Of a stretch of 64,000 nucleotides of DNA, positions 1-64,000 are shown piece by piece. Source of the DNA: Streptomyces sp. Q6 (GTDB lineage Bacteria; Actinomycetota; Actinomycetes; Streptomycetales; Streptomycetaceae); the NCBI RefSeq assembly GCF_036967205.1, contig NZ_CP146022.1, forward strand, positions 1,860,001-1,924,000. Reading direction: 5' to 3'. The notes beneath the pieces were generated by a model that was given only the letters and a program-made list of their open reading frames with translations, did no database searches and had not been told where the DNA came from. Every line of letters begins with the position of its first letter. Positions within the stretch are counted from its first letter, which is position 1. A program made the position numbers and the translations under genes.

Positions 1-1218
1 GACCCCGAGGGGGCGCTGGTGGCGACGGAGGACTTCTGGCGGGAGTGGGTCGAGCACTGTACGTACCACGGTCCGTACCGCGAGGCCGTGGTGCGGTCGC
101 TGATCACGCTGAAGGCGCTGACGTACGCGCCGACCGGCGGCATCGTCGCGGCGCCCACCACCTCGCTGCCGGAGGAGATCGGCGGCGTACGGAACTGGGA
201 CTACCGCTACACGTGGCTGCGCGACGCCGCGATCACGCTGTCGTCGCTGCTGCGCACCGGGTACCGCGAGGAGGCCCGCGCCTGGCGCGAGTGGCTGCTG
301 CGGGCGGTCGCGGGTGACCCCGAGAACCTCCAGATCATGTACGGCATCGCGGGCGAGCGGGAGCTCGGCGAGGCGGAGCTGGACTGGCTGCCCGGGTACG
401 AGAACTCGGGCCCGGTCCGGGTCGGCAACGGAGCGGCGCACCAGCTCCAGCTCGACGTGTACGGCGAGGTGACCGAGGCCCTGCACCTGGCCCATATGAC
501 CGGGCTCGCGCGCAACGACTACGCGTCGCTGCTCCAGCTGAAGCTCATCCGCTACCTCGAAGGCCACTGGGACGAGCCGGACGAGGGCATCTGGGAGGTG
601 CGCGGGCCGCGCCGGCACTTCGTGCACTCGAAGGTCATGGCGTGGGTCGCGGTGGACCGGACGATCAAGCTCATCGAGTCCGGTGACGCCGACGGACCGC
701 TGGAGAGGTGGCGCGAGCTGCGCGACGACATCCACCGGGACGTCTGCGAGAAGGGCTACGACAAGGAACGCAACACGTTCACGCAGTCGTACGGCAGCAA
801 GGAGCTGGACGCCTCGCTGCTGCTGATTCCGCAGATGGGCTTCCTGCCGCCCGACGACAAGCGCGTCATCGGCACGATCGAGGCCATCCAGCGGGAGCTG
901 TCGACGGAGGACGGGTTCATCCTGCGCTACCCGACGGACGGCGAGGACGCCGGTGTCGACGGGCTGCCCGGTGACGAAGGGGCGTTCCTCGCCTGCTCGT
1001 TCTGGATGGCGGACGACCTCGCGATGATCGGCCGGGTCGACGAGGCCCGCAAGCTCTTCGAGAAGCTGCTCGGGCTCCGCAACGACCTGGGGCTGCTCGC
1101 CGAGGAGTGGGATCCGCGGCTGCAACGCCAGGTCGGCAACTTCCCGCAGGCGTTCAGCCACGTGCCGCTGATCGACACGGCACTGCGGCTGACCGCCTCA
1201 GGGGCGTACGGCGGCTAA
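1..1218 (+). CDS. GH15 family glycosidase (trehalase/glucoamylase-like), 5' end missing
   Basis: The reading frame is already open at base 1, so the gene starts before the window and about the last 405 codons are present. The protein belongs to glycoside hydrolase family 15, an (alpha/alpha)6-barrel family that includes glucoamylases and the actinobacterial trehalases. Visible family blocks are the aromatic segment NWDYRYTWLRDAA, the segment ELDWLPGYENSGPVRVGNGA and the C-terminal LLAEEWDP followed by GNFPQAFSHV; the Glu in the last block is the expected catalytic base region. Family members are usually around 600 residues with an N-terminal beta-sandwich domain, which lies outside the window. 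A trehalase rather than glucoamylase activity is an inference from actinobacterial relatives. Its stop overlaps the stop of the convergent amine oxidase by 4 bp. Confidence 0.88.
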   Translation, partial: DPEGALVATEDFWREWVEHCTYHGPYREAVVRSLITLKALTYAPTGGIVAAPTTSLPEEIGGVRNWDYRYTWLRDAAITLSSLLRTGYREEARAWREWLLRAVAGDPENLQIMYGIAGERELGEAELDWLPGYENSGPVRVGNGAAHQLQLDVYGEVTEALHLAHMTGLARNDYASLLQLKLIRYLEGHWDEPDEGIWEVRGPRRHFVHSKVMAWVAVDRTIKLIESGDADGPLERWRELRDDIHRDVCEKGYDKERNTFTQSYGSKELDASLLLIPQMGFLPPDDKRVIGTIEAIQRELSTEDGFILRYPTDGEDAGVDGLPGDEGAFLACSFWMADDLAMIGRVDEARKLFEKLLGLRNDLGLLAEEWDPRLQRQVGNFPQAFSHVPLIDTALRLTASGAYGG

Positions 1219-2825
1219 CGCACCGCGGCTATCACCTCGTTGGCGGCGCGCTCCCCCTCGGACGCGCCGCCTTCCATGAAGCCCTGGAAGTCGTAGCTGC
1301 AGTGCTCGCCGCCGATGTGGACGTTGCCCTGGGCCACCCCTTCGTAGCCCGCGTACTGGTGGAGGTAGCCGACGGGCCAGTACGAGTAGGCGCCGAGGGC
1401 GTACGGGTTCTTGTGCCAGGCGGAGAGCTGGGCGCGGCCGGTCCAGGCGGCTTTGGTGCCGGGGAAGACCGGTTCGATCCGCGTGAGGTAGCGGGTGGCC
1501 AGGTCGCGGACGTACGGGTCGGTCTCGTACGCGAACGGGCCGGACGGGGCGAGGGACTTGGCGAGCGTGCCGCCGCCGTACTGGATGAGGATGCCCCCGG
1601 TGCCCGGCTGCACCTTCGTCGTGTCCCAGGTCTGCTGGAAGTCGGCGTCGGTGAAGCAGTCGCCCGCCGAGACCCCCGGCCAGGGGCCCGTGCCGCGCCA
1701 GGGGCGGCTGGTGAACTGCATGTTGAGCTTGGTGCAGTAGCCCATTCTGGCGTCGCGCAGCAGGTTCTTCATGCGGGTGTCGAACCCCGCCTTGGACAGG
1801 TCGAGTTGCTTGAGGACGGGCAGCGGCACGCAGAGGATCGTGTGGTCGGCGGTGGCGGTGCGGGTGGCTCCGCCGGTCTCGGTGAAGGTGAGGGTCTGGG
1901 TGCCGTCGGTGTTGGCCTTCACCGCCTGGAGGGACATGCCGTGGCGGATCGTGCCGTCGGGCAGGAAGTCGGCGATGGCGTGCGGGAGTTGGTCGTTGCC
2001 GCCGGTGATGTGGTAGCGCTCGTTGGACAGGCCCCAGATGTTGAAGTTGCCCGGATTGGTCTGGTAGCCCATCAGGAGCACCAGGGCGAGGGCGGACTGG
2101 TCCTGGGTGTCCGCGCCGTACTCGACGTTGTAGGCGACATCGAACCAGCGGCCGAGCGGGGAGCCGTGCCCGCCCGGCACGCGTGAGTCGATCCATTCGT
2201 ACAGGGACATGGTGTCGAGGGCGGTGCCGGTGGGCGTGGTCTGGTTCCAGAAGACCTCGCCGGACTTCTGCAGGTCCTGGTGGAGGGCCTGGTAGACGGC
2301 GTTGAAGTCCTCGTCGGCCTGGGCGCGCGGGTAGTAGCGGCCGTTGAACCAGAGGATCTCCTCCGCGCCGTTGGGTCCGCCGCCCAGGAAGTCCTCGACG
2401 GGCAGACCGAAGCGGCGGCACAGCTCCAGCATCTTCTTGTGGCTGGTGTCGATCAGCTCGCCGCCGATCTCGGACGTCTGGCCGTACGCCCAGTGGTCGC
2501 GCTGCGAGTACATGCGGCCGCCGACGCGGTCCGGGTTCGCCTCGTAGAGGGTGCAGGCGTAGCCCGCGTCGTGGAGGGTGAGGGCCGCGGTCAGACCGGC
2601 GATGCCGGCGCCGACCACGGCGATCCTCGGGGCGGCGGCCGCCGCCCTCGCCGTCGGTGCGGGGAGGGCGGCGACGGCCACGCCGGCCGCCGCTGCCGCC
2701 TTGAGGACGGTGCGGCGGCCGGCCTGCCGTTCGCGGAACTCCGCTACGGGGACGCCCAGGTGGGCCGCGGCCCGGTGTTCGGTGGCCAGGTGTCTCAGGG
2801 CGTGCATCAGGTTCGTACGAGCCAT
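1215..2825 (-). CDS. Flavin-dependent monoamine oxidase family protein with Tat signal
   Basis: This 536-residue protein oxidises an amine to an aldehyde or imine with FAD, releasing H2O2 in known family members. A twin-arginine export motif (GRRTVLKAAAAAG, Arg-Arg at residues 37-38) and an Ala-rich h-region point to folded export through Tat. The dinucleotide-binding GAGIAG motif follows at about residues 72-77, then VGGRMYSQ, typical of the amine oxidase fold, and a C-terminal HIGGEHCSYDFQGFMEGG block that contacts the flavin. The ATG at 2825 is chosen because AAGGAG lies a few bases upstream; the frame stays open much further up without any other supported start. It sits downstream of an APC permease on the same strand, which suggests uptake and oxidation of the same amine. 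The exact substrate cannot be read from sequence. Confidence 0.87.
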   Translation of the reverse strand: MARTNLMHALRHLATEHRAAAHLGVPVAEFRERQAGRRTVLKAAAAAGVAVAALPAPTARAAAAAPRIAVVGAGIAGLTAALTLHDAGYACTLYEANPDRVGGRMYSQRDHWAYGQTSEIGGELIDTSHKKMLELCRRFGLPVEDFLGGGPNGAEEILWFNGRYYPRAQADEDFNAVYQALHQDLQKSGEVFWNQTTPTGTALDTMSLYEWIDSRVPGGHGSPLGRWFDVAYNVEYGADTQDQSALALVLLMGYQTNPGNFNIWGLSNERYHITGGNDQLPHAIADFLPDGTIRHGMSLQAVKANTDGTQTLTFTETGGATRTATADHTILCVPLPVLKQLDLSKAGFDTRMKNLLRDARMGYCTKLNMQFTSRPWRGTGPWPGVSAGDCFTDADFQQTWDTTKVQPGTGGILIQYGGGTLAKSLAPSGPFAYETDPYVRDLATRYLTRIEPVFPGTKAAWTGRAQLSAWHKNPYALGAYSYWPVGYLHQYAGYEGVAQGNVHIGGEHCSYDFQGFMEGGASEGERAANEVIAAVR

Positions 2826-2905
2826 GACGTTCTCCTTGGACGGGCGGGACGAACGGGACGAGCGGTCGGTGCGGAGGTGCGAAGGGTGCGGAGGGGTGCG
2901 GAGGG

Positions 2906-4435
2906 TCACACGGTGGCGGTCGCGGGTTCGGTCTCCCGCTCGGCGGCGTCCTCCAGGACGATCCGGCCGATGACCTCGTAGCGCTGGGGGCGGCGGGCCT
3001 TGAGGTACAGGCCGAGGCCGAGGCCGCCGAAGAAGACCAGGCCCACGATCCAGGGGATCGACTTGAAGAAGAGGGAGTCCGCGGCCGTGCCCGCCGCCGT
3101 GTCCATGTTCAGGACCAGGAGCACGACGACCACGATCATGCCGATGCCGCCGAGCAGCGGGGCGACCAGCGTCCTGAACCAGTGCCGGTCCTCGGGGTGG
3201 TGGTGGCGGAAGTAGCCGATCACCGCGAACGAGCACAGCGTCTGGACGATCAGGATCGCCATCGTGCCGAGGATCGCGAGCAGCGTGTACAGGTGGATGT
3301 ACGGGTCCTGGCCGGTGAGCCAGAAGGCCGCCACGATGGCGACCGCGATCACCGACTGGACGTAGGACGCGATGTACGGCGAGCCGTGCTTCTTGTGCGT
3401 GCGGCCGAGGCCGGGGTGCAGGAAGCCCTCGCGGCCGATCGCGTACAGGTAGCGCGAGGCGCACTGGTGGAAGGCCATGCCGCAGGCGAACGAGCCGGTG
3501 ATCAGGAGCCACTGGAACGCGTCGACCGCCCACGCGCCGATGAAGGTCTCGGCCGGGTTGAAGAACAGGTCGAGGGGGCTGGTGCCGGAGGACACCTTCA
3601 CCGAGCCGGCCAGGCCGTTGCCCGCGATCGTCATCCAGGAGACGTAGATGTAGAAGAGGCCGACGCCGACGACGGAGATCAGCGTCGCCTTCGGGATGAC
3701 GCGCTTGGGGTCGCGGGACTCCTCGCCGTACATCGCCGTCGACTCGAAGCCGACCCAGGACCAGAACGCGAAGAACAGGCCGAGCCCGGCCGAGGTGCCG
3801 GTGAAGGCGTTCTTCGGGTTGATCGGTTCCACGGGGATGCCGTCGGGGCCGCCGCCGTGGATCAGGACCGCCGTCGCCACCGCGAAGAGAACCGCGATCT
3901 CGGCGATCAGCATCACGCCGAGCGCCTTCGCCGTGAGGTTGATGTCGAAGTAGGACAGGATCGCGGTCACCGCGAGCATGGCCGCCGCGTAGACGATCCA
4001 CGGGAGGTCCCAGCCGAGCTGGTCGTCGACCGTGGTCTTCGCGAAGTACGAGAAGACGCCGACGATCGACGCCTCGAAGACGACGTAGGCGAGGACGGCG
4101 AGCATGCCGGACGCCATGCCGGCGATCCGGCCGAGGCCGTGCGAGATGTAGCCGTAGAAGGCGCCGGCCGCCGTGATGCGCTTGGCCATCGCGACGTAGC
4201 CGACGGAGAAGACCGTCAGGACGAGCGTCGCGAAGAGGTAGCCGGCGGGGGCTCCCGTGCCGTTGCCGAAGCCGACGGCGATGGGCAGGTTGCCGGTCAT
4301 CGCCGTGATGGGGGCGGCCGTGGCGACGGCCATGAAGACCACGCCGATCAGCCCGACCGAGTTCGCCTTGAGGCGTTGCACCGGGGGCGATCCGGGGGTG
4401 GTACCGCGTGCGCCGTTCTCCACTGTCTCTGGCAT
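2906..4435 (-). CDS. APC family amino acid/amine permease
   Basis: A 509-residue integral membrane protein of the amino acid-polyamine-organocation superfamily, with about 12 hydrophobic segments between residues 25 and 480. The first transmembrane helix carries the usual GLIGVVFMAVATAAP pattern and the ITAAGAFYGYISHGLGR stretch corresponds to the conserved TM3 region. It should import an amino acid or amine across the cytoplasmic membrane. The amine oxidase gene lies 80 bp downstream on the same strand and a PucR-type regulator is divergent upstream, so I infer a catabolic module for an amine such as a polyamine or aminobutyrate. The substrate is not determined by the sequence. The start is the ATG at 4435, preceded by a purine-rich AGAGAGGGA. 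Confidence 0.88.
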   Translation of the reverse strand: MPETVENGARGTTPGSPPVQRLKANSVGLIGVVFMAVATAAPITAMTGNLPIAVGFGNGTGAPAGYLFATLVLTVFSVGYVAMAKRITAAGAFYGYISHGLGRIAGMASGMLAVLAYVVFEASIVGVFSYFAKTTVDDQLGWDLPWIVYAAAMLAVTAILSYFDINLTAKALGVMLIAEIAVLFAVATAVLIHGGGPDGIPVEPINPKNAFTGTSAGLGLFFAFWSWVGFESTAMYGEESRDPKRVIPKATLISVVGVGLFYIYVSWMTIAGNGLAGSVKVSSGTSPLDLFFNPAETFIGAWAVDAFQWLLITGSFACGMAFHQCASRYLYAIGREGFLHPGLGRTHKKHGSPYIASYVQSVIAVAIVAAFWLTGQDPYIHLYTLLAILGTMAILIVQTLCSFAVIGYFRHHHPEDRHWFRTLVAPLLGGIGMIVVVVLLVLNMDTAAGTAADSLFFKSIPWIVGLVFFGGLGLGLYLKARRPQRYEVIGRIVLEDAAERETEPATATV

Positions 4436-4658
4436 TTACGTCCCTCTCTGGGGGCTGCCGCTGCGAAATCCGTAGATCAACATGGGGAGTGCGTTCGGAT
4501 GCGTCAGTGTGGCGGTGCAGTGACGTACGCCACAACAGACACGAGGTAGTGCAATTTCCGCCACGGCACGACGAGTTGTCGCGGAATCGGGGGTGATGAT
4601 CGCCCCCGTAACCGGCCAGAGATGTTCCCGGAACGCGCACGCCGGTACCGTCCGCTGC

Positions 4659-6323
4659 ATGGACAGCACCTCCTCCGATTTCTCCCCGCCCGGCGGCCCC
4701 GGCGGCATCACCGTGCAGCGCGCCCTGGAACTGCCCGGACTGCGCAGCGGGCTGCCCGAGGTGGTGGCGGGCGGCGAGCGGCTCCAGCGGACCGTGCGCT
4801 GGGTGCACGCGGGCGAGGTGCCGAACATCGCGTCGCTGCTCAAGGGCGGCGAACTCCTGCTGACCACGGGGTACGGGATCGGGACGCGACCCGCCGAGCA
4901 GCGGGCCTTCGTCCGCAAACTGGCCGAGCGGGGCATCGCGGCGCTCGTCATCGAGCTGGGTCAGCGGTTCGCGCGGCTGCCGTCCGCACTGGTGGAGACG
5001 GCGCGCTCGGCGGGCCTGCCGCTGGTCCAGCTGCACCGCGAAGTGCCGTTCGTGACGGTCACCGAGGAGATCCACACCGAGATCGTGAACGGGCACTACG
5101 CCCTGCTGCGGCGCGCCGAGGAGGTGCACCGCCGGTGCACGAACGCGCTGCTCGGTGGCGGCGGCGTGCCCCAGGTGCTGCGCATCCTGGCCGAATTCAG
5201 CGGCAACCCGGTCTTCCTGGAGACCGTCGACGGGCAGCTCCTGTACGCCGCCGGCGCCGAGGGCGACGCCGCCGATCCGCTCCAGGTGTGGGAGGGGATG
5301 CGCGCCACGCACCAGGACGAGCCCCCGGGCGGTGCCCTGCTCGTCGACGTGCCGGGCGGCGGCCCGGGAGCCGGCTCCGTGCGGGCGCGGCTCGTGCTCC
5401 TGCCGGTGTCGGCGACGCTGGCGCCCGTGCACCGGATCGCCGCCGAGCGGGCCGCGGCCTCCCTCGCCGTGGTGCTGATGCAGGCCCGCCAGGAGGAGGA
5501 GCTGGCGGCGCGGGGTCGCGGCGACTTCCTGACCGATCTCGCGGAGGGCCGGATCGTCCCGGACGAGGCCCCGGCGCAGGCCCGTGTCCTCGGATTCAGG
5601 CCGACCGGGCAGGGGCCCCTCCTTCCGGTCGTGATGCGGCTCCCGGAGGCGGCGGCCGGCTCGGTGGGGCTCTCCCCCGGCGGCGGCTGGGCGGTGCTCG
5701 CGCGGGCCGTCTCGGAGGAGCTGGCGTCGGTCGGCGTACCGGTGCTGCTCGGCGTGCGGCCCGTCGAGGGGCGGGTGCCGCTGCTGCTCGGGCTGCGGTC
5801 GGAGTCGGAGCGCACGGCGGTCGCGGACCGGGTCGCGGCGGCGCTGCGGGCGGGCGTCGAGCGGGCCGGGATGCAGCGGGCGGGCGGGCAGCCGCCGGTC
5901 GTGGTGGTCGGCGGGGCCGGCGGCTGGGCGGCGGCCGCGGCCGGGCTGCGGCACGCGGCGGAGACCGCGACGGCCGCGCAGGGCCTGGACGACCGCCCCT
6001 GGTACGACGCACGGCGCCTCGACATCGACCTGCTCCTGTGGCGCCTTCGCGACCACCCGGACCTGGCGGCGTTCGTGGAGCGCGCGATCGGCCCGCTCCG
6101 GGACCACGACAAGCGCGCGAAGCCGCCGCTGCTGCCCACGCTCCAGACGTACCTGGCGCACGCGGGCCGCAAGGCGGAGACGGCCCGTGAGCTGCACCTC
6201 AACCGGCAGACGCTCTACAACCGGCTCGGCCGGATCGGGGAACTGCTCGGCACGGACCTGGACGACCCGCAGACGGTGCTCGCGCTGAGCCTGGCACTGC
6301 GGGCACGACGGCACGTGCAGTAG
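4659..6323 (+). CDS. PucR family transcriptional regulator
   Basis: This 554-residue protein has the PucR architecture: an N-terminal PucR sensory domain (about residues 10-135, with the family block VVAGGERLQRTVRWVHAGE), a GGDEF-like middle part, and a C-terminal PucR-type helix-turn-helix near residue 495 onward with TYLAHAGRKAETARELHLNR followed by QTLYNRLGRI. Members regulate purine, amino acid or polyamine catabolic genes in response to the substrate. The start at ATG 4659 aligns with the beginning of the sensory domain; an upstream ATG at 4593 in frame would add 22 poorly conserved residues. The gene is divergent from the APC permease, 223 bp apart, so it probably controls that operon. 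The intergenic region contains no operator I can name with certainty. Confidence 0.88.
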   Translation: MDSTSSDFSPPGGPGGITVQRALELPGLRSGLPEVVAGGERLQRTVRWVHAGEVPNIASLLKGGELLLTTGYGIGTRPAEQRAFVRKLAERGIAALVIELGQRFARLPSALVETARSAGLPLVQLHREVPFVTVTEEIHTEIVNGHYALLRRAEEVHRRCTNALLGGGGVPQVLRILAEFSGNPVFLETVDGQLLYAAGAEGDAADPLQVWEGMRATHQDEPPGGALLVDVPGGGPGAGSVRARLVLLPVSATLAPVHRIAAERAAASLAVVLMQARQEEELAARGRGDFLTDLAEGRIVPDEAPAQARVLGFRPTGQGPLLPVVMRLPEAAAGSVGLSPGGGWAVLARAVSEELASVGVPVLLGVRPVEGRVPLLLGLRSESERTAVADRVAAALRAGVERAGMQRAGGQPPVVVVGGAGGWAAAAAGLRHAAETATAAQGLDDRPWYDARRLDIDLLLWRLRDHPDLAAFVERAIGPLRDHDKRAKPPLLPTLQTYLAHAGRKAETARELHLNRQTLYNRLGRIGELLGTDLDDPQTVLALSLALRARRHVQ

Positions 6324-6353
6324 CACCCGCGCACATCGCGATCGCCGAGCCGC

Positions 6354-7483
6354 CTAATAGGCCCCGGTCAACTCGTCGTAGACGCTCAGGACTTGGGCCA
6401 CGGTCGCGTCCTCGGTCGGCCAGGACGCGGCCTGCGCCGTCCCGCGCTCGCGCAGCTCGGCGCGGCGCTCGGGGTCGGACAGCAGCCGCTCGACGGCCTC
6501 CGCGAGCGCCACGGCGTCCCCGTACGGCACCAACTCGGCCGCTTCGCCGACCAGTTCGGGGATGCCGCCCACGTCGGTCGCGACCAGCGGCACGCCCGCG
6601 TGCAGCGCTTCCTGGGCGAGCAGCGAGCGGGACTCCCAACTGCTGGGCAGCACCGCGAGGTCGGCGGCGTGCAGCAGTTCGGCGACGTCGTCGCGGCGGC
6701 CCGTGAGCCGCACGGGCAGCCCCTCGCTCTCGATACGCCGCTGGAGCGCCGCCCGCTGCGGCCCCTCCCCGCGATGACGAGCAGCGGCACGGGCTCGTGG
6801 GCGAGCCAGGCGTGGGCGGCGTCGAGCAGCACGTCGTAGCCGCGGTGCCGCTCCAGGCTGCCGACGGCCATCAGCAACGGCCGTCCCACGGCGCCGAGTT
6901 CGGCCCGCGTCTTGTTCCTGGCCCGCTCGGCGTCGTCGTCACCGGCGTCCGTGCGGCGCGGCGGCGGGAAGGAGATCGCGGCGAGCCGGGCGTCACGGGC
7001 GCCGCGGGCGCGGGCCCGGTCGACCAGCTCGGACGAGGTGCCGAGGACCACGGACGCGGCCCTCGCCACGCGCCGTTCGAGGATCCGCAGCAGGTGGGCG
7101 CGGGCGCCTTCGGCGTACGAGCGGGTGTGCCAGGTGACGACGAGCGGGACACGGCGGCCGCTGAGCGCGAGGGTGGCGCGCAGCGCGGCGTTCAGCCCGT
7201 GTGCGTGCACGAGGTCGGCGTCGGCGCAGGCCACGCGGAGCGCGGCGACGGACGCCGGGTCGCTGCGGCGCGGCACCGGCAGGTGATGGGCGCCGACGTC
7301 CCCGAACCCGTACGCGCGCTCGGCCTCGGACGGCGCGCACACGGTGACCCGGACCCCGCGCGCCACCAACCCGGCGGCCAGGGACCGGACATGGGCACTG
7401 CTGCCCGCGCTGCCGCCACCCAGCACCTGCACGGTGCGCAGCGGCGACTGTCCGTGCGCTGAGTGGCTGCTCACGTGGCTCAC
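6354..7483 (-). pseudogene. GT4 glycosyltransferase, interrupted by one apparent base deletion
   Basis: Two overlapping minus-strand frames together give a full GT4 (GT-B fold) glycosyltransferase. The first frame (GTG 7483) holds the N-terminal acceptor domain, with the glycine-rich LGGGSAGSSAHV loop and ADLVHAHGLNAAL, and ends normally at LLVIAG. It then loses homology. The second frame contains the nucleotide-sugar half: LTGRRDDVAELLHAADLAVL, SLLAQEALHAGVPLVATD and VGGIPELV, including the E-x7-E region. Adding one C to the C4 run at 6767-6770 restores the standard IAGEGP motif and a continuous 376-residue protein. A sequencing error is as likely as real decay. The donor and acceptor sugars are unknown. 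It follows the MraY/WecA-like gene and recN on the same strand. Confidence 0.8.
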
Positions 7484-7705
7484 GCGGCGGGACTCCTGTG
7501 GGGTCGGGATCTTCTACGGTCGGGCTCTTCTGATGGTTCAGGGGTTTGCGAGGCTCGGGAATCTCCGACGGTTCGGGGATCGCTGACGGTCCGGTGGTAT
7601 GGCGTTCTCATGGTCCGGGCCAAGGATGCCAGTCCGTACGGACGTTCCGGCACCGGCCACGGTCCCGCACCGCGCGCGCACGGGCAACACGACGCACCGG
7701 ACCAC

Positions 7706-8478
7706 TCACACGGGTGAGTTGAGCGGCCCGCCCGTGTCCTTCGCGAGGGCGCTCACCCGGTCCCCGTACGCCGCCGCGGCGACAAGTCCCGCGGCGTGCG
7801 CGAGCAGCCCGCCGCGTCCGTTGCCCGCGGCGATCGCCACGCCGAGCGCGGCGCCGAGCGCGTGCGCCCCGCAGTCGCCGAGCATGCCGCGTTCGCCGAG
7901 GTCGTCGGGGAGCACGGCAGCGGCGGCGCCCATCGGCGCGGCCGCGAGCGAGCCCCGCAGCAGCCCCGGAGCGCCCACGGCGAGGGCGACTTGGGCCGCG
8001 CGCCCCGGCCGTACGTCGACGAGGTTGATCAGGTGCGCGGTACCGGCGACGACGACGCCCGCGAGGACCTTGTCGACCGGGCGCTCCTTGAGCAGCGCGC
8101 CCGCGACGAGCCCCGCCGCCCCGATCCCGAACAACTTCACGGCGCCGCTGGTGAGTTCACCACCGCGCAGCGCGCCGAGATGGGCCCGGAAGCCACGCCG
8201 TGGATCGCCCGCCCCCGCCACGTCGTCGTACGCGCCGCAGGCCCGGCCGTCAACGTGGCGACGAGCGCGGCGCTTCGCGCACCCGGGTCCGCGACGAGCG
8301 CGCCGGCCGCGACACCGAGCACGGCGGCGGGGCCGGGGCACAGGTCCACGGTCCGCCCCGCGTAGTTCTTCCGCTCCCCGAGGCCCTCCGGCTTCGTACG
8401 CCGCAAGGCTCCGCAGACGCCACGGGTGACGCCCGCGGCGAGCGCGGCGGAGCGGACGGCACGGCTGAGGTCGATCAT
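7706..8478 (-). pseudogene. MraY/WecA-like (PNPT family) membrane protein, interrupted by one apparent base deletion
   Basis: Two minus-strand frames combine into a 257-residue protein if one base is added to the C3 run at 8242-8244. The restored sequence then reads TLTAGACGAYDDVAG across the junction. It resembles polyprenyl-phosphate hexose-1-phosphate transferases: the DD pair (YDDVAG), the N-x-x-D block (HLINLVDVRPGRA, compare NLTDGLDGLA in MraY) and the GD block (GDCGAHALG, compare GDTGSLALG). Several hydrophobic helices are visible. It is shorter than MraY (about 320-360 residues), and I do not see the C-terminal histidine cluster used by MraY, so it may be a divergent or non-catalytic relative. 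Position next to a GT4 glycosyltransferase fits a lipid-linked glycan role, but that is inference. Confidence 0.62.
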
Positions 8479-8524
8479 GCGGTCACCCTACGCGGGGCCG
8501 GGCGGCGGCGCGGGCCGCACGGAA

Positions 8525-10281
8525 TCAGGCGTCGGCCCGCGCCGCGGCGAGCAGTTCCTCCGCGTGCGCCCGCGCCGTCTCCGAGTCCTCCTGCCCGGCG
8601 AGCATCCGCGACAACTCCCGTACGCGGTCCTCCCCTTCGAGCACGGTCACGCCCGACCGGGTCACGGAACCGTCGTTCGTCTTCTCCACCAGGAGCTGGC
8701 GGTCGGCGAACGCGGCGACCTGCGGCAGGTGCGTGACGACCACGACCTGCGCCGACTTGGCGAGCTTGGCGAGACGGCGGCCGATCTCGACCGCGGCCTT
8801 GCCGCCGACACCGGCGTCGACCTCGTCGAACAGGTACGTGGGCACGGGGTCGGTCCCGGCGAAGACGACCTCCACCGCGAGCATCACGCGCGACAGCTCG
8901 CCGCCGGACGCGCCCTTGGCGATGGGCCGGGGCGGGGCGCCGGGGTGGGGCGCGAGCAGCAGCTCCACCTCGTCGACACCGCTCGGGCCGCAGACCACGA
9001 CACGTCCGTCGACCTGCACGCCGTCGGCCGCGTCGGTCTCGGTCTGCCGGATGTCGAAGGAGATCCGCGCGTGCGGCATGGCGAGCGACGCCAGTTCCTC
9101 GGTCACGGCGGCGGCGAACCGCGCGGCGGCCTCGGTCCGGGCGTGGGTCAACTCCTGGGCGAGCGCGCCGAGTTCGTCGCGCAGCGCGTCGCGCTCCGCG
9201 GCCAGCTCGTCGACCCGCTCGTCGTCGCCGTCGAGTTCGAGCAGCCGCGCGGCGCTCGCCTCGGCCCAGGCCAGCACCCCGGCGGTGCCCTCACCGGCCT
9301 CGTCGTACTTCCGGGTGAGCTGGGTGAGCGCGGCCCGCCGCTCCTCGACCGCGGCGAGCCGCAGCGGGTCGGCGTCCAGGTCGTCGGCGTACCCGGCGAG
9401 TTCGGCGGCGACATCGGTGAGCAGGATCTGCACCTCGCCGATCCGCTCGGCGAGCGTGGCGAGGGCCGGGTCGTGGGACCGCACGGCGTCCAGGGCCCGG
9501 GACGCGCCGCCGACCAGCGTCGTGGCGTCGACCCCTCCGGGTCCTCGGGGTTCCCGGCGAGCGCGGCGTGCGCGACGGCGGCGGCCGAGGCCAGCGCCTC
9601 CGCGTGCCCGAGCCGGGACGCCTCCTCGGACAGCTCGACGTCCTCACCGGCGCGCGGCTCCACGGCCGCGATCTCGTCGAGCCCGAAACGCAGCAGATCG
9701 GCCTCCTGCGCCCGCTCACGGGCGCGCGTGGTGATCTCCTCCAGCTCGGTGCTGACGGCCCGCAGCCGCCGGTACACGGTCTTGTACTTGGCGAGCGGCC
9801 CCGCGACGGCGTCCCCGGCGTACCGGTCGAGCGCCTGCCGCTGCCGCCCGAGCTTGAGCAGCCCCTGCTGATCGGTCTGCCCGTGCACGGCGGCCAGCTC
9901 GTCGGCCAGCTCGCTCAGCACCCCCACGGGCACCGAGCGCCCGCCCAGGTGCGCCCGTGAGCGGCCCTCGGCGGAGACGGTGCGGCTGACGAGGAGCACC
10001 CCGTCCTCCAGCTCGGCCCCGGCCTCCTCGGCCCGCGCGGCGGCCGCCGAGCCCGCGGGCACGGTGACACGGCCCTCGACGACGGCGTTCTTCGCGCCGA
10101 TCCGTACGAGGGCGGGGTCCGCGCGCCCACCGAGCAGCAGCCCGAGGCTCGTGACGACCATCGTCTTGCCCGCGCCGGTCTCACCGGTCACCGCCGTGAA
10201 TCCGGGCGACAGCTCGACCACCGCGTCGTCGATGACTCCGAGCGACCGTATCCGCATCTCCTCCAACACGCCCCTGACCAT
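8525..10281 (-). pseudogene. recN: DNA repair protein RecN, interrupted by one apparent base deletion
   Basis: RecN is an SMC-like ATPase that acts early in double-strand break repair. The N-terminal frame has the Walker A GETGAGKT (residues 33-40) and RSLGVIDDAVVEL, and the C-terminal frame has the ABC signature GASGGELSRVMLA, Walker B YLFDEVDAGVGG and the H-loop VVVVTHLPQVAA. A long coiled-coil region lies between. The two frames meet near NPEDPEG; adding one C to the C4 run at 9532-9535 continues as GVDATTLVGGASRALDAVRS and yields a 585-residue protein, normal for the family. A true recN knockout is unlikely in a healthy strain, so sequence error is my preferred reading. The start could be the ATG at 10281, or the GTG or ATG a few codons later; GGAGGAG lies just before the last. 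Confidence 0.88.
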
Positions 10282-10457
10282 ACGAGGTTTTGCGGTCCCC
10301 CCGCGACGCTGCCCCTCCCCTCACGGGCGAAGACGCAGGTCACACGGCGCGGTCGGGGGCCGAGTGTCACCTTTCAGGTGCGGTTTCGTTGACATCGCGG
10401 CTCCCCGCGCAGCGCACGGGGAGCCGGGAAAGTCGACGTGTCGCCAGGGCGACGGGC

Positions 10458-11363
10458 TCAGTGGGGGGCGCCGCGCCACCCCGCGACCGGCAGCGCGAAC
10501 TTCGCCACCAGCCGGTCCGTGAACACCGCGTGGTGCAGCCGGGCCAGCCGTACCGGCACCGCGCCCCGCCGCACCTCCACCCGGGCGCCCGCGGGCAGCT
10601 CCACGGTCCGCCGCCCGTCGCACCACAGCACCCCGTGCGGCGTGTGCGGCTGCACCTCGACGGCGAGCACCGAGTCCGGCGACGTCACCAGCGGCTTCGC
10701 GAACAGCGCGTGCGCGCTGATCGGCACCATCAGCAGCGCCTCGACCTCGGGCCACACCACGGGCCCGCCGGCGGAGAAGGCGTACGCGGTCGACCCGGTC
10801 GGCGTCGCGCACACGATCCCGTCGCACCCGAAGCCCGTCACGGGCCGCCCGTCGATCTCCAGGACGACCTCGAGCATCCGCTCGGGCTCGGTCTTCTGGA
10901 CGGCGGCCTCGTTCAGCGCCCAGTCCTGGTGCACGATGTCGCCGTTGCGGTGCACGACGACGTCGATCGTCATGCGCTCCTCGACCTCGTACTCCTTGCT
11001 GACGACCCGCTCGACGACCTGGTCGAGGTCATCGCGCTCGGCCTCGGCGAGGAACCCCACGCGCCCCAGGTTCACCCCGAGCATCGGCACTCCGGACGCC
11101 CGCGCGAACTCCGCGCCGCGCAGCAGCGTCCCGTCCCCGCCGAGGACGATGAGCAGCTCGCACCCGTCGAGGCAGGCCGGCGTGGCCTCCTTCACGAGTT
11201 CCACGGTGTCCGGCAACGGCAGGTCGGAGGCCTCGGACTCCAGAACCCGTACCCCGAGGCCGCTCTTGAGCAGCCCTTGGACGACGAGCTCGGCACTGCG
11301 GATGGCGGCGGGCCGCCCCGTGTGCGCGAGCAGGAAAACAGTACGAGCTCGGCTCTGTGTCAA
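10458..11363 (-). CDS. nadK: NAD kinase
   Basis: This 301-residue cytoplasmic enzyme phosphorylates NAD to NADP. It has the diagnostic GGDGT motif (residues 75-79) of the diacylglycerol/NAD kinase superfamily, the conserved Asn-Glu pair in DWALNEAAV (151-152) and the glycine-rich TPTGSTAYAFSAGGPVV segment that forms part of the active site. The start is TTG at 11363, whose bases overlap the TGA stop of tlyA (TTGA), so the two genes are translationally coupled. recN begins downstream on the same strand after a gap of about 175 bp. The tlyA-nadK-recN order is conserved across actinobacteria, which supports the assignment. Confidence 0.96.
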   Translation of the reverse strand: MTQSRARTVFLLAHTGRPAAIRSAELVVQGLLKSGLGVRVLESEASDLPLPDTVELVKEATPACLDGCELLIVLGGDGTLLRGAEFARASGVPMLGVNLGRVGFLAEAERDDLDQVVERVVSKEYEVEERMTIDVVVHRNGDIVHQDWALNEAAVQKTEPERMLEVVLEIDGRPVTGFGCDGIVCATPTGSTAYAFSAGGPVVWPEVEALLMVPISAHALFAKPLVTSPDSVLAVEVQPHTPHGVLWCDGRRTVELPAGARVEVRRGAVPVRLARLHHAVFTDRLVAKFALPVAGWRGAPH

Positions 11364-12175
11364 CGCGGCCCCTCCGCCACTGCACGGTCAACGTCGGCCG
11401 GGTCCAGTTCGGGCGCCCCGGCACGCAGCCACAGAAAGTACTCGACGTTTCCGGAGGGTCCCGGCAGGGGGCTCGCGGTGACGCCCCGCACGCCGAGCCC
11501 GAGCTTGAGCGCCTGCGCGGCGACGCCCCGCACCGCCTCGGCCCGCAGCTCGGGGCTCCGGACGACACCGCCGCTGCCGAGCCGCTCCTTGCCCACCTCG
11601 AACTGCGGCTTCACCATCAGCACCAGGTCCGCGTCCGGCGCCGCGCACCGCGCGAGCGCGGGCAGCACCAGGCCGAGCGGGATGAAGGACAGGTCTCCGA
11701 CCACGATGTCCACAGGCACCTCATCGATCGCCTCCAGCGTCAACTCGCGTACGTTCGTACGGTCCTTGACGGTGACGCGTTCATCGCTCTGCAACGACCA
11801 GGCGAGTTGTCCGTACCCGACGTCGACGGCGACGACATGGGCGACACCGGCCCGCAGCAGCACATCGGTGAAGCCGCCGGTGGACGCGCCCGCGTCGAGC
11901 GCCCTGCGGCCCGCGACCTCCAGGCCCTGCGGCACGAACGCGGCGAGCGCGCCCGCGAGCTTGTGCCCGCCGCGCGAGACGTAGCCGGGGTCGCTGTCGT
12001 CCTGCGCGACGACGATCGAGACGCCGGCGTCCACCTGTGTCGCGGGCTTGGACGCGACGATCCTGGCCACGCTGACCCGCCCCGCGGCGATCAGCTGGCT
12101 GGCGTGCTCGCGCGAACGCGCCAGGTTGCGGTGGACGAGTTCAGCGTCGAGGCGGCGACGTGCCACACCTGCCAC
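11360..12175 (-). CDS. tlyA: TlyA family rRNA 2'-O-methyltransferase
   Basis: A 271-residue RNA methyltransferase with an N-terminal S4 RNA-binding domain (residues 5-60, RRRLDAELVHRNLARSREHA) and a C-terminal FtsJ/RrmJ-like SAM domain. The SAM-binding motif LDAGASTGGFTDVLL and the catalytic Lys-Asp-Lys-Glu type residues around VDVGYGQL, GDLSFI, MVKPQFE and NVEYFLWL are present. TlyA methylates 16S and 23S rRNA and confers capreomycin sensitivity in mycobacteria. The start is GTG at 12175. Its stop overlaps the nadK start by 3 bases and a small acidic protein gene ends 7 bp upstream, so the three form one operon. Confidence 0.93.
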   Translation of the reverse strand: MAGVARRRLDAELVHRNLARSREHASQLIAAGRVSVARIVASKPATQVDAGVSIVVAQDDSDPGYVSRGGHKLAGALAAFVPQGLEVAGRRALDAGASTGGFTDVLLRAGVAHVVAVDVGYGQLAWSLQSDERVTVKDRTNVRELTLEAIDEVPVDIVVGDLSFIPLGLVLPALARCAAPDADLVLMVKPQFEVGKERLGSGGVVRSPELRAEAVRGVAAQALKLGLGVRGVTASPLPGPSGNVEYFLWLRAGAPELDPADVDRAVAEGPR

Positions 12176-12182
12176 GGTCGGT

Positions 12183-12455
12183 TCAGCTCCTGTTGTCGTG
12201 CGAAGAGTCGTGCGAAGAGGGGGCCGGGGTCCGCGCGTCCAGCGCCGTCAGCGCGGCGCGCAGCCCCTGATGTACATCCTCGTACACCTCGACGTGCCCG
12301 TCGGCCGCGAGGTGGTCCACGTCGCCGAGCCGCTCCAGCTGCGCGTCCACCTCGGCGTGCCCTGTGGGGGTGCGCTCGACGCCGAGCGGGGCGGGGGCCG
12401 CGGGCTCGTACGAGGGTTCCTCGGGAACCGCCGCCTCGGGAGGAGTCTCACTCAT
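12183..12455 (-). CDS. Small acidic conserved hypothetical protein
   Basis: A 90-residue soluble protein with no signal peptide or membrane segment. The N-terminal third is rich in Pro, Glu and Ala and probably disordered. The middle (HAEVDAQLERLGDVDHLAAD, then VYEDVHQGLRAALTALDA) looks like two amphipathic helices. I do not recognise a named domain. It starts with ATG at 12455 and ends 7 bp before tlyA, so it is the first gene of the tlyA-nadK-recN operon. Similar small proteins precede tlyA in streptomycetes as far as I recall, but the function is unknown. Confidence 0.75.
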   Translation of the reverse strand: MSETPPEAAVPEEPSYEPAAPAPLGVERTPTGHAEVDAQLERLGDVDHLAADGHVEVYEDVHQGLRAALTALDARTPAPSSHDSSHDNRS

Positions 12456-12497
12456 GCCCAGACGCTACCTCGGAAGCCCGGTGTACCGTCGATCACG

Positions 12498-12845
12498 ATG
12501 GCGACGACGGAGGAGTGCCGCACGGCACTCGAGAGACTCTCGGACAACATGGCGGGCGCGAACGGCGACGTCCAGGCCGCCGCTGCCCTCGACCGCTCTC
12601 TGAGCTGCCGCATCACGGACCTGGACGTGACGTTCTCCGGCCGTCTCGAGAACGGCCGGATCAAGGTGCTCGACACCCGCCCGGGTCCGCCCGCGCAGAA
12701 GGCGCAGATCCGGCTGGCGATGACGGGCGACGACCTGGTGGCGATGGTGGACGGGCAGCTGAACTTCGCCCGCGCCTGGGCCTCGGGCCGGGTCAAGCTG
12801 GAGGCGTCGTTCCGCGATCTGCTGCGCCTCAGGACGCTGCTGTAG
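12498..12845 (+). CDS. SCP2 sterol-binding domain-like protein
   Basis: A 115-residue cytoplasmic protein that resembles the SCP2/sterol carrier fold, a small alpha/beta pocket that binds hydrophobic ligands. The pattern TDLDVTFSGRLENGRIKVLD, then IRLAMTGDDLVAMVDGQLNF and AWASGRVKLEASFRDLLRLR, follows the typical beta-sheet and the G-x-x-K helix of SCP2 proteins. The ATG at 12498 is chosen because homologous structure begins here and it is only 42 bp from the divergent small acidic protein gene. Its 3' end overlaps the convergent siderophore ATPase gene by 17 bp. The ligand is unknown. Confidence 0.72.
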   Translation: MATTEECRTALERLSDNMAGANGDVQAAAALDRSLSCRITDLDVTFSGRLENGRIKVLDTRPGPPAQKAQIRLAMTGDDLVAMVDGQLNFARAWASGRVKLEASFRDLLRLRTLL

Positions 12846-13647
12846 TCACCGTCTCCTTGCGCCGCGCCTTGCGCGCCGCGGGCACCACCAGCGGAGTCCC
12901 CGTCTCCGGGTCGTCGATGACCTGGCACTTCATGCCGAACAGCCGCTCGACGAGCTCGGCGGTCACGATGTCCTTGGGCGCCCCCTCGGCGATGACCGCA
13001 CCGTCGCGCAGCGCGATGAGGTGGGTCGCGTACCGGGCGGCGTGGTTGAGGTCGTGCAGGACGGCGACGAGCGTGCGCCCCTGTTCCTCGTGGAGTTCGG
13101 CGCAGAGGTCGAGGACGTCGATCTGGTGCTGGATGTCGAGGTACGTCGTCGGCTCGTCGAGGAGCAGCAGCGGCGTCTGCTGGGCGAGCGCCATCGCGAT
13201 CCACACGCGCTGGCGCTGACCGCCGGAGAGCTCGTCGACGTACCGGTCGGCGAGTTCGGCGACGCCGGTCGACTCCATGGACTCCCGTACGACCGCCTCG
13301 TCCTCCGGCGACCACTGGCGCAGCAGACCCTGGTGCGGGTAGCGGCCGCGGGCGACGAGGTCGCCGACGGTGATGCCGTCGGGCGCGACCGACGACTGCG
13401 GCAGCAGGCCGAGCGTCTTGGCGACCTTCTTGGCGGGCATGGAGTGGATGACGCCGCCGTCGAGGAGCACGCGGCCCGCGCTCGGCTTCAGCATCCGCGA
13501 CAGGGCGCGCAGGAGCGTGGACTTGCCGCAGGCGTTCGGGCCGACGATGACCGTGAAGGAGTTGTCGGGGATCTCGACCGACAGCTTCTCGGCGATGACG
13601 CGCTGGTCGTAGCCGAGGGTCACGTCGTCGGCTATCAGCCTGTTCAC
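12829..13647 (-). CDS. Iron-siderophore ABC transporter ATP-binding protein
   Basis: A 272-residue ATPase of the FecE/FhuC type that powers ferric siderophore import. It has Walker A GPNACGKST, the Q-loop LLPQSSVAPDG, signature LSGGQRQRVWIAMALAQQ, Walker B LLLLDEPTTYLD and H-loop VLHDLNHAARYA. I chose GTG at 13647 because AAAGGAG lies 7 nt upstream. An alternative ATG at 13698 would overlap the stop of the permease gene in an ATGA arrangement and add 17 residues; translational coupling makes that possible too. It is the last gene of a three-gene operon with the two FecCD permeases, so iron repression through the box upstream of the first gene should apply. Confidence 0.93.
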   Translation of the reverse strand: MNRLIADDVTLGYDQRVIAEKLSVEIPDNSFTVIVGPNACGKSTLLRALSRMLKPSAGRVLLDGGVIHSMPAKKVAKTLGLLPQSSVAPDGITVGDLVARGRYPHQGLLRQWSPEDEAVVRESMESTGVAELADRYVDELSGGQRQRVWIAMALAQQTPLLLLDEPTTYLDIQHQIDVLDLCAELHEEQGRTLVAVLHDLNHAARYATHLIALRDGAVIAEGAPKDIVTAELVERLFGMKCQVIDDPETGTPLVVPAARKARRKETVTTAAS

Positions 13648-13694
13648 AGCGGGGCTCCTTTGGTTCGTACGAGGGTCATGAGGGCCGCGGGCGG

Positions 13695-14732
13695 TCATAT
13701 CCGGCCCGCCTTGCGCTCGGTGACCAGCAGCCACAGCAGATAGACACCGCCGATGACACCCGTCACGACGCCGACGGGCAGCTGGTCGGCGCCGAAGGCC
13801 CGCTGCGAGGCCAGGTCCGCGACGATCAGCAGGGTCGCGCCCAGCCAGGTCGCGGCGATCAGGTTCGGGCCGGGCGACTTCGTCAGGCGCCGGGCGATCT
13901 GCGGGGCGGTGAGCGCCACGAAGCTGACGGGTCCGGCCGCGGCGGTCGCGGCGGCCGACAGGAAGACGGAGGCGACGAGCAGCAGCAGGCGGGTCCGTTC
14001 GACGCGGATGCCGAGCCCGCCCGCCGCGTCGTCGCCCATCTCCAGCATGCGCAGCGGACGCGCGTACACGGCGACGAGGGGGATGACGACGAGGAAGAGG
14101 ACCAGCAGCGGCCAGACCTGGGTCCAGTCGCGCCCGTCGAGCGAGCCGGTCATCCACACGGTGGCGCGGGCCGCGTCCACGAAGTCGGCCTTGGTGAGCA
14201 GATAGCCGTTGATGGCGGTCATGAACGCGGAGACGCCGATGCCGACGAGGACGAGTCGGTAGCCGTGCACGCCCCGCTTCCAGGCGAGCAGGTAGATCGC
14301 GAAGCCGGTGACGAGTCCGCCGACGAGCGCGCCGAGCGCGACCTGCGTGGCGCTGCCGCCGACGAGCACGATCATCGCCAGGGCGCCCGCGGTCGAGCCC
14401 TGCCCGAGCCCGAGCACGTCCGGGCTGCCCAGCGGATTGCGGGAGATGGACTGGAAGAGCGCGCCGGACAGGCCGAGCGCGCCGCCGACCAGGAGGCCGA
14501 CGAGGACCCGCGGCAGCCGCAGGTCGTTGATGATGAACTCCTGCCCGGGGTCGCCCTGGCCGGCCAGGGTGCGCAGCACGTCCATGGCCGGGATCGGGAA
14601 GTCGCCGGTGCCGATGAGCACGACGCTCGCGACGAGCGCGGCCACGACGAAGACCGCGACGACGACGGCCGAGCGGACGTCGAGCCGTACGGAGATTCCG
14701 CCCGGGGTGCGGACGGCCTTGGTGGTCTTCAC
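13695..14732 (-). CDS. FecCD family iron-siderophore permease (second subunit)
   Basis: A 345-residue permease subunit with about 10 transmembrane helices. It carries the FecCD hallmarks DLRLPRVLVGLLVGGALGLS, NPLGSPDVLGLGQGS and, near the C-terminus, AAAGPVSFVALTAPQIARRL, which includes the EAA-like contact loop for the ATPase. The start is GTG at 14732; its GTGA overlaps the stop of the upstream permease gene, indicating translational coupling and a fixed stoichiometry of the two subunits. Together with the partner permease and the ATPase it forms a ferric siderophore importer in the cytoplasmic membrane. Confidence 0.93.
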   Translation of the reverse strand: MKTTKAVRTPGGISVRLDVRSAVVVAVFVVAALVASVVLIGTGDFPIPAMDVLRTLAGQGDPGQEFIINDLRLPRVLVGLLVGGALGLSGALFQSISRNPLGSPDVLGLGQGSTAGALAMIVLVGGSATQVALGALVGGLVTGFAIYLLAWKRGVHGYRLVLVGIGVSAFMTAINGYLLTKADFVDAARATVWMTGSLDGRDWTQVWPLLVLFLVVIPLVAVYARPLRMLEMGDDAAGGLGIRVERTRLLLLVASVFLSAAATAAAGPVSFVALTAPQIARRLTKSPGPNLIAATWLGATLLIVADLASQRAFGADQLPVGVVTGVIGGVYLLWLLVTERKAGRI

Positions 14733-15775
14733 AGCTGGGCCAGCCTCCGGCGTCGTACGAGAAGGATGAAGACCGGCGCTCCGATGATCGCGGTGACGAT
14801 GCCGACCTGGAGTTCGGCCGGGCGGGCCACGAGCCGGCCGACGACGTCGGCGCCGAGCAGCAGCACCGGCGAGAGGACCGCCGCGTACGGCAGGATCCAG
14901 CGCATGTCGGGGCCGGTGAACGAGCGGACGATGTGCGGCACCATCAGGCCGACGAAGACGATGGGCCCGCAGGCCGCGGTGGCCGCGCCGCACAGCAGGG
15001 TCGCGGCGGCCATGCTCAGGGCGCGGGTGCGGTTGAGGTGGGCACCGAGCGCGCGGGCGGTGTCGTCGCCCATGGCCATCGCGTTGAGCGGCCGGGCGAG
15101 ACCGAGGGCCAGCACCGCGCCCACGGCGATGAACGGCAGGACCTGCTGGATCGTGTCCATCTTGGCGGAGGCCAGCGAGCCGACCTGCCAGAAACGCATC
15201 CGGTTCAGCGCGACGTCGTCGGTGATCATGACGGCGTAGAGGTAGCCGGAGAGCGCCGCGGTGATCGCGGTTCCGGCGAGCGCGAGCCGCACCGGCGTCG
15301 CGTTGCGCGTGCCGCCCAGGACGTACACGAGGACGCCGACGGCGGCGGAGCCGAGGAACGCGAACCAGACGTAGCCGCTGAGCGAGGTCACCCCGAAGAA
15401 GCTGATGGCGGTGACGACGGCGGCGGAGGCACCCATGTTGAGGCCGAGGATGCCGGGGTCGGCGAGCGGGTTGCGGGTCAGTGCCTGGAGCACGGCGCCG
15501 GCGAGGCCGAGCGCGAGTCCGGCGAGGAGCCCGAGCAGGGTCCGGGAGACCCGCTCCCCCACGACGATGTCGGCGTACCGGCCGGTGTCGTGGAAGAGGC
15601 CGTGCCAGACCTGGTCCAGGGACAGCGGTTTGGCGCCGATGGCGATGCTCAGGACGAGCATGACCAGCAGCACGAGAGCCGAGGCGAGGAGCCCGGCGCC
15701 GCGTATCGCCGCACGACGGCCGGGGGGCGCGGGAGCGGTCTCCGCGCCGGCTTCTGGGGGACTGTCGACCAACAC
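14729..15775 (-). CDS. FecCD family iron-siderophore permease (first subunit)
   Basis: A 348-residue permease with an N-terminal cytoplasmic extension of about 25 residues and roughly 10 hydrophobic helices. Conserved blocks include RTLLGLLAGLALGLAGAVLQ, NPLADPGILGLNMGASAAVV and CGPIVFVGLMVPHIVRSFTG. It is the promoter-proximal gene of the uptake operon. The assigned GTG at 15775 lies only 4 bp from a DtxR-type iron box, with GGAGGG about 17-20 nt upstream, so the transcript may have a very short leader and the box must overlap the promoter. No substrate-binding protein gene is present next to it; that component is probably encoded elsewhere. Confidence 0.92.
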   Translation of the reverse strand: MLVDSPPEAGAETAPAPPGRRAAIRGAGLLASALVLLVMLVLSIAIGAKPLSLDQVWHGLFHDTGRYADIVVGERVSRTLLGLLAGLALGLAGAVLQALTRNPLADPGILGLNMGASAAVVTAISFFGVTSLSGYVWFAFLGSAAVGVLVYVLGGTRNATPVRLALAGTAITAALSGYLYAVMITDDVALNRMRFWQVGSLASAKMDTIQQVLPFIAVGAVLALGLARPLNAMAMGDDTARALGAHLNRTRALSMAAATLLCGAATAACGPIVFVGLMVPHIVRSFTGPDMRWILPYAAVLSPVLLLGADVVGRLVARPAELQVGIVTAIIGAPVFILLVRRRRLAQL

Positions 15776-15779
15776 GAGG

Positions 15780-15798
15780 TTAGGTTAGCCTACCCTCC
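15780..15798. promoter_or_regulatory. Iron box (DtxR/DmdR-type operator)
   Basis: The 19-mer TTAGGTTAGCCTACCCTCC matches the palindromic DtxR/IdeR/DmdR consensus (TTAGGTTAGSCTAACCTAA) at 16 of 19 positions. It sits between the siderophore permease operon on the minus strand and the siderophore-interacting protein gene on the plus strand. In actinobacteria such boxes are bound by Fe2+-loaded DmdR/IdeR repressors. It therefore probably represses the uptake operon in iron sufficiency, and may also control the divergent flavoprotein 175 bp away. Confidence 0.85.
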
Positions 15799-15972
15799 AA
15801 ATCAGCTACATCCCGCTGCGCCGAAGGACCCCGGGAACCCCGAGGCTACCTGGGCGAAGCCGCCCGCCTTCCGCGCGGGCCGGGGCCGTGCCCCGGTCCC
15901 GCGTGGCCCGGTTCAGCCCTGCCGGAGCCCCCCGACTCCTGCCCGCACCGATCACCGCAAGAGGCCCACGCC

Positions 15973-16851
15973 ATGACCGAGACGGCCACACCGGCATCTC
16001 CCGCCACGACCGACGCACCACCCTTCGACCTCTTCGCCCTCGACGTCGTACGGGCCCTGCGCCTCACCCCGAACATGGTGCGGGTCGACTTCACCGGCCC
16101 CGACCTCGCCCGGATGGCGTCGGCCGGCCGCGACCAGCGCGTCAAACTGTTCCTGCCGGCCCCGGGCCGGTCCACCCCGCACCTCCCGGACACCTCCGAC
16201 GGCCAGTGGTACCCGGCCTGGCTCGCCCTCGACCCGGCGACCCGCGGCGTCATGCGCACGTACACGATCCGCGAACTGCGCGCCGCCCCGGCCGAGTTGA
16301 CCGTCGACTTCGCGGTCCACGGCGAGGAGGGGCCGGCCTCTCGCTGGGCCCTGCACGCCCGCCCCGGCGATCGCGTCGGCGTCCTGGCCCCGGTCGTCGA
16401 GGAGAACGCCGCCTACGAGTTCCGCCCACCGGCCGACACCGACTGGGTCCTGCTGGCCGCGGACGCCTCGGCGCTCCCGGCCCTCGCGGCCGTCCTGGAA
16501 CACCTGCCGCCGTCGGTCCCGGTCCGCGCCTGGATCGAGGTCCCCGAGGCGGCGGACCGCCAGGCCCTGCCGACCGGCACGGACACCGAGATCACCTGGC
16601 TGACCGCCCCCGGCAGCACGGTCGCGGCGATCGCGGCCGCGCCGCTGCCCGAGGGCACTCCGTACGCCTTCGTCGCGGGTGAGGCGTCCACGGTGAAGGC
16701 CGTCCGCCGCCACCTGGTGACGGACCGCTCCTTCGACCGCACGCGTGTGAAGTTCTCGGGCTACTGGCGCAAGGGCGCGTCGGAGGACCACCTCCTCCAG
16801 GCCGCCGAGGAGGCGGACAAGGGGGAGAAGGCGGAGGCGGAGGCGGCCTGA
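15973..16851 (+). CDS. Siderophore-interacting protein (ViuB/SIP-type ferric reductase)
   Basis: A 292-residue NAD(P)H-flavin oxidoreductase-like protein of the SIP family. The FAD-binding motif MRTYTIRE (the R-x-Y-T signature) falls near residue 95, preceded by the beta-barrel segment NMVRVDFTGPDL. The C-terminal SIP domain has LLAADASALPALAAVLEHL, FVAGEASTVKAVRRHL and FSGYWRKGASEDH, all typical. Such proteins reduce Fe3+ in imported siderophores to release Fe2+ in the cytoplasm. It is divergent from the siderophore permease operon across an iron box, consistent with one iron-uptake regulon. The C-terminal tail is a Glu/Ala/Lys-rich extension. Confidence 0.94.
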   Translation: MTETATPASPATTDAPPFDLFALDVVRALRLTPNMVRVDFTGPDLARMASAGRDQRVKLFLPAPGRSTPHLPDTSDGQWYPAWLALDPATRGVMRTYTIRELRAAPAELTVDFAVHGEEGPASRWALHARPGDRVGVLAPVVEENAAYEFRPPADTDWVLLAADASALPALAAVLEHLPPSVPVRAWIEVPEAADRQALPTGTDTEITWLTAPGSTVAAIAAAPLPEGTPYAFVAGEASTVKAVRRHLVTDRSFDRTRVKFSGYWRKGASEDHLLQAAEEADKGEKAEAEAA

Positions 16852-16859
16852 GGGACGGC

Positions 16860-16923
16860 CGGGTGGGCGCGGCGGGCGCTACAGCCCCAGCCGGGTGGGC
16901 GCGGCGGGTGCTACAGCCCCAGC
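16860..16923. repeat. Tandem duplication of 32 bp at the 3' end of the HAD phosphatase gene
   Basis: Two adjacent 32-bp units (16860-16891 and 16892-16923) differ at a single base. The second unit includes the TAG stop and last codons of the minus-strand HAD gene; the first is a downstream copy of the same segment. It lies in the 59-bp gap after the siderophore-interacting protein gene and looks like a recent slippage or unequal-crossover event with no effect on either protein. Confidence 0.9.
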
Positions 16924-17966
16924 CGCGCCAGCGCCTTGGCCGAGTCCAGCTCGCACGCCCCGTCGCCCGCAGCCGTCCAGGCCGCCGCGCACAACGCCCG
17001 CAGTCCGTCGATCGCTTCTCCGTCCCCCTCCAGTTCGAGCCGCGCGTCGCCGGCGACCGCGGTCCAGCCTCCGCACCGGAAACCCTCGCCGGCCTCCCCC
17101 GTCACCTCGGGCTGCCCGGTCAGCAGGCCGCGCAGATCCACATCCACGTACGTCGGCCGGTGCTGCGGCGGCGCGGCGAGCAGCTGCGCCCCGTCGGTCA
17201 CCCCGGTCAGTACGAGCAGCGAATCCACTTCCCCGTTGAACGCCCCCTCGATGTCGGTGTCGAGCCGGTCCCCCACCACGAGCGGCGTCTTCGCGCCGGT
17301 CCGCAGGACGGTCTCCCGGTGCATCGGCGGCAGCGGCTTCCCCGCGACCTGCGGCTCCGCGCCCGTCGCGATCCGGACGACCTCGACCGCCGCCCCGTTC
17401 CCCGGCGCGATGCCGCGCGCGCTGGGGATCGTCAGATCGGTGTTGGACGCGAACCACGGCACCCCGCGCGCGATCGCGTAGCAGGCCTCGGCGAACCGCT
17501 TCCATGCCAGGTCGGGTCCCCCGTACCCCTGCGCGACGGCCGCCGGGTCGTCGTCGGCGGAGTCCACGGGAACCAGCCCGCGCTCGCGCAGAGCGACCTG
17601 CAACCCTTCCCCGCCGATCACCAGCACCCGCGCGCCCTCGGGCACTTGCTCGCTGATGAGCCGGGCGACGGCCTGCGCGGACGTGATGACGTCCCCCGCC
17701 TCCGTCGGGATCCCCAGCTCCGTCAGGTGCTCGGCGACGGTGTCGGGCGTCCGCAGCGCGTTGTTGGTCACGTAGGCGAGCCCCATCCCGCCGTCTCTGG
17801 CCTCGGCCAGCGAGTCGACGGCGTGCGCGATGGCCTGCCCGCCCGCGTACACCACCCCGTCCAGATCGAGCAGCGCCGTGTCGTAGGCCTCGCTCAGCGC
17901 CCGCTCGCTGCCCTGCGGCCGCACCCGGGAACCGTCGCCGGCCGCACCCCTCGCACTCTGGCTCAT
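16911..17966 (-). CDS. HAD superfamily (NagD-like) sugar/nucleotide phosphatase
   Basis: A 351-residue HAD hydrolase of subclass IIA. Motif I is DLDGVVYAGGQAI near residue 33, motif II is VTNNALRTPDT, and the C-terminal VVGDRLDTDIEGAFN supplies the Lys/Asp Mg2+-binding part (with GKPLPPMHRETV carrying the Lys). The cap insertion between motifs is of the C2 type. NagD-like enzymes dephosphorylate nucleotides or sugar phosphates; the physiological substrate here is unknown. ATG 17966 is chosen because GAGGAG lies 9-10 nt upstream; a further 24 codons are open upstream but unsupported. It is divergent from the DUF1015 gene. A 32-bp tandem repeat overlaps its last codons. Confidence 0.9.
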   Translation of the reverse strand: MSQSARGAAGDGSRVRPQGSERALSEAYDTALLDLDGVVYAGGQAIAHAVDSLAEARDGGMGLAYVTNNALRTPDTVAEHLTELGIPTEAGDVITSAQAVARLISEQVPEGARVLVIGGEGLQVALRERGLVPVDSADDDPAAVAQGYGGPDLAWKRFAEACYAIARGVPWFASNTDLTIPSARGIAPGNGAAVEVVRIATGAEPQVAGKPLPPMHRETVLRTGAKTPLVVGDRLDTDIEGAFNGEVDSLLVLTGVTDGAQLLAAPPQHRPTYVDVDLRGLLTGQPEVTGEAGEGFRCGGWTAVAGDARLELEGDGEAIDGLRALCAAAWTAAGDGACELDSAKALARLGL

Positions 17967-18037
17967 TACGTATCGCTCCTCGCTCGGTCCACTCCCCCGA
18001 TCATCCCCCACGCCACTGACACTCGTACGATGCACCA

Positions 18038-19312
18038 ATGAACACTGCAGGTGACGGCCTGGATCTGGTCCCCTTCCGGGGGGTGCGCTACGTCCCGGAA
18101 CGGGTCGGCAGCCTCGCCGCCGTGACCTCGCCCCCGTACGACGTCGTCGTGCGGCCCGACGGCCTGCTCCACCTGGAGAGCGCCGACCCGTACAACATCG
18201 TCCGGCTGATCCTGCCGCAGGCCACGTCCCCGCGGTCGCGCAACGACCAGGCGGCCTCGACGCTCCACCGCTGGCTCGCCGAGGGCGTCCTCGCCGCGGA
18301 CCCCACGCCGGCGCTCTACGTGTACGAGCAGCGCAGCGGCGACATGCTCCAGCGCGGCGTCATCGGCGCCCTCCGCCTGTCGGAGGCGTCGGAGGGTGTG
18401 GTGCTGCCCCACGAGGACGTCATGCCCCATGTGGTCGAGGACCGCGCGGGCCTGATGCGCACCACGGAAGCGAACTTCGAACCGCTCCTCCTCACCTATC
18501 GCGGCAACGGCGCCGCGACGGGCGCCACGGCCGTCATCGAGCACGCCGTCCACCGGCCCCCGATCCTCGCCACGACCACCGAGGACGGCTACAGCCACCG
18601 CCTCTGGTCGATCACGGACGCGGCGGAGCAGCGGCAGATCCGCGAGGACCTGGCCGCTCATCAGGCCCTGATCGCGGACGGCCACCACCGCTGGGCGACG
18701 TATCTGCAGCTGCGCACCGAGCACCCGTCGCCCACCCCGTGGGACTACGGCCTGGTCCTCCTGGTCGACACGGCCCGCTACCCGCTGCGCGTCCGCGCCA
18801 TCCACCGCCTCCTGAACCGCCTCCCGATCGAGCAGGCCCTGGCGACGGCCCGTGTGTCCTTCCGCGTACGAGAAGTCGCCGGGCCGCTCGACCGAGCGCT
18901 GGAAGCGCTGGCGGAGGCGGCGGCACACGGCAACGCCTTCCTCCTGACCGGCGCCGACGACACGTACCACCTGCTCGACCGCCCGGACGCCGCTCTCCTG
19001 GACCGTACGATCCCGACGGACCGCCCCGAGGCCTGGCGCACCCTGGACGCGACCGTCCTGCACTCGACGCTCCTCGGCCATGTCTGGGGCATCCCCGAGG
19101 ACTCCCCGGCGGACATCACGTACATCCACGACACGGCGGCGACGGTCGAGAAGGCCCGCCGTGACGGCAGTACCGCGGTCCTGATGCACCCGGTCCGCGA
19201 GGAAGTCGTCCGCGAGCTGGCCCGGCAGGGCGTGACGATGCCCCGGAAGTCGACGTCCTTCGGTCCGAAGCCGGCCACGGGCCTGGTCCTGCGCACCCTC
19301 ACCGACGACTGA
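18038..19312 (+). CDS. DUF1015 family protein
   Basis: A 424-residue soluble protein of the DUF1015 family (SpoIIGA/SerC-like naming aside, no proven function). The N-terminal block LVPFRGVRYVPERVG, then VTSPPYDVV, and the central IADGHHRWATYLQLR are the family's most conserved segments; the DGHHR motif resembles a metal or phosphate site. The C-terminal half ends with STSFGPKPATGLVLR, also a family signature. The ATG at 18038 begins directly at the conserved N-terminus. It is divergent from the HAD phosphatase gene with a 71-bp gap and ends at a hairpin terminator shared with the convergent repeat-rich protein gene. Confidence 0.9.
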   Translation: MNTAGDGLDLVPFRGVRYVPERVGSLAAVTSPPYDVVVRPDGLLHLESADPYNIVRLILPQATSPRSRNDQAASTLHRWLAEGVLAADPTPALYVYEQRSGDMLQRGVIGALRLSEASEGVVLPHEDVMPHVVEDRAGLMRTTEANFEPLLLTYRGNGAATGATAVIEHAVHRPPILATTTEDGYSHRLWSITDAAEQRQIREDLAAHQALIADGHHRWATYLQLRTEHPSPTPWDYGLVLLVDTARYPLRVRAIHRLLNRLPIEQALATARVSFRVREVAGPLDRALEALAEAAAHGNAFLLTGADDTYHLLDRPDAALLDRTIPTDRPEAWRTLDATVLHSTLLGHVWGIPEDSPADITYIHDTAATVEKARRDGSTAVLMHPVREEVVRELARQGVTMPRKSTSFGPKPATGLVLRTLTDD

Positions 19313-19344
19313 CGGGCGGGCCCCCGAAGGGAACCCGCCCGTCA
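19310..19344. terminator. Bidirectional hairpin terminator
   Basis: An 11-bp perfect inverted repeat (TGACGGGCGGG at 19310-19320 and its complement at 19334-19344) lies between the convergent stops of the DUF1015 gene and the repeat-rich gene. There is no long T run, as is common for streptomycete terminators. Confidence 0.65.
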
Positions 19345-19362
19345 CACACGCCGAGTCGGCAC

Positions 19363-21444
19363 TTACCGCTCGCCGCGCTCCTCGCCGTCGTCCTCGTCCT
19401 GCTCGCGATCGACAACCACGACATCATCACTGTCGCTGTCGCTGTCGCTGTCGCCGTCGCTGTCGTCCTCGTCGAACGCGTCGACGAACTCGACGCCGTC
19501 CAGCTCGGCGAGCCGGTCGGACGCGTCGGTGCTGCCGTCCTTGTCGGACTCCACGGCCTTGGCGAACCACTCGCGGGCCTCGTCCTCACGCCCGGCCGCC
19601 AGCAGCGCGTCGGCGTACGCGTACCGCAGGCGCGCGGTCCACGACTGGACGGAGTGGGAGGCGAGCTCGGGGCTCTGGAGCGTCACGATGGCGGCGTCCA
19701 GCTGCCCCATGTCCCGCCGAGCACCGGCGGCGACGAGCCGCATCTCGACCTGTCCGGCCTTGTCGAGCTTCTGCACCTCAGGCGCACCGGCCATGTCGAG
19801 CGCCCGCTCCGGCCGCCCGAGACCGCGCTCGCAGTCGGCCATGACGGGCCACAGCTCGACGTTCCCGGTCATCCGACGCGCGGCCCGGAACTCCGCGAGC
19901 GCCTCGCTGTACTTCTGGTTCGCGTACGCGGCGAAGCCGGCGGCCTCGCGCACGGCGGCGACGCGGGACGCGAGCCGCAGAGCGACCTTGGAGTACCCGT
20001 AGGCCTCCCGGGGGTCCTCGTCGATCAGCCGGGCGACCATCACCAGGTTCTTGGCGACGTCCTCGGCAAGCCCCTTCGGCAGGGACTGGAGCTCCTGCTG
20101 CACGTCCTTGTCGAGCTCGTAACCCGAGACGTCCTCGGGGATCGGCAGCCGCTTGATCGGCTCACGGTCCCGCTCGTCGCGGAACCGGCCACCGCCACCG
20201 CGCCGGTCGTCACCACGTCGGTCGTCCCGGCGGTCGTCGCGACGGAAGGGCGGACGGTCGCCGTCCCGGCGCGGCCCACGATCCCGGTCACGGTCACCGT
20301 ACGAAGGCCGATCGTCGCGCCCACGGAACCCGCCACCAGCGCTGCCACCACGGTTGTCGTCACGACGATCCCCGCGGTAACCGCCACCGCCACCACGGTT
20401 GTCGTCCCGCCCGCGATAGCCGCCACTGCTGCCGCCACGGTTGTCATCGCGGCGGTCGTCGCGACGGAACGGGGGACGGTCGCCGTCACGGCGCGGCCCA
20501 CGATCCCGATCGCGGTCACCGTACGAAGGCCGATCGTCGCGCCCACGGAACCCGCCACCAGCGCTGCCACCACGGTTGTCGTCACGACGATCCCCGCGGT
20601 AACCGCCACCGCTACCACCACGGCTGTCATCGCGACGGAAGCCACCACCGCTGCTACCACCGCGGTCATCACGCCGGTCGTCCCGACGGTCGTCACGGCG
20701 GAAGGGCGGACGGTCGCCGTCACGGCGCGGCCCACGATCCCGATCGCGGTCACCGTACGAAGGCCGATCGTCGCGCCCACGGAACCCGCCACCAGCACTG
20801 CCACCACGGCTGTCGTCACGACGATCCCCGCGGTAACCGCCACCGCCACCACCACGGCTGTCATCGCGACGGAAACCACCGCCACCACTACCACCGCGAT
20901 TGTCGTCACGACGGAATCCGCCACCGCCACCACCGCGATTGTCATCGCGACGGAAACCACCACCGCTGCTACCACCGCGGTCATCACGCCGGTCGTCCCG
21001 ACGGTCGTCGCGACGGAACGGGGGACGGTCGCCGTCACGGCGCGGCCCACGATCCCGGTCACGGTCACCGTACGAAGGCCGGTCGTCGCGCCCACGGAAC
21101 CCGCCACCAGCACTGCCACCACGGCTGTCGTCACGACGATCCCCGCGGTAACCGCCACCGCCACCACCACGGCTGTCATCGCGACGGAAACCACCGCCAC
21201 CACTACCACCGCGGCTGTCGTCACGACGGAAACCACCGCCGCTGCTACCGCCCCGGTTGTCGTCTCGACGGTCGTCACGGCGGAAGGGCGGACGGTCGCC
21301 GTCACGGCGCGGCCCACGATCCCGGTCGCTGGACGACGGACGGTCGCGGCGCGGGCCGTCGCCACCGCGGTACCCGCCGCGGTCACCACTGTCCCGGCGG
21401 CGCTGGTCGCGCTCCGGACGCTCGTCGGGAGAGTTGGTGGACAT
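19363..21444 (-). CDS. Repeat-rich Arg/Asp/Gly (RGG-like) protein with C-terminal TPR-like domain
   Basis: A 693-residue protein in two parts. Residues about 20-427 are low complexity: tandem modules built from FRRDDSRGGSGGG and YRGDRRDDSRGG elements, interrupted by four copies of a longer unit starting FRGRDDRPSYGDRDRDRGPR and ending in PPFRRDDRRDD (near residues 116, 221, 299 and 373). This resembles the RGG/RD-rich disordered regions of RNA-binding proteins. Residues about 430-660 are helical with TPR-like repeats (EAYGYSKVALRLASRVAAVR, YSEALAEFRAARRM, DEAREWFAKAVESD). The tail is highly acidic with a Ser-Asp run and ends in DDGEERGER. ATG 21444 has GGAGT upstream. The gene starts about 75 bp after the rRNA operon terminator. 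TPR-like proteins with variable N-terminal repeats occur in other streptomycetes; I know no established function. RNA or ribosome-related binding is inference. Confidence 0.82.
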   Translation of the reverse strand: MSTNSPDERPERDQRRRDSGDRGGYRGGDGPRRDRPSSSDRDRGPRRDGDRPPFRRDDRRDDNRGGSSGGGFRRDDSRGGSGGGGFRRDDSRGGGGGGYRGDRRDDSRGGSAGGGFRGRDDRPSYGDRDRDRGPRRDGDRPPFRRDDRRDDRRDDRGGSSGGGFRRDDNRGGGGGGFRRDDNRGGSGGGGFRRDDSRGGGGGGYRGDRRDDSRGGSAGGGFRGRDDRPSYGDRDRDRGPRRDGDRPPFRRDDRRDDRRDDRGGSSGGGFRRDDSRGGSGGGYRGDRRDDNRGGSAGGGFRGRDDRPSYGDRDRDRGPRRDGDRPPFRRDDRRDDNRGGSSGGYRGRDDNRGGGGGYRGDRRDDNRGGSAGGGFRGRDDRPSYGDRDRDRGPRRDGDRPPFRRDDRRDDRRGDDRRGGGGRFRDERDREPIKRLPIPEDVSGYELDKDVQQELQSLPKGLAEDVAKNLVMVARLIDEDPREAYGYSKVALRLASRVAAVREAAGFAAYANQKYSEALAEFRAARRMTGNVELWPVMADCERGLGRPERALDMAGAPEVQKLDKAGQVEMRLVAAGARRDMGQLDAAIVTLQSPELASHSVQSWTARLRYAYADALLAAGREDEAREWFAKAVESDKDGSTDASDRLAELDGVEFVDAFDEDDSDGDSDSDSDSDDVVVVDREQDEDDGEERGER
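20163..21384. repeat. In-gene degenerate tandem repeats encoding the RGG/RD region
   Basis: About 1.2 kb of repeated DNA inside the repeat-rich protein gene. A long unit of roughly 110 bp, encoding GRDDRPSYGDRDRDRGPRRD and what follows, recurs four times with spacings near 315, 234 and 222 bp. Shorter units of about 33-45 bp encode the FRRDDxRGG and YRGDRRDD modules between them. Copies share long identical stretches, so copy number should vary between strains and assembly collapse is a risk. Confidence 0.9.
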
Positions 21445-21524
21445 GGGGTGACTCCTGTCATCGGTACCGCAGTCATTCTCACGCAGCCGGGGTGCCGGCG
21501 CGCTCCGAGAAGAGCTCTGGAAAT

Positions 21525-21572
21525 ACAAAAAGGACCCTTGGTCCCAGCATGTGTGCCGGGACCAAGGGTCCT
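21525..21572 (-). terminator. Intrinsic terminator of the rRNA operon
   Basis: A perfect 15-bp stem (21531-21545 with 21558-21572, AGGACCCTTGGTCCC) and a 12-nt loop, followed on the minus strand by TTTTTG. It lies 9 bp beyond the 5S rRNA 3' end and is a textbook rho-independent terminator. Confidence 0.95.
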
Positions 21573-21581
21573 CTCAAAAAT

Positions 21582-21701
21582 AGTTCGGCGGCGTCCTACT
21601 CTCCCACAGGGTCCCCCCTGCAGTACCATCGGCGCTGTGAGGCTTAGCTTCCGGGTTCGGAATGTAACCGGGCGTTTCCCTCACGCTATGACCACCGAAA
21701 C
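21582..21701 (-). rRNA. rrf: 5S ribosomal RNA
   Basis: The minus strand from 21701 reads GTTTCGGTGGTCATAGCG and ends near CGCCGCCGAACT, the standard streptomycete 5S rRNA of about 120 nt. It is separated from the 23S gene by about 130 bp and followed by a strong terminator. Ends are assigned by similarity and may be off by one or two bases. Confidence 0.95.
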
Positions 21702-21831
21702 CCTTTCAGACGTCCCTCAAGAGGGACCCATGAACAGGGCGGCGAACTAGCACACTTTTCAATTGATAAGTGGAACTGTTCAGCCAGCACAAACTGTTCG
21801 TTGTCTGGGAACTACACAGTGGACGCGAGCA

Positions 21832-26791
<4,960 letters not shown>

Positions 26792-26986
26792 TGTTTCCCC
26801 GTAATCGGGGTGACACCACGAGAGCGGAACAACCAGGAGGAATAATCCCGGTCGTTCACAGCGTCCTCGCTGTGCGCCTGCCAACCCACTAGAGGCCGAC
26901 AGGACTTTTTCAAAGGAACCTCATCTTCGACCCGAAAGGGCCGGAGACGGGGTATCAACATATCTGGCGTTGATTTTTGGCACGCT

Positions 26987-27000
26987 GTTGAGTTCTCAAG
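26987..27000 (-). promoter_or_regulatory. boxA-like antitermination element in the rrn leader
   Basis: The minus strand reads CTTGAGAACTCAAC about 200 nt upstream of the 16S start. The core TTGAGAACT is shared with the spacer element, as expected for rrn antitermination sites. Confidence 0.65.
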
Positions 27001-27153
27001 GAACGGACGCTTCCTTTGTACTCACCCTCTCGGGCTTTCCTCCGGGCGCTTCCCTTCTGTGTTTCCCAACCTTACCAGATCTTTTTTCCGTTCCGTTTCC
27101 GGTTCGGATTTCATTTCCGGTGGCCGTTGGAGGGCCTTTGCCTTTCGGCGTGT

Positions 27154-27181
27154 CCACTACGTTAGCGGAATCTTCCTGCAA
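27154..27181 (-). promoter_or_regulatory. Candidate rRNA promoter
   Basis: On the minus strand a -35-like TTGCAG and a -10-like TAGTGG are separated by 16 bp, about 365 bp before 16S. The spacing and hexamers suit the principal sigma factor. Assigned by eye only. Confidence 0.4.
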
Positions 27182-27347
27182 CTCATAATCGAGTTTCGCG
27201 AGTTCGAATTTCGGCATGCGGACATGCTGAATAGACCCCGCCAAGGGAAGTCGTACGTAGGTAGTGGTTGGCCGCTTCCGGCTGCAGGCTGAACGCCGTA
27301 CCCGGGTCAAGCGGCTCGGGCTACGTTACGGATCCCGCAAGGGCGCG

Positions 27348-27989
27348 TCAAGTTCGGCGACGGCGAGGGGTATGGGCCCGATAAGGGCTCACCGTCGGGT
27401 CGTTGGCGATCCAGAAGCGCCATGGGTGGACAGCGCCTTCACCGGAGACTCCGGTGCGCGGGCCCTGGAGTACCTGGTCAGTGGGGACGGGGGTGCCGTG
27501 GAGCACCGACATGGGGGAATCGGCCGGCGCGCAGGCGTCGACGCCGTCCAGGGAGCGGTCCACGTCAAGGGCCGTGGCCAGGCGCGCGGGGCCTTTGGCC
27601 AGTTCCTTGTCATTGCGGGCCGAGAGCCGACGGGTGCGAGTGAGCTCCGCCCCCTCGGTAATCTCTCCCGCGCGAAGCAGGACGGCACTCGCGGTGCCGG
27701 GCGGGCCGCACACCAGGTTCATGCAGTGCCACATGCCGTAGGTGAAGTAGACGTACACATGTCCGGGCGGACCGAACATCACGCGGTTGCGGGCGGTCTC
27801 ACCTCTGTAGGCGTGCGAACCGGGGTCGTTCGGGCCGTCGTACGCCTCCACCTCTGTCAGGCGGAGCTCGATCGGACCGTCGGAGGTGTGACGTACAAGG
27901 GTGCGCCCCAGGAGATCAGGGGCGACCTCCAGGACAGGGCGGTCGAAGAAGTCCCGGGTGAGAGGCGTACGGTCAGGGGCCGCGATCAT
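27348..27989 (-). CDS. DNA-3-methyladenine glycosylase (AAG/MPG family)
   Basis: A 213-residue base-excision enzyme that flips out and removes alkylated purines. The hallmark [19 protein letters not shown] contains the catalytic Glu and DNA-intercalating region, followed by [20 protein letters not shown] and [11 protein letters not shown], all typical of the family. ATG 27989 starts at the conserved N-terminus; an in-frame ATG at 28025 would add 12 residues, and neither has a clear Shine-Dalgarno sequence. It is located upstream of the rRNA operon on the same strand and divergent from the Spo0M gene. Confidence 0.93.
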
Positions 27990-28117
27990 GCCGTCCGAGG
28001 GTAGTGCAGGGGCCGCGGAGGGCATCCGGAACCGGTCGCGGGTGTACCGCGTTTGTAGTCAGCAGTACCTGTACCAGTCATTCAGAGATCACGGTTACGT
28101 ACGGAGGAGATCGGGAC

Positions 28118-28900
28118 ATGGGGTTCAAGCGGCTGTTGGCGAGTCTTGGTGCGGGCGGAGCGTCCGTGGAGACGGAGCTGACCGAGGTCAACGTCGTTCC
28201 GGGCGGTGTCGTCCAGGGCGAGGTGCGGATCCAGGGCGGGTCCGTGGACCAGGAGATCGAGGGGCTCTCGGTCGGGCTTCAGGCGCGGGTCGAGGTCGAG
28301 GGCGCGGACCAGGAGACCAAGCAGGACATCGAGTTCACGAAGGTGCGGCTCGGGGGTGCCTTCCAGCTCCAGGCGAACGCCGTGCACGCGGTGCCGTTCG
28401 GGCTCGAGATCCCGTGGGAGACGCCGATCACGACCATCGACGGACAGCCGTTGCGCGGGATGAACATCGGGGTGACGACCGAGCTGGAGATCGCCCGGGC
28501 CGTCGACTCCGGCGACCTCGACCCGATCAGCGTGCACCCGCTGCCGTCGCAGCAGGCCATCCTCGACGCCTTCATCGGGCTCGGCTTCCGGTTCAAGAGC
28601 GCGGACATGGAACGCGGCCACATCCGGGGTACGCGGCAGAAGCTGCCGTTCTACCAGGAGATCGAGTTCTTCCCGCCGCAGCAGTACCGGGGGCTGAACC
28701 AGGTCGAGTTGAGCTTCGTCGCCGACGACCGGGAGATGGACGTCGTCCTGGAGATGGACAAGAAGCCCGGACTGTTCAGCGAGGGCAGCGACACGTTCCG
28801 CTCGTTCGTCGTCGGGCACCACGACTTCCAGGGCACGGACTGGTCGGCGTATCTGCACCAGTGGCTGTCCGAGGTCGGCAGCAAGAAGAACTGGTTCTAG
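28118..28900 (+). CDS. Spo0M-like sporulation protein
   Basis: A 260-residue protein of the Spo0M family, which has an arrestin-like beta-sandwich fold. Spo0M affects sporulation control in Bacillus and homologues are widespread in actinobacteria. The N-terminus FKRLLASLGAGGASVETELT and the central PFGLEIPWETPIT are characteristic. The C-terminal part ends with the acidic and aromatic VVGHHDFQGTDWSAYLHQWL. ATG 28118 is preceded by GGAGGAGA at good spacing. A PEBP-like gene follows 58 bp downstream on the same strand. Confidence 0.92.
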   Translation: MGFKRLLASLGAGGASVETELTEVNVVPGGVVQGEVRIQGGSVDQEIEGLSVGLQARVEVEGADQETKQDIEFTKVRLGGAFQLQANAVHAVPFGLEIPWETPITTIDGQPLRGMNIGVTTELEIARAVDSGDLDPISVHPLPSQQAILDAFIGLGFRFKSADMERGHIRGTRQKLPFYQEIEFFPPQQYRGLNQVELSFVADDREMDVVLEMDKKPGLFSEGSDTFRSFVVGHHDFQGTDWSAYLHQWLSEVGSKKNWF

Positions 28901-28958
28901 GGTCTCGGGGTTCTAGGGTTGGTGGGATCAAGATTCCGCCGATCCAGGAGGTGTCGCT

Positions 28959-29501
28959 GTGACCGAGCAGCTCAAGCGGGCTCCACTGCCGCATGACTTT
29001 CATCCGCAGGTGCCGTCGTTCACCGTCACGAGCGAGGACTTCGAGCCCGGTGGGGTGCTGAAGGACGCGCAGGTGTACGCGGCCGGGAACACGTCGCCGC
29101 AGCTGCGGTGGGAGGGCTTCCCGGCGGAGACCAAGAGCTTCGCCGTGTCGTGCTTCGACCCGGACGCCCCGACGGGCAGCGGCTTCTGGCACTGGTCCGT
29201 GTTCGACATTCCGGTGTCGGTCACGGAGCTGCCGACCGGTGCGGGCAGCGGCAAGTTCGAAGGGCTTCCCGAGGGTGCCGTGCAGGTGCGCAACGACTAC
29301 GGGACGAAGGAGTTCGGCGGTGCCGCTCCGCCGGCCGGCGATCCCGCGCACCGTTACGTCTTCACCGTGTACGCGGTGGATCAGGAGAAGCTCGGCCCCG
29401 ACTCGGACACGTCGCCCGCCGCGGTCGGATTCAACCTGCGGTTCCACACGCTCGCGCGCGCTCAGGTCGTCGCCGAATACGCGGCTCCTGCCGAGAGTTA
29501 G
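28959..29501 (+). CDS. YbhB/YbcL family Raf kinase inhibitor-like (PEBP) protein
   Basis: A 180-residue cytoplasmic protein of the phosphatidylethanolamine-binding protein family. The motifs [33 protein letters not shown] (the anion-binding D-P-D-A-P and G-x-x-H-W) and [15 protein letters not shown] with [11 protein letters not shown] are the family signature. Bacterial members have no firmly established role. GTG 28959 is preceded by AGGAGG 8 nt upstream. The gene ends at an intrinsic terminator. Confidence 0.94.
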
Positions 29502-29517
29502 CGTTCACGGAACGTTT

Positions 29518-29559
29518 GCCCGCCTCTGGTCTTGGAAGTGATCAGAGGCGGGCATTTTT
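29518..29559 (+). terminator. Intrinsic terminator after the PEBP gene
   Basis: An 11-bp stem GCCCGCCTCTG (29518-29528) pairs with 29543-29553 and is followed by a T run. It lies 17 bp after the PEBP stop codon. Confidence 0.92.
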
Positions 29560-29645
29560 TATTGCGTTGTCCATCTCGGCGTGCGCGGCCAGAGTTGACG
29601 CACGGACGCCGAGGGGTGATCCGCTGCGTACGGGAGGTGGGCAGG

Positions 29646-30158
29646 ATGCGGGACACGCTGGTGCTGAACGCAAGCTTCGAGCCGCTCTCGACGGTGACGC
29701 TGAACCGAGCCGTCGTGCTGGTGCTCCAGGACAAGGCCGTCGTCGAACAGTCCCACCCCGAGCTGCGCATGCGCGGCGCCGCACTGGACATACCGGTGCC
29801 CCGGGTGATCAGGCTGTGCAGGTACGTGCGCGTGCCGTTCCGAAGACGTGCGCCATGGTCCAGGCGGGGTGTGCTCGTACGGGATCAGCACCGGTGCGCG
29901 TACTGCGGGAGGCGGGCGACGACCGTGGACCACGTCGTGCCGCGGTCGCAGGGCGGTGCGGACTCCTGGCTGAACACGGTGGCGTCCTGCGCCGAGGACA
30001 ATCACCGCAAGGCGAACCGGACACCCGAGCAGGCCGGTATGCCGCTGCTGCGGCAGCCGTTCGAGCCGACGCCGGCCGACGCGATGCTGCTGTCGCTGCG
30101 GATCGACGGGCGGGAAGCGCTGCCGGACTGGCTGGGTCAGCAGAAGGTCGCGGCGTAG
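29646..30158 (+). CDS. HNH endonuclease family protein
   Basis: A 170-residue protein with an HNH nuclease domain in its second half. The zinc-binding pairs CAYCG and the C-terminal CAEDNHRKAN frame the core VDHVVPRSQGGADSWLN, which holds the catalytic His and Asn residues. The N-terminal half (MRDTLVLNASFEPLSTVTLN, then AVVLVLQDKA) is typical of a conserved actinobacterial and cyanobacterial HNH subfamily whose in vivo target is unknown. ATG 29646 is used because GGAGGTGG lies upstream and the conserved sequence starts here. It ends at a strong hairpin shared with the convergent SPFH gene. Confidence 0.93.
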   Translation: MRDTLVLNASFEPLSTVTLNRAVVLVLQDKAVVEQSHPELRMRGAALDIPVPRVIRLCRYVRVPFRRRAPWSRRGVLVRDQHRCAYCGRRATTVDHVVPRSQGGADSWLNTVASCAEDNHRKANRTPEQAGMPLLRQPFEPTPADAMLLSLRIDGREALPDWLGQQKVAA

Positions 30159-30181
30159 CGGGACTCGACGCACTTCGACGG

Positions 30182-30222
30182 ACAGAGCGGGCCGCCGACC
30201 CGAGGTCGGCGGCCCGCTCTGT
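30182..30222. terminator. Bidirectional hairpin terminator
   Basis: A perfect 19-bp inverted repeat with a 3-nt loop (30182-30200 and 30204-30222) between the convergent HNH and SPFH genes. No T tract follows on either side. Confidence 0.85.
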
Positions 30223-30239
30223 CGTGCTGGGGCAGGTGC

Positions 30240-31178
30240 TCAGTCGATGGGCGGCTGCTCCCGGCGCTCCTTCGACGGGGCGGCCGGGGTCTGGCCGCCC
30301 CCCATCGGGCCGAAGTTGCCCATGGCGCCGCTCAGCCCCTTGAGGGCGTCGCCGATCTCGCTGGGGACGATCCAGAGCTTGTTGGCGTCGCCCTCGGCGA
30401 TCTTCGGGAGCATCTGGAGGTACTGGTAGGCGAGGAGCTTCTGGTCCGCGTCTCCGGCGTGGATGGACTCGAAGACCGTACGGATGGCCTGTGCTTCACC
30501 TTCGGCGCGGAGCGCCGCCGCCTTGGCCTCACCCTCGGCGCGCAGGATCGCGGACTGCTTCTCACCCTCGGCCGTGAGGATCTGCGACTGGCGGATGCCT
30601 TCCGCGGTGAGGATCGCGGCGCGCTTGTCACGGTCGGCGCGCATCTGCTTCTCCATCGAGTCCTGGATGGAGGTGGGCGGCTCGATCGCCTTGAGCTCGA
30701 CGCGGTTGACGCGGATGCCCCACTTGCCGGTGGCCTCGTCGAGGACGCCGCGCAGGGCCGCGTTGATCTCCTCGCGGGAGGTCAGGGTCCGCTCCAGGTC
30801 CATGCCACCGATGATGTTGCGGAGCGTGGTGACGGTGAGCTGCTCGATGGCCTGGATGTAGCTGGCCACTTCGTACGTCGCCGCTCGTGCGTCGGTCACC
30901 TGGTAGTAGATGACGGTGTCGATGTTGACGACCAGGTTGTCCTGGGTGATCACCGGCTGCGGCGGGAACGGCACGACCTGCTCGCGGAGGTCGATGCGGT
31001 TGCGGATCGAGTCGATGAACGGGACGACGATGTTCAGGCCGGCGTTCAGCGTGCGCGTGTAGCGGCCGAAGCGCTCCACGATGGCGGCGCTGGCCTGCGG
31101 GATGACTTGGATGGTCTTGATCAGGGCGATGAAGACCAACACCACCAGAATGATCAGGACGATGATGACCGCTGACAT
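30240..31178 (-). CDS. SPFH/band 7 (stomatin-like) membrane protein
   Basis: A 312-residue protein anchored by one N-terminal hydrophobic helix (residues 2-22), followed by a band 7 domain (QASAAIVERFGRYTRTLNAG, then ITQDNLVVNIDTVIYYQV) and a long Ala/Glu/Lys-rich coiled coil with the repeats ILTAEGEKQSAILRAEGEAK. SPFH proteins oligomerise at membranes and organise microdomains or proteases. The C-terminal 40 residues are Gly/Pro-rich. An NfeD-like gene lies 126 bp upstream on the same strand, the usual partner for SPFH proteins. Confidence 0.95.
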   Translation of the reverse strand: MSAVIIVLIILVVLVFIALIKTIQVIPQASAAIVERFGRYTRTLNAGLNIVVPFIDSIRNRIDLREQVVPFPPQPVITQDNLVVNIDTVIYYQVTDARAATYEVASYIQAIEQLTVTTLRNIIGGMDLERTLTSREEINAALRGVLDEATGKWGIRVNRVELKAIEPPTSIQDSMEKQMRADRDKRAAILTAEGIRQSQILTAEGEKQSAILRAEGEAKAAALRAEGEAQAIRTVFESIHAGDADQKLLAYQYLQMLPKIAEGDANKLWIVPSEIGDALKGLSGAMGNFGPMGGGQTPAAPSKERREQPPID

Positions 31179-31304
31179 CGCGTCTCCCGTGCCCTTCGTG
31201 CCGTCGTCCTCCCGGCGCTGTCCCGCCGGAAGATCATGAGATCTTGCTCGTCGAGTCTGTCAGAACTACCTCTGTAGTGGGGGAAGTTCGGACCACACGC
31301 GGAT

Positions 31305-31736
31305 TCAGATGACGACCGCGGTGGCTCCGTCGATGTCGACGACGTCGACCTGGCGGCCCGGTTCGAACGTGGCGTCGCCGTCCAGGGCTCGGGCGGACCA
31401 GATCTCGCCGCCGAGCTTGATGCGGCCGCCGGCCCCGTCGACACGCTCGACGACGACGGCCTGTTTGCCCTTGAGGGCTTCGACTCCGGTGGCCAGCTGG
31501 GGCTGTTGGTTGCGATGCCGTACGGCGATGGGCCGTACGACGGCGATGAGTGCGCACGAGACGACGGCGAAGACGATCACCTGGAGGACCGCTCCGCCGC
31601 CGAGACCTGCGGTGACGGCGCCCGCGACGGCGCCGACGGAGAGCATGCCCAGTTCGGGCATGGCCGTGATGACGAGCGGGATTCCGAGCGCGGCCGCCCC
31701 GATCAGCCACCACACCCATGCGTCGATGTCTGCCAC
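31305..31736 (-). CDS. NfeD-like membrane protein
   Basis: A 143-residue protein with four hydrophobic segments in its first 75 residues and a C-terminal OB-fold (about residues 85-143: LKGKQAVVVERVDGAGGRIK, then VDVVDIDGATAVVI), the NfeD architecture. NfeD proteins pair with SPFH proteins, as here. GTG at 31736 is chosen because family members begin with xDIDAWVWWLIG; another GTG at 31757 is possible. Neither has a clear ribosome binding site. Confidence 0.9.
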   Translation of the reverse strand: MADIDAWVWWLIGAAALGIPLVITAMPELGMLSVGAVAGAVTAGLGGGAVLQVIVFAVVSCALIAVVRPIAVRHRNQQPQLATGVEALKGKQAVVVERVDGAGGRIKLGGEIWSARALDGDATFEPGRQVDVVDIDGATAVVI

Positions 31737-31804
31737 ATGGCCATGGTAGATCCGCACGGGTCCGTGCGGACAGGGGACGACCGGCCCGTACGGGCGCGCG
31801 GCCG

Positions 31805-32602
31805 TCAGCCGAGGGGCAGGCCCGTGGCCGTCCAGCGGTCGTTGCGCTGCTCGACGACCAGCGGGAGGCCGAAGCAGCGGGAGAGGTTGCGGGAGGTGAG
31901 CTCCAGCTCCAGCGGGCCCGCGGCGAGGACCTTGCCCTGACGGATCATGAGGACGTGGGTGAAGCCGGGGGCGATCTCCTCGACGTGGTGCGTGACCATG
32001 ATCATCGAGGGGGCGATCGGGTCGCGGGCGAGGCGGCCGAGGCGGCGCACCAGGTCCTCGCGGCCGCCGAGGTCGAGGCCCGCGGCGGGCTCGTCGAGGA
32101 GGAGCAGCTCGGGGTCGGTCATCAGGGCGCGGGCGATGAGGGTGCGCTTGCGCTCGCCCTCGGAGAGCGTGCCGAACTTGCGGTCCAGGTACTCACTCAT
32201 GCCGAGGCGGTCGAGGAAGGCGCGGGCGCGCTGCTCGTCGACGTCCTCGTACTCCTCCTGCCAGCCTGCGGTCATGCCGTAGGCGGCGGTGAGCACGGTC
32301 TGGAGGACGGTCTGGCGCTTGGGCAGCTTCTCGGCGAGCGCGATGCCGGCGACGCCGATGCGCGGGCGCAGTTCGAAGACGTCCGTGCCCGGCTTGCCGA
32401 GGGTCTCGCCGAGGATGGTGGCGGTGCCCTTGCTCGGGTAGAGGTAGCTCGAGGCGACGTTCAGGAGGGTCGTCTTGCCCGCGCCGTTCGGGCCGAGGAT
32501 GACCCAGCGCTCCCCCTCCTTCACCGACCAGGAGACCTGGTCCACCAGAGCCCGGCCCTCGCGGACCACGGATACGTCCTCCAGCTCCAGTACATCGCTC
32601 AT
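31805..32602 (-). CDS. ABC transporter ATP-binding protein
   Basis: A 265-residue stand-alone ATPase with Walker A GPNGAGKTT, signature LSEGERKRTLIARAL (the Q-to-E variant of LSGGQ), Walker B LLLLDEPAAGLDLGG and H-loop MVTHHVEEIAPGF. No permease gene is adjacent, so its partner is unknown. It resembles the ModF/YlmA-like cytoplasmic ABC proteins of Gram-positive bacteria. ATG 32602 is used, with GGGAGA about 10 nt upstream; an in-frame ATG at 32620 is possible. Confidence 0.92.
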   Translation of the reverse strand: MSDVLELEDVSVVREGRALVDQVSWSVKEGERWVILGPNGAGKTTLLNVASSYLYPSKGTATILGETLGKPGTDVFELRPRIGVAGIALAEKLPKRQTVLQTVLTAAYGMTAGWQEEYEDVDEQRARAFLDRLGMSEYLDRKFGTLSEGERKRTLIARALMTDPELLLLDEPAAGLDLGGREDLVRRLGRLARDPIAPSMIMVTHHVEEIAPGFTHVLMIRQGKVLAAGPLELELTSRNLSRCFGLPLVVEQRNDRWTATGLPLG

Positions 32603-32743
32603 GAGCGCGTTGTCTCCCATTGCAGTCTCGGCTGTCTCGTGCGTCCTGGACGCAGCCCCCAGGGAAAACCTACGCCACTGGTCCGGTGGTCCCTTCCATC
32701 GGCCGGGCTTTTGGTGCTGTCAGGAGCTTCTAAGCTGGTGCGC

Positions 32744-33526
32744 ATGCTCTCGGAACCACGCTCTGGACGTCTTGCGGCATGGGGGAATGCCCTGTTTGCC
32801 GGGCTTATCAGTCCTGATGACGCGGCGCTCGCGATCGTGGGCGACGACGCCGTGCATCGGGTGGACGGGATCCCCGGGGAGACCGGTCCCGTCGGTCTCA
32901 CGCTCGCGCTCGGGCGGCTGCGGGCGCTCGGGGTGCGCGGGCTGCGGGTCGCGCTGCCCGCGCCGGGGCATCCGCTGGGGCTGAGCGGTCCGTCCGAGTT
33001 CAACGCGCGAGCGCTGGACGCCGAGGAGGCCGTCGTCTGCCACGGGGTCGCGCTCGGGCTGGTGCCCGAGGTGTACGAGGCCGGGCCCGACGGCGATGTC
33101 CACGTGGAGGTGCTGTGGCACTGCCTGCCGGTGCGGGAGGCTCCGCCGGCGGACGTGCCGTCGCTCGGGGAGGCCGAGCGGGAGCTGGCGGAGGCGCTGC
33201 GCGAGGCCACGGACGTGCTGACGCGGCTGGACGTGGCCGGGTCCGGGCCGGTGGCGGCGGCCGCGGTCGACGCGTACCGGGCACGGGCCGAGCGCGGCCG
33301 CGAGGCGCTCGCGCCGGGGTATCCGCCACGGGCCGTGCGGGTGCTGGAGCTGGCGCAGCGGGTGGGGACGCTGGTGGAGGTGGCGTACGAGAGCGGGCAC
33401 GGCGGGGCGGTGAGCGCCTCGGAGATGGGGGCTCGGGCGGTGGCGCTGCGGCCGGTGGAGCGGACGGCTCGGCGGGCGCTCGTCGCCGCGTACAACGCGT
33501 TCGTGGAGGAGCGGGAGCGCGGGTGA
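32744..33526 (+). CDS. Conserved hypothetical protein
   Basis: A 260-residue soluble protein that I do not assign to a named family. The first half is rich in Gly, Leu and Val (LAAWGNALFAGLISPDDAAL, then GDDAVHRVDGIPGETGPVGL and LTLALGRLRALGVRGLRVAL) and looks like an alpha/beta domain. The second half is helical with many Ala, Arg and Glu residues. No signal peptide or membrane helix is visible. ATG 32744 is the best start; GTG 32738 is also in frame, and CAGGAGC lies upstream. It is divergent from the ABC ATPase gene with a 141-bp gap. Streptomycete homologues appear at the same place as far as I recall. Confidence 0.75.
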   Translation: MLSEPRSGRLAAWGNALFAGLISPDDAALAIVGDDAVHRVDGIPGETGPVGLTLALGRLRALGVRGLRVALPAPGHPLGLSGPSEFNARALDAEEAVVCHGVALGLVPEVYEAGPDGDVHVEVLWHCLPVREAPPADVPSLGEAERELAEALREATDVLTRLDVAGSGPVAAAAVDAYRARAERGREALAPGYPPRAVRVLELAQRVGTLVEVAYESGHGGAVSASEMGARAVALRPVERTARRALVAAYNAFVEERERG

Positions 33527-33579
33527 GCGCCGCGGGCGCCGGGCCGCTAGAAGCGGGCAGCCCTTGCGGACGCTGGACC

Positions 33580-33674
33580 GGCATGAACAGGAAGCCCCCA
33601 CGGACGCCAGGCCACCAAAAGCACGCAGCACCCGCCGACGCCAGGACGGCATGAACGCGAAGCCCCCACGGACG
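33580..33674. repeat. 27-bp direct repeat beside the chaplin gene terminator
   Basis: Units 33580-33606 and 33648-33674 (GGCATGAAC, two variable bases, then GAAGCCCCCACGGACG) are 68 bp apart and differ at two positions. The second unit supplies the left arm of the terminator hairpin. It looks like a duplicated terminator half. Confidence 0.85.
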
Positions 33675-33691
33675 GTGTCCGTGGGGGCTTC
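33659..33691 (-). terminator. Hairpin terminator of the chaplin gene
   Basis: A perfect 15-bp stem GAAGCCCCCACGGAC (33659-33673 with 33677-33691) and 3-nt loop, 24 bp beyond the minus-strand chaplin stop codon. It can also end transcription from the convergent hypothetical gene. Confidence 0.85.
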
Positions 33692-33714
33692 CCGTGCCTG
33701 GTCGGCAGTGAACG

Positions 33715-33954
33715 TCAGCCGTTCGACGAGGTGTTGCCGAAGGTCGGGTTCAGGAGACCGATCACGTTGACGGAGTTGCCCGTGGCGTTGACCGGGATGT
33801 GGATCGGCAGCTGCGCCTGGTTGCCGGAGGCGACACCCGGGGACTGCGTGGCCGCGCCCTCGGCCTCGGCCTCGGCGAAGGCGGAACCGGCGGAAGCGCC
33901 CGCGGCGATACCGGCGACGGCGACGGCCAGGGCGGCCTTCTTGGCGATGTTCAT
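33715..33954 (-). CDS. Short chaplin without cysteines
   Basis: A 79-residue secreted chaplin. Chaplins are amyloid-forming surface proteins that coat aerial hyphae and spores of streptomycetes. A Sec signal peptide covers about residues 1-27 (NIAKKAALAVAVAGIAAGAS, cut near AFA-EA). The mature part holds one chaplin domain: SPGVASGNQAQLPIHIPVNA, then TGNSVNVIGLLNPTFGN. Most short chaplins have two conserved Cys; this one has none, like ChpE. ATG 33954 fits the signal peptide and is preceded by GGAGGAA. It lies 285 bp downstream of the second chaplin gene on the same strand. Confidence 0.93.
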   Translation of the reverse strand: MNIAKKAALAVAVAGIAAGASAGSAFAEAEAEGAATQSPGVASGNQAQLPIHIPVNATGNSVNVIGLLNPTFGNTSSNG

Positions 33955-34239
33955 GAGAAGTGTTCCTCCAGCAGAAAGTGCGTTCCGACCCCAGCCGCGG
34001 GGTCGCACGCTGGGAAACGCGTGGGCCGGTTGGACGACACGGCTCCGGGCGGCGATGCCCTCGATGGGATCAATTGCCCGGCGAGGGCTCCCATGGGCTT
34101 GCTTCGGGCCGGAGTTGAGGGTAAAGGCCCACGTCGGCGGGGTTCCGCAGGGCGGTCGGGGCGGAACACGGACCGGCCCCCCGGGAGTACCCGGAGGGCC
34201 GGTGGTCCTGTGGACCCTGAGCCTGTGTCGGCCGATGGA

Positions 34240-34485
34240 TCAGCCGTTGAAGCCGTCGTTCCCGAAGGTCGGGTTGAGGGCACCGATGACGGTCGCGGTG
34301 TTGCCCACGGCGTTGACCGGGATGTGGATCGGGGCCTGGATCAGGTTGCCCGAGCCGACGCCCGGGGACTTCACGGCCTTGCCGTCGGCGTGCGCACCGT
34401 CCGTGGCGGAGGCGAGACCGGCACCGGCGGCGACCAGGCCACCGGCGACGAGGGTGACAGCCGCGGCCTTCTTCAGGTTCTTCAC
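34240..34485 (-). CDS. chpE: Short chaplin, ChpE-like
   Basis: An 81-residue secreted chaplin whose sequence closely follows ChpE: the signal peptide KNLKKAAAVTLVAGGLVAAG, the spacer DGAHADGKAVKSPGVGSG and the chaplin domain NLIQAPIHIPVNAVGN followed by VIGALNPTFGN. Like ChpE it has no cysteines and no sortase signal. In S. coelicolor ChpE is one of the minimal set needed for aerial growth. GTG 34485 is preceded by AAGGAGG 8 nt upstream. A response regulator gene lies upstream on the same strand in the opposite order of transcription, with about 170 bp between. Confidence 0.93.
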   Translation of the reverse strand: MKNLKKAAAVTLVAGGLVAAGAGLASATDGAHADGKAVKSPGVGSGNLIQAPIHIPVNAVGNTATVIGALNPTFGNDGFNG

Positions 34486-34654
34486 TTCAGGATCCTCCTT
34501 GCGATTGCCGCAGCCAGCCGCCGCGGCACGCACTGGAGAACGCGTCCGAGCCCCGCAGGATGCGCCGAACGGGGGACGTCCACACGACGGTATGAATCTC
34601 ACACCGGACGGGAACCTTCCGTGCTGACGTGAAGTAGTGCGCCGGAGCGTGCGG

Positions 34655-35296
34655 TCAGCCCGCGGCCCCGTGCCGTACGGCCCAGAGCGCCGCCTGGGTG
34701 CGGTCCGCCAGGTCGAGCTTCATCAAGATGTTCGAGACGTGGGTCTTCACCGTCTTCTCGGAGAGGACCAGGGCACGGGCGATCTCCCGGTTGGAACGGC
34801 CGTCGGCGATCAGGCCGAGGACCTCGCGCTCCCGCTCGGTCAGGGAACCGCCTCTCCCCTGGCCGTTGTTGGCCTCTTCCTGGGAGAGCAGGGCGCCCGC
34901 CACCTCGGGCTGGAGCAGGATGTGGCCCGCGTGCACGGAGCGGATGGCGCCGGCGAGGGCGTCCGGGTCGATGTCCTTGTAGACGTATCCGGCGGCTCCG
35001 GCGCGCAGGGCCGGGACGACCGTGCGCTGCTCGGTGAAGCTGGTGACGATCAGCACCTTGGTGGCGTTGCCCAGTTCGCGGAGCTTGCGCAGGGCCTCGA
35101 CTCCGCCCAGGCCCGGCATCTTGACGTCCATGAGGACGACGTCGGGCTTCAACTCCTCGGCGCGGGCGACTCCTTCGGCGCCGTCGGCGGCCTCGCCGAC
35201 GACCTCGATGTCGTCCTGCACCTCAAGGAAGGTGCGCAGGCCCCGGCGGACCACCTGGTGGTCGTCGACAAGGAGCACCTTGATTCGGTCAGCCAC
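34655..35296 (-). CDS. NarL/LuxR-type response regulator
   Basis: A 213-residue two-component response regulator. The receiver domain (residues 1-120) has the acidic pair DD at 11-12, the phospho-acceptor Asp57 in VLMDVKMPG and Lys107 in YVYKDID. The LuxR-type helix-turn-helix occupies about 148-205 (LTEREREVLGLIADGRSNRE, then ALVLSEKTVKTHVSNILMKL). Its start overlaps the 3' end of the histidine kinase gene by 8 bp, so kinase and regulator are co-translated. Target genes are unknown; the nearby chaplins are candidates only by position. Confidence 0.96.
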   Translation of the reverse strand: MADRIKVLLVDDHQVVRRGLRTFLEVQDDIEVVGEAADGAEGVARAEELKPDVVLMDVKMPGLGGVEALRKLRELGNATKVLIVTSFTEQRTVVPALRAGAAGYVYKDIDPDALAGAIRSVHAGHILLQPEVAGALLSQEEANNGQGRGGSLTEREREVLGLIADGRSNREIARALVLSEKTVKTHVSNILMKLDLADRTQAALWAVRHGAAG

Positions 35297-36434
35297 CGGG
35301 GACCTCCATCTCGATCGTGGTGCCCTTGCCGGGCTCCGATTCCACTGTGAGCCGGCCGCCGACGCCGCTCGACCGGTCGCGCATGGAGACCAGGCCGAGG
35401 TGGCGCCCCGCGCGGCGTATCGCCATCGGGTCGAAGCCCGAGCCGTCGTCGCTGACGCGCAGGACCGCGCCGGAGCCGTGCTTGTCGAGTGTCACGGCGA
35501 CGTGCTCCGCTCCCGAGTGGCGCAGGGCGTTGTGCAGTGCTTCCTGGGCGACGCGGAGCATCGCCTCCTCCTGGGCCGCGGGCAGTGCGCGGATGCCGCC
35601 GGTGTCGAAGGTGACGCGGGCGTCGTGGGCGCGGTCGAGGACCTGGATCTGGGTGCGCAGCGTGGCCACGAGGCCGTCCTCGTCGAGGGCGGCGGGGCGC
35701 AACTCCACGACGGCGGCGCGCAGTTCGTCCGCGGCTTCCGCGGCCAGCGCGACCACGTGCTGCAACTCGTCCTTGGCGCGGGCCGGGTCGCGGTCCACGA
35801 GGGTGGCCGCGGCCTGGGCGGTCAGGCGCAGCGAGAAGAGCTTCTGGCTGACGGCGTCGTGCAGTTCGTGGGCGAGGCGGGAGCGCTCCTCGGCGATGGT
35901 GAGCTCGCGGCTGCGCTCGTAGAGGCGGGCGTTCGTCAGGGCGATCGCGGCGTGCTGGGCGAGGATCTGGAGCAGCTCCTCGTCCTCCTCGGTGAAGCCG
36001 CAACCGCCTTGGGGCTTGGGGCACGTCTTGTTGGCGAGGAACAGGGCGCCGATCGTCTCGTCGCCGTCCTTGATGGGCAGGCCCAGGAAGTCGGACATGT
36101 CCGGGTGGGCTGCGGGCCAGCCCTCGAAGCGGGGGTCCTCGCGGACGTCGGCGAGGCGCTCGGTCCTCGCCTCGCGGAGCATCGCGGCGAGGATGCCGTG
36201 CTGGCGCGGGAGCGGGCCGATGGCCTTCCACTGCTCGTCGCTGACACCGTCCACGACGAACTGGGCGAAGCCGCCGTGGTCGTCGGGCACCCCGAGCGCC
36301 GCGTACTCGGCGTCGAGCAGCTCACGCGCCGACGCGACGATCGTCTTGAGGACGTCGCGCATCTCCAGGTGCCTGTTCATGGCCAGCAGCGCGGCGCTCA
36401 CGGCGGCGATGCCGCTCTGTGGACGGTGACTCAT
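35289..36434 (-). CDS. GAF-domain sensor histidine kinase (NarL-type partner)
   Basis: A 381-residue soluble kinase with a GAF sensor domain (about residues 28-172, with FLGLPIKDGDETIGALFLAN) followed by a HisKA_3 domain whose phospho-acceptor His192 lies in RLAHELHDAVSQKLFSL, and a HATPase_c domain with ALHNALRHSGAEHV and DDGSGFDP. No transmembrane helix is visible, so it senses a cytoplasmic or diffusible signal. Two Cys near residues 138 and 145 (KTCPKPQGGCGF) in the GAF domain could bind a metal or cluster; that is speculation. It overlaps the response regulator gene by 8 bp. Confidence 0.95.
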   Translation of the reverse strand: MSHRPQSGIAAVSAALLAMNRHLEMRDVLKTIVASARELLDAEYAALGVPDDHGGFAQFVVDGVSDEQWKAIGPLPRQHGILAAMLREARTERLADVREDPRFEGWPAAHPDMSDFLGLPIKDGDETIGALFLANKTCPKPQGGCGFTEEDEELLQILAQHAAIALTNARLYERSRELTIAEERSRLAHELHDAVSQKLFSLRLTAQAAATLVDRDPARAKDELQHVVALAAEAADELRAAVVELRPAALDEDGLVATLRTQIQVLDRAHDARVTFDTGGIRALPAAQEEAMLRVAQEALHNALRHSGAEHVAVTLDKHGSGAVLRVSDDGSGFDPMAIRRAGRHLGLVSMRDRSSGVGGRLTVESEPGKGTTIEMEVPGG

Positions 36435-36617
36435 GACCTCACCGTACCGGCGGGGTGTGACAGCGCGTATCGGTCCCGTGGCGGCGGCCTCCTAGGTCCG
36501 TGGGCGTAGGCCGAAGGGCCCGTGGGCGTTGCGGCCGGCGCACGAGGCGCCCGGGACCGTCCGCTTCCTACGTTGAAGGCACGACGCAGGATCGGTACGG
36601 CAAAGGGGACGGTTGTC

Positions 36618-37316
36618 ATGGCAGTAGCGATCATCACCGGGGCTTCGCGCGGGTTCGGCCGGGCCCTCGCCACGGCGCTGGCCGAGCGGGGCTGGGATCT
36701 CGTCCTCGACGGGCGGTCCGCGGAGCCCCTGCACGAGGTGGCGGCGGCGCTGAAGGGGCACGGCGGGACCGTGACGGCCGTGCCCGGGGATGTCACCGAC
36801 GGCGGACACCGGGTCGCACTGATCGCGGCCGCCTGGGAGTTGGGCGGCATCGATCTTCTGGTGAACAACGCGGGCGTGCTGGGCGCGGAGCCGCTCGTGC
36901 CGCTGGGCGAGCATTCGCTCGACGACTTCCGCAGGGCGCTGGACGTCAATGTGGTGGCGCCGCTGGGTCTGCTCCAGGAGGCGCTGCCGCTGCTGCGCAC
37001 CGCGCCGGCCGGAGCGGTGATCAACATGAGTTCGGACGCGGCGGTGGAGGCGTATCGCACGTGGGGCGGTTACGGAGCGACGAAGGCGGCCCTCGACCAG
37101 CTGTCGGCCGTGCTCGCGGTGGAGGAGCCGGAGCTGCGGGTGTGGGCGGTGGATCCGGGCGGGATGCGGACGGACATGCTGGCGGCGGCGGAACCGGACG
37201 AGGATCTGAGCGAGGTGCCACGCCCCGAGGACGTCGTGCCCGCTTTCCTCCGCCTTCTTGATCAGCGGCCGGTCAGCGGGCGGTACGCGGCTCCTTCCTT
37301 GCTGGAGACGCGATGA
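36618..37316 (+). CDS. SDR family oxidoreductase
   Basis: A 232-residue classical short-chain dehydrogenase. The NAD(P)-binding TGASRGFG is at residues 8-15, the stabilising NNAG follows near 84, and the catalytic triad is Ser in NMSSDAA, Tyr and Lys in YGATK. The C-terminal part reads WAVDPGGMRTDM, typical of the family. The substrate is unknown. Its stop overlaps the start of the QueA-like gene (ATGA), so the two proteins are translationally coupled and probably act together. ATG 36618 is preceded by AAAGGGGA. Confidence 0.94.
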   Translation: MAVAIITGASRGFGRALATALAERGWDLVLDGRSAEPLHEVAAALKGHGGTVTAVPGDVTDGGHRVALIAAAWELGGIDLLVNNAGVLGAEPLVPLGEHSLDDFRRALDVNVVAPLGLLQEALPLLRTAPAGAVINMSSDAAVEAYRTWGGYGATKAALDQLSAVLAVEEPELRVWAVDPGGMRTDMLAAAEPDEDLSEVPRPEDVVPAFLRLLDQRPVSGRYAAPSLLETR

Positions 37317-38380
37317 CGCTGGCGCTGCGTGTCCCGGAGGAGCTGTCGGCGCGGGTGCCCGCCGAGCAGCGCGATCCCGGCCTGGACAGATCGTCCGTAC
37401 GACTTCTGGTGTCCCGCGGCACGGAGGTCGCCCACCACCGGTTCCCCGAGCTGCCGGACATCCTGCGGGCCGGGGACCTCCTTGTGGTGAACACGTCTCC
37501 CACGCTGGCGGCTGCCGTCGACGGGACGACCGGGGACGCGCGCGTGGTCGTGCACTTCTCCACGCAGGGCGATGACGGGCGCTGGGCCGTCGAGATGCGG
37601 GATCCGGACGGGCGGGGTACCACGCGCCCCCGTGCGGGCGTGCGCGCGGGTTCAGTGGTGTCGCTGCCCGGCTGTGTGCATCTGGTGTGGGAGGAGCCGG
37701 TGACGGCCGGGAGCGAGCGGCTGTGGTGGGTGCGGGCGACCGGGGACGTGGCCGCGGTGCTGCGCCGGCACGGGCGGCCCATCCGCTATGTGTACACGGA
37801 GCGGGACCAGCCGCTGTCCGCCTACCAGACGGTGTTCGCGCTGTCGTACGCCGACGGGGCGGGCAGCGCGGAGATGCCGAGTGCGGCGCGGCCCTTCACG
37901 GACCGGATCGTGGCGGAGCTGGTGAGCCGCGGTGTGCAGTTCGCGCCCATCACGCTGCATACAGGTGTGGCGTCCGCCGAGTCGCACGAGCCTCCTTATG
38001 AGGAGCGTTTCGAGGTGCCGGAGGCGTCGGCCCGGCTGATCAACGCGGCGAAGGCCGGGGACGGCCGGGTCATCGCGGTCGGGACCACCGCGGTGCGGGC
38101 CGTCGAGTCCGCGGTCGGCGCGGACGGGGTGGTGCGGGCGGCGGGCGGCATGACGGGGCTCGTCGTGACGCCGGAGCGGGGGGTGCGGGTCGTGGACGGC
38201 CTCCTGACAGGGCTGCACGAGCCCGAGGCGTCGCACCTGCTGATGCTGGAGGCGGTCGCCGGAGGGGCCGCGGTGAGCCGTACGTACGAGGAGGCGCTGC
38301 GGCATCGCTACCTCTGGCACGAGTTCGGGGACGTCCACCTCATCCTTCCGGAGGAGATGCCTCACACAGAGCGTTGCTAG
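37313..38380 (+). CDS. QueA-like S-adenosylmethionine:tRNA ribosyltransferase-isomerase family protein
   Basis: A 355-residue protein with the overall order of QueA blocks: DILRAGDLLVVNTSP, GDVAAVLRRHGRPIRY, the SAYQTVFA region, LVSRGVQFAPITLHTG, VIAVGTTAVRAVES, VVDGLLTGLHEPEASHLLML and the C-terminal YLWHEFGDVHLI. QueA transfers ribose from SAM to the queuosine precursor on tRNA. Several usually invariant residues differ: the PTAGLHF motif is SAARPFT here, VTNFHLPxSTL is LTGLHEPEASHL, and the NNTRV motif is NTSPT. No other queuosine gene is in the window. It may therefore act on another substrate. Coupled to the upstream SDR by a 4-bp overlap. Confidence 0.83.
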   Translation: MTLALRVPEELSARVPAEQRDPGLDRSSVRLLVSRGTEVAHHRFPELPDILRAGDLLVVNTSPTLAAAVDGTTGDARVVVHFSTQGDDGRWAVEMRDPDGRGTTRPRAGVRAGSVVSLPGCVHLVWEEPVTAGSERLWWVRATGDVAAVLRRHGRPIRYVYTERDQPLSAYQTVFALSYADGAGSAEMPSAARPFTDRIVAELVSRGVQFAPITLHTGVASAESHEPPYEERFEVPEASARLINAAKAGDGRVIAVGTTAVRAVESAVGADGVVRAAGGMTGLVVTPERGVRVVDGLLTGLHEPEASHLLMLEAVAGGAAVSRTYEEALRHRYLWHEFGDVHLILPEEMPHTERC

Positions 38381-38493
38381 GGCAACGGTGAGTGAGAACG
38401 GTGGGGGTCGCGTGTGACCCCGCGCATAGGGCGCACATCACGTACGAAGGTCCGTAGTGGAGGAGGCAGGGACTTAAGTCCCGAGGTGGCGTA

Positions 38494-38531
38494 AGGGCTG
38501 GGAGCCGAGAGCGGGCTCCCGGCCCTCTTTT
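38494..38531 (+). terminator. Intrinsic terminator or attenuator before the SLT hydrolase gene
   Basis: A 13-bp stem with one G-U pair (AGGGCTGGGAGCC at 38494-38506 with 38514-38526), a 7-nt loop and then CTTTTT. It is 113 bp after the QueA-like stop and 147 bp before the SLT gene start. A perfect 14-bp palindrome GGGACTTAAGTCCC lies just upstream at 38469-38482. It may simply end the SDR-QueA transcript, or act as an attenuator in the hydrolase leader. Confidence 0.85.
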
Positions 38532-38677
38532 TCGCGCCCCGGACCACTACCTGGCTTCGTACGTCACACCTTTGCCACGGAATTTTGCGGCCGCTAAGAA
38601 TTGCCACCGTCGCTCGGCGCCGTAACGGCTTACCCGTGGCGCTCACGTCCCAAACGCTTCGAGAGGTCCCCGTCTCC

Positions 38678-39415
38678 ATGTCCAAGCACAGCTTCCCCGG
38701 CCATAGTCAGCTGACCCGCGCCCACAAGTTCTCGATGGCCGGTGTCGCCGCTCTCGGTGCCGCCGCTCTCGCGGTCACGCTGGTCCCGGGTCATGACACG
38801 CAGGCGCAGGCCGAGACGGTCTCCGCCGCCCCCGTCGCCTTCACGACGGACGCCGGTGCGCAGCAGATCAAGGACGTGCACGCCAGCGTCACCGACCAGC
38901 AGGCCACCGCTTCGGAGAAGGCCAAGGCCGCCGCCGCGAAGCTGAAGGCGCAGCAGGAGGCCCAGGCGAAGGCCGAGGCGCAGAAGAAGGCGGACGCCGA
39001 GGCGAAGGCCAAGGCCGAGGCCGACGCGAAGGCCGCCAAGGAGCGCGAGGCCCAGCAGGCCGCCTCCCGTGCCGCCGCCCGCAAGCCGGTCTACGCCAAC
39101 AACCTCGACGGCTGGATCAAGCAGTCCCTGGACATCATGAAGGCCAAGGGCATCCCGGGTACCTACAACGGGCTCTACAGCAACATCATGCGTGAGTCCA
39201 CGGGCAACCCGAACGCCATGAACGGCTGGGACGTCAACGCCCAGAACGGCACCCCGTCGATCGGCCTGCTCCAGGTCATCCAGCCGACGTTCAACGCGTA
39301 CCACGTCGACGGCACCTCGACGAACATCTACGACCCGGTCGCCAACATCACGGCCGCCGCGAACTACGCGGCCGACAAGTACGGCTCGATCGACAACGTG
39401 AACAGCGCCTACTGA
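38678..39415 (+). CDS. Secreted lytic transglycosylase-like (SLT domain) cell-wall hydrolase
   Basis: A 245-residue exported protein. A Sec signal peptide spans about residues 1-44 (KFSMAGVAALGAAALAVTLV, cut near AQA-ET). Residues 70-145 form a highly charged Ala/Lys/Glu/Gln coiled coil that may span or bind the wall. The SLT domain (about 150-245) has the catalytic Glu in SNIMRESTGNPNAMNGWD and the GLLQVIQPTFNAYHV block. Such enzymes cleave peptidoglycan glycan strands during growth, germination or sporulation. ATG 38678 has GAGAGG 12 nt upstream. The long leader with a terminator hairpin suggests transcriptional attenuation. Confidence 0.92.
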   Translation: MSKHSFPGHSQLTRAHKFSMAGVAALGAAALAVTLVPGHDTQAQAETVSAAPVAFTTDAGAQQIKDVHASVTDQQATASEKAKAAAAKLKAQQEAQAKAEAQKKADAEAKAKAEADAKAAKEREAQQAASRAAARKPVYANNLDGWIKQSLDIMKAKGIPGTYNGLYSNIMRESTGNPNAMNGWDVNAQNGTPSIGLLQVIQPTFNAYHVDGTSTNIYDPVANITAAANYAADKYGSIDNVNSAY

Positions 39416-39463
39416 GACTCATTGCCGGGACCTCTGGGTCCTCAGCACGCTGACCCCCACGGT

Positions 39464-39502
39464 GGAGAAGGGCGGCACCCCGCGAGGGTGCCGCCCTTCT
39501 CC
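39464..39502. terminator. Bidirectional hairpin terminator
   Basis: A perfect 17-bp stem (GGAGAAGGGCGGCACCC at 39464-39480 with 39486-39502) and 5-nt loop between the convergent SLT hydrolase and FHA-ABC genes. Confidence 0.9.
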
Positions 39503-39521
39503 GCGTCCGATGACCGGACGA

Positions 39522-42056
39522 CTACTTGCGCATGACCTCGGGCTCGTGGCGGCGCAGCAGGCGGGCCACCGCGAAGCCGCAGATGACGCCGAGCGCGATC
39601 AGGACCGCGAGGTTGATGCCCCACTGGCTGACCGAGTGCTCCCACAGCGGGTCGAGGTCGTTCGGCTTCTTCGGGTCCCACGGCGGCATCAGGTGCGCGA
39701 GGTCCAGCGTCGCGCCGGCCGCGCCGATCGCCCAGCGGGACGGCATCAGCCAGGCGAACTGCTCCAGGCCGATCGAGCCGTAGATCTGGAACAGGACGCC
39801 GGTGAAGACGACCTGGACGATCGCGAACATGACGAGCAGCGGCATCGTCTTCTCGGAGGTCTTCACCAGCGAGGAGATGACGAGACCGAACATCATCGAC
39901 GTGAAGCCGAGCGCGATGATCGAGATGCACAGCTCCACGGCCGGCGGCATCAGGAGACCCTCGGACGGAAGGTCGCGCGGGATGAAGCCGATGGCGCAGA
40001 TGATGACGCCCTGGATGGCCGTGATGAAGCCGAGGACGATGACCTTGGACATCAGGTAGGCCGAGCGGGACAGGCCGGTCGCGCGTTCGCGCTCGTAGAT
40101 GACCCGTTCCTTGATCAGTTCTCGGACCGAGTTGGCCGCGGCCGAGAAGCACATGCCGACCGCGATGATCAGCATGATCGTGCCCGCGTCGCCGTTGAAC
40201 CTCGACGGCGGCTTGGGCGGGGCCAGGCCGAAGTCGGCCGGGATGACGACGGAGACGATGCCGAGGACCGCCGGCAGGATCACCATCAGGCCCATGAAGC
40301 CCTTGTCGGAGGCGATCACCGAGACGTAGCGGCGGATCAGCGTGATCAGCTGGGCGCCCCACGGCTGCGGCTTGGGCGGCTTGACCGCGGCGGGCGGCGG
40401 CATCTGCACCGACTGCGCGGCGACGGCGTCGATGTCGGCGGCGTACATCTGGTAGTGCTGCGAGCCCTTCCAGCGGCCCGCCCAGTCGTAGTCGCGGTAG
40501 TTCTCGAACGCCGAGAAGACATCGGCCCAGGTGTCGTAGCCGAAGAAGTTGAGCGCTTCCTCCGGCGGGCCGAAGTAGGCGACGGCACCGCCGGGCGCCA
40601 TCACCAGGAGCTTGTCGCAGAGCGCCAGTTCGGCCACCGAGTGGGTGACGACGAGGACCGTACGGCCGTCGTCGGACAGACCGCGCAGGAGCTGCATGAC
40701 GTCGCGGTCCATGCCCGGGTCGAGGCCGGAGGTCGGCTCGTCCAGGAAGATCAGCGACGGCTTGGTGAGCAGTTCCAGGGCCACCGACACGCGCTTGCGC
40801 TGGCCACCGGAGAGGGAGGTGACCTTCTTCTCCTTGTGGATGTCCAGCTTGAGCTCGCGCAGCACCTCGTCGATGCGCTGCTGGCGCTCCTGCTCGCTGG
40901 TGTCGGCGGGGAAGCGGAGCTTGGCCGCGTACTTGAGCGCCTTCTTGACCGTCAGTTCCTTGTGCAGGATGTCGTCCTGCGGGACCAGACCGATGCGCTG
41001 GCGCAGCTCGGCGAACTGCTTGTACAGGTTCCGGTTGTCGTAGAGGACGTCACCCTGGTTGGCCGGGCGGTAGCCCGTGAGCGCCTTCAGGAGCGTCGAC
41101 TTGCCGGAGCCCGACGGGCCGATGACCGCGATCAGCGACTTCTCCGGGACGCCGAAGGAGACGTCCTTGAGGATCTGCTTGCCGCCGTCGACGGTGACCG
41201 TGAGGTGGCGTGCCGAGAAGGAGACGTCACCGGTGTCGACGAACTCCTCGAGGCGGTCGCCGACCAGGCGGAACGTCGAGTGGCCCACGCCGACGATGTC
41301 GTTCGGCCCGAGGAGCTGGGTGCCGCCCTTGGTGATCGGCTGGCCGTTGACGTACGTGCCGTTGTGCGAGCCGAGGTCGCGGATCTCGAAGCGGCCGTCG
41401 GGCGTCGCGTGGAACTCGGCGTGGTGGCGCGAGACCTGAAGGTCGGAGACCACCAGCTCGTTCTCCAGCGCACGGCCGATGCGCATGACACGGCCGAGGG
41501 CCAGCTGGTGGAACGTGGTCGGGCTGCGGTCGCCGTAGACCGGCGGCGCCCCCGCGACTCCACCGGGTCCCTGCTGCTGCGGCACCTTCTGCACCGGCGG
41601 CTGCTGCCACTGCTGCGCCTGCTGTTGCGGCACCGGCTGTTGCTGCGGCGCCTGCTGGGACCAGCCGGGCTGCTGCGACTGCTGCGGCTGCTGGTGGAGA
41701 CCGGCGGCCTGCTGCTGCGCCTGGTGCGGCGTGGCCACGGCCGCGGCCTGGGCGCTGCCCTGCACGTTCAGCCGCGGGCCGTCCGTCGCGTTGCCCAGAT
41801 GCACCGAGGAGCCCGGACCGATCTCCATCTGGTGGATCCGCTGACCCTGCACGAACGTGCCGTTGGTCGAGCCGTGATCCTCGATGACCCAACTGCGGCC
41901 ACCCCAGCTGATCGTGGCGTGGCGCCACGACACCCTGGCGTCGTCCAGCGCGACGTCTCCCTGCGGATCGCGTCCGAGGGTGTACGACCTGGACGGATCG
42001 AGCGTCCAGGTCCTGCCATTCAATTCCAGTACGAGTTCAGGCACTCCATGCCCCAC
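39522..42056 (-). CDS. FHA domain-containing ABC transporter (ATPase-permease fusion, ABCG type)
   Basis: An 844-residue membrane protein with two phosphothreonine-binding FHA domains, an ATPase and a permease in one chain. FHA1 is at about residues 22-98 (LGRDPQGDVALDDARVSWRH), FHA2 at 187-265 (IGRALENELVVSDLQVSRHH, then SHNGTYVNG). A 60-residue linker (108-165) is about half Gln. The ATPase has Walker A GPSGSGKST (313-321), signature LSGGQRKRVSVALELL and Walker B LIFLDEPTSGLDP. Six hydrophobic helices follow from about residue 610. The plan matches mycobacterial Rv1747, where FHA domains link transport to Ser/Thr kinases. GTG 42056 is used; an internal GTG at 42044 is possible. Confidence 0.95.
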   Translation of the reverse strand: MGHGVPELVLELNGRTWTLDPSRSYTLGRDPQGDVALDDARVSWRHATISWGGRSWVIEDHGSTNGTFVQGQRIHQMEIGPGSSVHLGNATDGPRLNVQGSAQAAAVATPHQAQQQAAGLHQQPQQSQQPGWSQQAPQQQPVPQQQAQQWQQPPVQKVPQQQGPGGVAGAPPVYGDRSPTTFHQLALGRVMRIGRALENELVVSDLQVSRHHAEFHATPDGRFEIRDLGSHNGTYVNGQPITKGGTQLLGPNDIVGVGHSTFRLVGDRLEEFVDTGDVSFSARHLTVTVDGGKQILKDVSFGVPEKSLIAVIGPSGSGKSTLLKALTGYRPANQGDVLYDNRNLYKQFAELRQRIGLVPQDDILHKELTVKKALKYAAKLRFPADTSEQERQQRIDEVLRELKLDIHKEKKVTSLSGGQRKRVSVALELLTKPSLIFLDEPTSGLDPGMDRDVMQLLRGLSDDGRTVLVVTHSVAELALCDKLLVMAPGGAVAYFGPPEEALNFFGYDTWADVFSAFENYRDYDWAGRWKGSQHYQMYAADIDAVAAQSVQMPPPAAVKPPKPQPWGAQLITLIRRYVSVIASDKGFMGLMVILPAVLGIVSVVIPADFGLAPPKPPSRFNGDAGTIMLIIAVGMCFSAAANSVRELIKERVIYERERATGLSRSAYLMSKVIVLGFITAIQGVIICAIGFIPRDLPSEGLLMPPAVELCISIIALGFTSMMFGLVISSLVKTSEKTMPLLVMFAIVQVVFTGVLFQIYGSIGLEQFAWLMPSRWAIGAAGATLDLAHLMPPWDPKKPNDLDPLWEHSVSQWGINLAVLIALGVICGFAVARLLRRHEPEVMRK

Positions 42057-42314
42057 TGAGTTGTCCCCCGAGTATTGCCCCCGTCATGGGGAGTCTAGGG
42101 ATGTCGAACATCGTGAGGAACTATTTCAGGAACGGCCCCATGACCGAAAGTCGAACCCCGCGTCGGGGGTTGTGAAGACTCGGGTGGAGCGCCGACGTCC
42201 GCGCCGTTGACGGGGCAGATACGGGCCCGGAGAGTAGTAAGCGCCCACAACTCCCTACGGATCATGCGCAAAGGGGAAATCAGGGGCGATGCGGTACGGA
42301 TCGGGGGGTCCTTG

Positions 42315-44208
42315 ATGTCCTTGACGAAGACCGGCGACCACCACACGACGCGTCGCGACCGGCTGCCCGTCGGCGATGTGCTGCTGTCCGCCATCGCCGC
42401 TGTGAGCTGGGCGTTCATCGCCATGGCGGGGATCGCGGCGCTCGGACTGCATCTCCTCGGGGCCGACTCGGCGGGCTCGCTCGGCCCGATGACGGCCGCG
42501 GTGGTGGCGCTCGCCGTCGGCGGGCGCGTGACACCGTCCGGGGACGTCTCGGCCTTCGGTCTGGAGGGCGCGCAGGCCCACACGGCGATCGACATCGCGC
42601 CGCTCGGCGTGGGTCTCGTGGGCGCGCTGCTGCTCAGCTGGTTCTTCCTACGATCCTTGCGCAGCGCGGGAGTTGAGATCTCACCGCGCGAACTCCTGGT
42701 CCGCGCGGGGGCCGTGGTGGTGCTGTTCGTGGGGATGCTCGGCGGGCTCGCCTGGGCGGGTCACGACATCATCACGATTGACGGTGCGGAGCTCGGTCTG
42801 AACGACGTTCCGGGCGCCGGGGACCTGCCGGGCGGCATCGGGGACAAGCTGCCCGGCGGGATCGGTGGGCTGCTCCCCGACCGGCTCGGCGACCTCGTGG
42901 ACGCGAAGGCGTCCGTGGGCTTCACGGTCCAGACGGGGGCGACGCTGCTCGGCGGCGCCGCGTTCGTGGCCGGGGTGCTGGCCATCGCGCTGCTCGCGTC
43001 GCGGCGCACTCCCTGCCGCGGGCCCTGTCCGTGGCGCACCGGGTGGTGCGGCCCGCGGCGTCGGCCCTGGTGACGGTGTTGCTCGTGACGGTCGTCGCGG
43101 GGCTCGCCGCGGCGGCGTACGCGATGATCGGCGACGACCACCCCAAGCGCATCGCGGGCGCGGCGCTGCTGGGGGCGCCGAACGGGACGTGGCTGGGCGT
43201 CCCGATCGGCCTGTTCGTGCCGTGGGACGGGAAGGCGACCGGCGAACTCGCGAAGGCCCTGCCCGATCCGCTGGACGACCTGCTGGTGTCGTCGGACCAG
43301 CCCGTGACGGTGGGCCGCCTCGCCGAACTCGACAGCAGGGTCTGGCTGTTGGCCATCGCGATGGCCGTGATGATGCTCCTCGCCGGGGTGCTCGCCGCGG
43401 TCCGCTCCCCCGTGCCGCAGGGCACGGGCGCGCTGGGGTTCGCCGGGCGGTGCGCGCTGCGGCTCGGCGTGGTGACGGCGCTCGCGCTGCCGCTCCTCGT
43501 GTGGCTGACGGACGTCTCGGCGGGCGCGTCCCTGTCGGTGCTGGGCTTCGACGCGTTCGGGGCGGGCATCGATCTGCACGGCCATCTCGGGATGGCGCTG
43601 CTGCTCGGGGCGGCGTGGGGAGCGGGGGCGGGCGGACTCGGAGCGCTGCTCGCGTACGGGACCGGGGCGGCGGGTGGGCGGGTGTCGCCGCTGGCCGTCG
43701 CGGCAGCGGGGGCGTGCCGGAGGAGGCGGCCGGGCCGGCGGGGCCGTATCGGCCGAGCAGCCCCTACCGGCCGTCGAACGCGGACACGAACCCGTATCTG
43801 AGGCCGTACGAGAGCCCGTACGAGCAGCCGGGCGGGGTGAACGGGGCGCCCACGGTGATCGGACCGGTGCGGCCCGATCCCTCGCGGTCCCGTCCACCGC
43901 TGCCGCCCCGGCCTCGCGGCGGCGACGGGAATCGGAACGGCGGGGGTCCGCCCCGCCTCCACCGCCCCCGCGCCGGGCCGACCGCGGGACCGGCCGCGCC
44001 GGCCGGGCGACGACGGGCGCTGAACCGGCGGGAGGGCGCGGTGCGCCGCGCCGGCGCCCGATCGCCGTACGCGGGTCGGGTCCGTCGACGGGTGCGGGCC
44101 CGGTACATGTCGACGGGTGGGGGCCGGGTGCGGCGGCGGGTGCGTGTCCGGTACGCGGACCGCGTCGCCGTACCCGTACACAAGCCCGATAACGTAAGAC
44201 CATCATGA
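42315..44208 (+). pseudogene. Streptophobe-type polytopic membrane protein with apparent frameshifts
   Basis: A large membrane protein read in pieces. The first frame (from ATG 42315) has about five helices and the Gly-rich DLPGGIGDKLPGGIGGLLPD, then fails after LLASRRTP. Adding one C to the C3 run at 43011-43013 continues with LPRALSVAHRVVRP and five or more further helices. Adding one G to the G5 run at 43708-43712 continues with AGGVPEEAAGPAGPYRPSSP and a Pro/Tyr-rich tail. That gives 631 residues with a TGA overlapping the serB start. The far C-terminus is uncertain: a Pro-run at 43947-43966 could hide another indel and end the protein at 44023 or 44192. It resembles proteins named streptophobe in streptomycetes; function unknown. 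Confidence 0.7.
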
Positions 44209-45464
44209 GCGCTTCGCAGCCCCAGCACCCCGCTGATGCCCCGGTTGATGCCCTGGTCGACGCCGCATACGTGCAGACCGACGTCCCGACTCTCCTCGTC
44301 AAGATCTTCGGCAAGGACCGGCCCGGCATCACCGCCGGGCTCTTCGACACCCTCGCCGCCTACTCCGTCGACGTCGTCGACATCGAGCAGGTCGTCACGC
44401 GCGGACGCATCGTCCTGTGCGCCCTGGTGACCGAGCCCCCGGCCGGACTGGAGGGTGACCTGCGGGCCACCGTCCACAGCTGGGCGGAGTCCCTGAAGAT
44501 GCAGGCGGAGATCATCTCCGGCCTCGGCGACAACCGGCCGCGCGGCCTGGGCCGCTCCCTGGTCACCGTGCTCGGGCACCCGCTCACCGCCGAGTCGACC
44601 GCCGCGATCGCCGCGTCGATCACCGGCACCGGCGGCAACATCGACCGTATCTTCCGGCTCGCCAAGTACCCGGTCACCGCGGTGGAGTTCGCGGTCTCCG
44701 GCACGGGCACGGAGGAGCTGCGCACGGCCCTCGCGACGGAGGCCGCGAAGTGGGGCGTGGACGTGGCGGTCGTCGCGGCCGGGCTGCACAGGCGCGCGCA
44801 GCGGCTCGTCGTGATGGACGTCGACTCGACGCTCATCCAGGACGAGGTGATCGAGCTGTTCGCGGCCCACGCGGGCTGCGAGGACAAGGTCGCCGAGGTG
44901 ACGGCGGCGGCGATGCGCGGCGAGCTGGACTTCGAGCAGTCGCTGCACGCGCGCGTGGCGCTGCTCGCGGGCCTCGACGCGTCGGTCGTGGAGAAGGTCA
45001 GGAGCGAGGTCCGGCTGACCCCGGGCGCCCGCACCCTCATCCGTACGCTCAAGCGCCTCGGTTACCAAGTGGGTGTGGTCTCGGGCGGGTTCACCCAGGT
45101 CACGGACGATCTGCGGGAGCGGCTCGGGCTCGACTTCGCGCAGGCCAACACGCTGGAGATCGTCGACGGGAAGCTGACCGGGAAGGTCGTCGGCGAGATC
45201 GTGGACCGGGCGGGCAAGGCGCGGCTGCTGCGCCGGTTCGCCGACGAGGCCGGGGTTCCGCTCGCGCAGACCGTGGCGATCGGTGACGGCGCGAACGACC
45301 TGGACATGCTGAACGCGGCGGGCCTCGGGGTCGCCTTCAACGCGAAGCCCGTCGTGCGCGAGGCCGCGCACACCGCGGTGAACGTGCCGTTCCTCGACAC
45401 GGTCCTGTACCTCCTCGGGATCACCCGGGAAGAGGTCGAGGCCGCGGACGCCCAGGGGGCGTGA
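44205..45464 (+). CDS. serB: Phosphoserine phosphatase SerB
   Basis: A 419-residue enzyme that catalyses the last step of L-serine synthesis, dephosphorylating phosphoserine. Two N-terminal ACT-type regulatory regions (about residues 25-100 and 115-190, with KIFGKDRPGITAGLFDTLAA and GRSLVTVLGHPLTAESTAAI) precede the HAD catalytic domain. Motif I is VMDVDSTLIQDEVIE (204-217), motif II VVSGGFTQV, and motif III IGDGANDLDMLNAAGLGVAF. The ACT domains suggest feedback by serine, as in mycobacterial SerB2. ATG 44205 overlaps the nominal streptophobe stop. The gene ends at an intrinsic hairpin. Confidence 0.97.
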   Translation: MSASQPQHPADAPVDALVDAAYVQTDVPTLLVKIFGKDRPGITAGLFDTLAAYSVDVVDIEQVVTRGRIVLCALVTEPPAGLEGDLRATVHSWAESLKMQAEIISGLGDNRPRGLGRSLVTVLGHPLTAESTAAIAASITGTGGNIDRIFRLAKYPVTAVEFAVSGTGTEELRTALATEAAKWGVDVAVVAAGLHRRAQRLVVMDVDSTLIQDEVIELFAAHAGCEDKVAEVTAAAMRGELDFEQSLHARVALLAGLDASVVEKVRSEVRLTPGARTLIRTLKRLGYQVGVVSGGFTQVTDDLRERLGLDFAQANTLEIVDGKLTGKVVGEIVDRAGKARLLRRFADEAGVPLAQTVAIGDGANDLDMLNAAGLGVAFNAKPVVREAAHTAVNVPFLDTVLYLLGITREEVEAADAQGA

Positions 45465-45476
45465 GCATCCGTAGGC

Positions 45477-45509
45477 GGGGCCCGGTACCGATGCGCGGTA
45501 CCGGGCCCC
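45477..45509 (+). terminator. Hairpin terminator after serB
   Basis: A perfect 13-bp stem GGGGCCCGGTACC (45477-45489 with 45497-45509) with a 7-nt loop, 12 bp beyond the serB stop codon. It also faces the convergent SixA-like gene. Confidence 0.88.
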
Positions 45510-45570
45510 TCTGCGTATGCGCGCGCGTGCGCACCTGTGCGGGCGAGCTACGTATGCGTATGCGTACGTG

Positions 45571-46089
45571 TCAGTCGTTCGGCGACCAGTAGTCGGTCAG
45601 GGTGGCGGTGCCCGGCTCCAGGGACTTCCACGGGCCGGTGAAGGTCAGCACGGCGAAGGCGGAGGTCGGGAAGCCGCCGCGGCGCATCCGCCGGGCCGCT
45701 TCGTCCTCGGCCTCGCCGGTCAGGACCTCCGCGAGGCCGTGCACCCCGGGGTTGTGGCCGATGAGGACGACATCGCGGGCGTCGTCCGGCGTCTCGTTCA
45801 GCACGGCGATCAGCTCGCCGGGGGACGCCTCGTAGATCCGCTCCTCGTACACGGTCTTCGGCCGCTCGGGCAGCTCCGCGACGGCGAGCTTCCAGGTCTC
45901 CCGGGTGCGCGCGGCGGTCGAGCAGAGGGCCAGGTCGAAGGCGATGCCGGAGTCGGCCAGCTTGCGGCCGGCGACGGGGGCGTCCTTGCGCCCGCGCTCG
46001 GCGAGCGGCCGCTCGTGATCCGAGACCTGGGGCCAGTCCGCCTTGGCATGCCGGAAAAGGACAATCCTGCGGGGTTCTGCGACGCTCAT
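45571..46089 (-). CDS. SixA-like histidine phosphatase family protein
   Basis: A 172-residue phosphatase of the histidine phosphatase (phosphoglycerate mutase-like) superfamily. The catalytic RHG-type motif is LFRHAKADW near residue 13, and the second His lies in VLIGHNPGVHGLAE. SixA-type proteins remove phosphate from phosphohistidine in phosphorelays or PTS proteins; the target here is unknown. ATG 46089 starts at the conserved N-terminus. The C-terminal part ends TATLTDYWSPND. It is convergent with serB. Confidence 0.92.
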   Translation of the reverse strand: MSVAEPRRIVLFRHAKADWPQVSDHERPLAERGRKDAPVAGRKLADSGIAFDLALCSTAARTRETWKLAVAELPERPKTVYEERIYEASPGELIAVLNETPDDARDVVLIGHNPGVHGLAEVLTGEAEDEAARRMRRGGFPTSAFAVLTFTGPWKSLEPGTATLTDYWSPND

Positions 46090-46193
46090 GAGTCCCAGCT
46101 TCGCATGAAACCGGGCACGGGGCGCAGGGAGTTGGGGGGCTCGCCCGGCACGGGTGAACGACCTCCGCGGGGCCCTGCCGAAACGGACAGGCG

Positions 46194-46400
46194 CTAGCGC
46201 AGGACCAGTTCCTTGGCGCGTTCCAGGACGTGCGCGATGGTCGGGTCGCCCGCCGCGGCCTGTGCGTCGGCCGGGTTGAGGATGAGCAGGAGCAGCGCCA
46301 CGAACGCGACGGCCGGGAGCACGATCGCCCACCAGGGCAGCCGGACGTCGACGCCGCCCGAGGCAGCCGGGTGGGGCCGGGTGTGCGTGGGGGCCGACAT
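46194..46400 (-). CDS. Small single-pass membrane protein
   Basis: A 68-residue protein with a His/Pro-rich N-terminus, one hydrophobic helix (LPWWAIVLPAVAFVALLLLI, about residues 24-43) and a short C-terminal helix (PTIAHVLERAKELVLR). ATG 46400 has GGAGGC 4 nt upstream. I recognise no family. It lies 104 bp upstream of the SixA-like gene on the same strand and may be co-transcribed with it. Confidence 0.72.
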   Translation of the reverse strand: MSAPTHTRPHPAASGGVDVRLPWWAIVLPAVAFVALLLLILNPADAQAAAGDPTIAHVLERAKELVLR

Positions 46401-46600
46401 GGGTGCCTCCGAGGTCGGGGTGCGGAGTACGTGCTCCGTGATCCGTCGTGTTCTTCGTTCGTACGCCCACGATCTCGGCGACACTTCGACGGTACGGACT
46501 CCGGGGGCCTCGACCCATCCGGTGATCCACCCACTTGACCCTGACACTGGCCCCCTAGGGGATGGTGGAGTTAACCCCACCCCCGTGCGCGGAGGTGGGG

Positions 46601-46720
46601 TCAGGGGGAGGCGATCGTCGCGATGACGGCCACGATCACGGTGACGGCCAGCATCGCGCCGAGCACGAGGAGAAGCTTCTTCTGGCCGTTCTGGGGGTTC
46701 GGTTCAAGCACAGGCGACAT
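46601..46720 (-). CDS. SGM_5486-type small membrane protein, transporter-associated
   Basis: A 39-residue protein: a polar N-terminus (SPVLEPNPQNGQKK) and one hydrophobic helix to the C-terminus (LLLVLGAMLAVTVIVAVIAT). It matches the pattern of the tiny proteins found beside MFS transporter genes in streptomycetes and named SGM_5486 family transporter-associated protein. It lies 29 bp downstream of the MFS gene on the same strand, so it is probably co-transcribed and may modulate the transporter. Easily missed because of its length. Confidence 0.75.
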   Translation of the reverse strand: MSPVLEPNPQNGQKKLLLVLGAMLAVTVIVAVIATIASP

Positions 46721-46749
46721 GCGGCAAGTGTCGCACCCGTCCCCGCTCG

Positions 46750-48096
46750 TCAGGACGCCGGGGCCGCCTCGGTGGCGGGGCCGACCTCGTCCTCGACGGT
46801 GCGGTTGCGGCCCGCCAGGACGCCGACCGCGATCTGCGGCACCATCAGCGCGGCCATGAGGGCGATGGGCACGCCCCAGCCGCCGGTGTGCTGGTAGAGG
46901 ACGCCGACGAGCAGCGGTCCGGGGATCGAGATCAGGTAGCCGGTGGACTGCGCGAACGCGGACAGCTTGACGACGCCGGCGCCGGTGCGGGCGCGCATGC
47001 CGACCATGGTGAGGGCCAGAGGGAAGGCGCAGTTGGAGACGCCGAGCAGGATCGCCCACGCCCAGGCGCCGGAGGCCGGGGCGAGGTAGAGGCCCGCGTA
47101 TCCGGCGAGACCGCACAGGCCGAGGGCGATCACCATCGGGCCCTGGCTGGGCAGCCGGGCGGCGACGCGCGGGATGACGAAGCCCAGCGGCACGCCCATC
47201 ACCATGGTGACGGCGAGCAGCACACCGGCGGTCGACGCGGAGACCCCGGAGTCCCGGAAGATCTGCGCCATCCACCCCATGGTGATGTACGCGGCGGTGG
47301 CCTGGAGCCCGAAGAAGACGGCGAGCGCCCAGGCGGTGCGGCTGCGGGTGATGCGCAGCTCCTCGCCGCCACCACCGCCGGCGACGGCCTGCGACGGCTC
47401 GGCGGGGCCCGCGCCCCTGTGCCGTACGAGCGGGATCCAGGGCAGGACGGCGGCGGCGCCGAGCGCGGCCCACACGGCGAGGCCGGTCTGCCAGCTGCCG
47501 CCGAGGGCCGAGGTCATGGGGACGGTCGCGGCGGCGGCGAGGGAGGTGCCGGCCGCGAGGGCCATCGAGTACACGCCGGTCATGGAGCCGACGCGGTCGG
47601 GGAACCAGCGCTTGACGATGACGGGCATCAGGACGTTGCTGACCGCGATGCCCATCAGGGCGAGGGCGCTGGCGACCAGGAAGCCGACCGTGTTCCCCGT
47701 GTAGGGGCGGATCAGCAGGCCCACGGTGATCGCGACCATGCCCGCGCAGACGACGGTGCTCGCGCCGAACCGCTTGGCGAGCCGGGGCGCCATCACGCCG
47801 AAGATCGCGAAGCACAGGGGCGGTACGGAGGTGAGGAGTCCGGCGACGCTGCCGCTCATGCCGAGCCCGTCGCGGACCTCTTCGAGGAGGGCGCCGAGGC
47901 TGGTGATCGCGGGACGCAGGTTCAGGGCGGCGAGGACGATGCCGACGGTGACGAGGCGTACGGCCCACGCGCGCGGGGCGTTCTTCTCCGCCTCCTCGGC
48001 GCTCGCCGCGCTGTCCTCCTTCTCCGTACGTATGTCGCTCGGTACGGGTGTCGGGACGGACGGCGCTGTCATCGTCGGGGTTTCCTCACTAGCCAT
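46750..48096 (-). CDS. MFS transporter (CynX/NimT-like)
   Basis: A 448-residue major facilitator with 12 predicted hydrophobic helices, starting after a polar N-terminus of about 45 residues. The segment IVLAALNLRPAITSLGALLE is characteristic of the CynX/NimT (cyanate and 2-nitroimidazole) subgroup. The loop after helix 2 has APRLAKRFGAS. Substrate unknown. ATG 48096 is taken; ATGs at 48105 and 48135 are in frame and the N-terminus is uncertain, with no convincing Shine-Dalgarno sequence. A FadR-type regulator is divergent, with an operator-like palindrome between them. Confidence 0.92.
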   Translation of the reverse strand: MASEETPTMTAPSVPTPVPSDIRTEKEDSAASAEEAEKNAPRAWAVRLVTVGIVLAALNLRPAITSLGALLEEVRDGLGMSGSVAGLLTSVPPLCFAIFGVMAPRLAKRFGASTVVCAGMVAITVGLLIRPYTGNTVGFLVASALALMGIAVSNVLMPVIVKRWFPDRVGSMTGVYSMALAAGTSLAAAATVPMTSALGGSWQTGLAVWAALGAAAVLPWIPLVRHRGAGPAEPSQAVAGGGGGEELRITRSRTAWALAVFFGLQATAAYITMGWMAQIFRDSGVSASTAGVLLAVTMVMGVPLGFVIPRVAARLPSQGPMVIALGLCGLAGYAGLYLAPASGAWAWAILLGVSNCAFPLALTMVGMRARTGAGVVKLSAFAQSTGYLISIPGPLLVGVLYQHTGGWGVPIALMAALMVPQIAVGVLAGRNRTVEDEVGPATEAAPAS

Positions 48097-48121
48097 GAGA
48101 CCCATCTTAGAATCATGGGAT

Positions 48122-48137
48122 GATTGGTTGTCCAATC
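48122..48137. promoter_or_regulatory. Candidate FadR/GntR-type operator
   Basis: The perfect inverted repeat GATTGG-TTGT-CCAATC lies between the divergent MFS and GntR genes, 26 bp before the MFS ATG. The dyad ATTGG-N4-CCAAT has the size of sites bound by FadR-subfamily regulators, so autoregulation and control of the exporter is the simplest reading. Confidence 0.6.
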
Positions 48138-48182
48138 CGTCTGTGTCACACCCTCCGGTCCGTCTGCGTCACACCCTCCGGC
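48137..48182. repeat. Tandem 23-bp direct repeat in the GntR leader
   Basis: Two adjacent 23-bp units (48137-48159 and 48160-48182), CCGTCTGYGTCACACCCTCC plus GG and one variable base, differ at two positions. They lie 40 bp before the regulator's ATG and directly after the palindrome. Could be regulator binding sites in direct orientation or simple duplication. Confidence 0.85.
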
Positions 48183-48221
48183 CGCCCACGACGGGCAGGT
48201 CCTCCTCCGCAAAGGAACGCC

Positions 48222-48917
48222 ATGCCGCTGTCCTCCCCCCGGCGCTCGGCCCTGTCCGAGCAGGTCATCTCCGCTCTGCGCGCCCAGATCTCCTCGGGCG
48301 AGTGGCCGGTGGGCACCCGCATCCCGACGGAGCCCGAGCTCGTCGAACAGCTGGGCGTCGCGCGGAACACCGTGCGGGAGGCGGTGCGCGCCCTGGCGCA
48401 CAACGGGCTCCTGGACATCCGGCAGGGCTCGGGCACGTACGTCGTGGCGACCAGCGAGCTGGCGGGGGTCATGCAGCGGCGGTTCGCGGACGCCGATCCG
48501 CGGCACATCGCCGAGCTGCGCTCCACCCTGGAGTCGAGCGCGGCGAAGCTGGCCGCCCAGCGGCGCACCGAGCGCGATCTGAAGCAGCTGGACGCCCTGC
48601 TCGTACGCCGTGAGGAGGCGTGGGACTCGGGGGACACGGAGGCGTTCGTGGCGGCGGACGCCACGTTCCACCTGGCCGTGGTGGCCGCGTCGCACAACGA
48701 CGTGATGACGGCGATGTACGCGGATCTGGGCGAGGTCATGCGCGACTGGCTGCGCGAGGACGTGGGCGAGAAGCTCAGCGCAGAGAACCACATGGACCAC
48801 ACGCGTCTGGTCGACGCGATCAGGGTCGGGGACGAGGAGGCGGCCGCCGCGGAGGCCGCGGGCTATCCGTTCCTGTGCCGTCCCGGGCGGCTCACACCGC
48901 CGCCTTCCGGTGACTGA
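48222..48917 (+). CDS. FadR-subfamily GntR transcriptional regulator
   Basis: A 231-residue regulator with an N-terminal winged helix (residues 8-75: TEPELVEQLGVARNTVREAV, then LLDIRQGSGTYVV) and a C-terminal FCD domain whose metal- or ligand-binding Asp and His residues lie in ADATFHLAVVAASHN and the later HMDHTRLVDAI. FadR-type members respond to organic acids. ATG 48222 is preceded by AAAGGAA. It is divergent from the MFS gene, and its end overlaps the convergent small secreted protein gene by 26 bp. Confidence 0.94.
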   Translation: MPLSSPRRSALSEQVISALRAQISSGEWPVGTRIPTEPELVEQLGVARNTVREAVRALAHNGLLDIRQGSGTYVVATSELAGVMQRRFADADPRHIAELRSTLESSAAKLAAQRRTERDLKQLDALLVRREEAWDSGDTEAFVAADATFHLAVVAASHNDVMTAMYADLGEVMRDWLREDVGEKLSAENHMDHTRLVDAIRVGDEEAAAAEAAGYPFLCRPGRLTPPPSGD

Positions 48918-49266
48918 CCCAGGCGGTCCGCACCTTCTTCCAGCAGCGGCCGTCGAGCCGCACGGTCTCGGCCGGGCCCGCCGGGACGGGCTTCGCGTCG
49001 ACGTCGATGTCCCACCACGCGTCGCACTCGATGTGCAGGGCGACGCGGTCGGTGCGCGGGTACGGGTTGTGACAGGTGGCGCTCACCAGGGGGCCTTCGA
49101 CACGGATCCGGCAGTCGGCGCCGAACAGTTCACGCTTCTCGACGGGCCGCGCCGCGGCCTTCGCGCCGGTGTCGGACAACGCTTCGAACGGGACCAGGAG
49201 CAGCAGGGCCAGCGCGGCGAGCGCGGGGACCGTGCGGGCCGGGGTGACGCGTCGGGGCAGGTACAC
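48892..49266 (-). CDS. Small secreted protein with four cysteines
   Basis: A 124-residue protein with a signal peptide or N-terminal anchor (VPALAALALLLLVPFEALSD, about residues 12-31). The exported part has four Cys (GADCRI, ATCHNP, IECDAW, DGRCWK), so two disulfide bonds are likely. The order of short beta-strands suggests a small immunoglobulin-like fold. I recognise no family. GTG 49266 is chosen because AGGAGG lies 7 nt upstream. It overlaps the end of the FadR-type gene and lies beyond the fabG-fabI operon on the same strand. Confidence 0.75.
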   Translation of the reverse strand: MYLPRRVTPARTVPALAALALLLLVPFEALSDTGAKAAARPVEKRELFGADCRIRVEGPLVSATCHNPYPRTDRVALHIECDAWWDIDVDAKPVPAGPAETVRLDGRCWKKVRTAWVSHRKAAV

Positions 49267-49345
49267 CAAAGGGACCTCCTCGCACCCAGGGTGCGCAGAG
49301 GTCCCCCGGCCCGCCCGGCCGGTGGGCCGAACGGGTCAACAGCCG

Positions 49346-50131
49346 TCAGGCTCCGATGGCGTGCAGACCGCCGTCGACGTGGATGATCTCGCCCGTGGTC
49401 TTCGGGAACCAGTCCGACAGGAGCGCGACGATGGCCTTGCCGGCCGGCTCCGGGTCGTCCAGCTTCCACTCCAGCGGGGAGCGCGTGTCCCACACGGCGG
49501 CCAGGTCGCTGAAGCCCGGGATGGACTTGGCGGCCATGGAGCCGAGCGGGCCCGCAGAGACCAGGTTGCTGCGGACGTCGTGCTCGCCCAGGTAACGCGC
49601 CATGTAGCGGTTCGTCGCCTCCAGGGCGGCCTTGGCCGGGCCCATCCAGTCGTACTGCGGCCACGCGAACTGCGCGTCGAAGGTGAGGCCGACGACCGAG
49701 CCGCCCTCGTTCATCAGCGGCAGCAGCGCCATCGTCAGCGACTTCAGGGAGAAGGCGGAGACGTGCATGGCGGTGGAGACGGACTCGAACGGCGTGTTCA
49801 GGAAGTTGCCGCCGAGCGCGTCCTGCGGCGCGAAGCCGATGGAGTGCACGATGCCGTCGAGCCGACCGCCGAGGTGCTCGCGGACCTGGCCCTCCAGGCG
49901 GGCGAGGTGCTCGTCGTTCGAGACGTCGAGCTCGAGGACCTTGACCTTGTCGGGCAGCGGCAGCTTCTTGGCGATGCGCTCGGTCAGCGTCGGCCGCGGC
50001 CAGGCGGTGAGGATGATCTCCGCGCCCTGCTCCTGGGCCAGCTTCGCGGCCTGGAAGGCGATGGAGGACTCCATCAGCACACCGGTGATGAGGATCTTCT
50101 TGCCCTCGAGGATGCCAGTCGTGTTCGTCAT
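49346..50131 (-). CDS. fabI: Enoyl-[acyl-carrier-protein] reductase FabI
   Basis: A 261-residue NADH-dependent enzyme that completes each fatty acid elongation cycle. It has the FabI/InhA features: GKKILITGVLMESSIAFQAA at the nucleotide-binding site, HSIGFAPQDAL, and the catalytic Tyr and Lys in YDWMGPAKAALEATNRYMA. The C-terminal GEIIHVDGGLHAIGA is typical. It is the target family of triclosan and isoniazid. The gene lies 5 bp downstream of fabG in one operon; this pairing is conserved in actinobacteria (mabA-inhA). Confidence 0.97.
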   Translation of the reverse strand: MTNTTGILEGKKILITGVLMESSIAFQAAKLAQEQGAEIILTAWPRPTLTERIAKKLPLPDKVKVLELDVSNDEHLARLEGQVREHLGGRLDGIVHSIGFAPQDALGGNFLNTPFESVSTAMHVSAFSLKSLTMALLPLMNEGGSVVGLTFDAQFAWPQYDWMGPAKAALEATNRYMARYLGEHDVRSNLVSAGPLGSMAAKSIPGFSDLAAVWDTRSPLEWKLDDPEPAGKAIVALLSDWFPKTTGEIIHVDGGLHAIGA

Positions 50132-50136
50132 CGTGC

Positions 50137-50856
50137 TCAGTGACCCATTCCCAGTCCGCCGTCAACCGGGATGACGGCTCCAGTGATGTACGAAGCGTCG
50201 TCGGAGGTCAGGAACTTGACCACTCCGGCGATCTCCTCGACCTGCGCGTACCGGCCGAGCGGCACCTGCGCGACGATGCCGGCGCGCTGCTCGTCCGTGA
50301 GCGCCTGGGTCATGTCGGTGTCGACAAAGCCCGGGGCGACGACGTTGAAGGTGAGGTTGCGCGACCCGAGCTCACGGGCGAGGGAGCGCGCGAATCCGAC
50401 CAGACCCGCCTTCGAAGCGGCGTAGTTCGCCTGCCCCGCCGAGCCGAGCAGGCCGACGACGGAGGAGATCAGCACGACGCGGCCCTTCTTGGCGCGCAGC
50501 ATGCCGCGGTTGGCGCGCTTCACGACGCGGAAGGTGCCGGTGAGGTTCGTGTCGAGGACGGACGTGAAGTCCTCCTCGGACATACGCATGAGGAGCTGGT
50601 CCTTGGTGACGCCGGCGTTGGCGACCAGGACCTCCACGTTGCCGTGCTTCTCCTCGATCTCCTTGTAGGCGGCGTCCACCTGCGCGGAGTCCGTGATGTC
50701 GCACCGAACGGCCAGGGCGCCCGCATCGACGAGCTCCTTGGGCGGCTCGCCCGAGCGGTAGGTGAAGGCGACCTTGTCACCCTGCTCCAGGAAAGCACGG
50801 GCGATGGCGAGGCCGATGCCCCGGTTTCCTCCGGTGACGAGAACCGAGCGGCTCAA
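50137..50856 (-). CDS. fabG: 3-oxoacyl-[acyl-carrier-protein] reductase FabG
   Basis: A 239-residue NADPH-dependent SDR that reduces 3-oxoacyl-ACP. The nucleotide-binding TGGNRGIG is at residues 8-15, NAGVTKD near 83, and the catalytic triad is Ser in LISSVVGLLGSAGQ with Tyr and Lys in NYAASKAG. It is first in the fabG-fabI operon and is equivalent to mycobacterial MabA. The upstream region to the divergent tldD gene contains a 9-bp inverted repeat (CCGACAGTG at 50930-50938 with 50951-50959) of unknown use. Confidence 0.96.
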   Translation of the reverse strand: MSRSVLVTGGNRGIGLAIARAFLEQGDKVAFTYRSGEPPKELVDAGALAVRCDITDSAQVDAAYKEIEEKHGNVEVLVANAGVTKDQLLMRMSEEDFTSVLDTNLTGTFRVVKRANRGMLRAKKGRVVLISSVVGLLGSAGQANYAASKAGLVGFARSLARELGSRNLTFNVVAPGFVDTDMTQALTDEQRAGIVAQVPLGRYAQVEEIAGVVKFLTSDDASYITGAVIPVDGGLGMGH

Positions 50857-51052
50857 CGGATCACCCTTTCGATAGCGGTGGTGGTCCTCGAAACCTATCG
50901 GTACGACCCTTCGTACGGAGAATCGACCACCGACAGTGGCGCACTCGACTCACTGTCGGGTCCCTACAGAAAGGTCTGGCCGCGCACCCCCGCCGCGCGA
51001 CATGATCGGGGCGACCGGCATGACCGTCATGACGGACGAGAGGGAGACATTC

Positions 51053-52576
51053 GTGCCTCATACGATCGATGCGGCCTTCACGGCGCTCCCGCTGCGCGCC
51101 CTCGCCGACGCGGCGCTCGCCCGCGCCCGCGCGCTGGGCGCCGAGCACGCGGACTTCCGCCTGGAGCGGGTGCGCAGCGCGGAGGTGCGGCTGCGGGACG
51201 CCAAGCCGTCGGGCTCCTCCGACACCACGGACCTGGGCTACGCGGTGCGGGTCGTGCACGGCGGTACGTGGGGGTTCGCCTCGGGCGTCGATCTGACGAT
51301 GGACGCCGCGGCGAAGGTGGCCTCGCAGGCCGTGGCGATGGCGAAGCTGAGCGCGCAGGTGATCAAGGCGGCCGGGTCCGACGAGCGCGTGGAGCTCGCC
51401 GCTGAACCCGTGCACGCCGACCGCACCTGGATCTCCTCGTACGAGATCGATCCCTTCTCCGTACCGGAGGAGGAGCGGTCCGCGCTGCTCGCCGACTGGA
51501 GCGCGGGGCTGCTCGCGGCCGACGGCGTCTCCCACGTGGACGCCTCGCTCCTCTCCGTCCACGAGAACAAGTTCTACGCGGACACGGCGGGGACCGTCAC
51601 GACACAGCAACGGGTGCGCCTGCACCCGCAGTTGACGGCCGTCTCCGTGGACGACTCCAGCGGCGAGTTCGACTCGATGCGCACGATCGCGCCGCCGGTG
51701 GGGCGCGGCTGGGAGTATCTGACGGGCACCGGCTGGGACTGGCAGAGCGAGCTGGGGCAGATCCCCGAGCTGCTCGCCGAGAAGATGCGGGCGCCGAGCG
51801 TCCGGGCGGGCTCGTACGACCTGGTCGTCGATCCGTCGAACCTCTGGCTGACCATCCACGAGTCGATCGGGCACGCCACCGAGCTGGACCGCGCGCTCGG
51901 CTACGAGGCGGCGTACGCGGGCACGTCCTTCGCCACGTTCGACCAGCTCGGGACGTTGAAGTACGGCTCCGAGATCATGAACGTGACCGGTGACCGCACC
52001 GCCGAGCACGGGCTCGCGACGATCGGGTACGACGACGAGGGCGTCGCCGGGCAGTCCTGGGACCTGGTGAGGGACGGGACGCTGGTCGGCTATCAACTCG
52101 ACCGGCGCATCGCGAAGTTGACCGGGTTCGAGCGGTCCAACGGGTGCGCGTACGCCGACTCCCCCGGGCACGTGCCGGTGCAGCGGATGGCGAACGTCTC
52201 GCTCCAGCCGGACCCGGGCGGACTCTCGACCGAGGACCTGATCTCCGGGGTCGAGCGCGGGATCTACGTCGTCGGGGACCGGTCGTGGTCCATCGACATG
52301 CAGCGCTACAACTTCCAGTTCACCGGCCAGCGCTTCTTCAAGATCGAGAACGGGCGGATCACCGGTCAGCTGCGCGATGTCGCCTACCAGGCGACGACGA
52401 CCGACTTCTGGGGCTCGATGGCGGCGGTCGGCGGCCCGCAGACGTACGTCCTCGGCGGCGCCTTCAACTGCGGCAAGGCCCAGCCGGGCCAGGTCGCGGC
52501 CGTCTCGCACGGCTGCCCCTCGGCCCTCTTCAAGGGCGTCAACATTCTGAACACGACGCAGGAGGCGGGTCGATGA
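51053..52576 (+). CDS. tldD: TldD-like metalloprotease subunit
   Basis: A 507-residue member of the TldD/PmbA family. In E. coli, TldD and TldE (PmbA) form a heterodimeric metalloprotease that trims unfolded peptides and matures microcin B17. The metal-binding HESIGH (HExxxH, residues 269-274) and the C-terminal Cys473 in FNCGKAQPGQ are present, marking this as the catalytic TldD-type subunit. GTG 51053 has GGGAG about 7 nt upstream; an ATG at 51029 is possible. The pmbA-like partner follows, separated by a 113-bp insertion with a short ORF that overlaps the tldD stop. Confidence 0.93.
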   Translation: MPHTIDAAFTALPLRALADAALARARALGAEHADFRLERVRSAEVRLRDAKPSGSSDTTDLGYAVRVVHGGTWGFASGVDLTMDAAAKVASQAVAMAKLSAQVIKAAGSDERVELAAEPVHADRTWISSYEIDPFSVPEEERSALLADWSAGLLAADGVSHVDASLLSVHENKFYADTAGTVTTQQRVRLHPQLTAVSVDDSSGEFDSMRTIAPPVGRGWEYLTGTGWDWQSELGQIPELLAEKMRAPSVRAGSYDLVVDPSNLWLTIHESIGHATELDRALGYEAAYAGTSFATFDQLGTLKYGSEIMNVTGDRTAEHGLATIGYDDEGVAGQSWDLVRDGTLVGYQLDRRIAKLTGFERSNGCAYADSPGHVPVQRMANVSLQPDPGGLSTEDLISGVERGIYVVGDRSWSIDMQRYNFQFTGQRFFKIENGRITGQLRDVAYQATTTDFWGSMAAVGGPQTYVLGGAFNCGKAQPGQVAAVSHGCPSALFKGVNILNTTQEAGR

Positions 52577-52690
52577 GCGTGCACGGTGACATGCCCCGCG
52601 CCGACCACAGCCCCGGAAACGGCTGGGGGTCCGGGGGTCGTCCCCCGGGCAAGCACAGTCTGAACACGACGCAGGAGGCGGGTCGATGAG
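52546..52690. repeat. Exact 32-bp direct repeat flanking 81 bp between tldD and pmbA
   Basis: The 32 bases at 52546-52577 (TCTGAACACGACGCAGGAGG followed by CGGGTCGATGAG) recur exactly at 52659-52690. They contain the tldD 3' end, the GGAGG ribosome binding site and the ATG of the next gene. Between them lie 81 bp that include the hairpin CCGGGGG-TCGT-CCCCCGG, similar to palindromic repeats scattered in streptomycete genomes. The arrangement looks like insertion of a small palindromic element with duplication of the flank. Confidence 0.92.
52573..52689 (+). CDS. Possible 38-residue ORF created by the insertion between tldD and pmbA
   Basis: ATG 52573 overlaps the tldD TGA (ATGA) and has the GGAGG that would otherwise serve pmbA. 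It encodes 38 residues (SVHGDMPRADHSPGNGWGSG, then RPPGKHSLNTTQEAGR) and ends with a TGA that overlaps the pmbA ATG. The last eight residues copy the TldD C-terminus. It probably is not a functional protein, but ribosomes finishing tldD would likely translate it and pass on to pmbA, so it preserves coupling. Confidence 0.4.
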   Translation: MSVHGDMPRADHSPGNGWGSGGRPPGKHSLNTTQEAGR

Positions 52691-54080
52691 TCCTCGTACG
52701 AACAAGCCCTACGAGATCGTCGAGCGCGCCCTCGAACTGTCGCGGGCCGACGGCTGTGTCGTCATCGCCGACGAGACGTCCTCCGCGAATCTGCGCTGGG
52801 CGGGCAACGCGCTGACCACGAACGGGGTGACGCGCGGGCGCACCCTGACCGTCGTCGCGACCGTGGACGGCAAGGAGGGGACGGCGACCGGCGTCGTGTC
52901 GCGGTCGGCGGTGACCGCCGACGACCTGGAGCCGCTGGTGCGGGCCGCCGAGGAGGCGGCGGCGAAGGCCGGGCCCGCCGAGGACGCGCAGCCGCTCGTC
53001 AGTGGCGTACCGCACTCCCCCGCGTTCACTCAGCCGCCGGCCGAGACGTCGTCGGCCATCTTCGCGGAGTTCGCGCCCGCCCTGGGCGAGGCGTTCGCGC
53101 GGGCCAGGGCGGGCGGGCGTGAGCTGTACGGCTTCGCCCACCACGAGCTCACCTCCAGCTACCTCGGTACGTCGACGGGGGTGCGGCTGCGGCACGACCA
53201 GCCGAACGGAACGCTCGAACTGAACGCCAAGTCGCCGGACCGCAAGCGCTCGGCGTGGGCGGGGCGCTCGACCCGCGACTTCACGGACGTCGACCCGGCC
53301 GCGATGGACGCGGACCTCGCCACCCGGCTCGGCTGGGCCGAGCGGCGCATCGACCTGCCGGCCGGGCGCTACGAGACGCTGCTGCCGCCGACGGCCGTGG
53401 CGGACCTGCTGATCTACCAGCTGTGGTCGGCGGGCGCGCGGGACGCGGCCGAGGGCCGGACCGTGTTCAGCAGGCCAGGGGGCGGCACGCGCGTCGGCGA
53501 GAAGCTGAGCGAACTGCCGCTGACGCTGCGCAGCGACCCGCACGCGCCGGGCCTCGAATGCGCGCCGTTCGTGCTCGCGCACACCTCCGGGGACGACGCC
53601 TCCGTCTTCGACAACGGGCTGCCGGTCGGCGCCACGGAGTGGATCGCGGACGGTGAGCTGCGGCATCTGACGACGACCCGGCACAGCGCGGCGCTCACCG
53701 GGCTGCCCGTCGCACCGGCCGGCGACAACCTCATCCTCGACGGCGGCTCGGGGAAGTCGCTGGACGAGATGGTCGCCGCCACGGAGCGCGGGCTGCTCCT
53801 CACCTGCCTCTGGTACATCAGGGAGGTCGATCCGGCGACGCTGCTGCTCACCGGCCTCACCCGCGACGGCGTGTACCTCGTGGAGAACGGCGAGGTGGTC
53901 GGCGAGGTGAACAACTTCCGGTTCAACGAGTCGCCGGTCGACCTGCTGAGCCGGGCCACCGAGGCCGGGCGCACGGAAAAGACGCTGCCCCGGGAGTGGG
54001 GCGACTGGTTCACTAGAGCTGCGATGCCGGCGCTGCGGGTGCCGGACTTCAACATGAGCTCGGTCAGCCAGGGCGTCTGA
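52686..54080 (+). CDS. PmbA/TldE-like metallopeptidase subunit
   Basis: A 464-residue partner of the TldD-like protein. It shares the TldD/PmbA fold (SSANLRWAGNALTTNGVTRG, HELTSSYLGTSTGVRLRHDQ, RYETLLPPTAVADLLIYQL) but lacks the HExxxH motif, as PmbA/TldE proteins do. It should form the second half of the heterodimeric protease. The ATG at 52686 is preceded by the duplicated GGAGG. In the expected ancestral order its ATG would overlap the tldD stop directly. Confidence 0.92.
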   Translation: MSPRTNKPYEIVERALELSRADGCVVIADETSSANLRWAGNALTTNGVTRGRTLTVVATVDGKEGTATGVVSRSAVTADDLEPLVRAAEEAAAKAGPAEDAQPLVSGVPHSPAFTQPPAETSSAIFAEFAPALGEAFARARAGGRELYGFAHHELTSSYLGTSTGVRLRHDQPNGTLELNAKSPDRKRSAWAGRSTRDFTDVDPAAMDADLATRLGWAERRIDLPAGRYETLLPPTAVADLLIYQLWSAGARDAAEGRTVFSRPGGGTRVGEKLSELPLTLRSDPHAPGLECAPFVLAHTSGDDASVFDNGLPVGATEWIADGELRHLTTTRHSAALTGLPVAPAGDNLILDGGSGKSLDEMVAATERGLLLTCLWYIREVDPATLLLTGLTRDGVYLVENGEVVGEVNNFRFNESPVDLLSRATEAGRTEKTLPREWGDWFTRAAMPALRVPDFNMSSVSQGV

Positions 54081-54146
54081 CCCCAGGGTTTCGCCCATAG
54101 ACTGGCCGGGATCACTTTTCAGGTACGTACGAGGAGACTCAGAACC

Positions 54147-55418
54147 GTGACGGACATCGTCGACGAACTCAAGTGGCGCGGGCTCATCGCCCTGTCCACC
54201 GACGAAGACGCGCTGCGCAAGGCGTTCGCGGACGGTCCTGTCACGTTCTATTGCGGCTTCGACCCGACCGCGCCGAGCCTGCACCTGGGCAACCTGGTGC
54301 AGATCCTCACCATGCGGCGCATCCAGCAGGCGGGGCACCGTCCGCTGGGTCTGGTCGGCGGCGCCACGGGTCTGATCGGCGACCCGAAGCCGACGGCGGA
54401 GCGCACGCTGAACTCCCCCGAGGTCGTGGCCGGCTGGGTGGACCGGCTGCGCGGCCAGATCGAGAAGTTCCTCGACTTCGAGGGCCCGCACGCGGCGACG
54501 ATGGTGAACAACCTGGACTGGACCCAGGGCATGTCCGCCATCGAGTTCCTGCGGGACATGGGCAAGTACTTCCGGGTCAACAAGATGATCGCCAAGGAGG
54601 CCGTCTCCCGGCGGCTCAACTCGGACGCGGGCATCAGCTACACCGAGTTCAGCTACCAGATCCTGCAGGGGATGGACTTCCTCAAGCTGTACGAGCAGTA
54701 CGGCTGTGTCCTGCAGACCGGCGGCAGCGACCAGTGGGGCAACCTCACCTCCGGCACCGACCTGATCCACCGGGTCCACCCGGAGGCCGTCGTGCACGCG
54801 ATCGGCACCCCGCTGCTCACGAAGGCGGACGGCACCAAGTTCGGCAAGACCGAGTCCGGCACCGTCTGGCTGGACGCGGAGATGTTCTCGCCGTACGCCT
54901 TCTACCAGTTCTGGCTGAACGCGGACGACCGGGACATCTCCAAGTTCCTGCGCACCTTCTCCTTCAAGTCCCGTGAGGAGATCGAGGAGCTGGAGACGCT
55001 GACCGCGGAGCGGCCGCAGGCCCGTGCCGCGCAGCGTGCACTGGCCGAGGAGCTGACGACGCTGGTGCACGGCGCCGACCAGACGGCCGCCGTGATCTCC
55101 GCGTCGAAGGCGCTGTTCGGGCAGGGCGACGGCAACCTGGCGGACCTGGACGAGGCGACGCTCGCCGCGGCGCTCTCGGAGCTGCCCCGGGTGGAGGTCG
55201 CCGAGCTCGGTCCGGTCGTCGACCTCTTCGCCGAGGTCGGTCTGGTCGCCAGCAAGTCGGCCGCCCGGCGCACCGTGAAGGAGGGCGGGGCCTACGTGAA
55301 CAACGTGAAGGTCGCGGCCGAGGACTTCGTCCCGGGCACCGAGGAACTGCTGCACGGCCGGTGGCTGGTGCTGCGGCGCGGCAAGAAGAACCTGGCCGCC
55401 GTGGAGCTCAAGGGCTGA
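54147..55418 (+). CDS. tyrS: Tyrosyl-tRNA synthetase
   Basis: A 423-residue class I aminoacyl-tRNA synthetase that charges tRNA-Tyr. The HIGH-type motif is PSLHLGNLV near residue 48, the KMSKS-type motif is KFGKTESG near 234, and tyrosine-binding [10 protein letters not shown] and GGSDQWGN are present. The C-terminal S4 domain (about 355-423) binds tRNA. GTG 54147 is preceded by GAGGAGA. The 66-bp gap after pmbA is too short for a T-box riboswitch. The gene ends at a palindromic hairpin. Confidence 0.98.
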
Positions 55419-55437
55419 CCGCTCACACGCGACAGTG

Positions 55438-55465
55438 CCCCGCACCCCTCATGAGGGGTGCGGGG
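55438..55465. terminator. Bidirectional palindromic terminator
   Basis: A perfect 28-bp palindrome (CCCCGCACCCCTCA and its complement) between the convergent tyrS and GlsB/YeaQ-like genes, 20 bp after the tyrS stop. The inner bases would form the loop. Confidence 0.82.
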
Positions 55466-55478
55466 GAATTGTGCTTCG

Positions 55479-55754
55479 TCAGGCTTTCCTCTTGTTGCCG
55501 CGTAGCGCCACCCATGCCATGTCGCCGACGCCGACCACCACGATGGCGCCGATGAGCTGCAACAGATGGCGGGTCCAGTCGATGCCCCGGGTGTCGTTGA
55601 CGCCCAGGCCCGTGGCCGCCCAGTTGCCCAGGACGCTGCCGATGATGCCGAAGACCGTCGTCAGCCACAGAGGGATCGCTTGTTTGCCCGGCAGGATCGC
55701 CTTGGCGATCAGGCCGAGAACGAAGCCCACGATGATTGCCCACAACCAGGCCAT
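55479..55754 (-). CDS. GlsB/YeaQ/YmgE family stress response membrane protein
   Basis: A 91-residue membrane protein with three hydrophobic helices (AWLWAIIVGFVLGLIAKAIL, LWLTTVFGIIGSVLGNWAAT, LLQLIGAIVVVGVGDMAWVA). The G-x-x-A-K-x-x-x-P pattern (GLIAKAILPGK) and GIIGSVLGNW are the signature of the transglycosylase-associated (GlsB/YeaQ) family. Members are stress-induced in several bacteria; the mechanism is not known. Convergent with tyrS. Confidence 0.93.
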   Translation of the reverse strand: MAWLWAIIVGFVLGLIAKAILPGKQAIPLWLTTVFGIIGSVLGNWAATGLGVNDTRGIDWTRHLLQLIGAIVVVGVGDMAWVALRGNKRKA

Positions 55755-55978
55755 GCCGTCGCCTCCTCTGGCGGCGCGAGGATGCGCGCCTGCGCACTTG
55801 TGATCAGTTTCGGTCCGTACTCCGTACGGCGCATGTCGGGTGAGCCCGTACGCGGTACGGCGCAGACGGCACGCCCAGGTCAGACCTGCCCCGGTCTCGT
55901 AGCCGACGCACCCCGGGCGTAACGTGGAGACGGTCCGGTCCGGGGAGAGTCCGGCTAGTCGGCGGGTGGTGGAATGTG

Positions 55979-56329
55979 ATGCGGAAGCGCGGCAGCAACG
56001 GCGGAGCAGAGGTCTTCCGGATCACAGGGGCCCGGCAGGGCCTCGCCGAGGACGTCCGCGGGCGGCAGCGCCGCTACATCATCTCGATGGGGATCCGCAC
56101 GCTCGCGGTGATCCTCACGGCGGTGCTGTGGAACGTGGAGAGGCACGTCGCCATCGTGACGCTCGTCGTCGGCGCCTTCCTCCCCTACGTCGCCGTGGTC
56201 ATCGCCAACGCGGGCCGGGAGAACGTGCCGGGGCTGCCCTCGACCTTCGTGCCCGCCCCCACGCGGCCCATGATCGCACCGGCTCCGACCGGCGGTCCCG
56301 CGGAATCCGTCCCGGAGGACCGCGGCTAG
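55979..56329 (+). CDS. DUF3099 domain membrane protein
   Basis: A 116-residue protein with two hydrophobic helices (ISMGIRTLAVILTAVLW and HVAIVTLVVGAFLPYVAVVI) after a basic N-terminus with FRITGARQGLAEDVRGRQRR, the DUF3099 pattern known in actinobacteria. The C-terminal 40 residues are Pro/Ala-rich and probably cytoplasmic. ATG 55979 is chosen with GGTGG 6 nt upstream; the adjacent GTG at 55976 is also possible. Function unknown. Confidence 0.88.
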   Translation: MRKRGSNGGAEVFRITGARQGLAEDVRGRQRRYIISMGIRTLAVILTAVLWNVERHVAIVTLVVGAFLPYVAVVIANAGRENVPGLPSTFVPAPTRPMIAPAPTGGPAESVPEDRG

Positions 56330-56638
56330 CGGACGGCCCGGCGCACACCGTCCGGTGCCGCGCGAACGCGCTGTGCGACTAGTCCGCAAAGCTCAAGAAA
56401 AGCTCAGATCAATCATGTGGTTCCGGTGCCGGGTCGGGGGTGCCCCATGACATACTTCGTACGCGCTCCGCATCCCCCGTCGGAGCGACGGACCGACGCC
56501 GGGCAGCTCCCCCCGTGGCTGCTCGGCGTCGCCATTTCCGGGGGCTTTTTGCCGGCCTCGACGGCCTCTCGCGACGTCCGCGCAGACCCTGTCCCGGGGC
56601 TTTGGCGGGGCCTTTCCCGGGGCCTTTAAGGTTGAGGC
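56330..56638. other. Intergenic region without recognised gene
   Basis: About 309 bp between the DUF3099 gene and the next small gene. I see no tRNA, repeat or hairpin of note. It must hold the promoter of the downstream small protein gene. Several T- and A-containing stretches (for example TCAAGAAAAGCTCAGATCAA near 56392) are AT-richer than the surroundings, but I cannot call a promoter with confidence. Confidence 0.6.
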
Positions 56639-56899
56639 GTGAACCTCGCCGATCTCTCCGCCTCGTCGCAGCCCTCGCCCACCACGCCCCAGTGCTCGGC
56701 CAAGGGCTGTCGCGCCGACGCCGTGTGGGTGCTGGCGTGGAACAACCCGAAGCTGCACACCCCGGACCGGCGCAAGACGTGGCTCGCGTGCGACGAGCAC
56801 CGCGAGCACCTCTCCCAGTTCCTGGGCGTGCGGGGGTTCCTGAAGGACGTCGTCACGCTGTCGGAGTGGGAGTCCCACCCCGACAACGACGGCGCGTAG
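56639..56899 (+). CDS. Small protein with putative zinc-binding Cys/His residues
   Basis: An 86-residue soluble protein. Cys residues in PQCSAKGCRADAVWVLAW and in WLACDEHREHLSQFL, with the adjacent His residues, suggest a C-x4-C...C-x2-H zinc site. The sequence WNNPKLHTPDRRKTW between them is distinctive. I recall similar short actinobacterial proteins but no named function. The start is GTG 56639. It is convergent with moaA, with only 3 bp between the stops. Confidence 0.75.
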   Translation: MNLADLSASSQPSPTTPQCSAKGCRADAVWVLAWNNPKLHTPDRRKTWLACDEHREHLSQFLGVRGFLKDVVTLSEWESHPDNDGA

Positions 56900-56902
56900 G
56901 CG

Positions 56903-57901
56903 TCAGCCGCCGATCGCGGACATCGGGCGGTCGGGCTGGAGGAACGTCGGGTCGTCGAGACCCGAGCCGGCCTTCTTGCCCCACATCGCGCGCTTCCAGA
57001 TATCGGCGATGCCCTCGTCGTCGCTCTCCGCGCCGTCCGCCCGCAGGGCCGCGCGCAGGTCCGTCTCCTCCGTGGCGAACAGGCAGGTGCGGACCTGGCC
57101 GTCGGCGGTGAGGCGGGTGCGGTCGCAGGCCGAGCAGAACGGGCGGGTGACCGAGGCGATGACGCCGACGCGGTGCGGGCCCCCGTCGACGACCCAGCGC
57201 TCGGCCGGGGCGGAGCCGCGCTCGTCGGAACCCTCGGGCGTCAGCTCGAAGCGCGTACGGAGCGAGGTGAGGATGTCCCCCGCGGTGATCATGCCGTCGC
57301 GCTTCCAGCCGTGCTGGGCGTCGAGCGGCATCTGCTCGATGAAGCGCAGTTCGTAGGAGTGCTCGACCGCCCAGGCCAGGAGCTCGGGAGCCTCGTCCTC
57401 GTTCAGCCCCGGCATCAGGACCGAGTTGATCTTCACCGGGGTCAGGCCCGCGTCGTGGGCGGCCTCCAGGCCCTCGATGACGTCCTTGTGGCGGTCGCGG
57501 CGGGTCAGTGTCTTGAAGACGTCCGGGCGCAGGGTGTCCAGCGACACGTTCACCCGGTCGAGGCCCGCTTCCTTGAGCGCCCGCGCGGTGCGCTTGAGCC
57601 CGATCCCGTTCGTCGTCAGGGACATCTGGGGGCGGGGCTCCAGGGCGGCGACCCGCTCGACGATGCCGACCAGACCCGGGCGGAGCAGGGGTTCGCCGCC
57701 GGTGAAGCGGACCTCGGTGATGCCGAGGTGGGTGACGGCGATGCGGATGAGGCGGACGATCTCGTCGTCCGTCAGCAGGTCCGGCTTGGCCAGCCATTGC
57801 AGGCCCTCTTCGGGCATGCAGTACGTACAGCGGAGATTGCACCGGTCGGTCAACGAGACCCGGAGGTCGGTGGCCACTCGGCCGAAAGTGTCGATGAGCA
57901 C
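56903..57901 (-). CDS. moaA: GTP 3',8-cyclase MoaA
   Basis: A 332-residue radical SAM enzyme that converts GTP to the cyclic intermediate in molybdenum cofactor synthesis. The N-terminal 4Fe-4S motif is CNLRCTYCMPEEG (C-x3-C-x2-C), and the C-terminal cluster motif is FCSACDRTRLTADGQVRTCLF in its usual position (C-x2-C-x13-C). FTGGEPLLRPGL and the terminal Gly-Gly (SAIGG), needed for activity, are present. GTG 57901 is chosen because GGGAGGGG lies upstream; the frame is open to 57964. No other moa gene is adjacent. Confidence 0.97.
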   Translation of the reverse strand: MLIDTFGRVATDLRVSLTDRCNLRCTYCMPEEGLQWLAKPDLLTDDEIVRLIRIAVTHLGITEVRFTGGEPLLRPGLVGIVERVAALEPRPQMSLTTNGIGLKRTARALKEAGLDRVNVSLDTLRPDVFKTLTRRDRHKDVIEGLEAAHDAGLTPVKINSVLMPGLNEDEAPELLAWAVEHSYELRFIEQMPLDAQHGWKRDGMITAGDILTSLRTRFELTPEGSDERGSAPAERWVVDGGPHRVGVIASVTRPFCSACDRTRLTADGQVRTCLFATEETDLRAALRADGAESDDEGIADIWKRAMWGKKAGSGLDDPTFLQPDRPMSAIGG

Positions 57902-57992
57902 GTGGGCCCCCTCCCTGAGCGCGTTCTGCCTGACACCGCCGAGCCTACGTGACGGGTATGACATCGACAGGCCGAAGATCCCACGAGCGTGC

Positions 57993-58038
57993 CGCGCCCC
58001 CGTCGTAGAGAGCTACAGCCTTCTACGGCGGGGGCGCG
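57993..58038 (-). terminator. Hairpin terminator of the symporter operon
   Basis: A 17-bp stem with one mismatch or wobble (57993-58009 with 58022-58038) and a 12-nt loop, 16 bp beyond the stop of the minus-strand symporter gene. It insulates moaA downstream. Confidence 0.82.
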
Positions 58039-58053
58039 CGGCGTACGGGTGGG

Positions 58054-59679
58054 TCAGTGGGCTCCGGTGCCGGTCAGGGACCGGACCTCGAGCTCCGCGT
58101 ACTTGCCCTTGTCGGCCTTCTCCTTGGCCATGTACGTACCGATGACGCCCAGCAGGAATCCGACCGGGATCGAGATGATGCCGGGGTTCTCCAGCGGGAA
58201 CCAGTGGAAGTCGACGCCCTTGAACATGGAGGTCTTCGGGTTGCCCGAGACGACCGGTGAGAACAGGACGAGGAAGACCGCGGTGAAGAGGCCTCCGTAG
58301 ATCGACCAGAGGGCGCCGTTGGTGTTGAAGCGCTTCCAGAAGAGGCTGTAGAGGATCGTCGGCAGGTTGGCGGAGGCGGCGACCGCGAAGGCGAGCGCGA
58401 CCAGGCCGGCCACGTTCAGGTCGCGGGCGAGCGCGCCGAGCGCGATCGAGATGATGCCGATGAAGACGGTCGCCCAGCGGGCCGCCTGCATCTCCTGCTT
58501 CTCCGACGCCTTGCCGCGCTTGATGACGTTCGCGTAGATGTCGTGCGCGAACGAGGACGACGAGGCGAGGGTGAGGCCCGCGACGACCGCGAGGATCGTG
58601 GCGAACGCGACCGCCGAGATCGAGGCGAGGAGGATCGCGCCCCAGTTGGAGTCGACGCCCCCCAGATGCAGGGCCAGCAGGGGCGCCGCCGTGTTGCCCG
58701 CCGGGTTGGAGGCGATGATCTCGTCCGGCTTGATGAGGGCGGCCGCGCCGAAGCCGAGCGCGATCGTCATCAGGTAGAAGGCGCCGATGATGCCGATGGC
58801 CCAGTTGACCGACTTACGGGCGGCCTTGGCGGTCGGCACCGTGTAGAAGCGGATCAGGATGTGCGGCAGGCCGGCGGTGCCGAGGACGAGCGCGATGCCC
58901 AGCGAGATGAAGTCGATCTTCGAGGTGCCGGTGGCGCCGTACTTGAGACCGGGCTCCAGGAACGGGGTGCCCTTGCCGCTGTTCGAGGCGGCCGTGCCGA
59001 GCAGGTCGGAGATGTTGAAGTTGAACTTCAGCATGACCAGGAAGGTGAGGAGGATGGCGCCGGCGATCAGCAGGACCGCCTTGACCATCTGCACCCAGGT
59101 GGTGCCCTTCATGCCGCCGATCGTCACGTACACGATCATCAGGACGCCGACGAGGGCGACGATGCCGACCTTGCCCGCGTCCGAGGTGATGCCGAGCAGG
59201 AGCGAGACGAGGACGCCCGCGCCCGCCATCTGCGCGAGCAGGTAGAAGATCGAGACGACGATCGTGGAGGTGCCGGCCGCCGTGCGGACCGGGCGCTGGC
59301 GCATCCGGTAGGCGAGGACGTCGCCCATCGTGTAGCGGCCGGAGTTGCGCAGCGGTTCGGCGACCAGGAGGAGCGCCACGAGCCAGGCGACCAGGAAGCC
59401 GATGGAGTAGAGGAAGCCGTCGTAGCCGAAGAGGGCGATGGCGCCGGCGATACCGAGGAAGGACGCCGCCGACATGTAGTCGCCGGAGACGGCGAGGCCG
59501 TTCTGGAAGGCGGTGAACTGGCGGCCGCCCGCGTAGAAGTCGGACGCGCTCTTGGTCTGGCGGCCGGCCCATACGGTGATGACGAGGGTCGCGACGACGA
59601 ACACAGCGAACAGGGTGATGATCAGCGGCCGGTGCTCGCTGGCCTCTGCGGCGGCGAGCAGCTGCGGTGCGGGGCTCAT
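58054..59679 (-). CDS. Sodium:solute symporter, cation/acetate type (ActP-like)
   Basis: A 541-residue permease of the solute:sodium symporter family with about 13 hydrophobic helices. The blocks ASDFYAGGRQFTAFQNGLAV, SGDYMSAASFLGIAGAIALF and GTAGLPHILIRFYTVPTAKA are the ActP-type signature, so acetate or a similar monocarboxylate is the likely substrate. ATG 59679 overlaps the stop of the DUF485 gene (ATGA). The DUF485-ActP pair is widely conserved. The C-terminus is a short hydrophilic tail. A hairpin terminator follows. Confidence 0.93.
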   Translation of the reverse strand: MSPAPQLLAAAEASEHRPLIITLFAVFVVATLVITVWAGRQTKSASDFYAGGRQFTAFQNGLAVSGDYMSAASFLGIAGAIALFGYDGFLYSIGFLVAWLVALLLVAEPLRNSGRYTMGDVLAYRMRQRPVRTAAGTSTIVVSIFYLLAQMAGAGVLVSLLLGITSDAGKVGIVALVGVLMIVYVTIGGMKGTTWVQMVKAVLLIAGAILLTFLVMLKFNFNISDLLGTAASNSGKGTPFLEPGLKYGATGTSKIDFISLGIALVLGTAGLPHILIRFYTVPTAKAARKSVNWAIGIIGAFYLMTIALGFGAAALIKPDEIIASNPAGNTAAPLLALHLGGVDSNWGAILLASISAVAFATILAVVAGLTLASSSSFAHDIYANVIKRGKASEKQEMQAARWATVFIGIISIALGALARDLNVAGLVALAFAVAASANLPTILYSLFWKRFNTNGALWSIYGGLFTAVFLVLFSPVVSGNPKTSMFKGVDFHWFPLENPGIISIPVGFLLGVIGTYMAKEKADKGKYAELEVRSLTGTGAH

Positions 59680-60044
59680 GCGCCGCCCTCCAGACGGGAC
59701 TTGAGGGCCTCGGACTTGGGGTCGAGCTTCGCGGCGGAGTACCGCGCGTACCACCAGGCGATGAGGAACGTGGTCAGGAACTGGGCGAGGCCGAGGAGGA
59801 AGGCGACGTTGATGTTGCCGAAGACCTTGGTGCCCATGAAGTCGCCCGCGTAGTTGGAGAGCAGGACGTACAGCAGGTACCAGGCGATGAACGCGATCGT
59901 CAGCGGGAACGCGAACGAGCGGTGCGCGCGGCGCAGTTCACCGAACTCCGCGCTCTCCTGCACCTCGATGAACTCCTCGGTGGAGGGCAGGGTGGGACGG
60001 GCGTCCGGACTGCCCTTCTGGGGTGGTGGTGCGTCGGTGGCCAC
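59676..60044 (-). CDS. DUF485 domain membrane protein
   Basis: A 122-residue protein with two hydrophobic helices (FPLTIAFIAWYLLYVLLSNY and VAFLLGLAQFLTTFLIAWWY) and the DUF485 pattern ESAEFGELRRAHRSFAFP. DUF485 proteins are encoded with ActP-type symporters and may assist them. GTG 60044 is chosen because GAGGAGA lies 7 nt upstream; an ATG further up at about 60113 would add a Pro/Ser-rich stretch. The ATG of the symporter overlaps its stop. A CRP-like palindrome lies about 90 bp upstream. Confidence 0.92.
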   Translation of the reverse strand: MATDAPPPQKGSPDARPTLPSTEEFIEVQESAEFGELRRAHRSFAFPLTIAFIAWYLLYVLLSNYAGDFMGTKVFGNINVAFLLGLAQFLTTFLIAWWYARYSAAKLDPKSEALKSRLEGGA

Positions 60045-60132
60045 GGAGTCTCCTCGCGGTGCGGATGCGGTCGGCAGGGACGGGGACGGGCTGGGGGACG
60101 GGGGTGTGCGCATGGTGGAACTGGACCTCACA

Positions 60133-60146
60133 GTGACGTGGATCAC
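60133..60146. promoter_or_regulatory. CRP-like binding site (GTGA-N6-TCAC)
   Basis: GTGACGTGGATCAC matches the CRP half sites GTGA and TCAC with the correct 6-bp spacing and the streptomycete Crp pattern. It is 89 bp upstream of the DUF485 GTG. Regulation of an acetate symporter by a cAMP receptor protein would parallel enteric bacteria, but is inferred. Confidence 0.55.
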
Positions 60147-60334
60147 GTGGGCCGGGTCGCGATGGTAGGGCTCTCCGGCGTGATCCAACAGGGGGCTGGA
60201 TCGTGCTCGTACCCCCTGTCCAACGTCACGGGGACACGCGCGGGGTGGTTCAACTCCCCTGATTTCTTTCGGAACTCGTTGATGACCTGCGGCGACTAGA
60301 GATACGTTCGCACCGCACCACGCGTCATGTACCT

Positions 60335-60364
60335 GCCCGAGCACCACTCGTGTCTCGGGCTTTT
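60335..60364 (+). terminator. Short hairpin with T run in the subtilase leader
   Basis: GCCCGAG (60335-60341) pairs with CTCGGGC (60354-60360), followed directly by TTTT, 38 bp before the first subtilase start. It could attenuate the subtilase operon. The stem is only 7 bp. Confidence 0.5.
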
Positions 60365-60402
60365 CCGTATTCGCCTCATACGACGGATGATGTGGAGATC
60401 CC

Positions 60403-61935
60403 ATGGCTCATCTGCCCGCCAGACGCCGCATGGCCCTCGCCCTGCCGATCGGCATCGCGCTCACGGCCTCCTTCGGTTTCCTGCCGTCCGCGGTCGCCGC
60501 GCCGGCCGACTCCCCTGCCGCCTCGGGGACTTCGGCGAGCTCGGCCTCTTCCCTCGCGTACGTGGTCAACACGCGTAGCACCGACTCCCGCACCATCGCC
60601 TCCGTGGGCCGCGCGATATCCGCGGCCGGAGGCTCCATTGTCGAGACGTACGCCAAGATCGGCGTCTTCGTCGTGCACTCCTCGAACCCGGACTTCGGCA
60701 AGCGGATACGGGCCGCGAAGGGCGTCGCCACGGCGGGCGCCACGCGCACCGCGCCGCTCAGCCTGGCCGGCACCACCGACGAGGGCGCGGTCCAGAAGCT
60801 CTCCGCCGCCGACGCCAAGTCCCTGGCGGCGCAGGCCACTTCGGGCCAGGAACCGCTCGAGGCGGACCAGTGGGACCTGCGGGCCATGGGCGCCGACAAG
60901 GCCGCGGCCATCAACCCGGGCAGCCGCAACGTCACGGTCGGTGTCATCGACACCGGCGTCGACGACACCCACCCCGACCTCGCCGCGAACTTCTCCGCCT
61001 CCCAGTCCGCGAACTGTGTCGGCGGCAAGGCGGACACCTCGCCGGGCGCCTGGCGGCCCGCGAACCCGGAGCACTACCACGGCACCCACGTCGCCGGTGA
61101 GATCGCCGCCGCGCGCAACGGCATCGGCGTCGCGGGCGTCGCGCCCGGCGTGAAGGTCGCGGGCATCAAGGTGGCCGACCCGGTCAGCGAGCTGTTCTAC
61201 CCGGAGAGCGTCGTGTGCGCCTTCGTGTTCGCCGCCGACCACGGCATCGAGGTCACCAACAACAGCTACTACGTGGACCCCTGGCTCTACAACTGCATGG
61301 ACGACCCCGACCAGCGGGCCATCGTCGACGCGGTCAACCGGGCCCAGCTGTACGCCACCAAGAAGGGCACCCTGAACCTCGCCTCGGCGGGCAACTCCAA
61401 CGACGACCTCGACTCCGACGCGATCGTCGACGAGTCGAGCCCCGACGACTCGACGGCGGTCACCCGCACCATCGACCCGCACACCTGCTTCGACGTCCCG
61501 ACCCAGCTCCCGGGCGTCGTGACGGTCAGCGCGACGGGCGTGAACAAGTCCAAGTCGTACTACTCGAGTTACGGCAACGGCGTCATCGACATCGCGGCGC
61601 CCGGCGGCGACAAGTACCAGATCCCGGACACCCCGTCGAAGAACGGCCGCATCCTCTCCACGATGCCCGGCGGCCAGTACGGCTTCCTCCAGGGCACGTC
61701 GATGGCGTCGCCGCACGCCGCCGGTGTCGCCGCGCTCCTCAAGTCGACGCACCCGAAGGCCGGTCCGGCCGAGCTCCAGCGCCTGATGAAGGCGCAGGCC
61801 GACGAGCAGGCGTGCCCCGCCTCGTACGACGGTGACGGCGACGGTGTCGTCGACGCCACCTGCGAGGGCGGCGTGCAGCGCAACGGCTTCTACGGCTACG
61901 GCATCGTGAACGCCCTCAAGGCCGTCAAGAAGTGA
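60403..61935 (+). CDS. Secreted S8 family serine peptidase (subtilase), first of three
   Basis: A 510-residue exported subtilisin-like protease. A signal peptide covers about residues 1-32 (RRRMALALPIGIALTASFGF, cut near AVA-AP), then an inhibitor-like propeptide (about 50-110, LAYVVNTRSTDSRTIASVGR). The catalytic triad is Asp in VGVIDTGVDDTHPDL, His in YHGTHVAGEIAAARNG and Ser in GTSMASPHAAGVAALLKS. Near the C-terminus a calcium-loop-like DGDGDGVVDATCEGG sits between two Cys. The next paralogue begins with a GTG overlapping this stop (GTGA), so the array is an operon. Confidence 0.95.
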   Translation: MAHLPARRRMALALPIGIALTASFGFLPSAVAAPADSPAASGTSASSASSLAYVVNTRSTDSRTIASVGRAISAAGGSIVETYAKIGVFVVHSSNPDFGKRIRAAKGVATAGATRTAPLSLAGTTDEGAVQKLSAADAKSLAAQATSGQEPLEADQWDLRAMGADKAAAINPGSRNVTVGVIDTGVDDTHPDLAANFSASQSANCVGGKADTSPGAWRPANPEHYHGTHVAGEIAAARNGIGVAGVAPGVKVAGIKVADPVSELFYPESVVCAFVFAADHGIEVTNNSYYVDPWLYNCMDDPDQRAIVDAVNRAQLYATKKGTLNLASAGNSNDDLDSDAIVDESSPDDSTAVTRTIDPHTCFDVPTQLPGVVTVSATGVNKSKSYYSSYGNGVIDIAAPGGDKYQIPDTPSKNGRILSTMPGGQYGFLQGTSMASPHAAGVAALLKSTHPKAGPAELQRLMKAQADEQACPASYDGDGDGVVDATCEGGVQRNGFYGYGIVNALKAVKK

Positions 61936-63452
61936 GGGGCGTCGCGCGTGGGAGAGCGCGCCTTGCGAGAGCGCTCGCGGTGTCGGCCGGGCTCGCGATG
62001 GCGTCCGCGCTCGTCGTGGTGCCCGACGCCGTCGCGGCCGACGCGCCCGTCGCGACGGACGGACCGCTGCTGAGCTACGTCGTCAACGTCGCACCCGGGC
62101 ACGGGACTTCGTCGTCCGTGCGGCGGGAGATCGCGGCGGCGGGCGGCAGCGTCGTCATCGCGTACGACAAGATCGGCGTCATCGTCGCCCACTCCAAGAA
62201 CCCGGACTTCGGGACGACGATCCGCGGTGCGCGCGGGGTGCGGAGCGCGGGCGCGACCCGTACCGCGCCGCTCGCCGCGTCGGCCACGGACGAGACGGGC
62301 ACGACGCAGGCGCTGACCGGCGCGCAGGTCGCGAAGGCCGGTGCGCGGGCCGCCGCGACGCAGGAGCCGCTGGAGCCCAACCAGTGGGACATGCGGCTGA
62401 TCGGCGCCGACAGGGCGAACGCGATCGAGGACGGCAGCCGCACCGTGACGGTCGGTGTCATCGACACCGGCGTCGACGACACCCACCCCGACCTCGCGCC
62501 GAACTTCTCCGCCTCCCAGTCCGCGAACTGCGTGGGCGGCAAGCCGGACGCGTCGTTCGGCGCGTGGCGCCCGTACGAGGCCGCCGCCGACCACGGGACA
62601 CACGTGGCGGGCACGATCGCCGCCGCCCGCAACGGGGTCGGCGTCGCGGGTGTCGCGCCGGGCGTGAAGGTCGCCGCGATCAAGGTGGCCGACCCGGGCA
62701 CGCAGCTCTTCTACACGGAGTCCGTGGTCTGCGGGTTCGTGTGGGCCGCCGACCACGGCATCGACATCACCAACAACAGCTACTACTCCGACCCCTGGTA
62801 CATGAACTGCGTGACCGACGCCGATCAGAAGGCTCTGGTCGACTCGATCTCGCGGGCCATCCGCTACGCGCGGGACAAGGGCGTCACGAGCGTGGCGAGC
62901 GCCCACAACTTCAACGACGACCTGGCGTCGGACTCGGTGACCGACACGTCGAGTCCGGACGACGGCACTCCTGTCGAGCGCACCGTCGACCCGTCCGAGT
63001 GCCCGATCGCCCCGGAGATGCTGCCGGGGATCGTGACGGTGTCGTCGGTGGGTGTCACCAAGGAGAAGGCGTACTACTCCAACTACGGCAACGGCGTCAT
63101 CGACGTCTCCGCGCCGGGTGGGGACGGCCGCAAGCCGGCCGACACCCCGGACAGGAACGGCCGTGTCCTGTCGACGCTGCCGGGCGGCGGCTGGGGCTAC
63201 AAGCAGGGCACGTCGATGGCGGCCCCGCACGTGTCCGGCGTGCTCGCGCTGCTCAAGTCCACGCATCCGAAGGCGACTCCGGGCCAGTTGGAGTCGCTCC
63301 TGAAGAAGCAGGCCGACGAGCAGGCGTGCCCGAGCGACCCGTACGACAGTGACGGCGACGGTGTCGTCGACGCGGTCTGCGAGGGCGTCGCGCAGCACAA
63401 CGGCTTCTACGGCCACGGAATCGTCGACGCGCTCAAGGCCGTCACGAAGTAG
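61932..63452 (+). CDS. Secreted S8 family serine peptidase (subtilase), second of three
   Basis: A 506-residue paralogue of the preceding gene, sharing most of the catalytic domain. The triad residues lie in VGVIDTGVDDTHPDLAPNFS, DHGTHVAGTIAAARNG and GTSMAAPHVSGVLALLKS. The DSDGDGVVDAVCEG calcium-loop-like segment and flanking Cys are retained. The signal peptide is LARALAVSAGLAMASALVVV, cut near AAD-AP. GTG 61932 overlaps the stop of the first gene. Its stop begins a 15-bp repeat that regenerates TAG several times before the third gene. Confidence 0.95.
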   Translation: MRGVARGRARLARALAVSAGLAMASALVVVPDAVAADAPVATDGPLLSYVVNVAPGHGTSSSVRREIAAAGGSVVIAYDKIGVIVAHSKNPDFGTTIRGARGVRSAGATRTAPLAASATDETGTTQALTGAQVAKAGARAAATQEPLEPNQWDMRLIGADRANAIEDGSRTVTVGVIDTGVDDTHPDLAPNFSASQSANCVGGKPDASFGAWRPYEAAADHGTHVAGTIAAARNGVGVAGVAPGVKVAAIKVADPGTQLFYTESVVCGFVWAADHGIDITNNSYYSDPWYMNCVTDADQKALVDSISRAIRYARDKGVTSVASAHNFNDDLASDSVTDTSSPDDGTPVERTVDPSECPIAPEMLPGIVTVSSVGVTKEKAYYSNYGNGVIDVSAPGGDGRKPADTPDRNGRVLSTLPGGGWGYKQGTSMAAPHVSGVLALLKSTHPKATPGQLESLLKKQADEQACPSDPYDSDGDGVVDAVCEGVAQHNGFYGHGIVDALKAVTK

Positions 63453-63500
63453 CTCGTCACGGAGTAGCTCGTCATGGAGTAGCTCGTCACGACGTAAGGG
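63441..63500. repeat. 15-bp tandem repeat carrying serial in-frame stop codons
   Basis: Three units GTCACGAAGTAGCTC, GTCACGGAGTAGCTC and GTCATGGAGTAGCTC occupy 63441-63485, with a fourth partial unit GTCACGACGTAAGGG to 63500. The period is a multiple of three, so each unit repeats the last codons and stop of the second subtilase gene in frame. It lies just before the ATG of the third subtilase gene. Confidence 0.93.
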
Positions 63501-63512
63501 ATTCCATCACCC

Positions 63513-64000
63513 ATGAAATCGCGTCTCATACGGACCCTGGCGCTTCCGGCGGGGCTCGCCACGGCGGCGGCGCTCGCCGTCGTCCCGAACGCGGTGGCCT
63601 CGCAGGCACCGGTCGCCGCGGACGGGCCGCGGCTCAGCTATGTCGTCAACGTCCGCCCGGGGCACGGCGGTTCCGCCTCCGTGCGACAGGCCATCGCGGC
63701 GGCCGGCGGTTCCGTCGTCATCACGTACGACTCGATCGGTGTCGTCGTCGTCCACTCGAAGAACCCGGACTTCGCACGCACGGTCCGGGCCGCGCGGGGC
63801 ATCGAGTCGGCCGGTGCCACGCGCACCGCGCCGCTGGCCGCGCAGTCCAGTGACGACCTCGCCACCGAGCAGGTGCTGACGGCCGACGAGGTCAAGAAGG
63901 CCGCCGCAACGGCGAGTTCGGGCCAGGACCCGCTGGAGCCCCTGCAGTGGGACCTGCCCGCCATCAACGCGGACCAGGCGCACCAGAAGTCGCTGGGCAG
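63513..64000 (+). CDS. Secreted S8 family serine peptidase (subtilase), third of three, cut by window end
   Basis: The first 162 codons of another paralogue. The signal peptide is KSRLIRTLALPAGLATAAAL, cut near AVA-SQ, followed by the same propeptide pattern as its neighbours (LSYVVNVRPGHGGSASVRQA, then VVVVHSKNPDFARTVRAARG). The catalytic domain begins around DPLEPLQWDLPAINADQAHQ and continues beyond base 64000, so the triad is not visible. It starts 60 bp after the second gene. The array may extend further. Confidence 0.9.
   Translation, partial: MKSRLIRTLALPAGLATAAALAVVPNAVASQAPVAADGPRLSYVVNVRPGHGGSASVRQAIAAAGGSVVITYDSIGVVVVHSKNPDFARTVRAARGIESAGATRTAPLAAQSSDDLATEQVLTADEVKKAAATASSGQDPLEPLQWDLPAINADQAHQKSLG

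Follow-up and report, generated by a model that had tools for sequence, protein, structure and literature searches.

What does a protein with several hundred residues of arginine, glycine, and aspartate repeats do directly behind an rRNA operon, and does its position matter? The question is raised by a gene in a 64,000-nucleotide window of the Streptomyces sp. Q6 chromosome (NCBI RefSeq assembly GCF_036967205.1, contig NZ_CP146022.1, positions 1,860,001 to 1,924,000; coordinates of window features are given in Table 1). A preliminary description of about 400 residues of Arg/Asp/Gly repeats joined to a helical-repeat domain and an acidic tail proved accurate, and if anything undersold the architecture: the protein consists of a 427-residue arm, a TPR core, and a Ser-Asp tail formed by the last 37 residues. 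We judge the chances to be about even that it is an ancient RNA-binding hub of Actinomycetota, linked to the rRNA operon and contacting RNA on the rRNA or ribosome side.

Table 1. Positions of the gene, its parts, and adjacent features in the window
Feature	Position	Strand	Evidence and remarks
HAD hydrolase, frequent downstream neighbor	16911..18038	-	Gene scans in the window and in relatives
Whole coding sequence, 693 aa plus stop	19363..21444	-	Open frame; ATG at 21444; AGGAG Shine-Dalgarno sequence before the ATG
Acidic Ser-Asp-rich tail, residues 657-693	19366..19476	-	Composition; hexamer repeat at 19430-19465
TPR core, residues 432-656	19477..20151	-	Pfam TPR_19; alignment; AlphaFold2 (AF2) pLDDT 94.6
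Disordered R/G/D-rich N-terminal arm, residues 1-427, five imperfect repeats, net charge +29	20164..21444	-	Sequence; low pLDDT
Shine-Dalgarno sequence AGGAG, seven bases 5' of the ATG	21452..21456	-	Sequence
GAGAAT, -10-like element, 30 bp 5' of the ATG	21475..21480	-	Sequence; conservation in Streptomyces
Intrinsic terminator after the 5S rRNA gene	21529..21574	-	Hairpin; shuffles
5S rRNA	21583..21699	-	Upstream, same strand as the gene
23S rRNA	21835..24957	-	Upstream, same strand as the gene
16S rRNA	25266..26791	-	Upstream, same strand as the gene

The arm is composed mainly of arginine (29%), glycine (26.5%), and aspartate (21.5%), with smaller shares of serine (7%) and phenylalanine plus tyrosine (6%), and its repeats are anchored at residues 40, 129, 234, 312, and 386. 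It contains 18 RGG, 33 RG, and 27 RDD motifs as well as 26 aromatic residues, and residues 1-439 have pLDDT values below 50 in a single-sequence, full-length model that is poor overall (mean pLDDT 38.3). Clusters of RGG and RG motifs within a disordered region define the RGG/RG RNA-binding proteins, and the arm has such clusters. The best-known eukaryotic proteins of this kind, FUS, nucleolin, and Ddx4, bind RNA and condense. The arm resembles them in being multivalent, disordered, and rich in Arg/Gly and aromatic residues, but it contains far more aspartate, is joined to a TPR body, and belongs to a protein in which a Pfam scan found no RRM, KH, or zinc finger domain. The core matches Pfam TPR_19 over the family cutoff (E = 2e-7), and its AlphaFold2 model from a 23-row alignment is helical; tandem helix-turn-helix repeats matching a TPR profile, the hallmark of the TPR superfamily, are therefore present. 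Matches listed in a PDB profile search with the core are mostly (designed) TPR proteins. In a Foldseek search against the PDB, the best 50 of 1568 matches look like generic TPR and other helical-repeat proteins, and the 17 among those listed with E values of at most 0.001 appear to be TPR or TPR-containing proteins. An NCBIfam scan of the protein gave nothing near cutoff.

Openness of the frame is by itself weak proof that the repeats are translated, because an antisense frame spans the same DNA and long frames arise easily in GC-rich repeats. That antisense frame (698 aa, 19654-21750, plus strand) runs across the repeats into the 5S rRNA gene and seems to be a side effect of coding in GC-rich repeats. 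Alignment of the repeat units over all ten unit pairs gives pS of 0.257 and pN of 0.042 (pN/pS 0.16), which shows that the units are under protein-level constraint and differ mostly at synonymous sites; we cite this test in place of one using four blocks, which had been chosen on protein identity. A comparison of the first 18 codons across Streptomyces loci gives pS of 0.19 and pN of 0.04, the latter biased low because only loci beginning MSTNSP (45 of 60) were taken. These 60 loci are what remained of 80 named loci, the closest matches listed, once 20 in which no start was found had been left out.

The architecture was initially thought unusual for bacteria, which is wrong for this phylum, as the loci examined within the class typically combine a basic arm with a TPR core. 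A single-sequence search matched 118 of 296 genomes of the phylum at E <= 0.001, and a 23-row profile of the core matched 233 of the 246 genomes sampled from the class, many of 1.3-1.5 Mb among them; six of the thirteen misses are genomes of 1.2-1.8 Mb from one family (f88). In Streptomyces sp. Q6 itself the full-length search found one copy, and the core profile counted a second, weaker match. Judged by heuristically assigned start codons, the arms of relatives range from 44 to 832 residues (leaving out locus L237, with 19), and many are shorter than 150 residues. Open-access literature, in titles and the openings of abstracts, yielded no account of an rRNA operon-linked TPR/RGG protein or of its arm.

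Linkage to the rRNA operon is similarly widespread. For the class, 68 genomes with at most six contigs were hand-picked among carriers of the gene; the selection omitted nine genomes of genus g218, each a single contig, and four low-contig genomes (G005, G009, G010, and G012), in which a 5S rRNA gene lies upstream at three loci (L023, L013, and L024) and the short flank of the fourth (L022) holds no rRNA. Of the 71 full places found, 70 were kept as loci; the one omitted, in G443, is 714 bp away from the start of its contig, and two partial matches were set aside. Within the roughly 9 kb of sequence read, 67 of the 70 loci have a 5S rRNA gene upstream in the same orientation, and no 5S or 23S match lies on the opposite strand. 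The predicted start is at most 350 bp from the end of the 5S rRNA gene in 57 loci, and the distance from 5S to core exceeds 2.6 kb in five. Among the three loci lacking a 5S rRNA gene, L209 has no rRNA, L211 sits at a contig end with 1985 bp of upstream sequence, and L241 has only the end of a 16S rRNA gene, which adjoins a gap some 9 kb upstream. These counts are not independent, given that linked loci share descent and were chosen among carriers. Outside the class, 92 matches were found, from which 20 regions were chosen; together with L061 and L063-L065, and without L256, which had no core match, they provide 23 core-hit loci. A 5S rRNA gene precedes the core on the same strand in 17 of these and a 16S rRNA gene in one more (L061); linkage was not seen in L246, L253, and L063, nor in L262 and L065, which have less than 500 bp of upstream sequence. 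To our knowledge, it is rare for a protein gene to keep its place behind rRNA operons throughout the history of a phylum.

The linkage, like the long repeats, is usual rather than obligatory. In G179 (locus L209) there is no rRNA within 9 kb upstream, and the protein has no long repeats and only a short basic arm. The preliminary description had held that TPR homologs lacking both the repeats and rRNA linkage would speak against a function in RNA or ribosome condensates; one such case exists among the genomes examined, and elsewhere linkage prevails. Both G179, which keeps the gene without an rRNA operon, and the five loci with the gene more than 2.6 kb from 5S count against the hub reading.

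The wider gene neighborhood provides a different explanation for the linkage. Upstream open reading frames were listed in nine loci and the seven tyrS-like ones were scanned, confirming tyrS upstream of the rRNA operon in six loci and also in L209, without an rRNA operon; none among the open reading frames of L201 and L202 is tyrS-like. In 47 of 70 loci a HAD hydrolase is encoded downstream in the same orientation, no more than about 4 kb away, a count that is an underestimate given the Streptomyces query, the E value threshold of 1e-10, and the short window searched. The ancestral order is likely to have been mpg-tyrS-rrn-TPR-HAD, and because the neighborhood of mpg, tyrS, and HAD is old, the rRNA linkage could be inherited and not selected. 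On this view the protein would be a cytoplasmic TPR adaptor of the ordinary kind, possibly a partner of the neighboring HAD phosphatase, in a tyrS-rrn-TPR-HAD block that rarely breaks, and its arm would have a general polyanion role. Consistent with this are the age of the block, the retention of TPR and HAD genes in G179 without an rRNA operon, and a TPR-HAD fusion in one genome. That fusion (L237 in G317, and L058) places the TPR core and the HAD hydrolase in one open frame of 615 aa with the basic arm almost absent, and it hints at a metabolic partner. Yet inherited linkage seems to us unlikely: 5S (67 of 70) is better kept than HAD (47 of 70, underestimated as noted), rRNA linkage recurs in other classes, the arm is positive in every locus counted, and in three genomes one of two rRNA-linked copies stands without a HAD gene found behind it.

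Those three genomes (G243, G385, and G540) bear on whether the gene belongs to the operon. Two 16S rRNA genes were scored in each, and each genome has two copies of the gene, one behind each rRNA operon. Between the copies, the last 1500 bp of 23S are 99.9-100% identical, the DNA from 5S to the core is 91-100% identical, and 213-215 of 215 residues of the core protein are identical; the 600 bp directly 3' of the gene are 50-54% identical, as in unrelated DNA. Because homology spans the rRNA and the gene and then ends, the gene is part of the rRNA unit in these genomes, all of genus g13, and the pattern of identity indicates that duplication or gene conversion treats rRNA and gene as one unit there. 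A HAD gene was found behind only one copy of each pair. A partial second match to the gene was also seen at a contig start in G494. More generally, 16S counts are lower bounds, as the search recovered 16S from 9 of 14 controls and from 36 of 39 sample genomes, at most seven candidates per genome were scored, and some stretches read N. With this proviso, a single 16S rRNA gene was scored in 10 of 39 genomes, and in seven of them (G518, G340, G361, G413, G539, G333, and G360) that 16S is the one the gene follows. The remaining three are G179, which is unlinked; G046, with a partial 16S and no link; and G403, where 23S and 5S precede the gene and adjoin an unreadable stretch, so that this genome has more than the one 16S scored.

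The proteins encoded at these loci share a bipolar distribution of charge. With starts assigned heuristically and without L237, whose arm has a net charge of +1, the arm is net positive (5 to 60) and the core negative in all 69 loci, and the tail is negative in 45. Arm and tail charge are inversely correlated (rho -0.72), also over the means of 15 families (rho -0.70, p 0.004). Arm sequence varies freely between lineages (for example, KRPYEKRDGAPRSYGDRDGN, GGYQRRDGDRPSGG, and RGGKPADTRGG) and composition and charge are kept, a combination that would be expected of a multivalent polyanion-binding arm.

The repeat grammar of the arm recurs in a second protein of the same genome. In the 8.95 Mb of Streptomyces sp. 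Q6, the pattern GGNTTYCGNCGNGAYGAY (GFRRDD) has 15 matches against none for the reversed control: six in the arm, eight in the C-terminal tail of one DEAD-box RNA helicase (L277, G000:C1, about 4087580-4088000), and one that is isolated and in a doubtful frame. The helicase is like the arm in its tail of GGFRRDD/RPSGDRGG repeats and unlike it in having an enzymatic core, in carrying the repeats at its C-terminus, and in being encoded elsewhere on the chromosome. The looser pattern RGGxRGG is unspecific in this genome (26 matches vs. 13 for the reversed control, most in frames that do not look coding). Ribosomal protein uS3 of the same genome (L274 in G000) has an RGG-rich C-terminal extension.

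The shared grammar raises the possibility that the protein is a putative scaffold of RNA-decay or RNA-helicase condensates similar to BR-bodies, in which the Arg/Asp polyampholyte arm would self-associate and recruit the DEAD-box helicase, the position behind the rRNA operon being incidental. The C-terminal disordered region of RNase E in BR-bodies is likewise a charged region able to organize RNA machinery; the protein studied here differs in lacking a nuclease domain and in its rRNA linkage. A Pfam scan returned TPR families and one subthreshold APC3 match and no RNase E catalytic domain, a feature expected of a BR-body or degradosome scaffold. The FRRDD/RGG grammar of the helicase tail, the 26 aromatic residues of the polyampholyte arm, and the arm-tail charge balance agree with such a scaffold, which we nevertheless consider improbable, since many relatives have arms of less than 150 residues and the phylum-wide rRNA linkage would be left unexplained. 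Covariation of arm and helicase tail within genomes was rejected: for 11 tails of at least 80 aa, selected as genuine among 30 helicase loci, the pair from the same genome ranked first in only one. This mismatch weighs against the scaffold and against the hub reading as well.

Expression of the gene could also be tied to the operon directly. The terminator hairpin has a folding energy of -42.9 kcal/mol (z -10.2 against 200 shuffles), and the preliminary description correctly placed the gene about 75 bp behind it, counting from where the T-run ends to the start codon (75-85 bp past the hairpin). The GAGAAT element is found in 34 of 45 long-spacer Streptomyces loci, 28-34 bp ahead of the start, and in none of 14 short-spacer loci, nine of which have TACAAT or TATAAT instead, adjoining the T-run in the TACAAT sequence inspected. 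A scan for the sigma-70 consensus found no promoter, and for that reason GAGAAT is only a candidate promoter element; the Streptomyces gene probably uses its own promoter. The strong terminator and the -10-like element argue against obligatory cotranscription in Streptomyces. Elsewhere the arrangement is tighter. A stem follows 5S in 56 of 57 short-gap loci, 46 of which also pass the T-richness rule (a shuffled control was made for the window terminator only), and in L201, L202, and L223 the gap from hairpin to start codon is 21-25 nt, which leaves no room for a separate promoter, so that transcription must come from read-through or from a promoter located within 5S or the hairpin.

Comparison with mycobacteria hints at a connection of the family to RNA polymerase. 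The gene order TPR, HAD, tlyA, NAD kinase on one strand is shared by the window and the M. tuberculosis unit around Rv1691, which encodes a TPR protein of unknown function; compared by gene order, the window differs in having DUF1015 and other genes inserted. Downstream of the gene it encodes DUF1015 (on the opposite strand) and the HAD hydrolase; tlyA and NAD kinase lie farther away, followed by an open reading frame that resembles RecN by its translation. At 12829-16851, in the stretch separating the HAD gene from the tlyA side, translations suggest a siderophore-uptake-like cluster of an ABC ATPase, two permeases, and a reductase-like open reading frame. In M. tuberculosis, the unit is given as lprJ-Rv1691-Rv1692-Rv1693-tlyA-ppnK-recN (PMC3072309), and mycobacterial rrnB is placed behind tyrS (PMC10218544), the same order as in L193 and L194. 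The presumed mycobacterial relatives (family f5) have arms of 44-82 aa and a tail that is not net acidic, unlike the window protein. One study, which gives MSMEG_3754 as the Rv1691 ortholog, selected it among the high-confidence proteins of a pull-down of the RNA polymerase beta subunit; its own FLAG pull-down detected no DNA, and the authors consider that it may be RNA associated or that the bound DNA was too scarce to see (PMC7092591). The complete pull-down list comprises 275 proteins, 214 of them high confidence (PMC7092591), and so is not specific. MSMEG_3754/Rv1691 also has an entry in a ClpC1 interactome table (PMC10433963).

The copurification of the M. smegmatis ortholog with RNA polymerase (PMC7092591) is compatible with the protein acting as a growth-rate sensor or attenuator, in which read-through of the rRNA terminator would yield protein in proportion to rRNA synthesis and the protein would feed back on rRNA operon transcription or RNA polymerase. 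The hairpins followed by T-rich stretches in 46 of 57 short-gap loci and the three loci with no room for a separate promoter fit this scheme, but it appears very unlikely: Streptomyces seemingly has its own promoter, elsewhere a promoter may overlap the hairpin or 5S, and terminator T-content did not follow spacer length (rho 0.17, p 0.2, 56 loci). The last result also leaves unsupported the idea that weak terminators accompany short spacers.

We return to the hub reading, which is supported by 5S linkage in and out of the class, the duplication unit, the charge pattern, and the constraint on the repeats, and also by the GFRRDD helicase tail, the uS3 RGG tail, and the RNA polymerase pull-down of MSMEG_3754. 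From these we infer RNA binding, protein partners, gating by the tail, and ribosome assembly as the process. The positively charged Arg/Gly arm would contact RNA through multivalent arginines, its target most likely being nascent or precursor rRNA or assembling subunits. The negative TPR body would dock protein partners, which may be an RNA helicase, RNA polymerase, a nuclease, or ribosomal proteins, and the acidic tail, where present, would balance or gate the arm. The position behind 5S would tie gene dose to rRNA output and, in lineages whose spacer is too short for a promoter, transcription too. Of the initial suggestion of a role in RNA or ribosome condensates, the link to RNA or ribosomes gains support from phylum-wide rRNA linkage, the duplicated unit in three genomes, and the helicase-tail grammar, whereas condensates are conjectural; the supposed rarity of the architecture does not stand for this phylum. 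A bolder formulation, which we offer tentatively and think somewhat more apt to be wrong than right, is that the rRNA operon of this phylum has a customary last gene encoding a bipolar-charge protein that acts on the adjacent rRNA, a bacterial equivalent of the RGG proteins of the nucleolus whose expression would follow that of the rRNA genes and whose gene would sometimes be copied with them when the operon duplicates. If the protein does handle rRNA, the Actinomycetota, which include antibiotic producers and some pathogens, would have an unrecognized ribosome-biogenesis or RNA-condensate factor, and the natural series of arm lengths (44 to 832 residues) would be a ready test of how disordered-region length affects bacterial RNA organization.

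The arm is also distinct from the core in codon usage. Its arginine and glycine codons favor CGT and GGT, and third-position GC in the window gene is 0.63 in the arm versus 0.94 in the core. The same holds for all 60 Streptomyces loci among the closest matches listed, in which the arm (mean 0.70) is lower than the core (0.94), a difference that may reflect selection on translation or mRNA shape.
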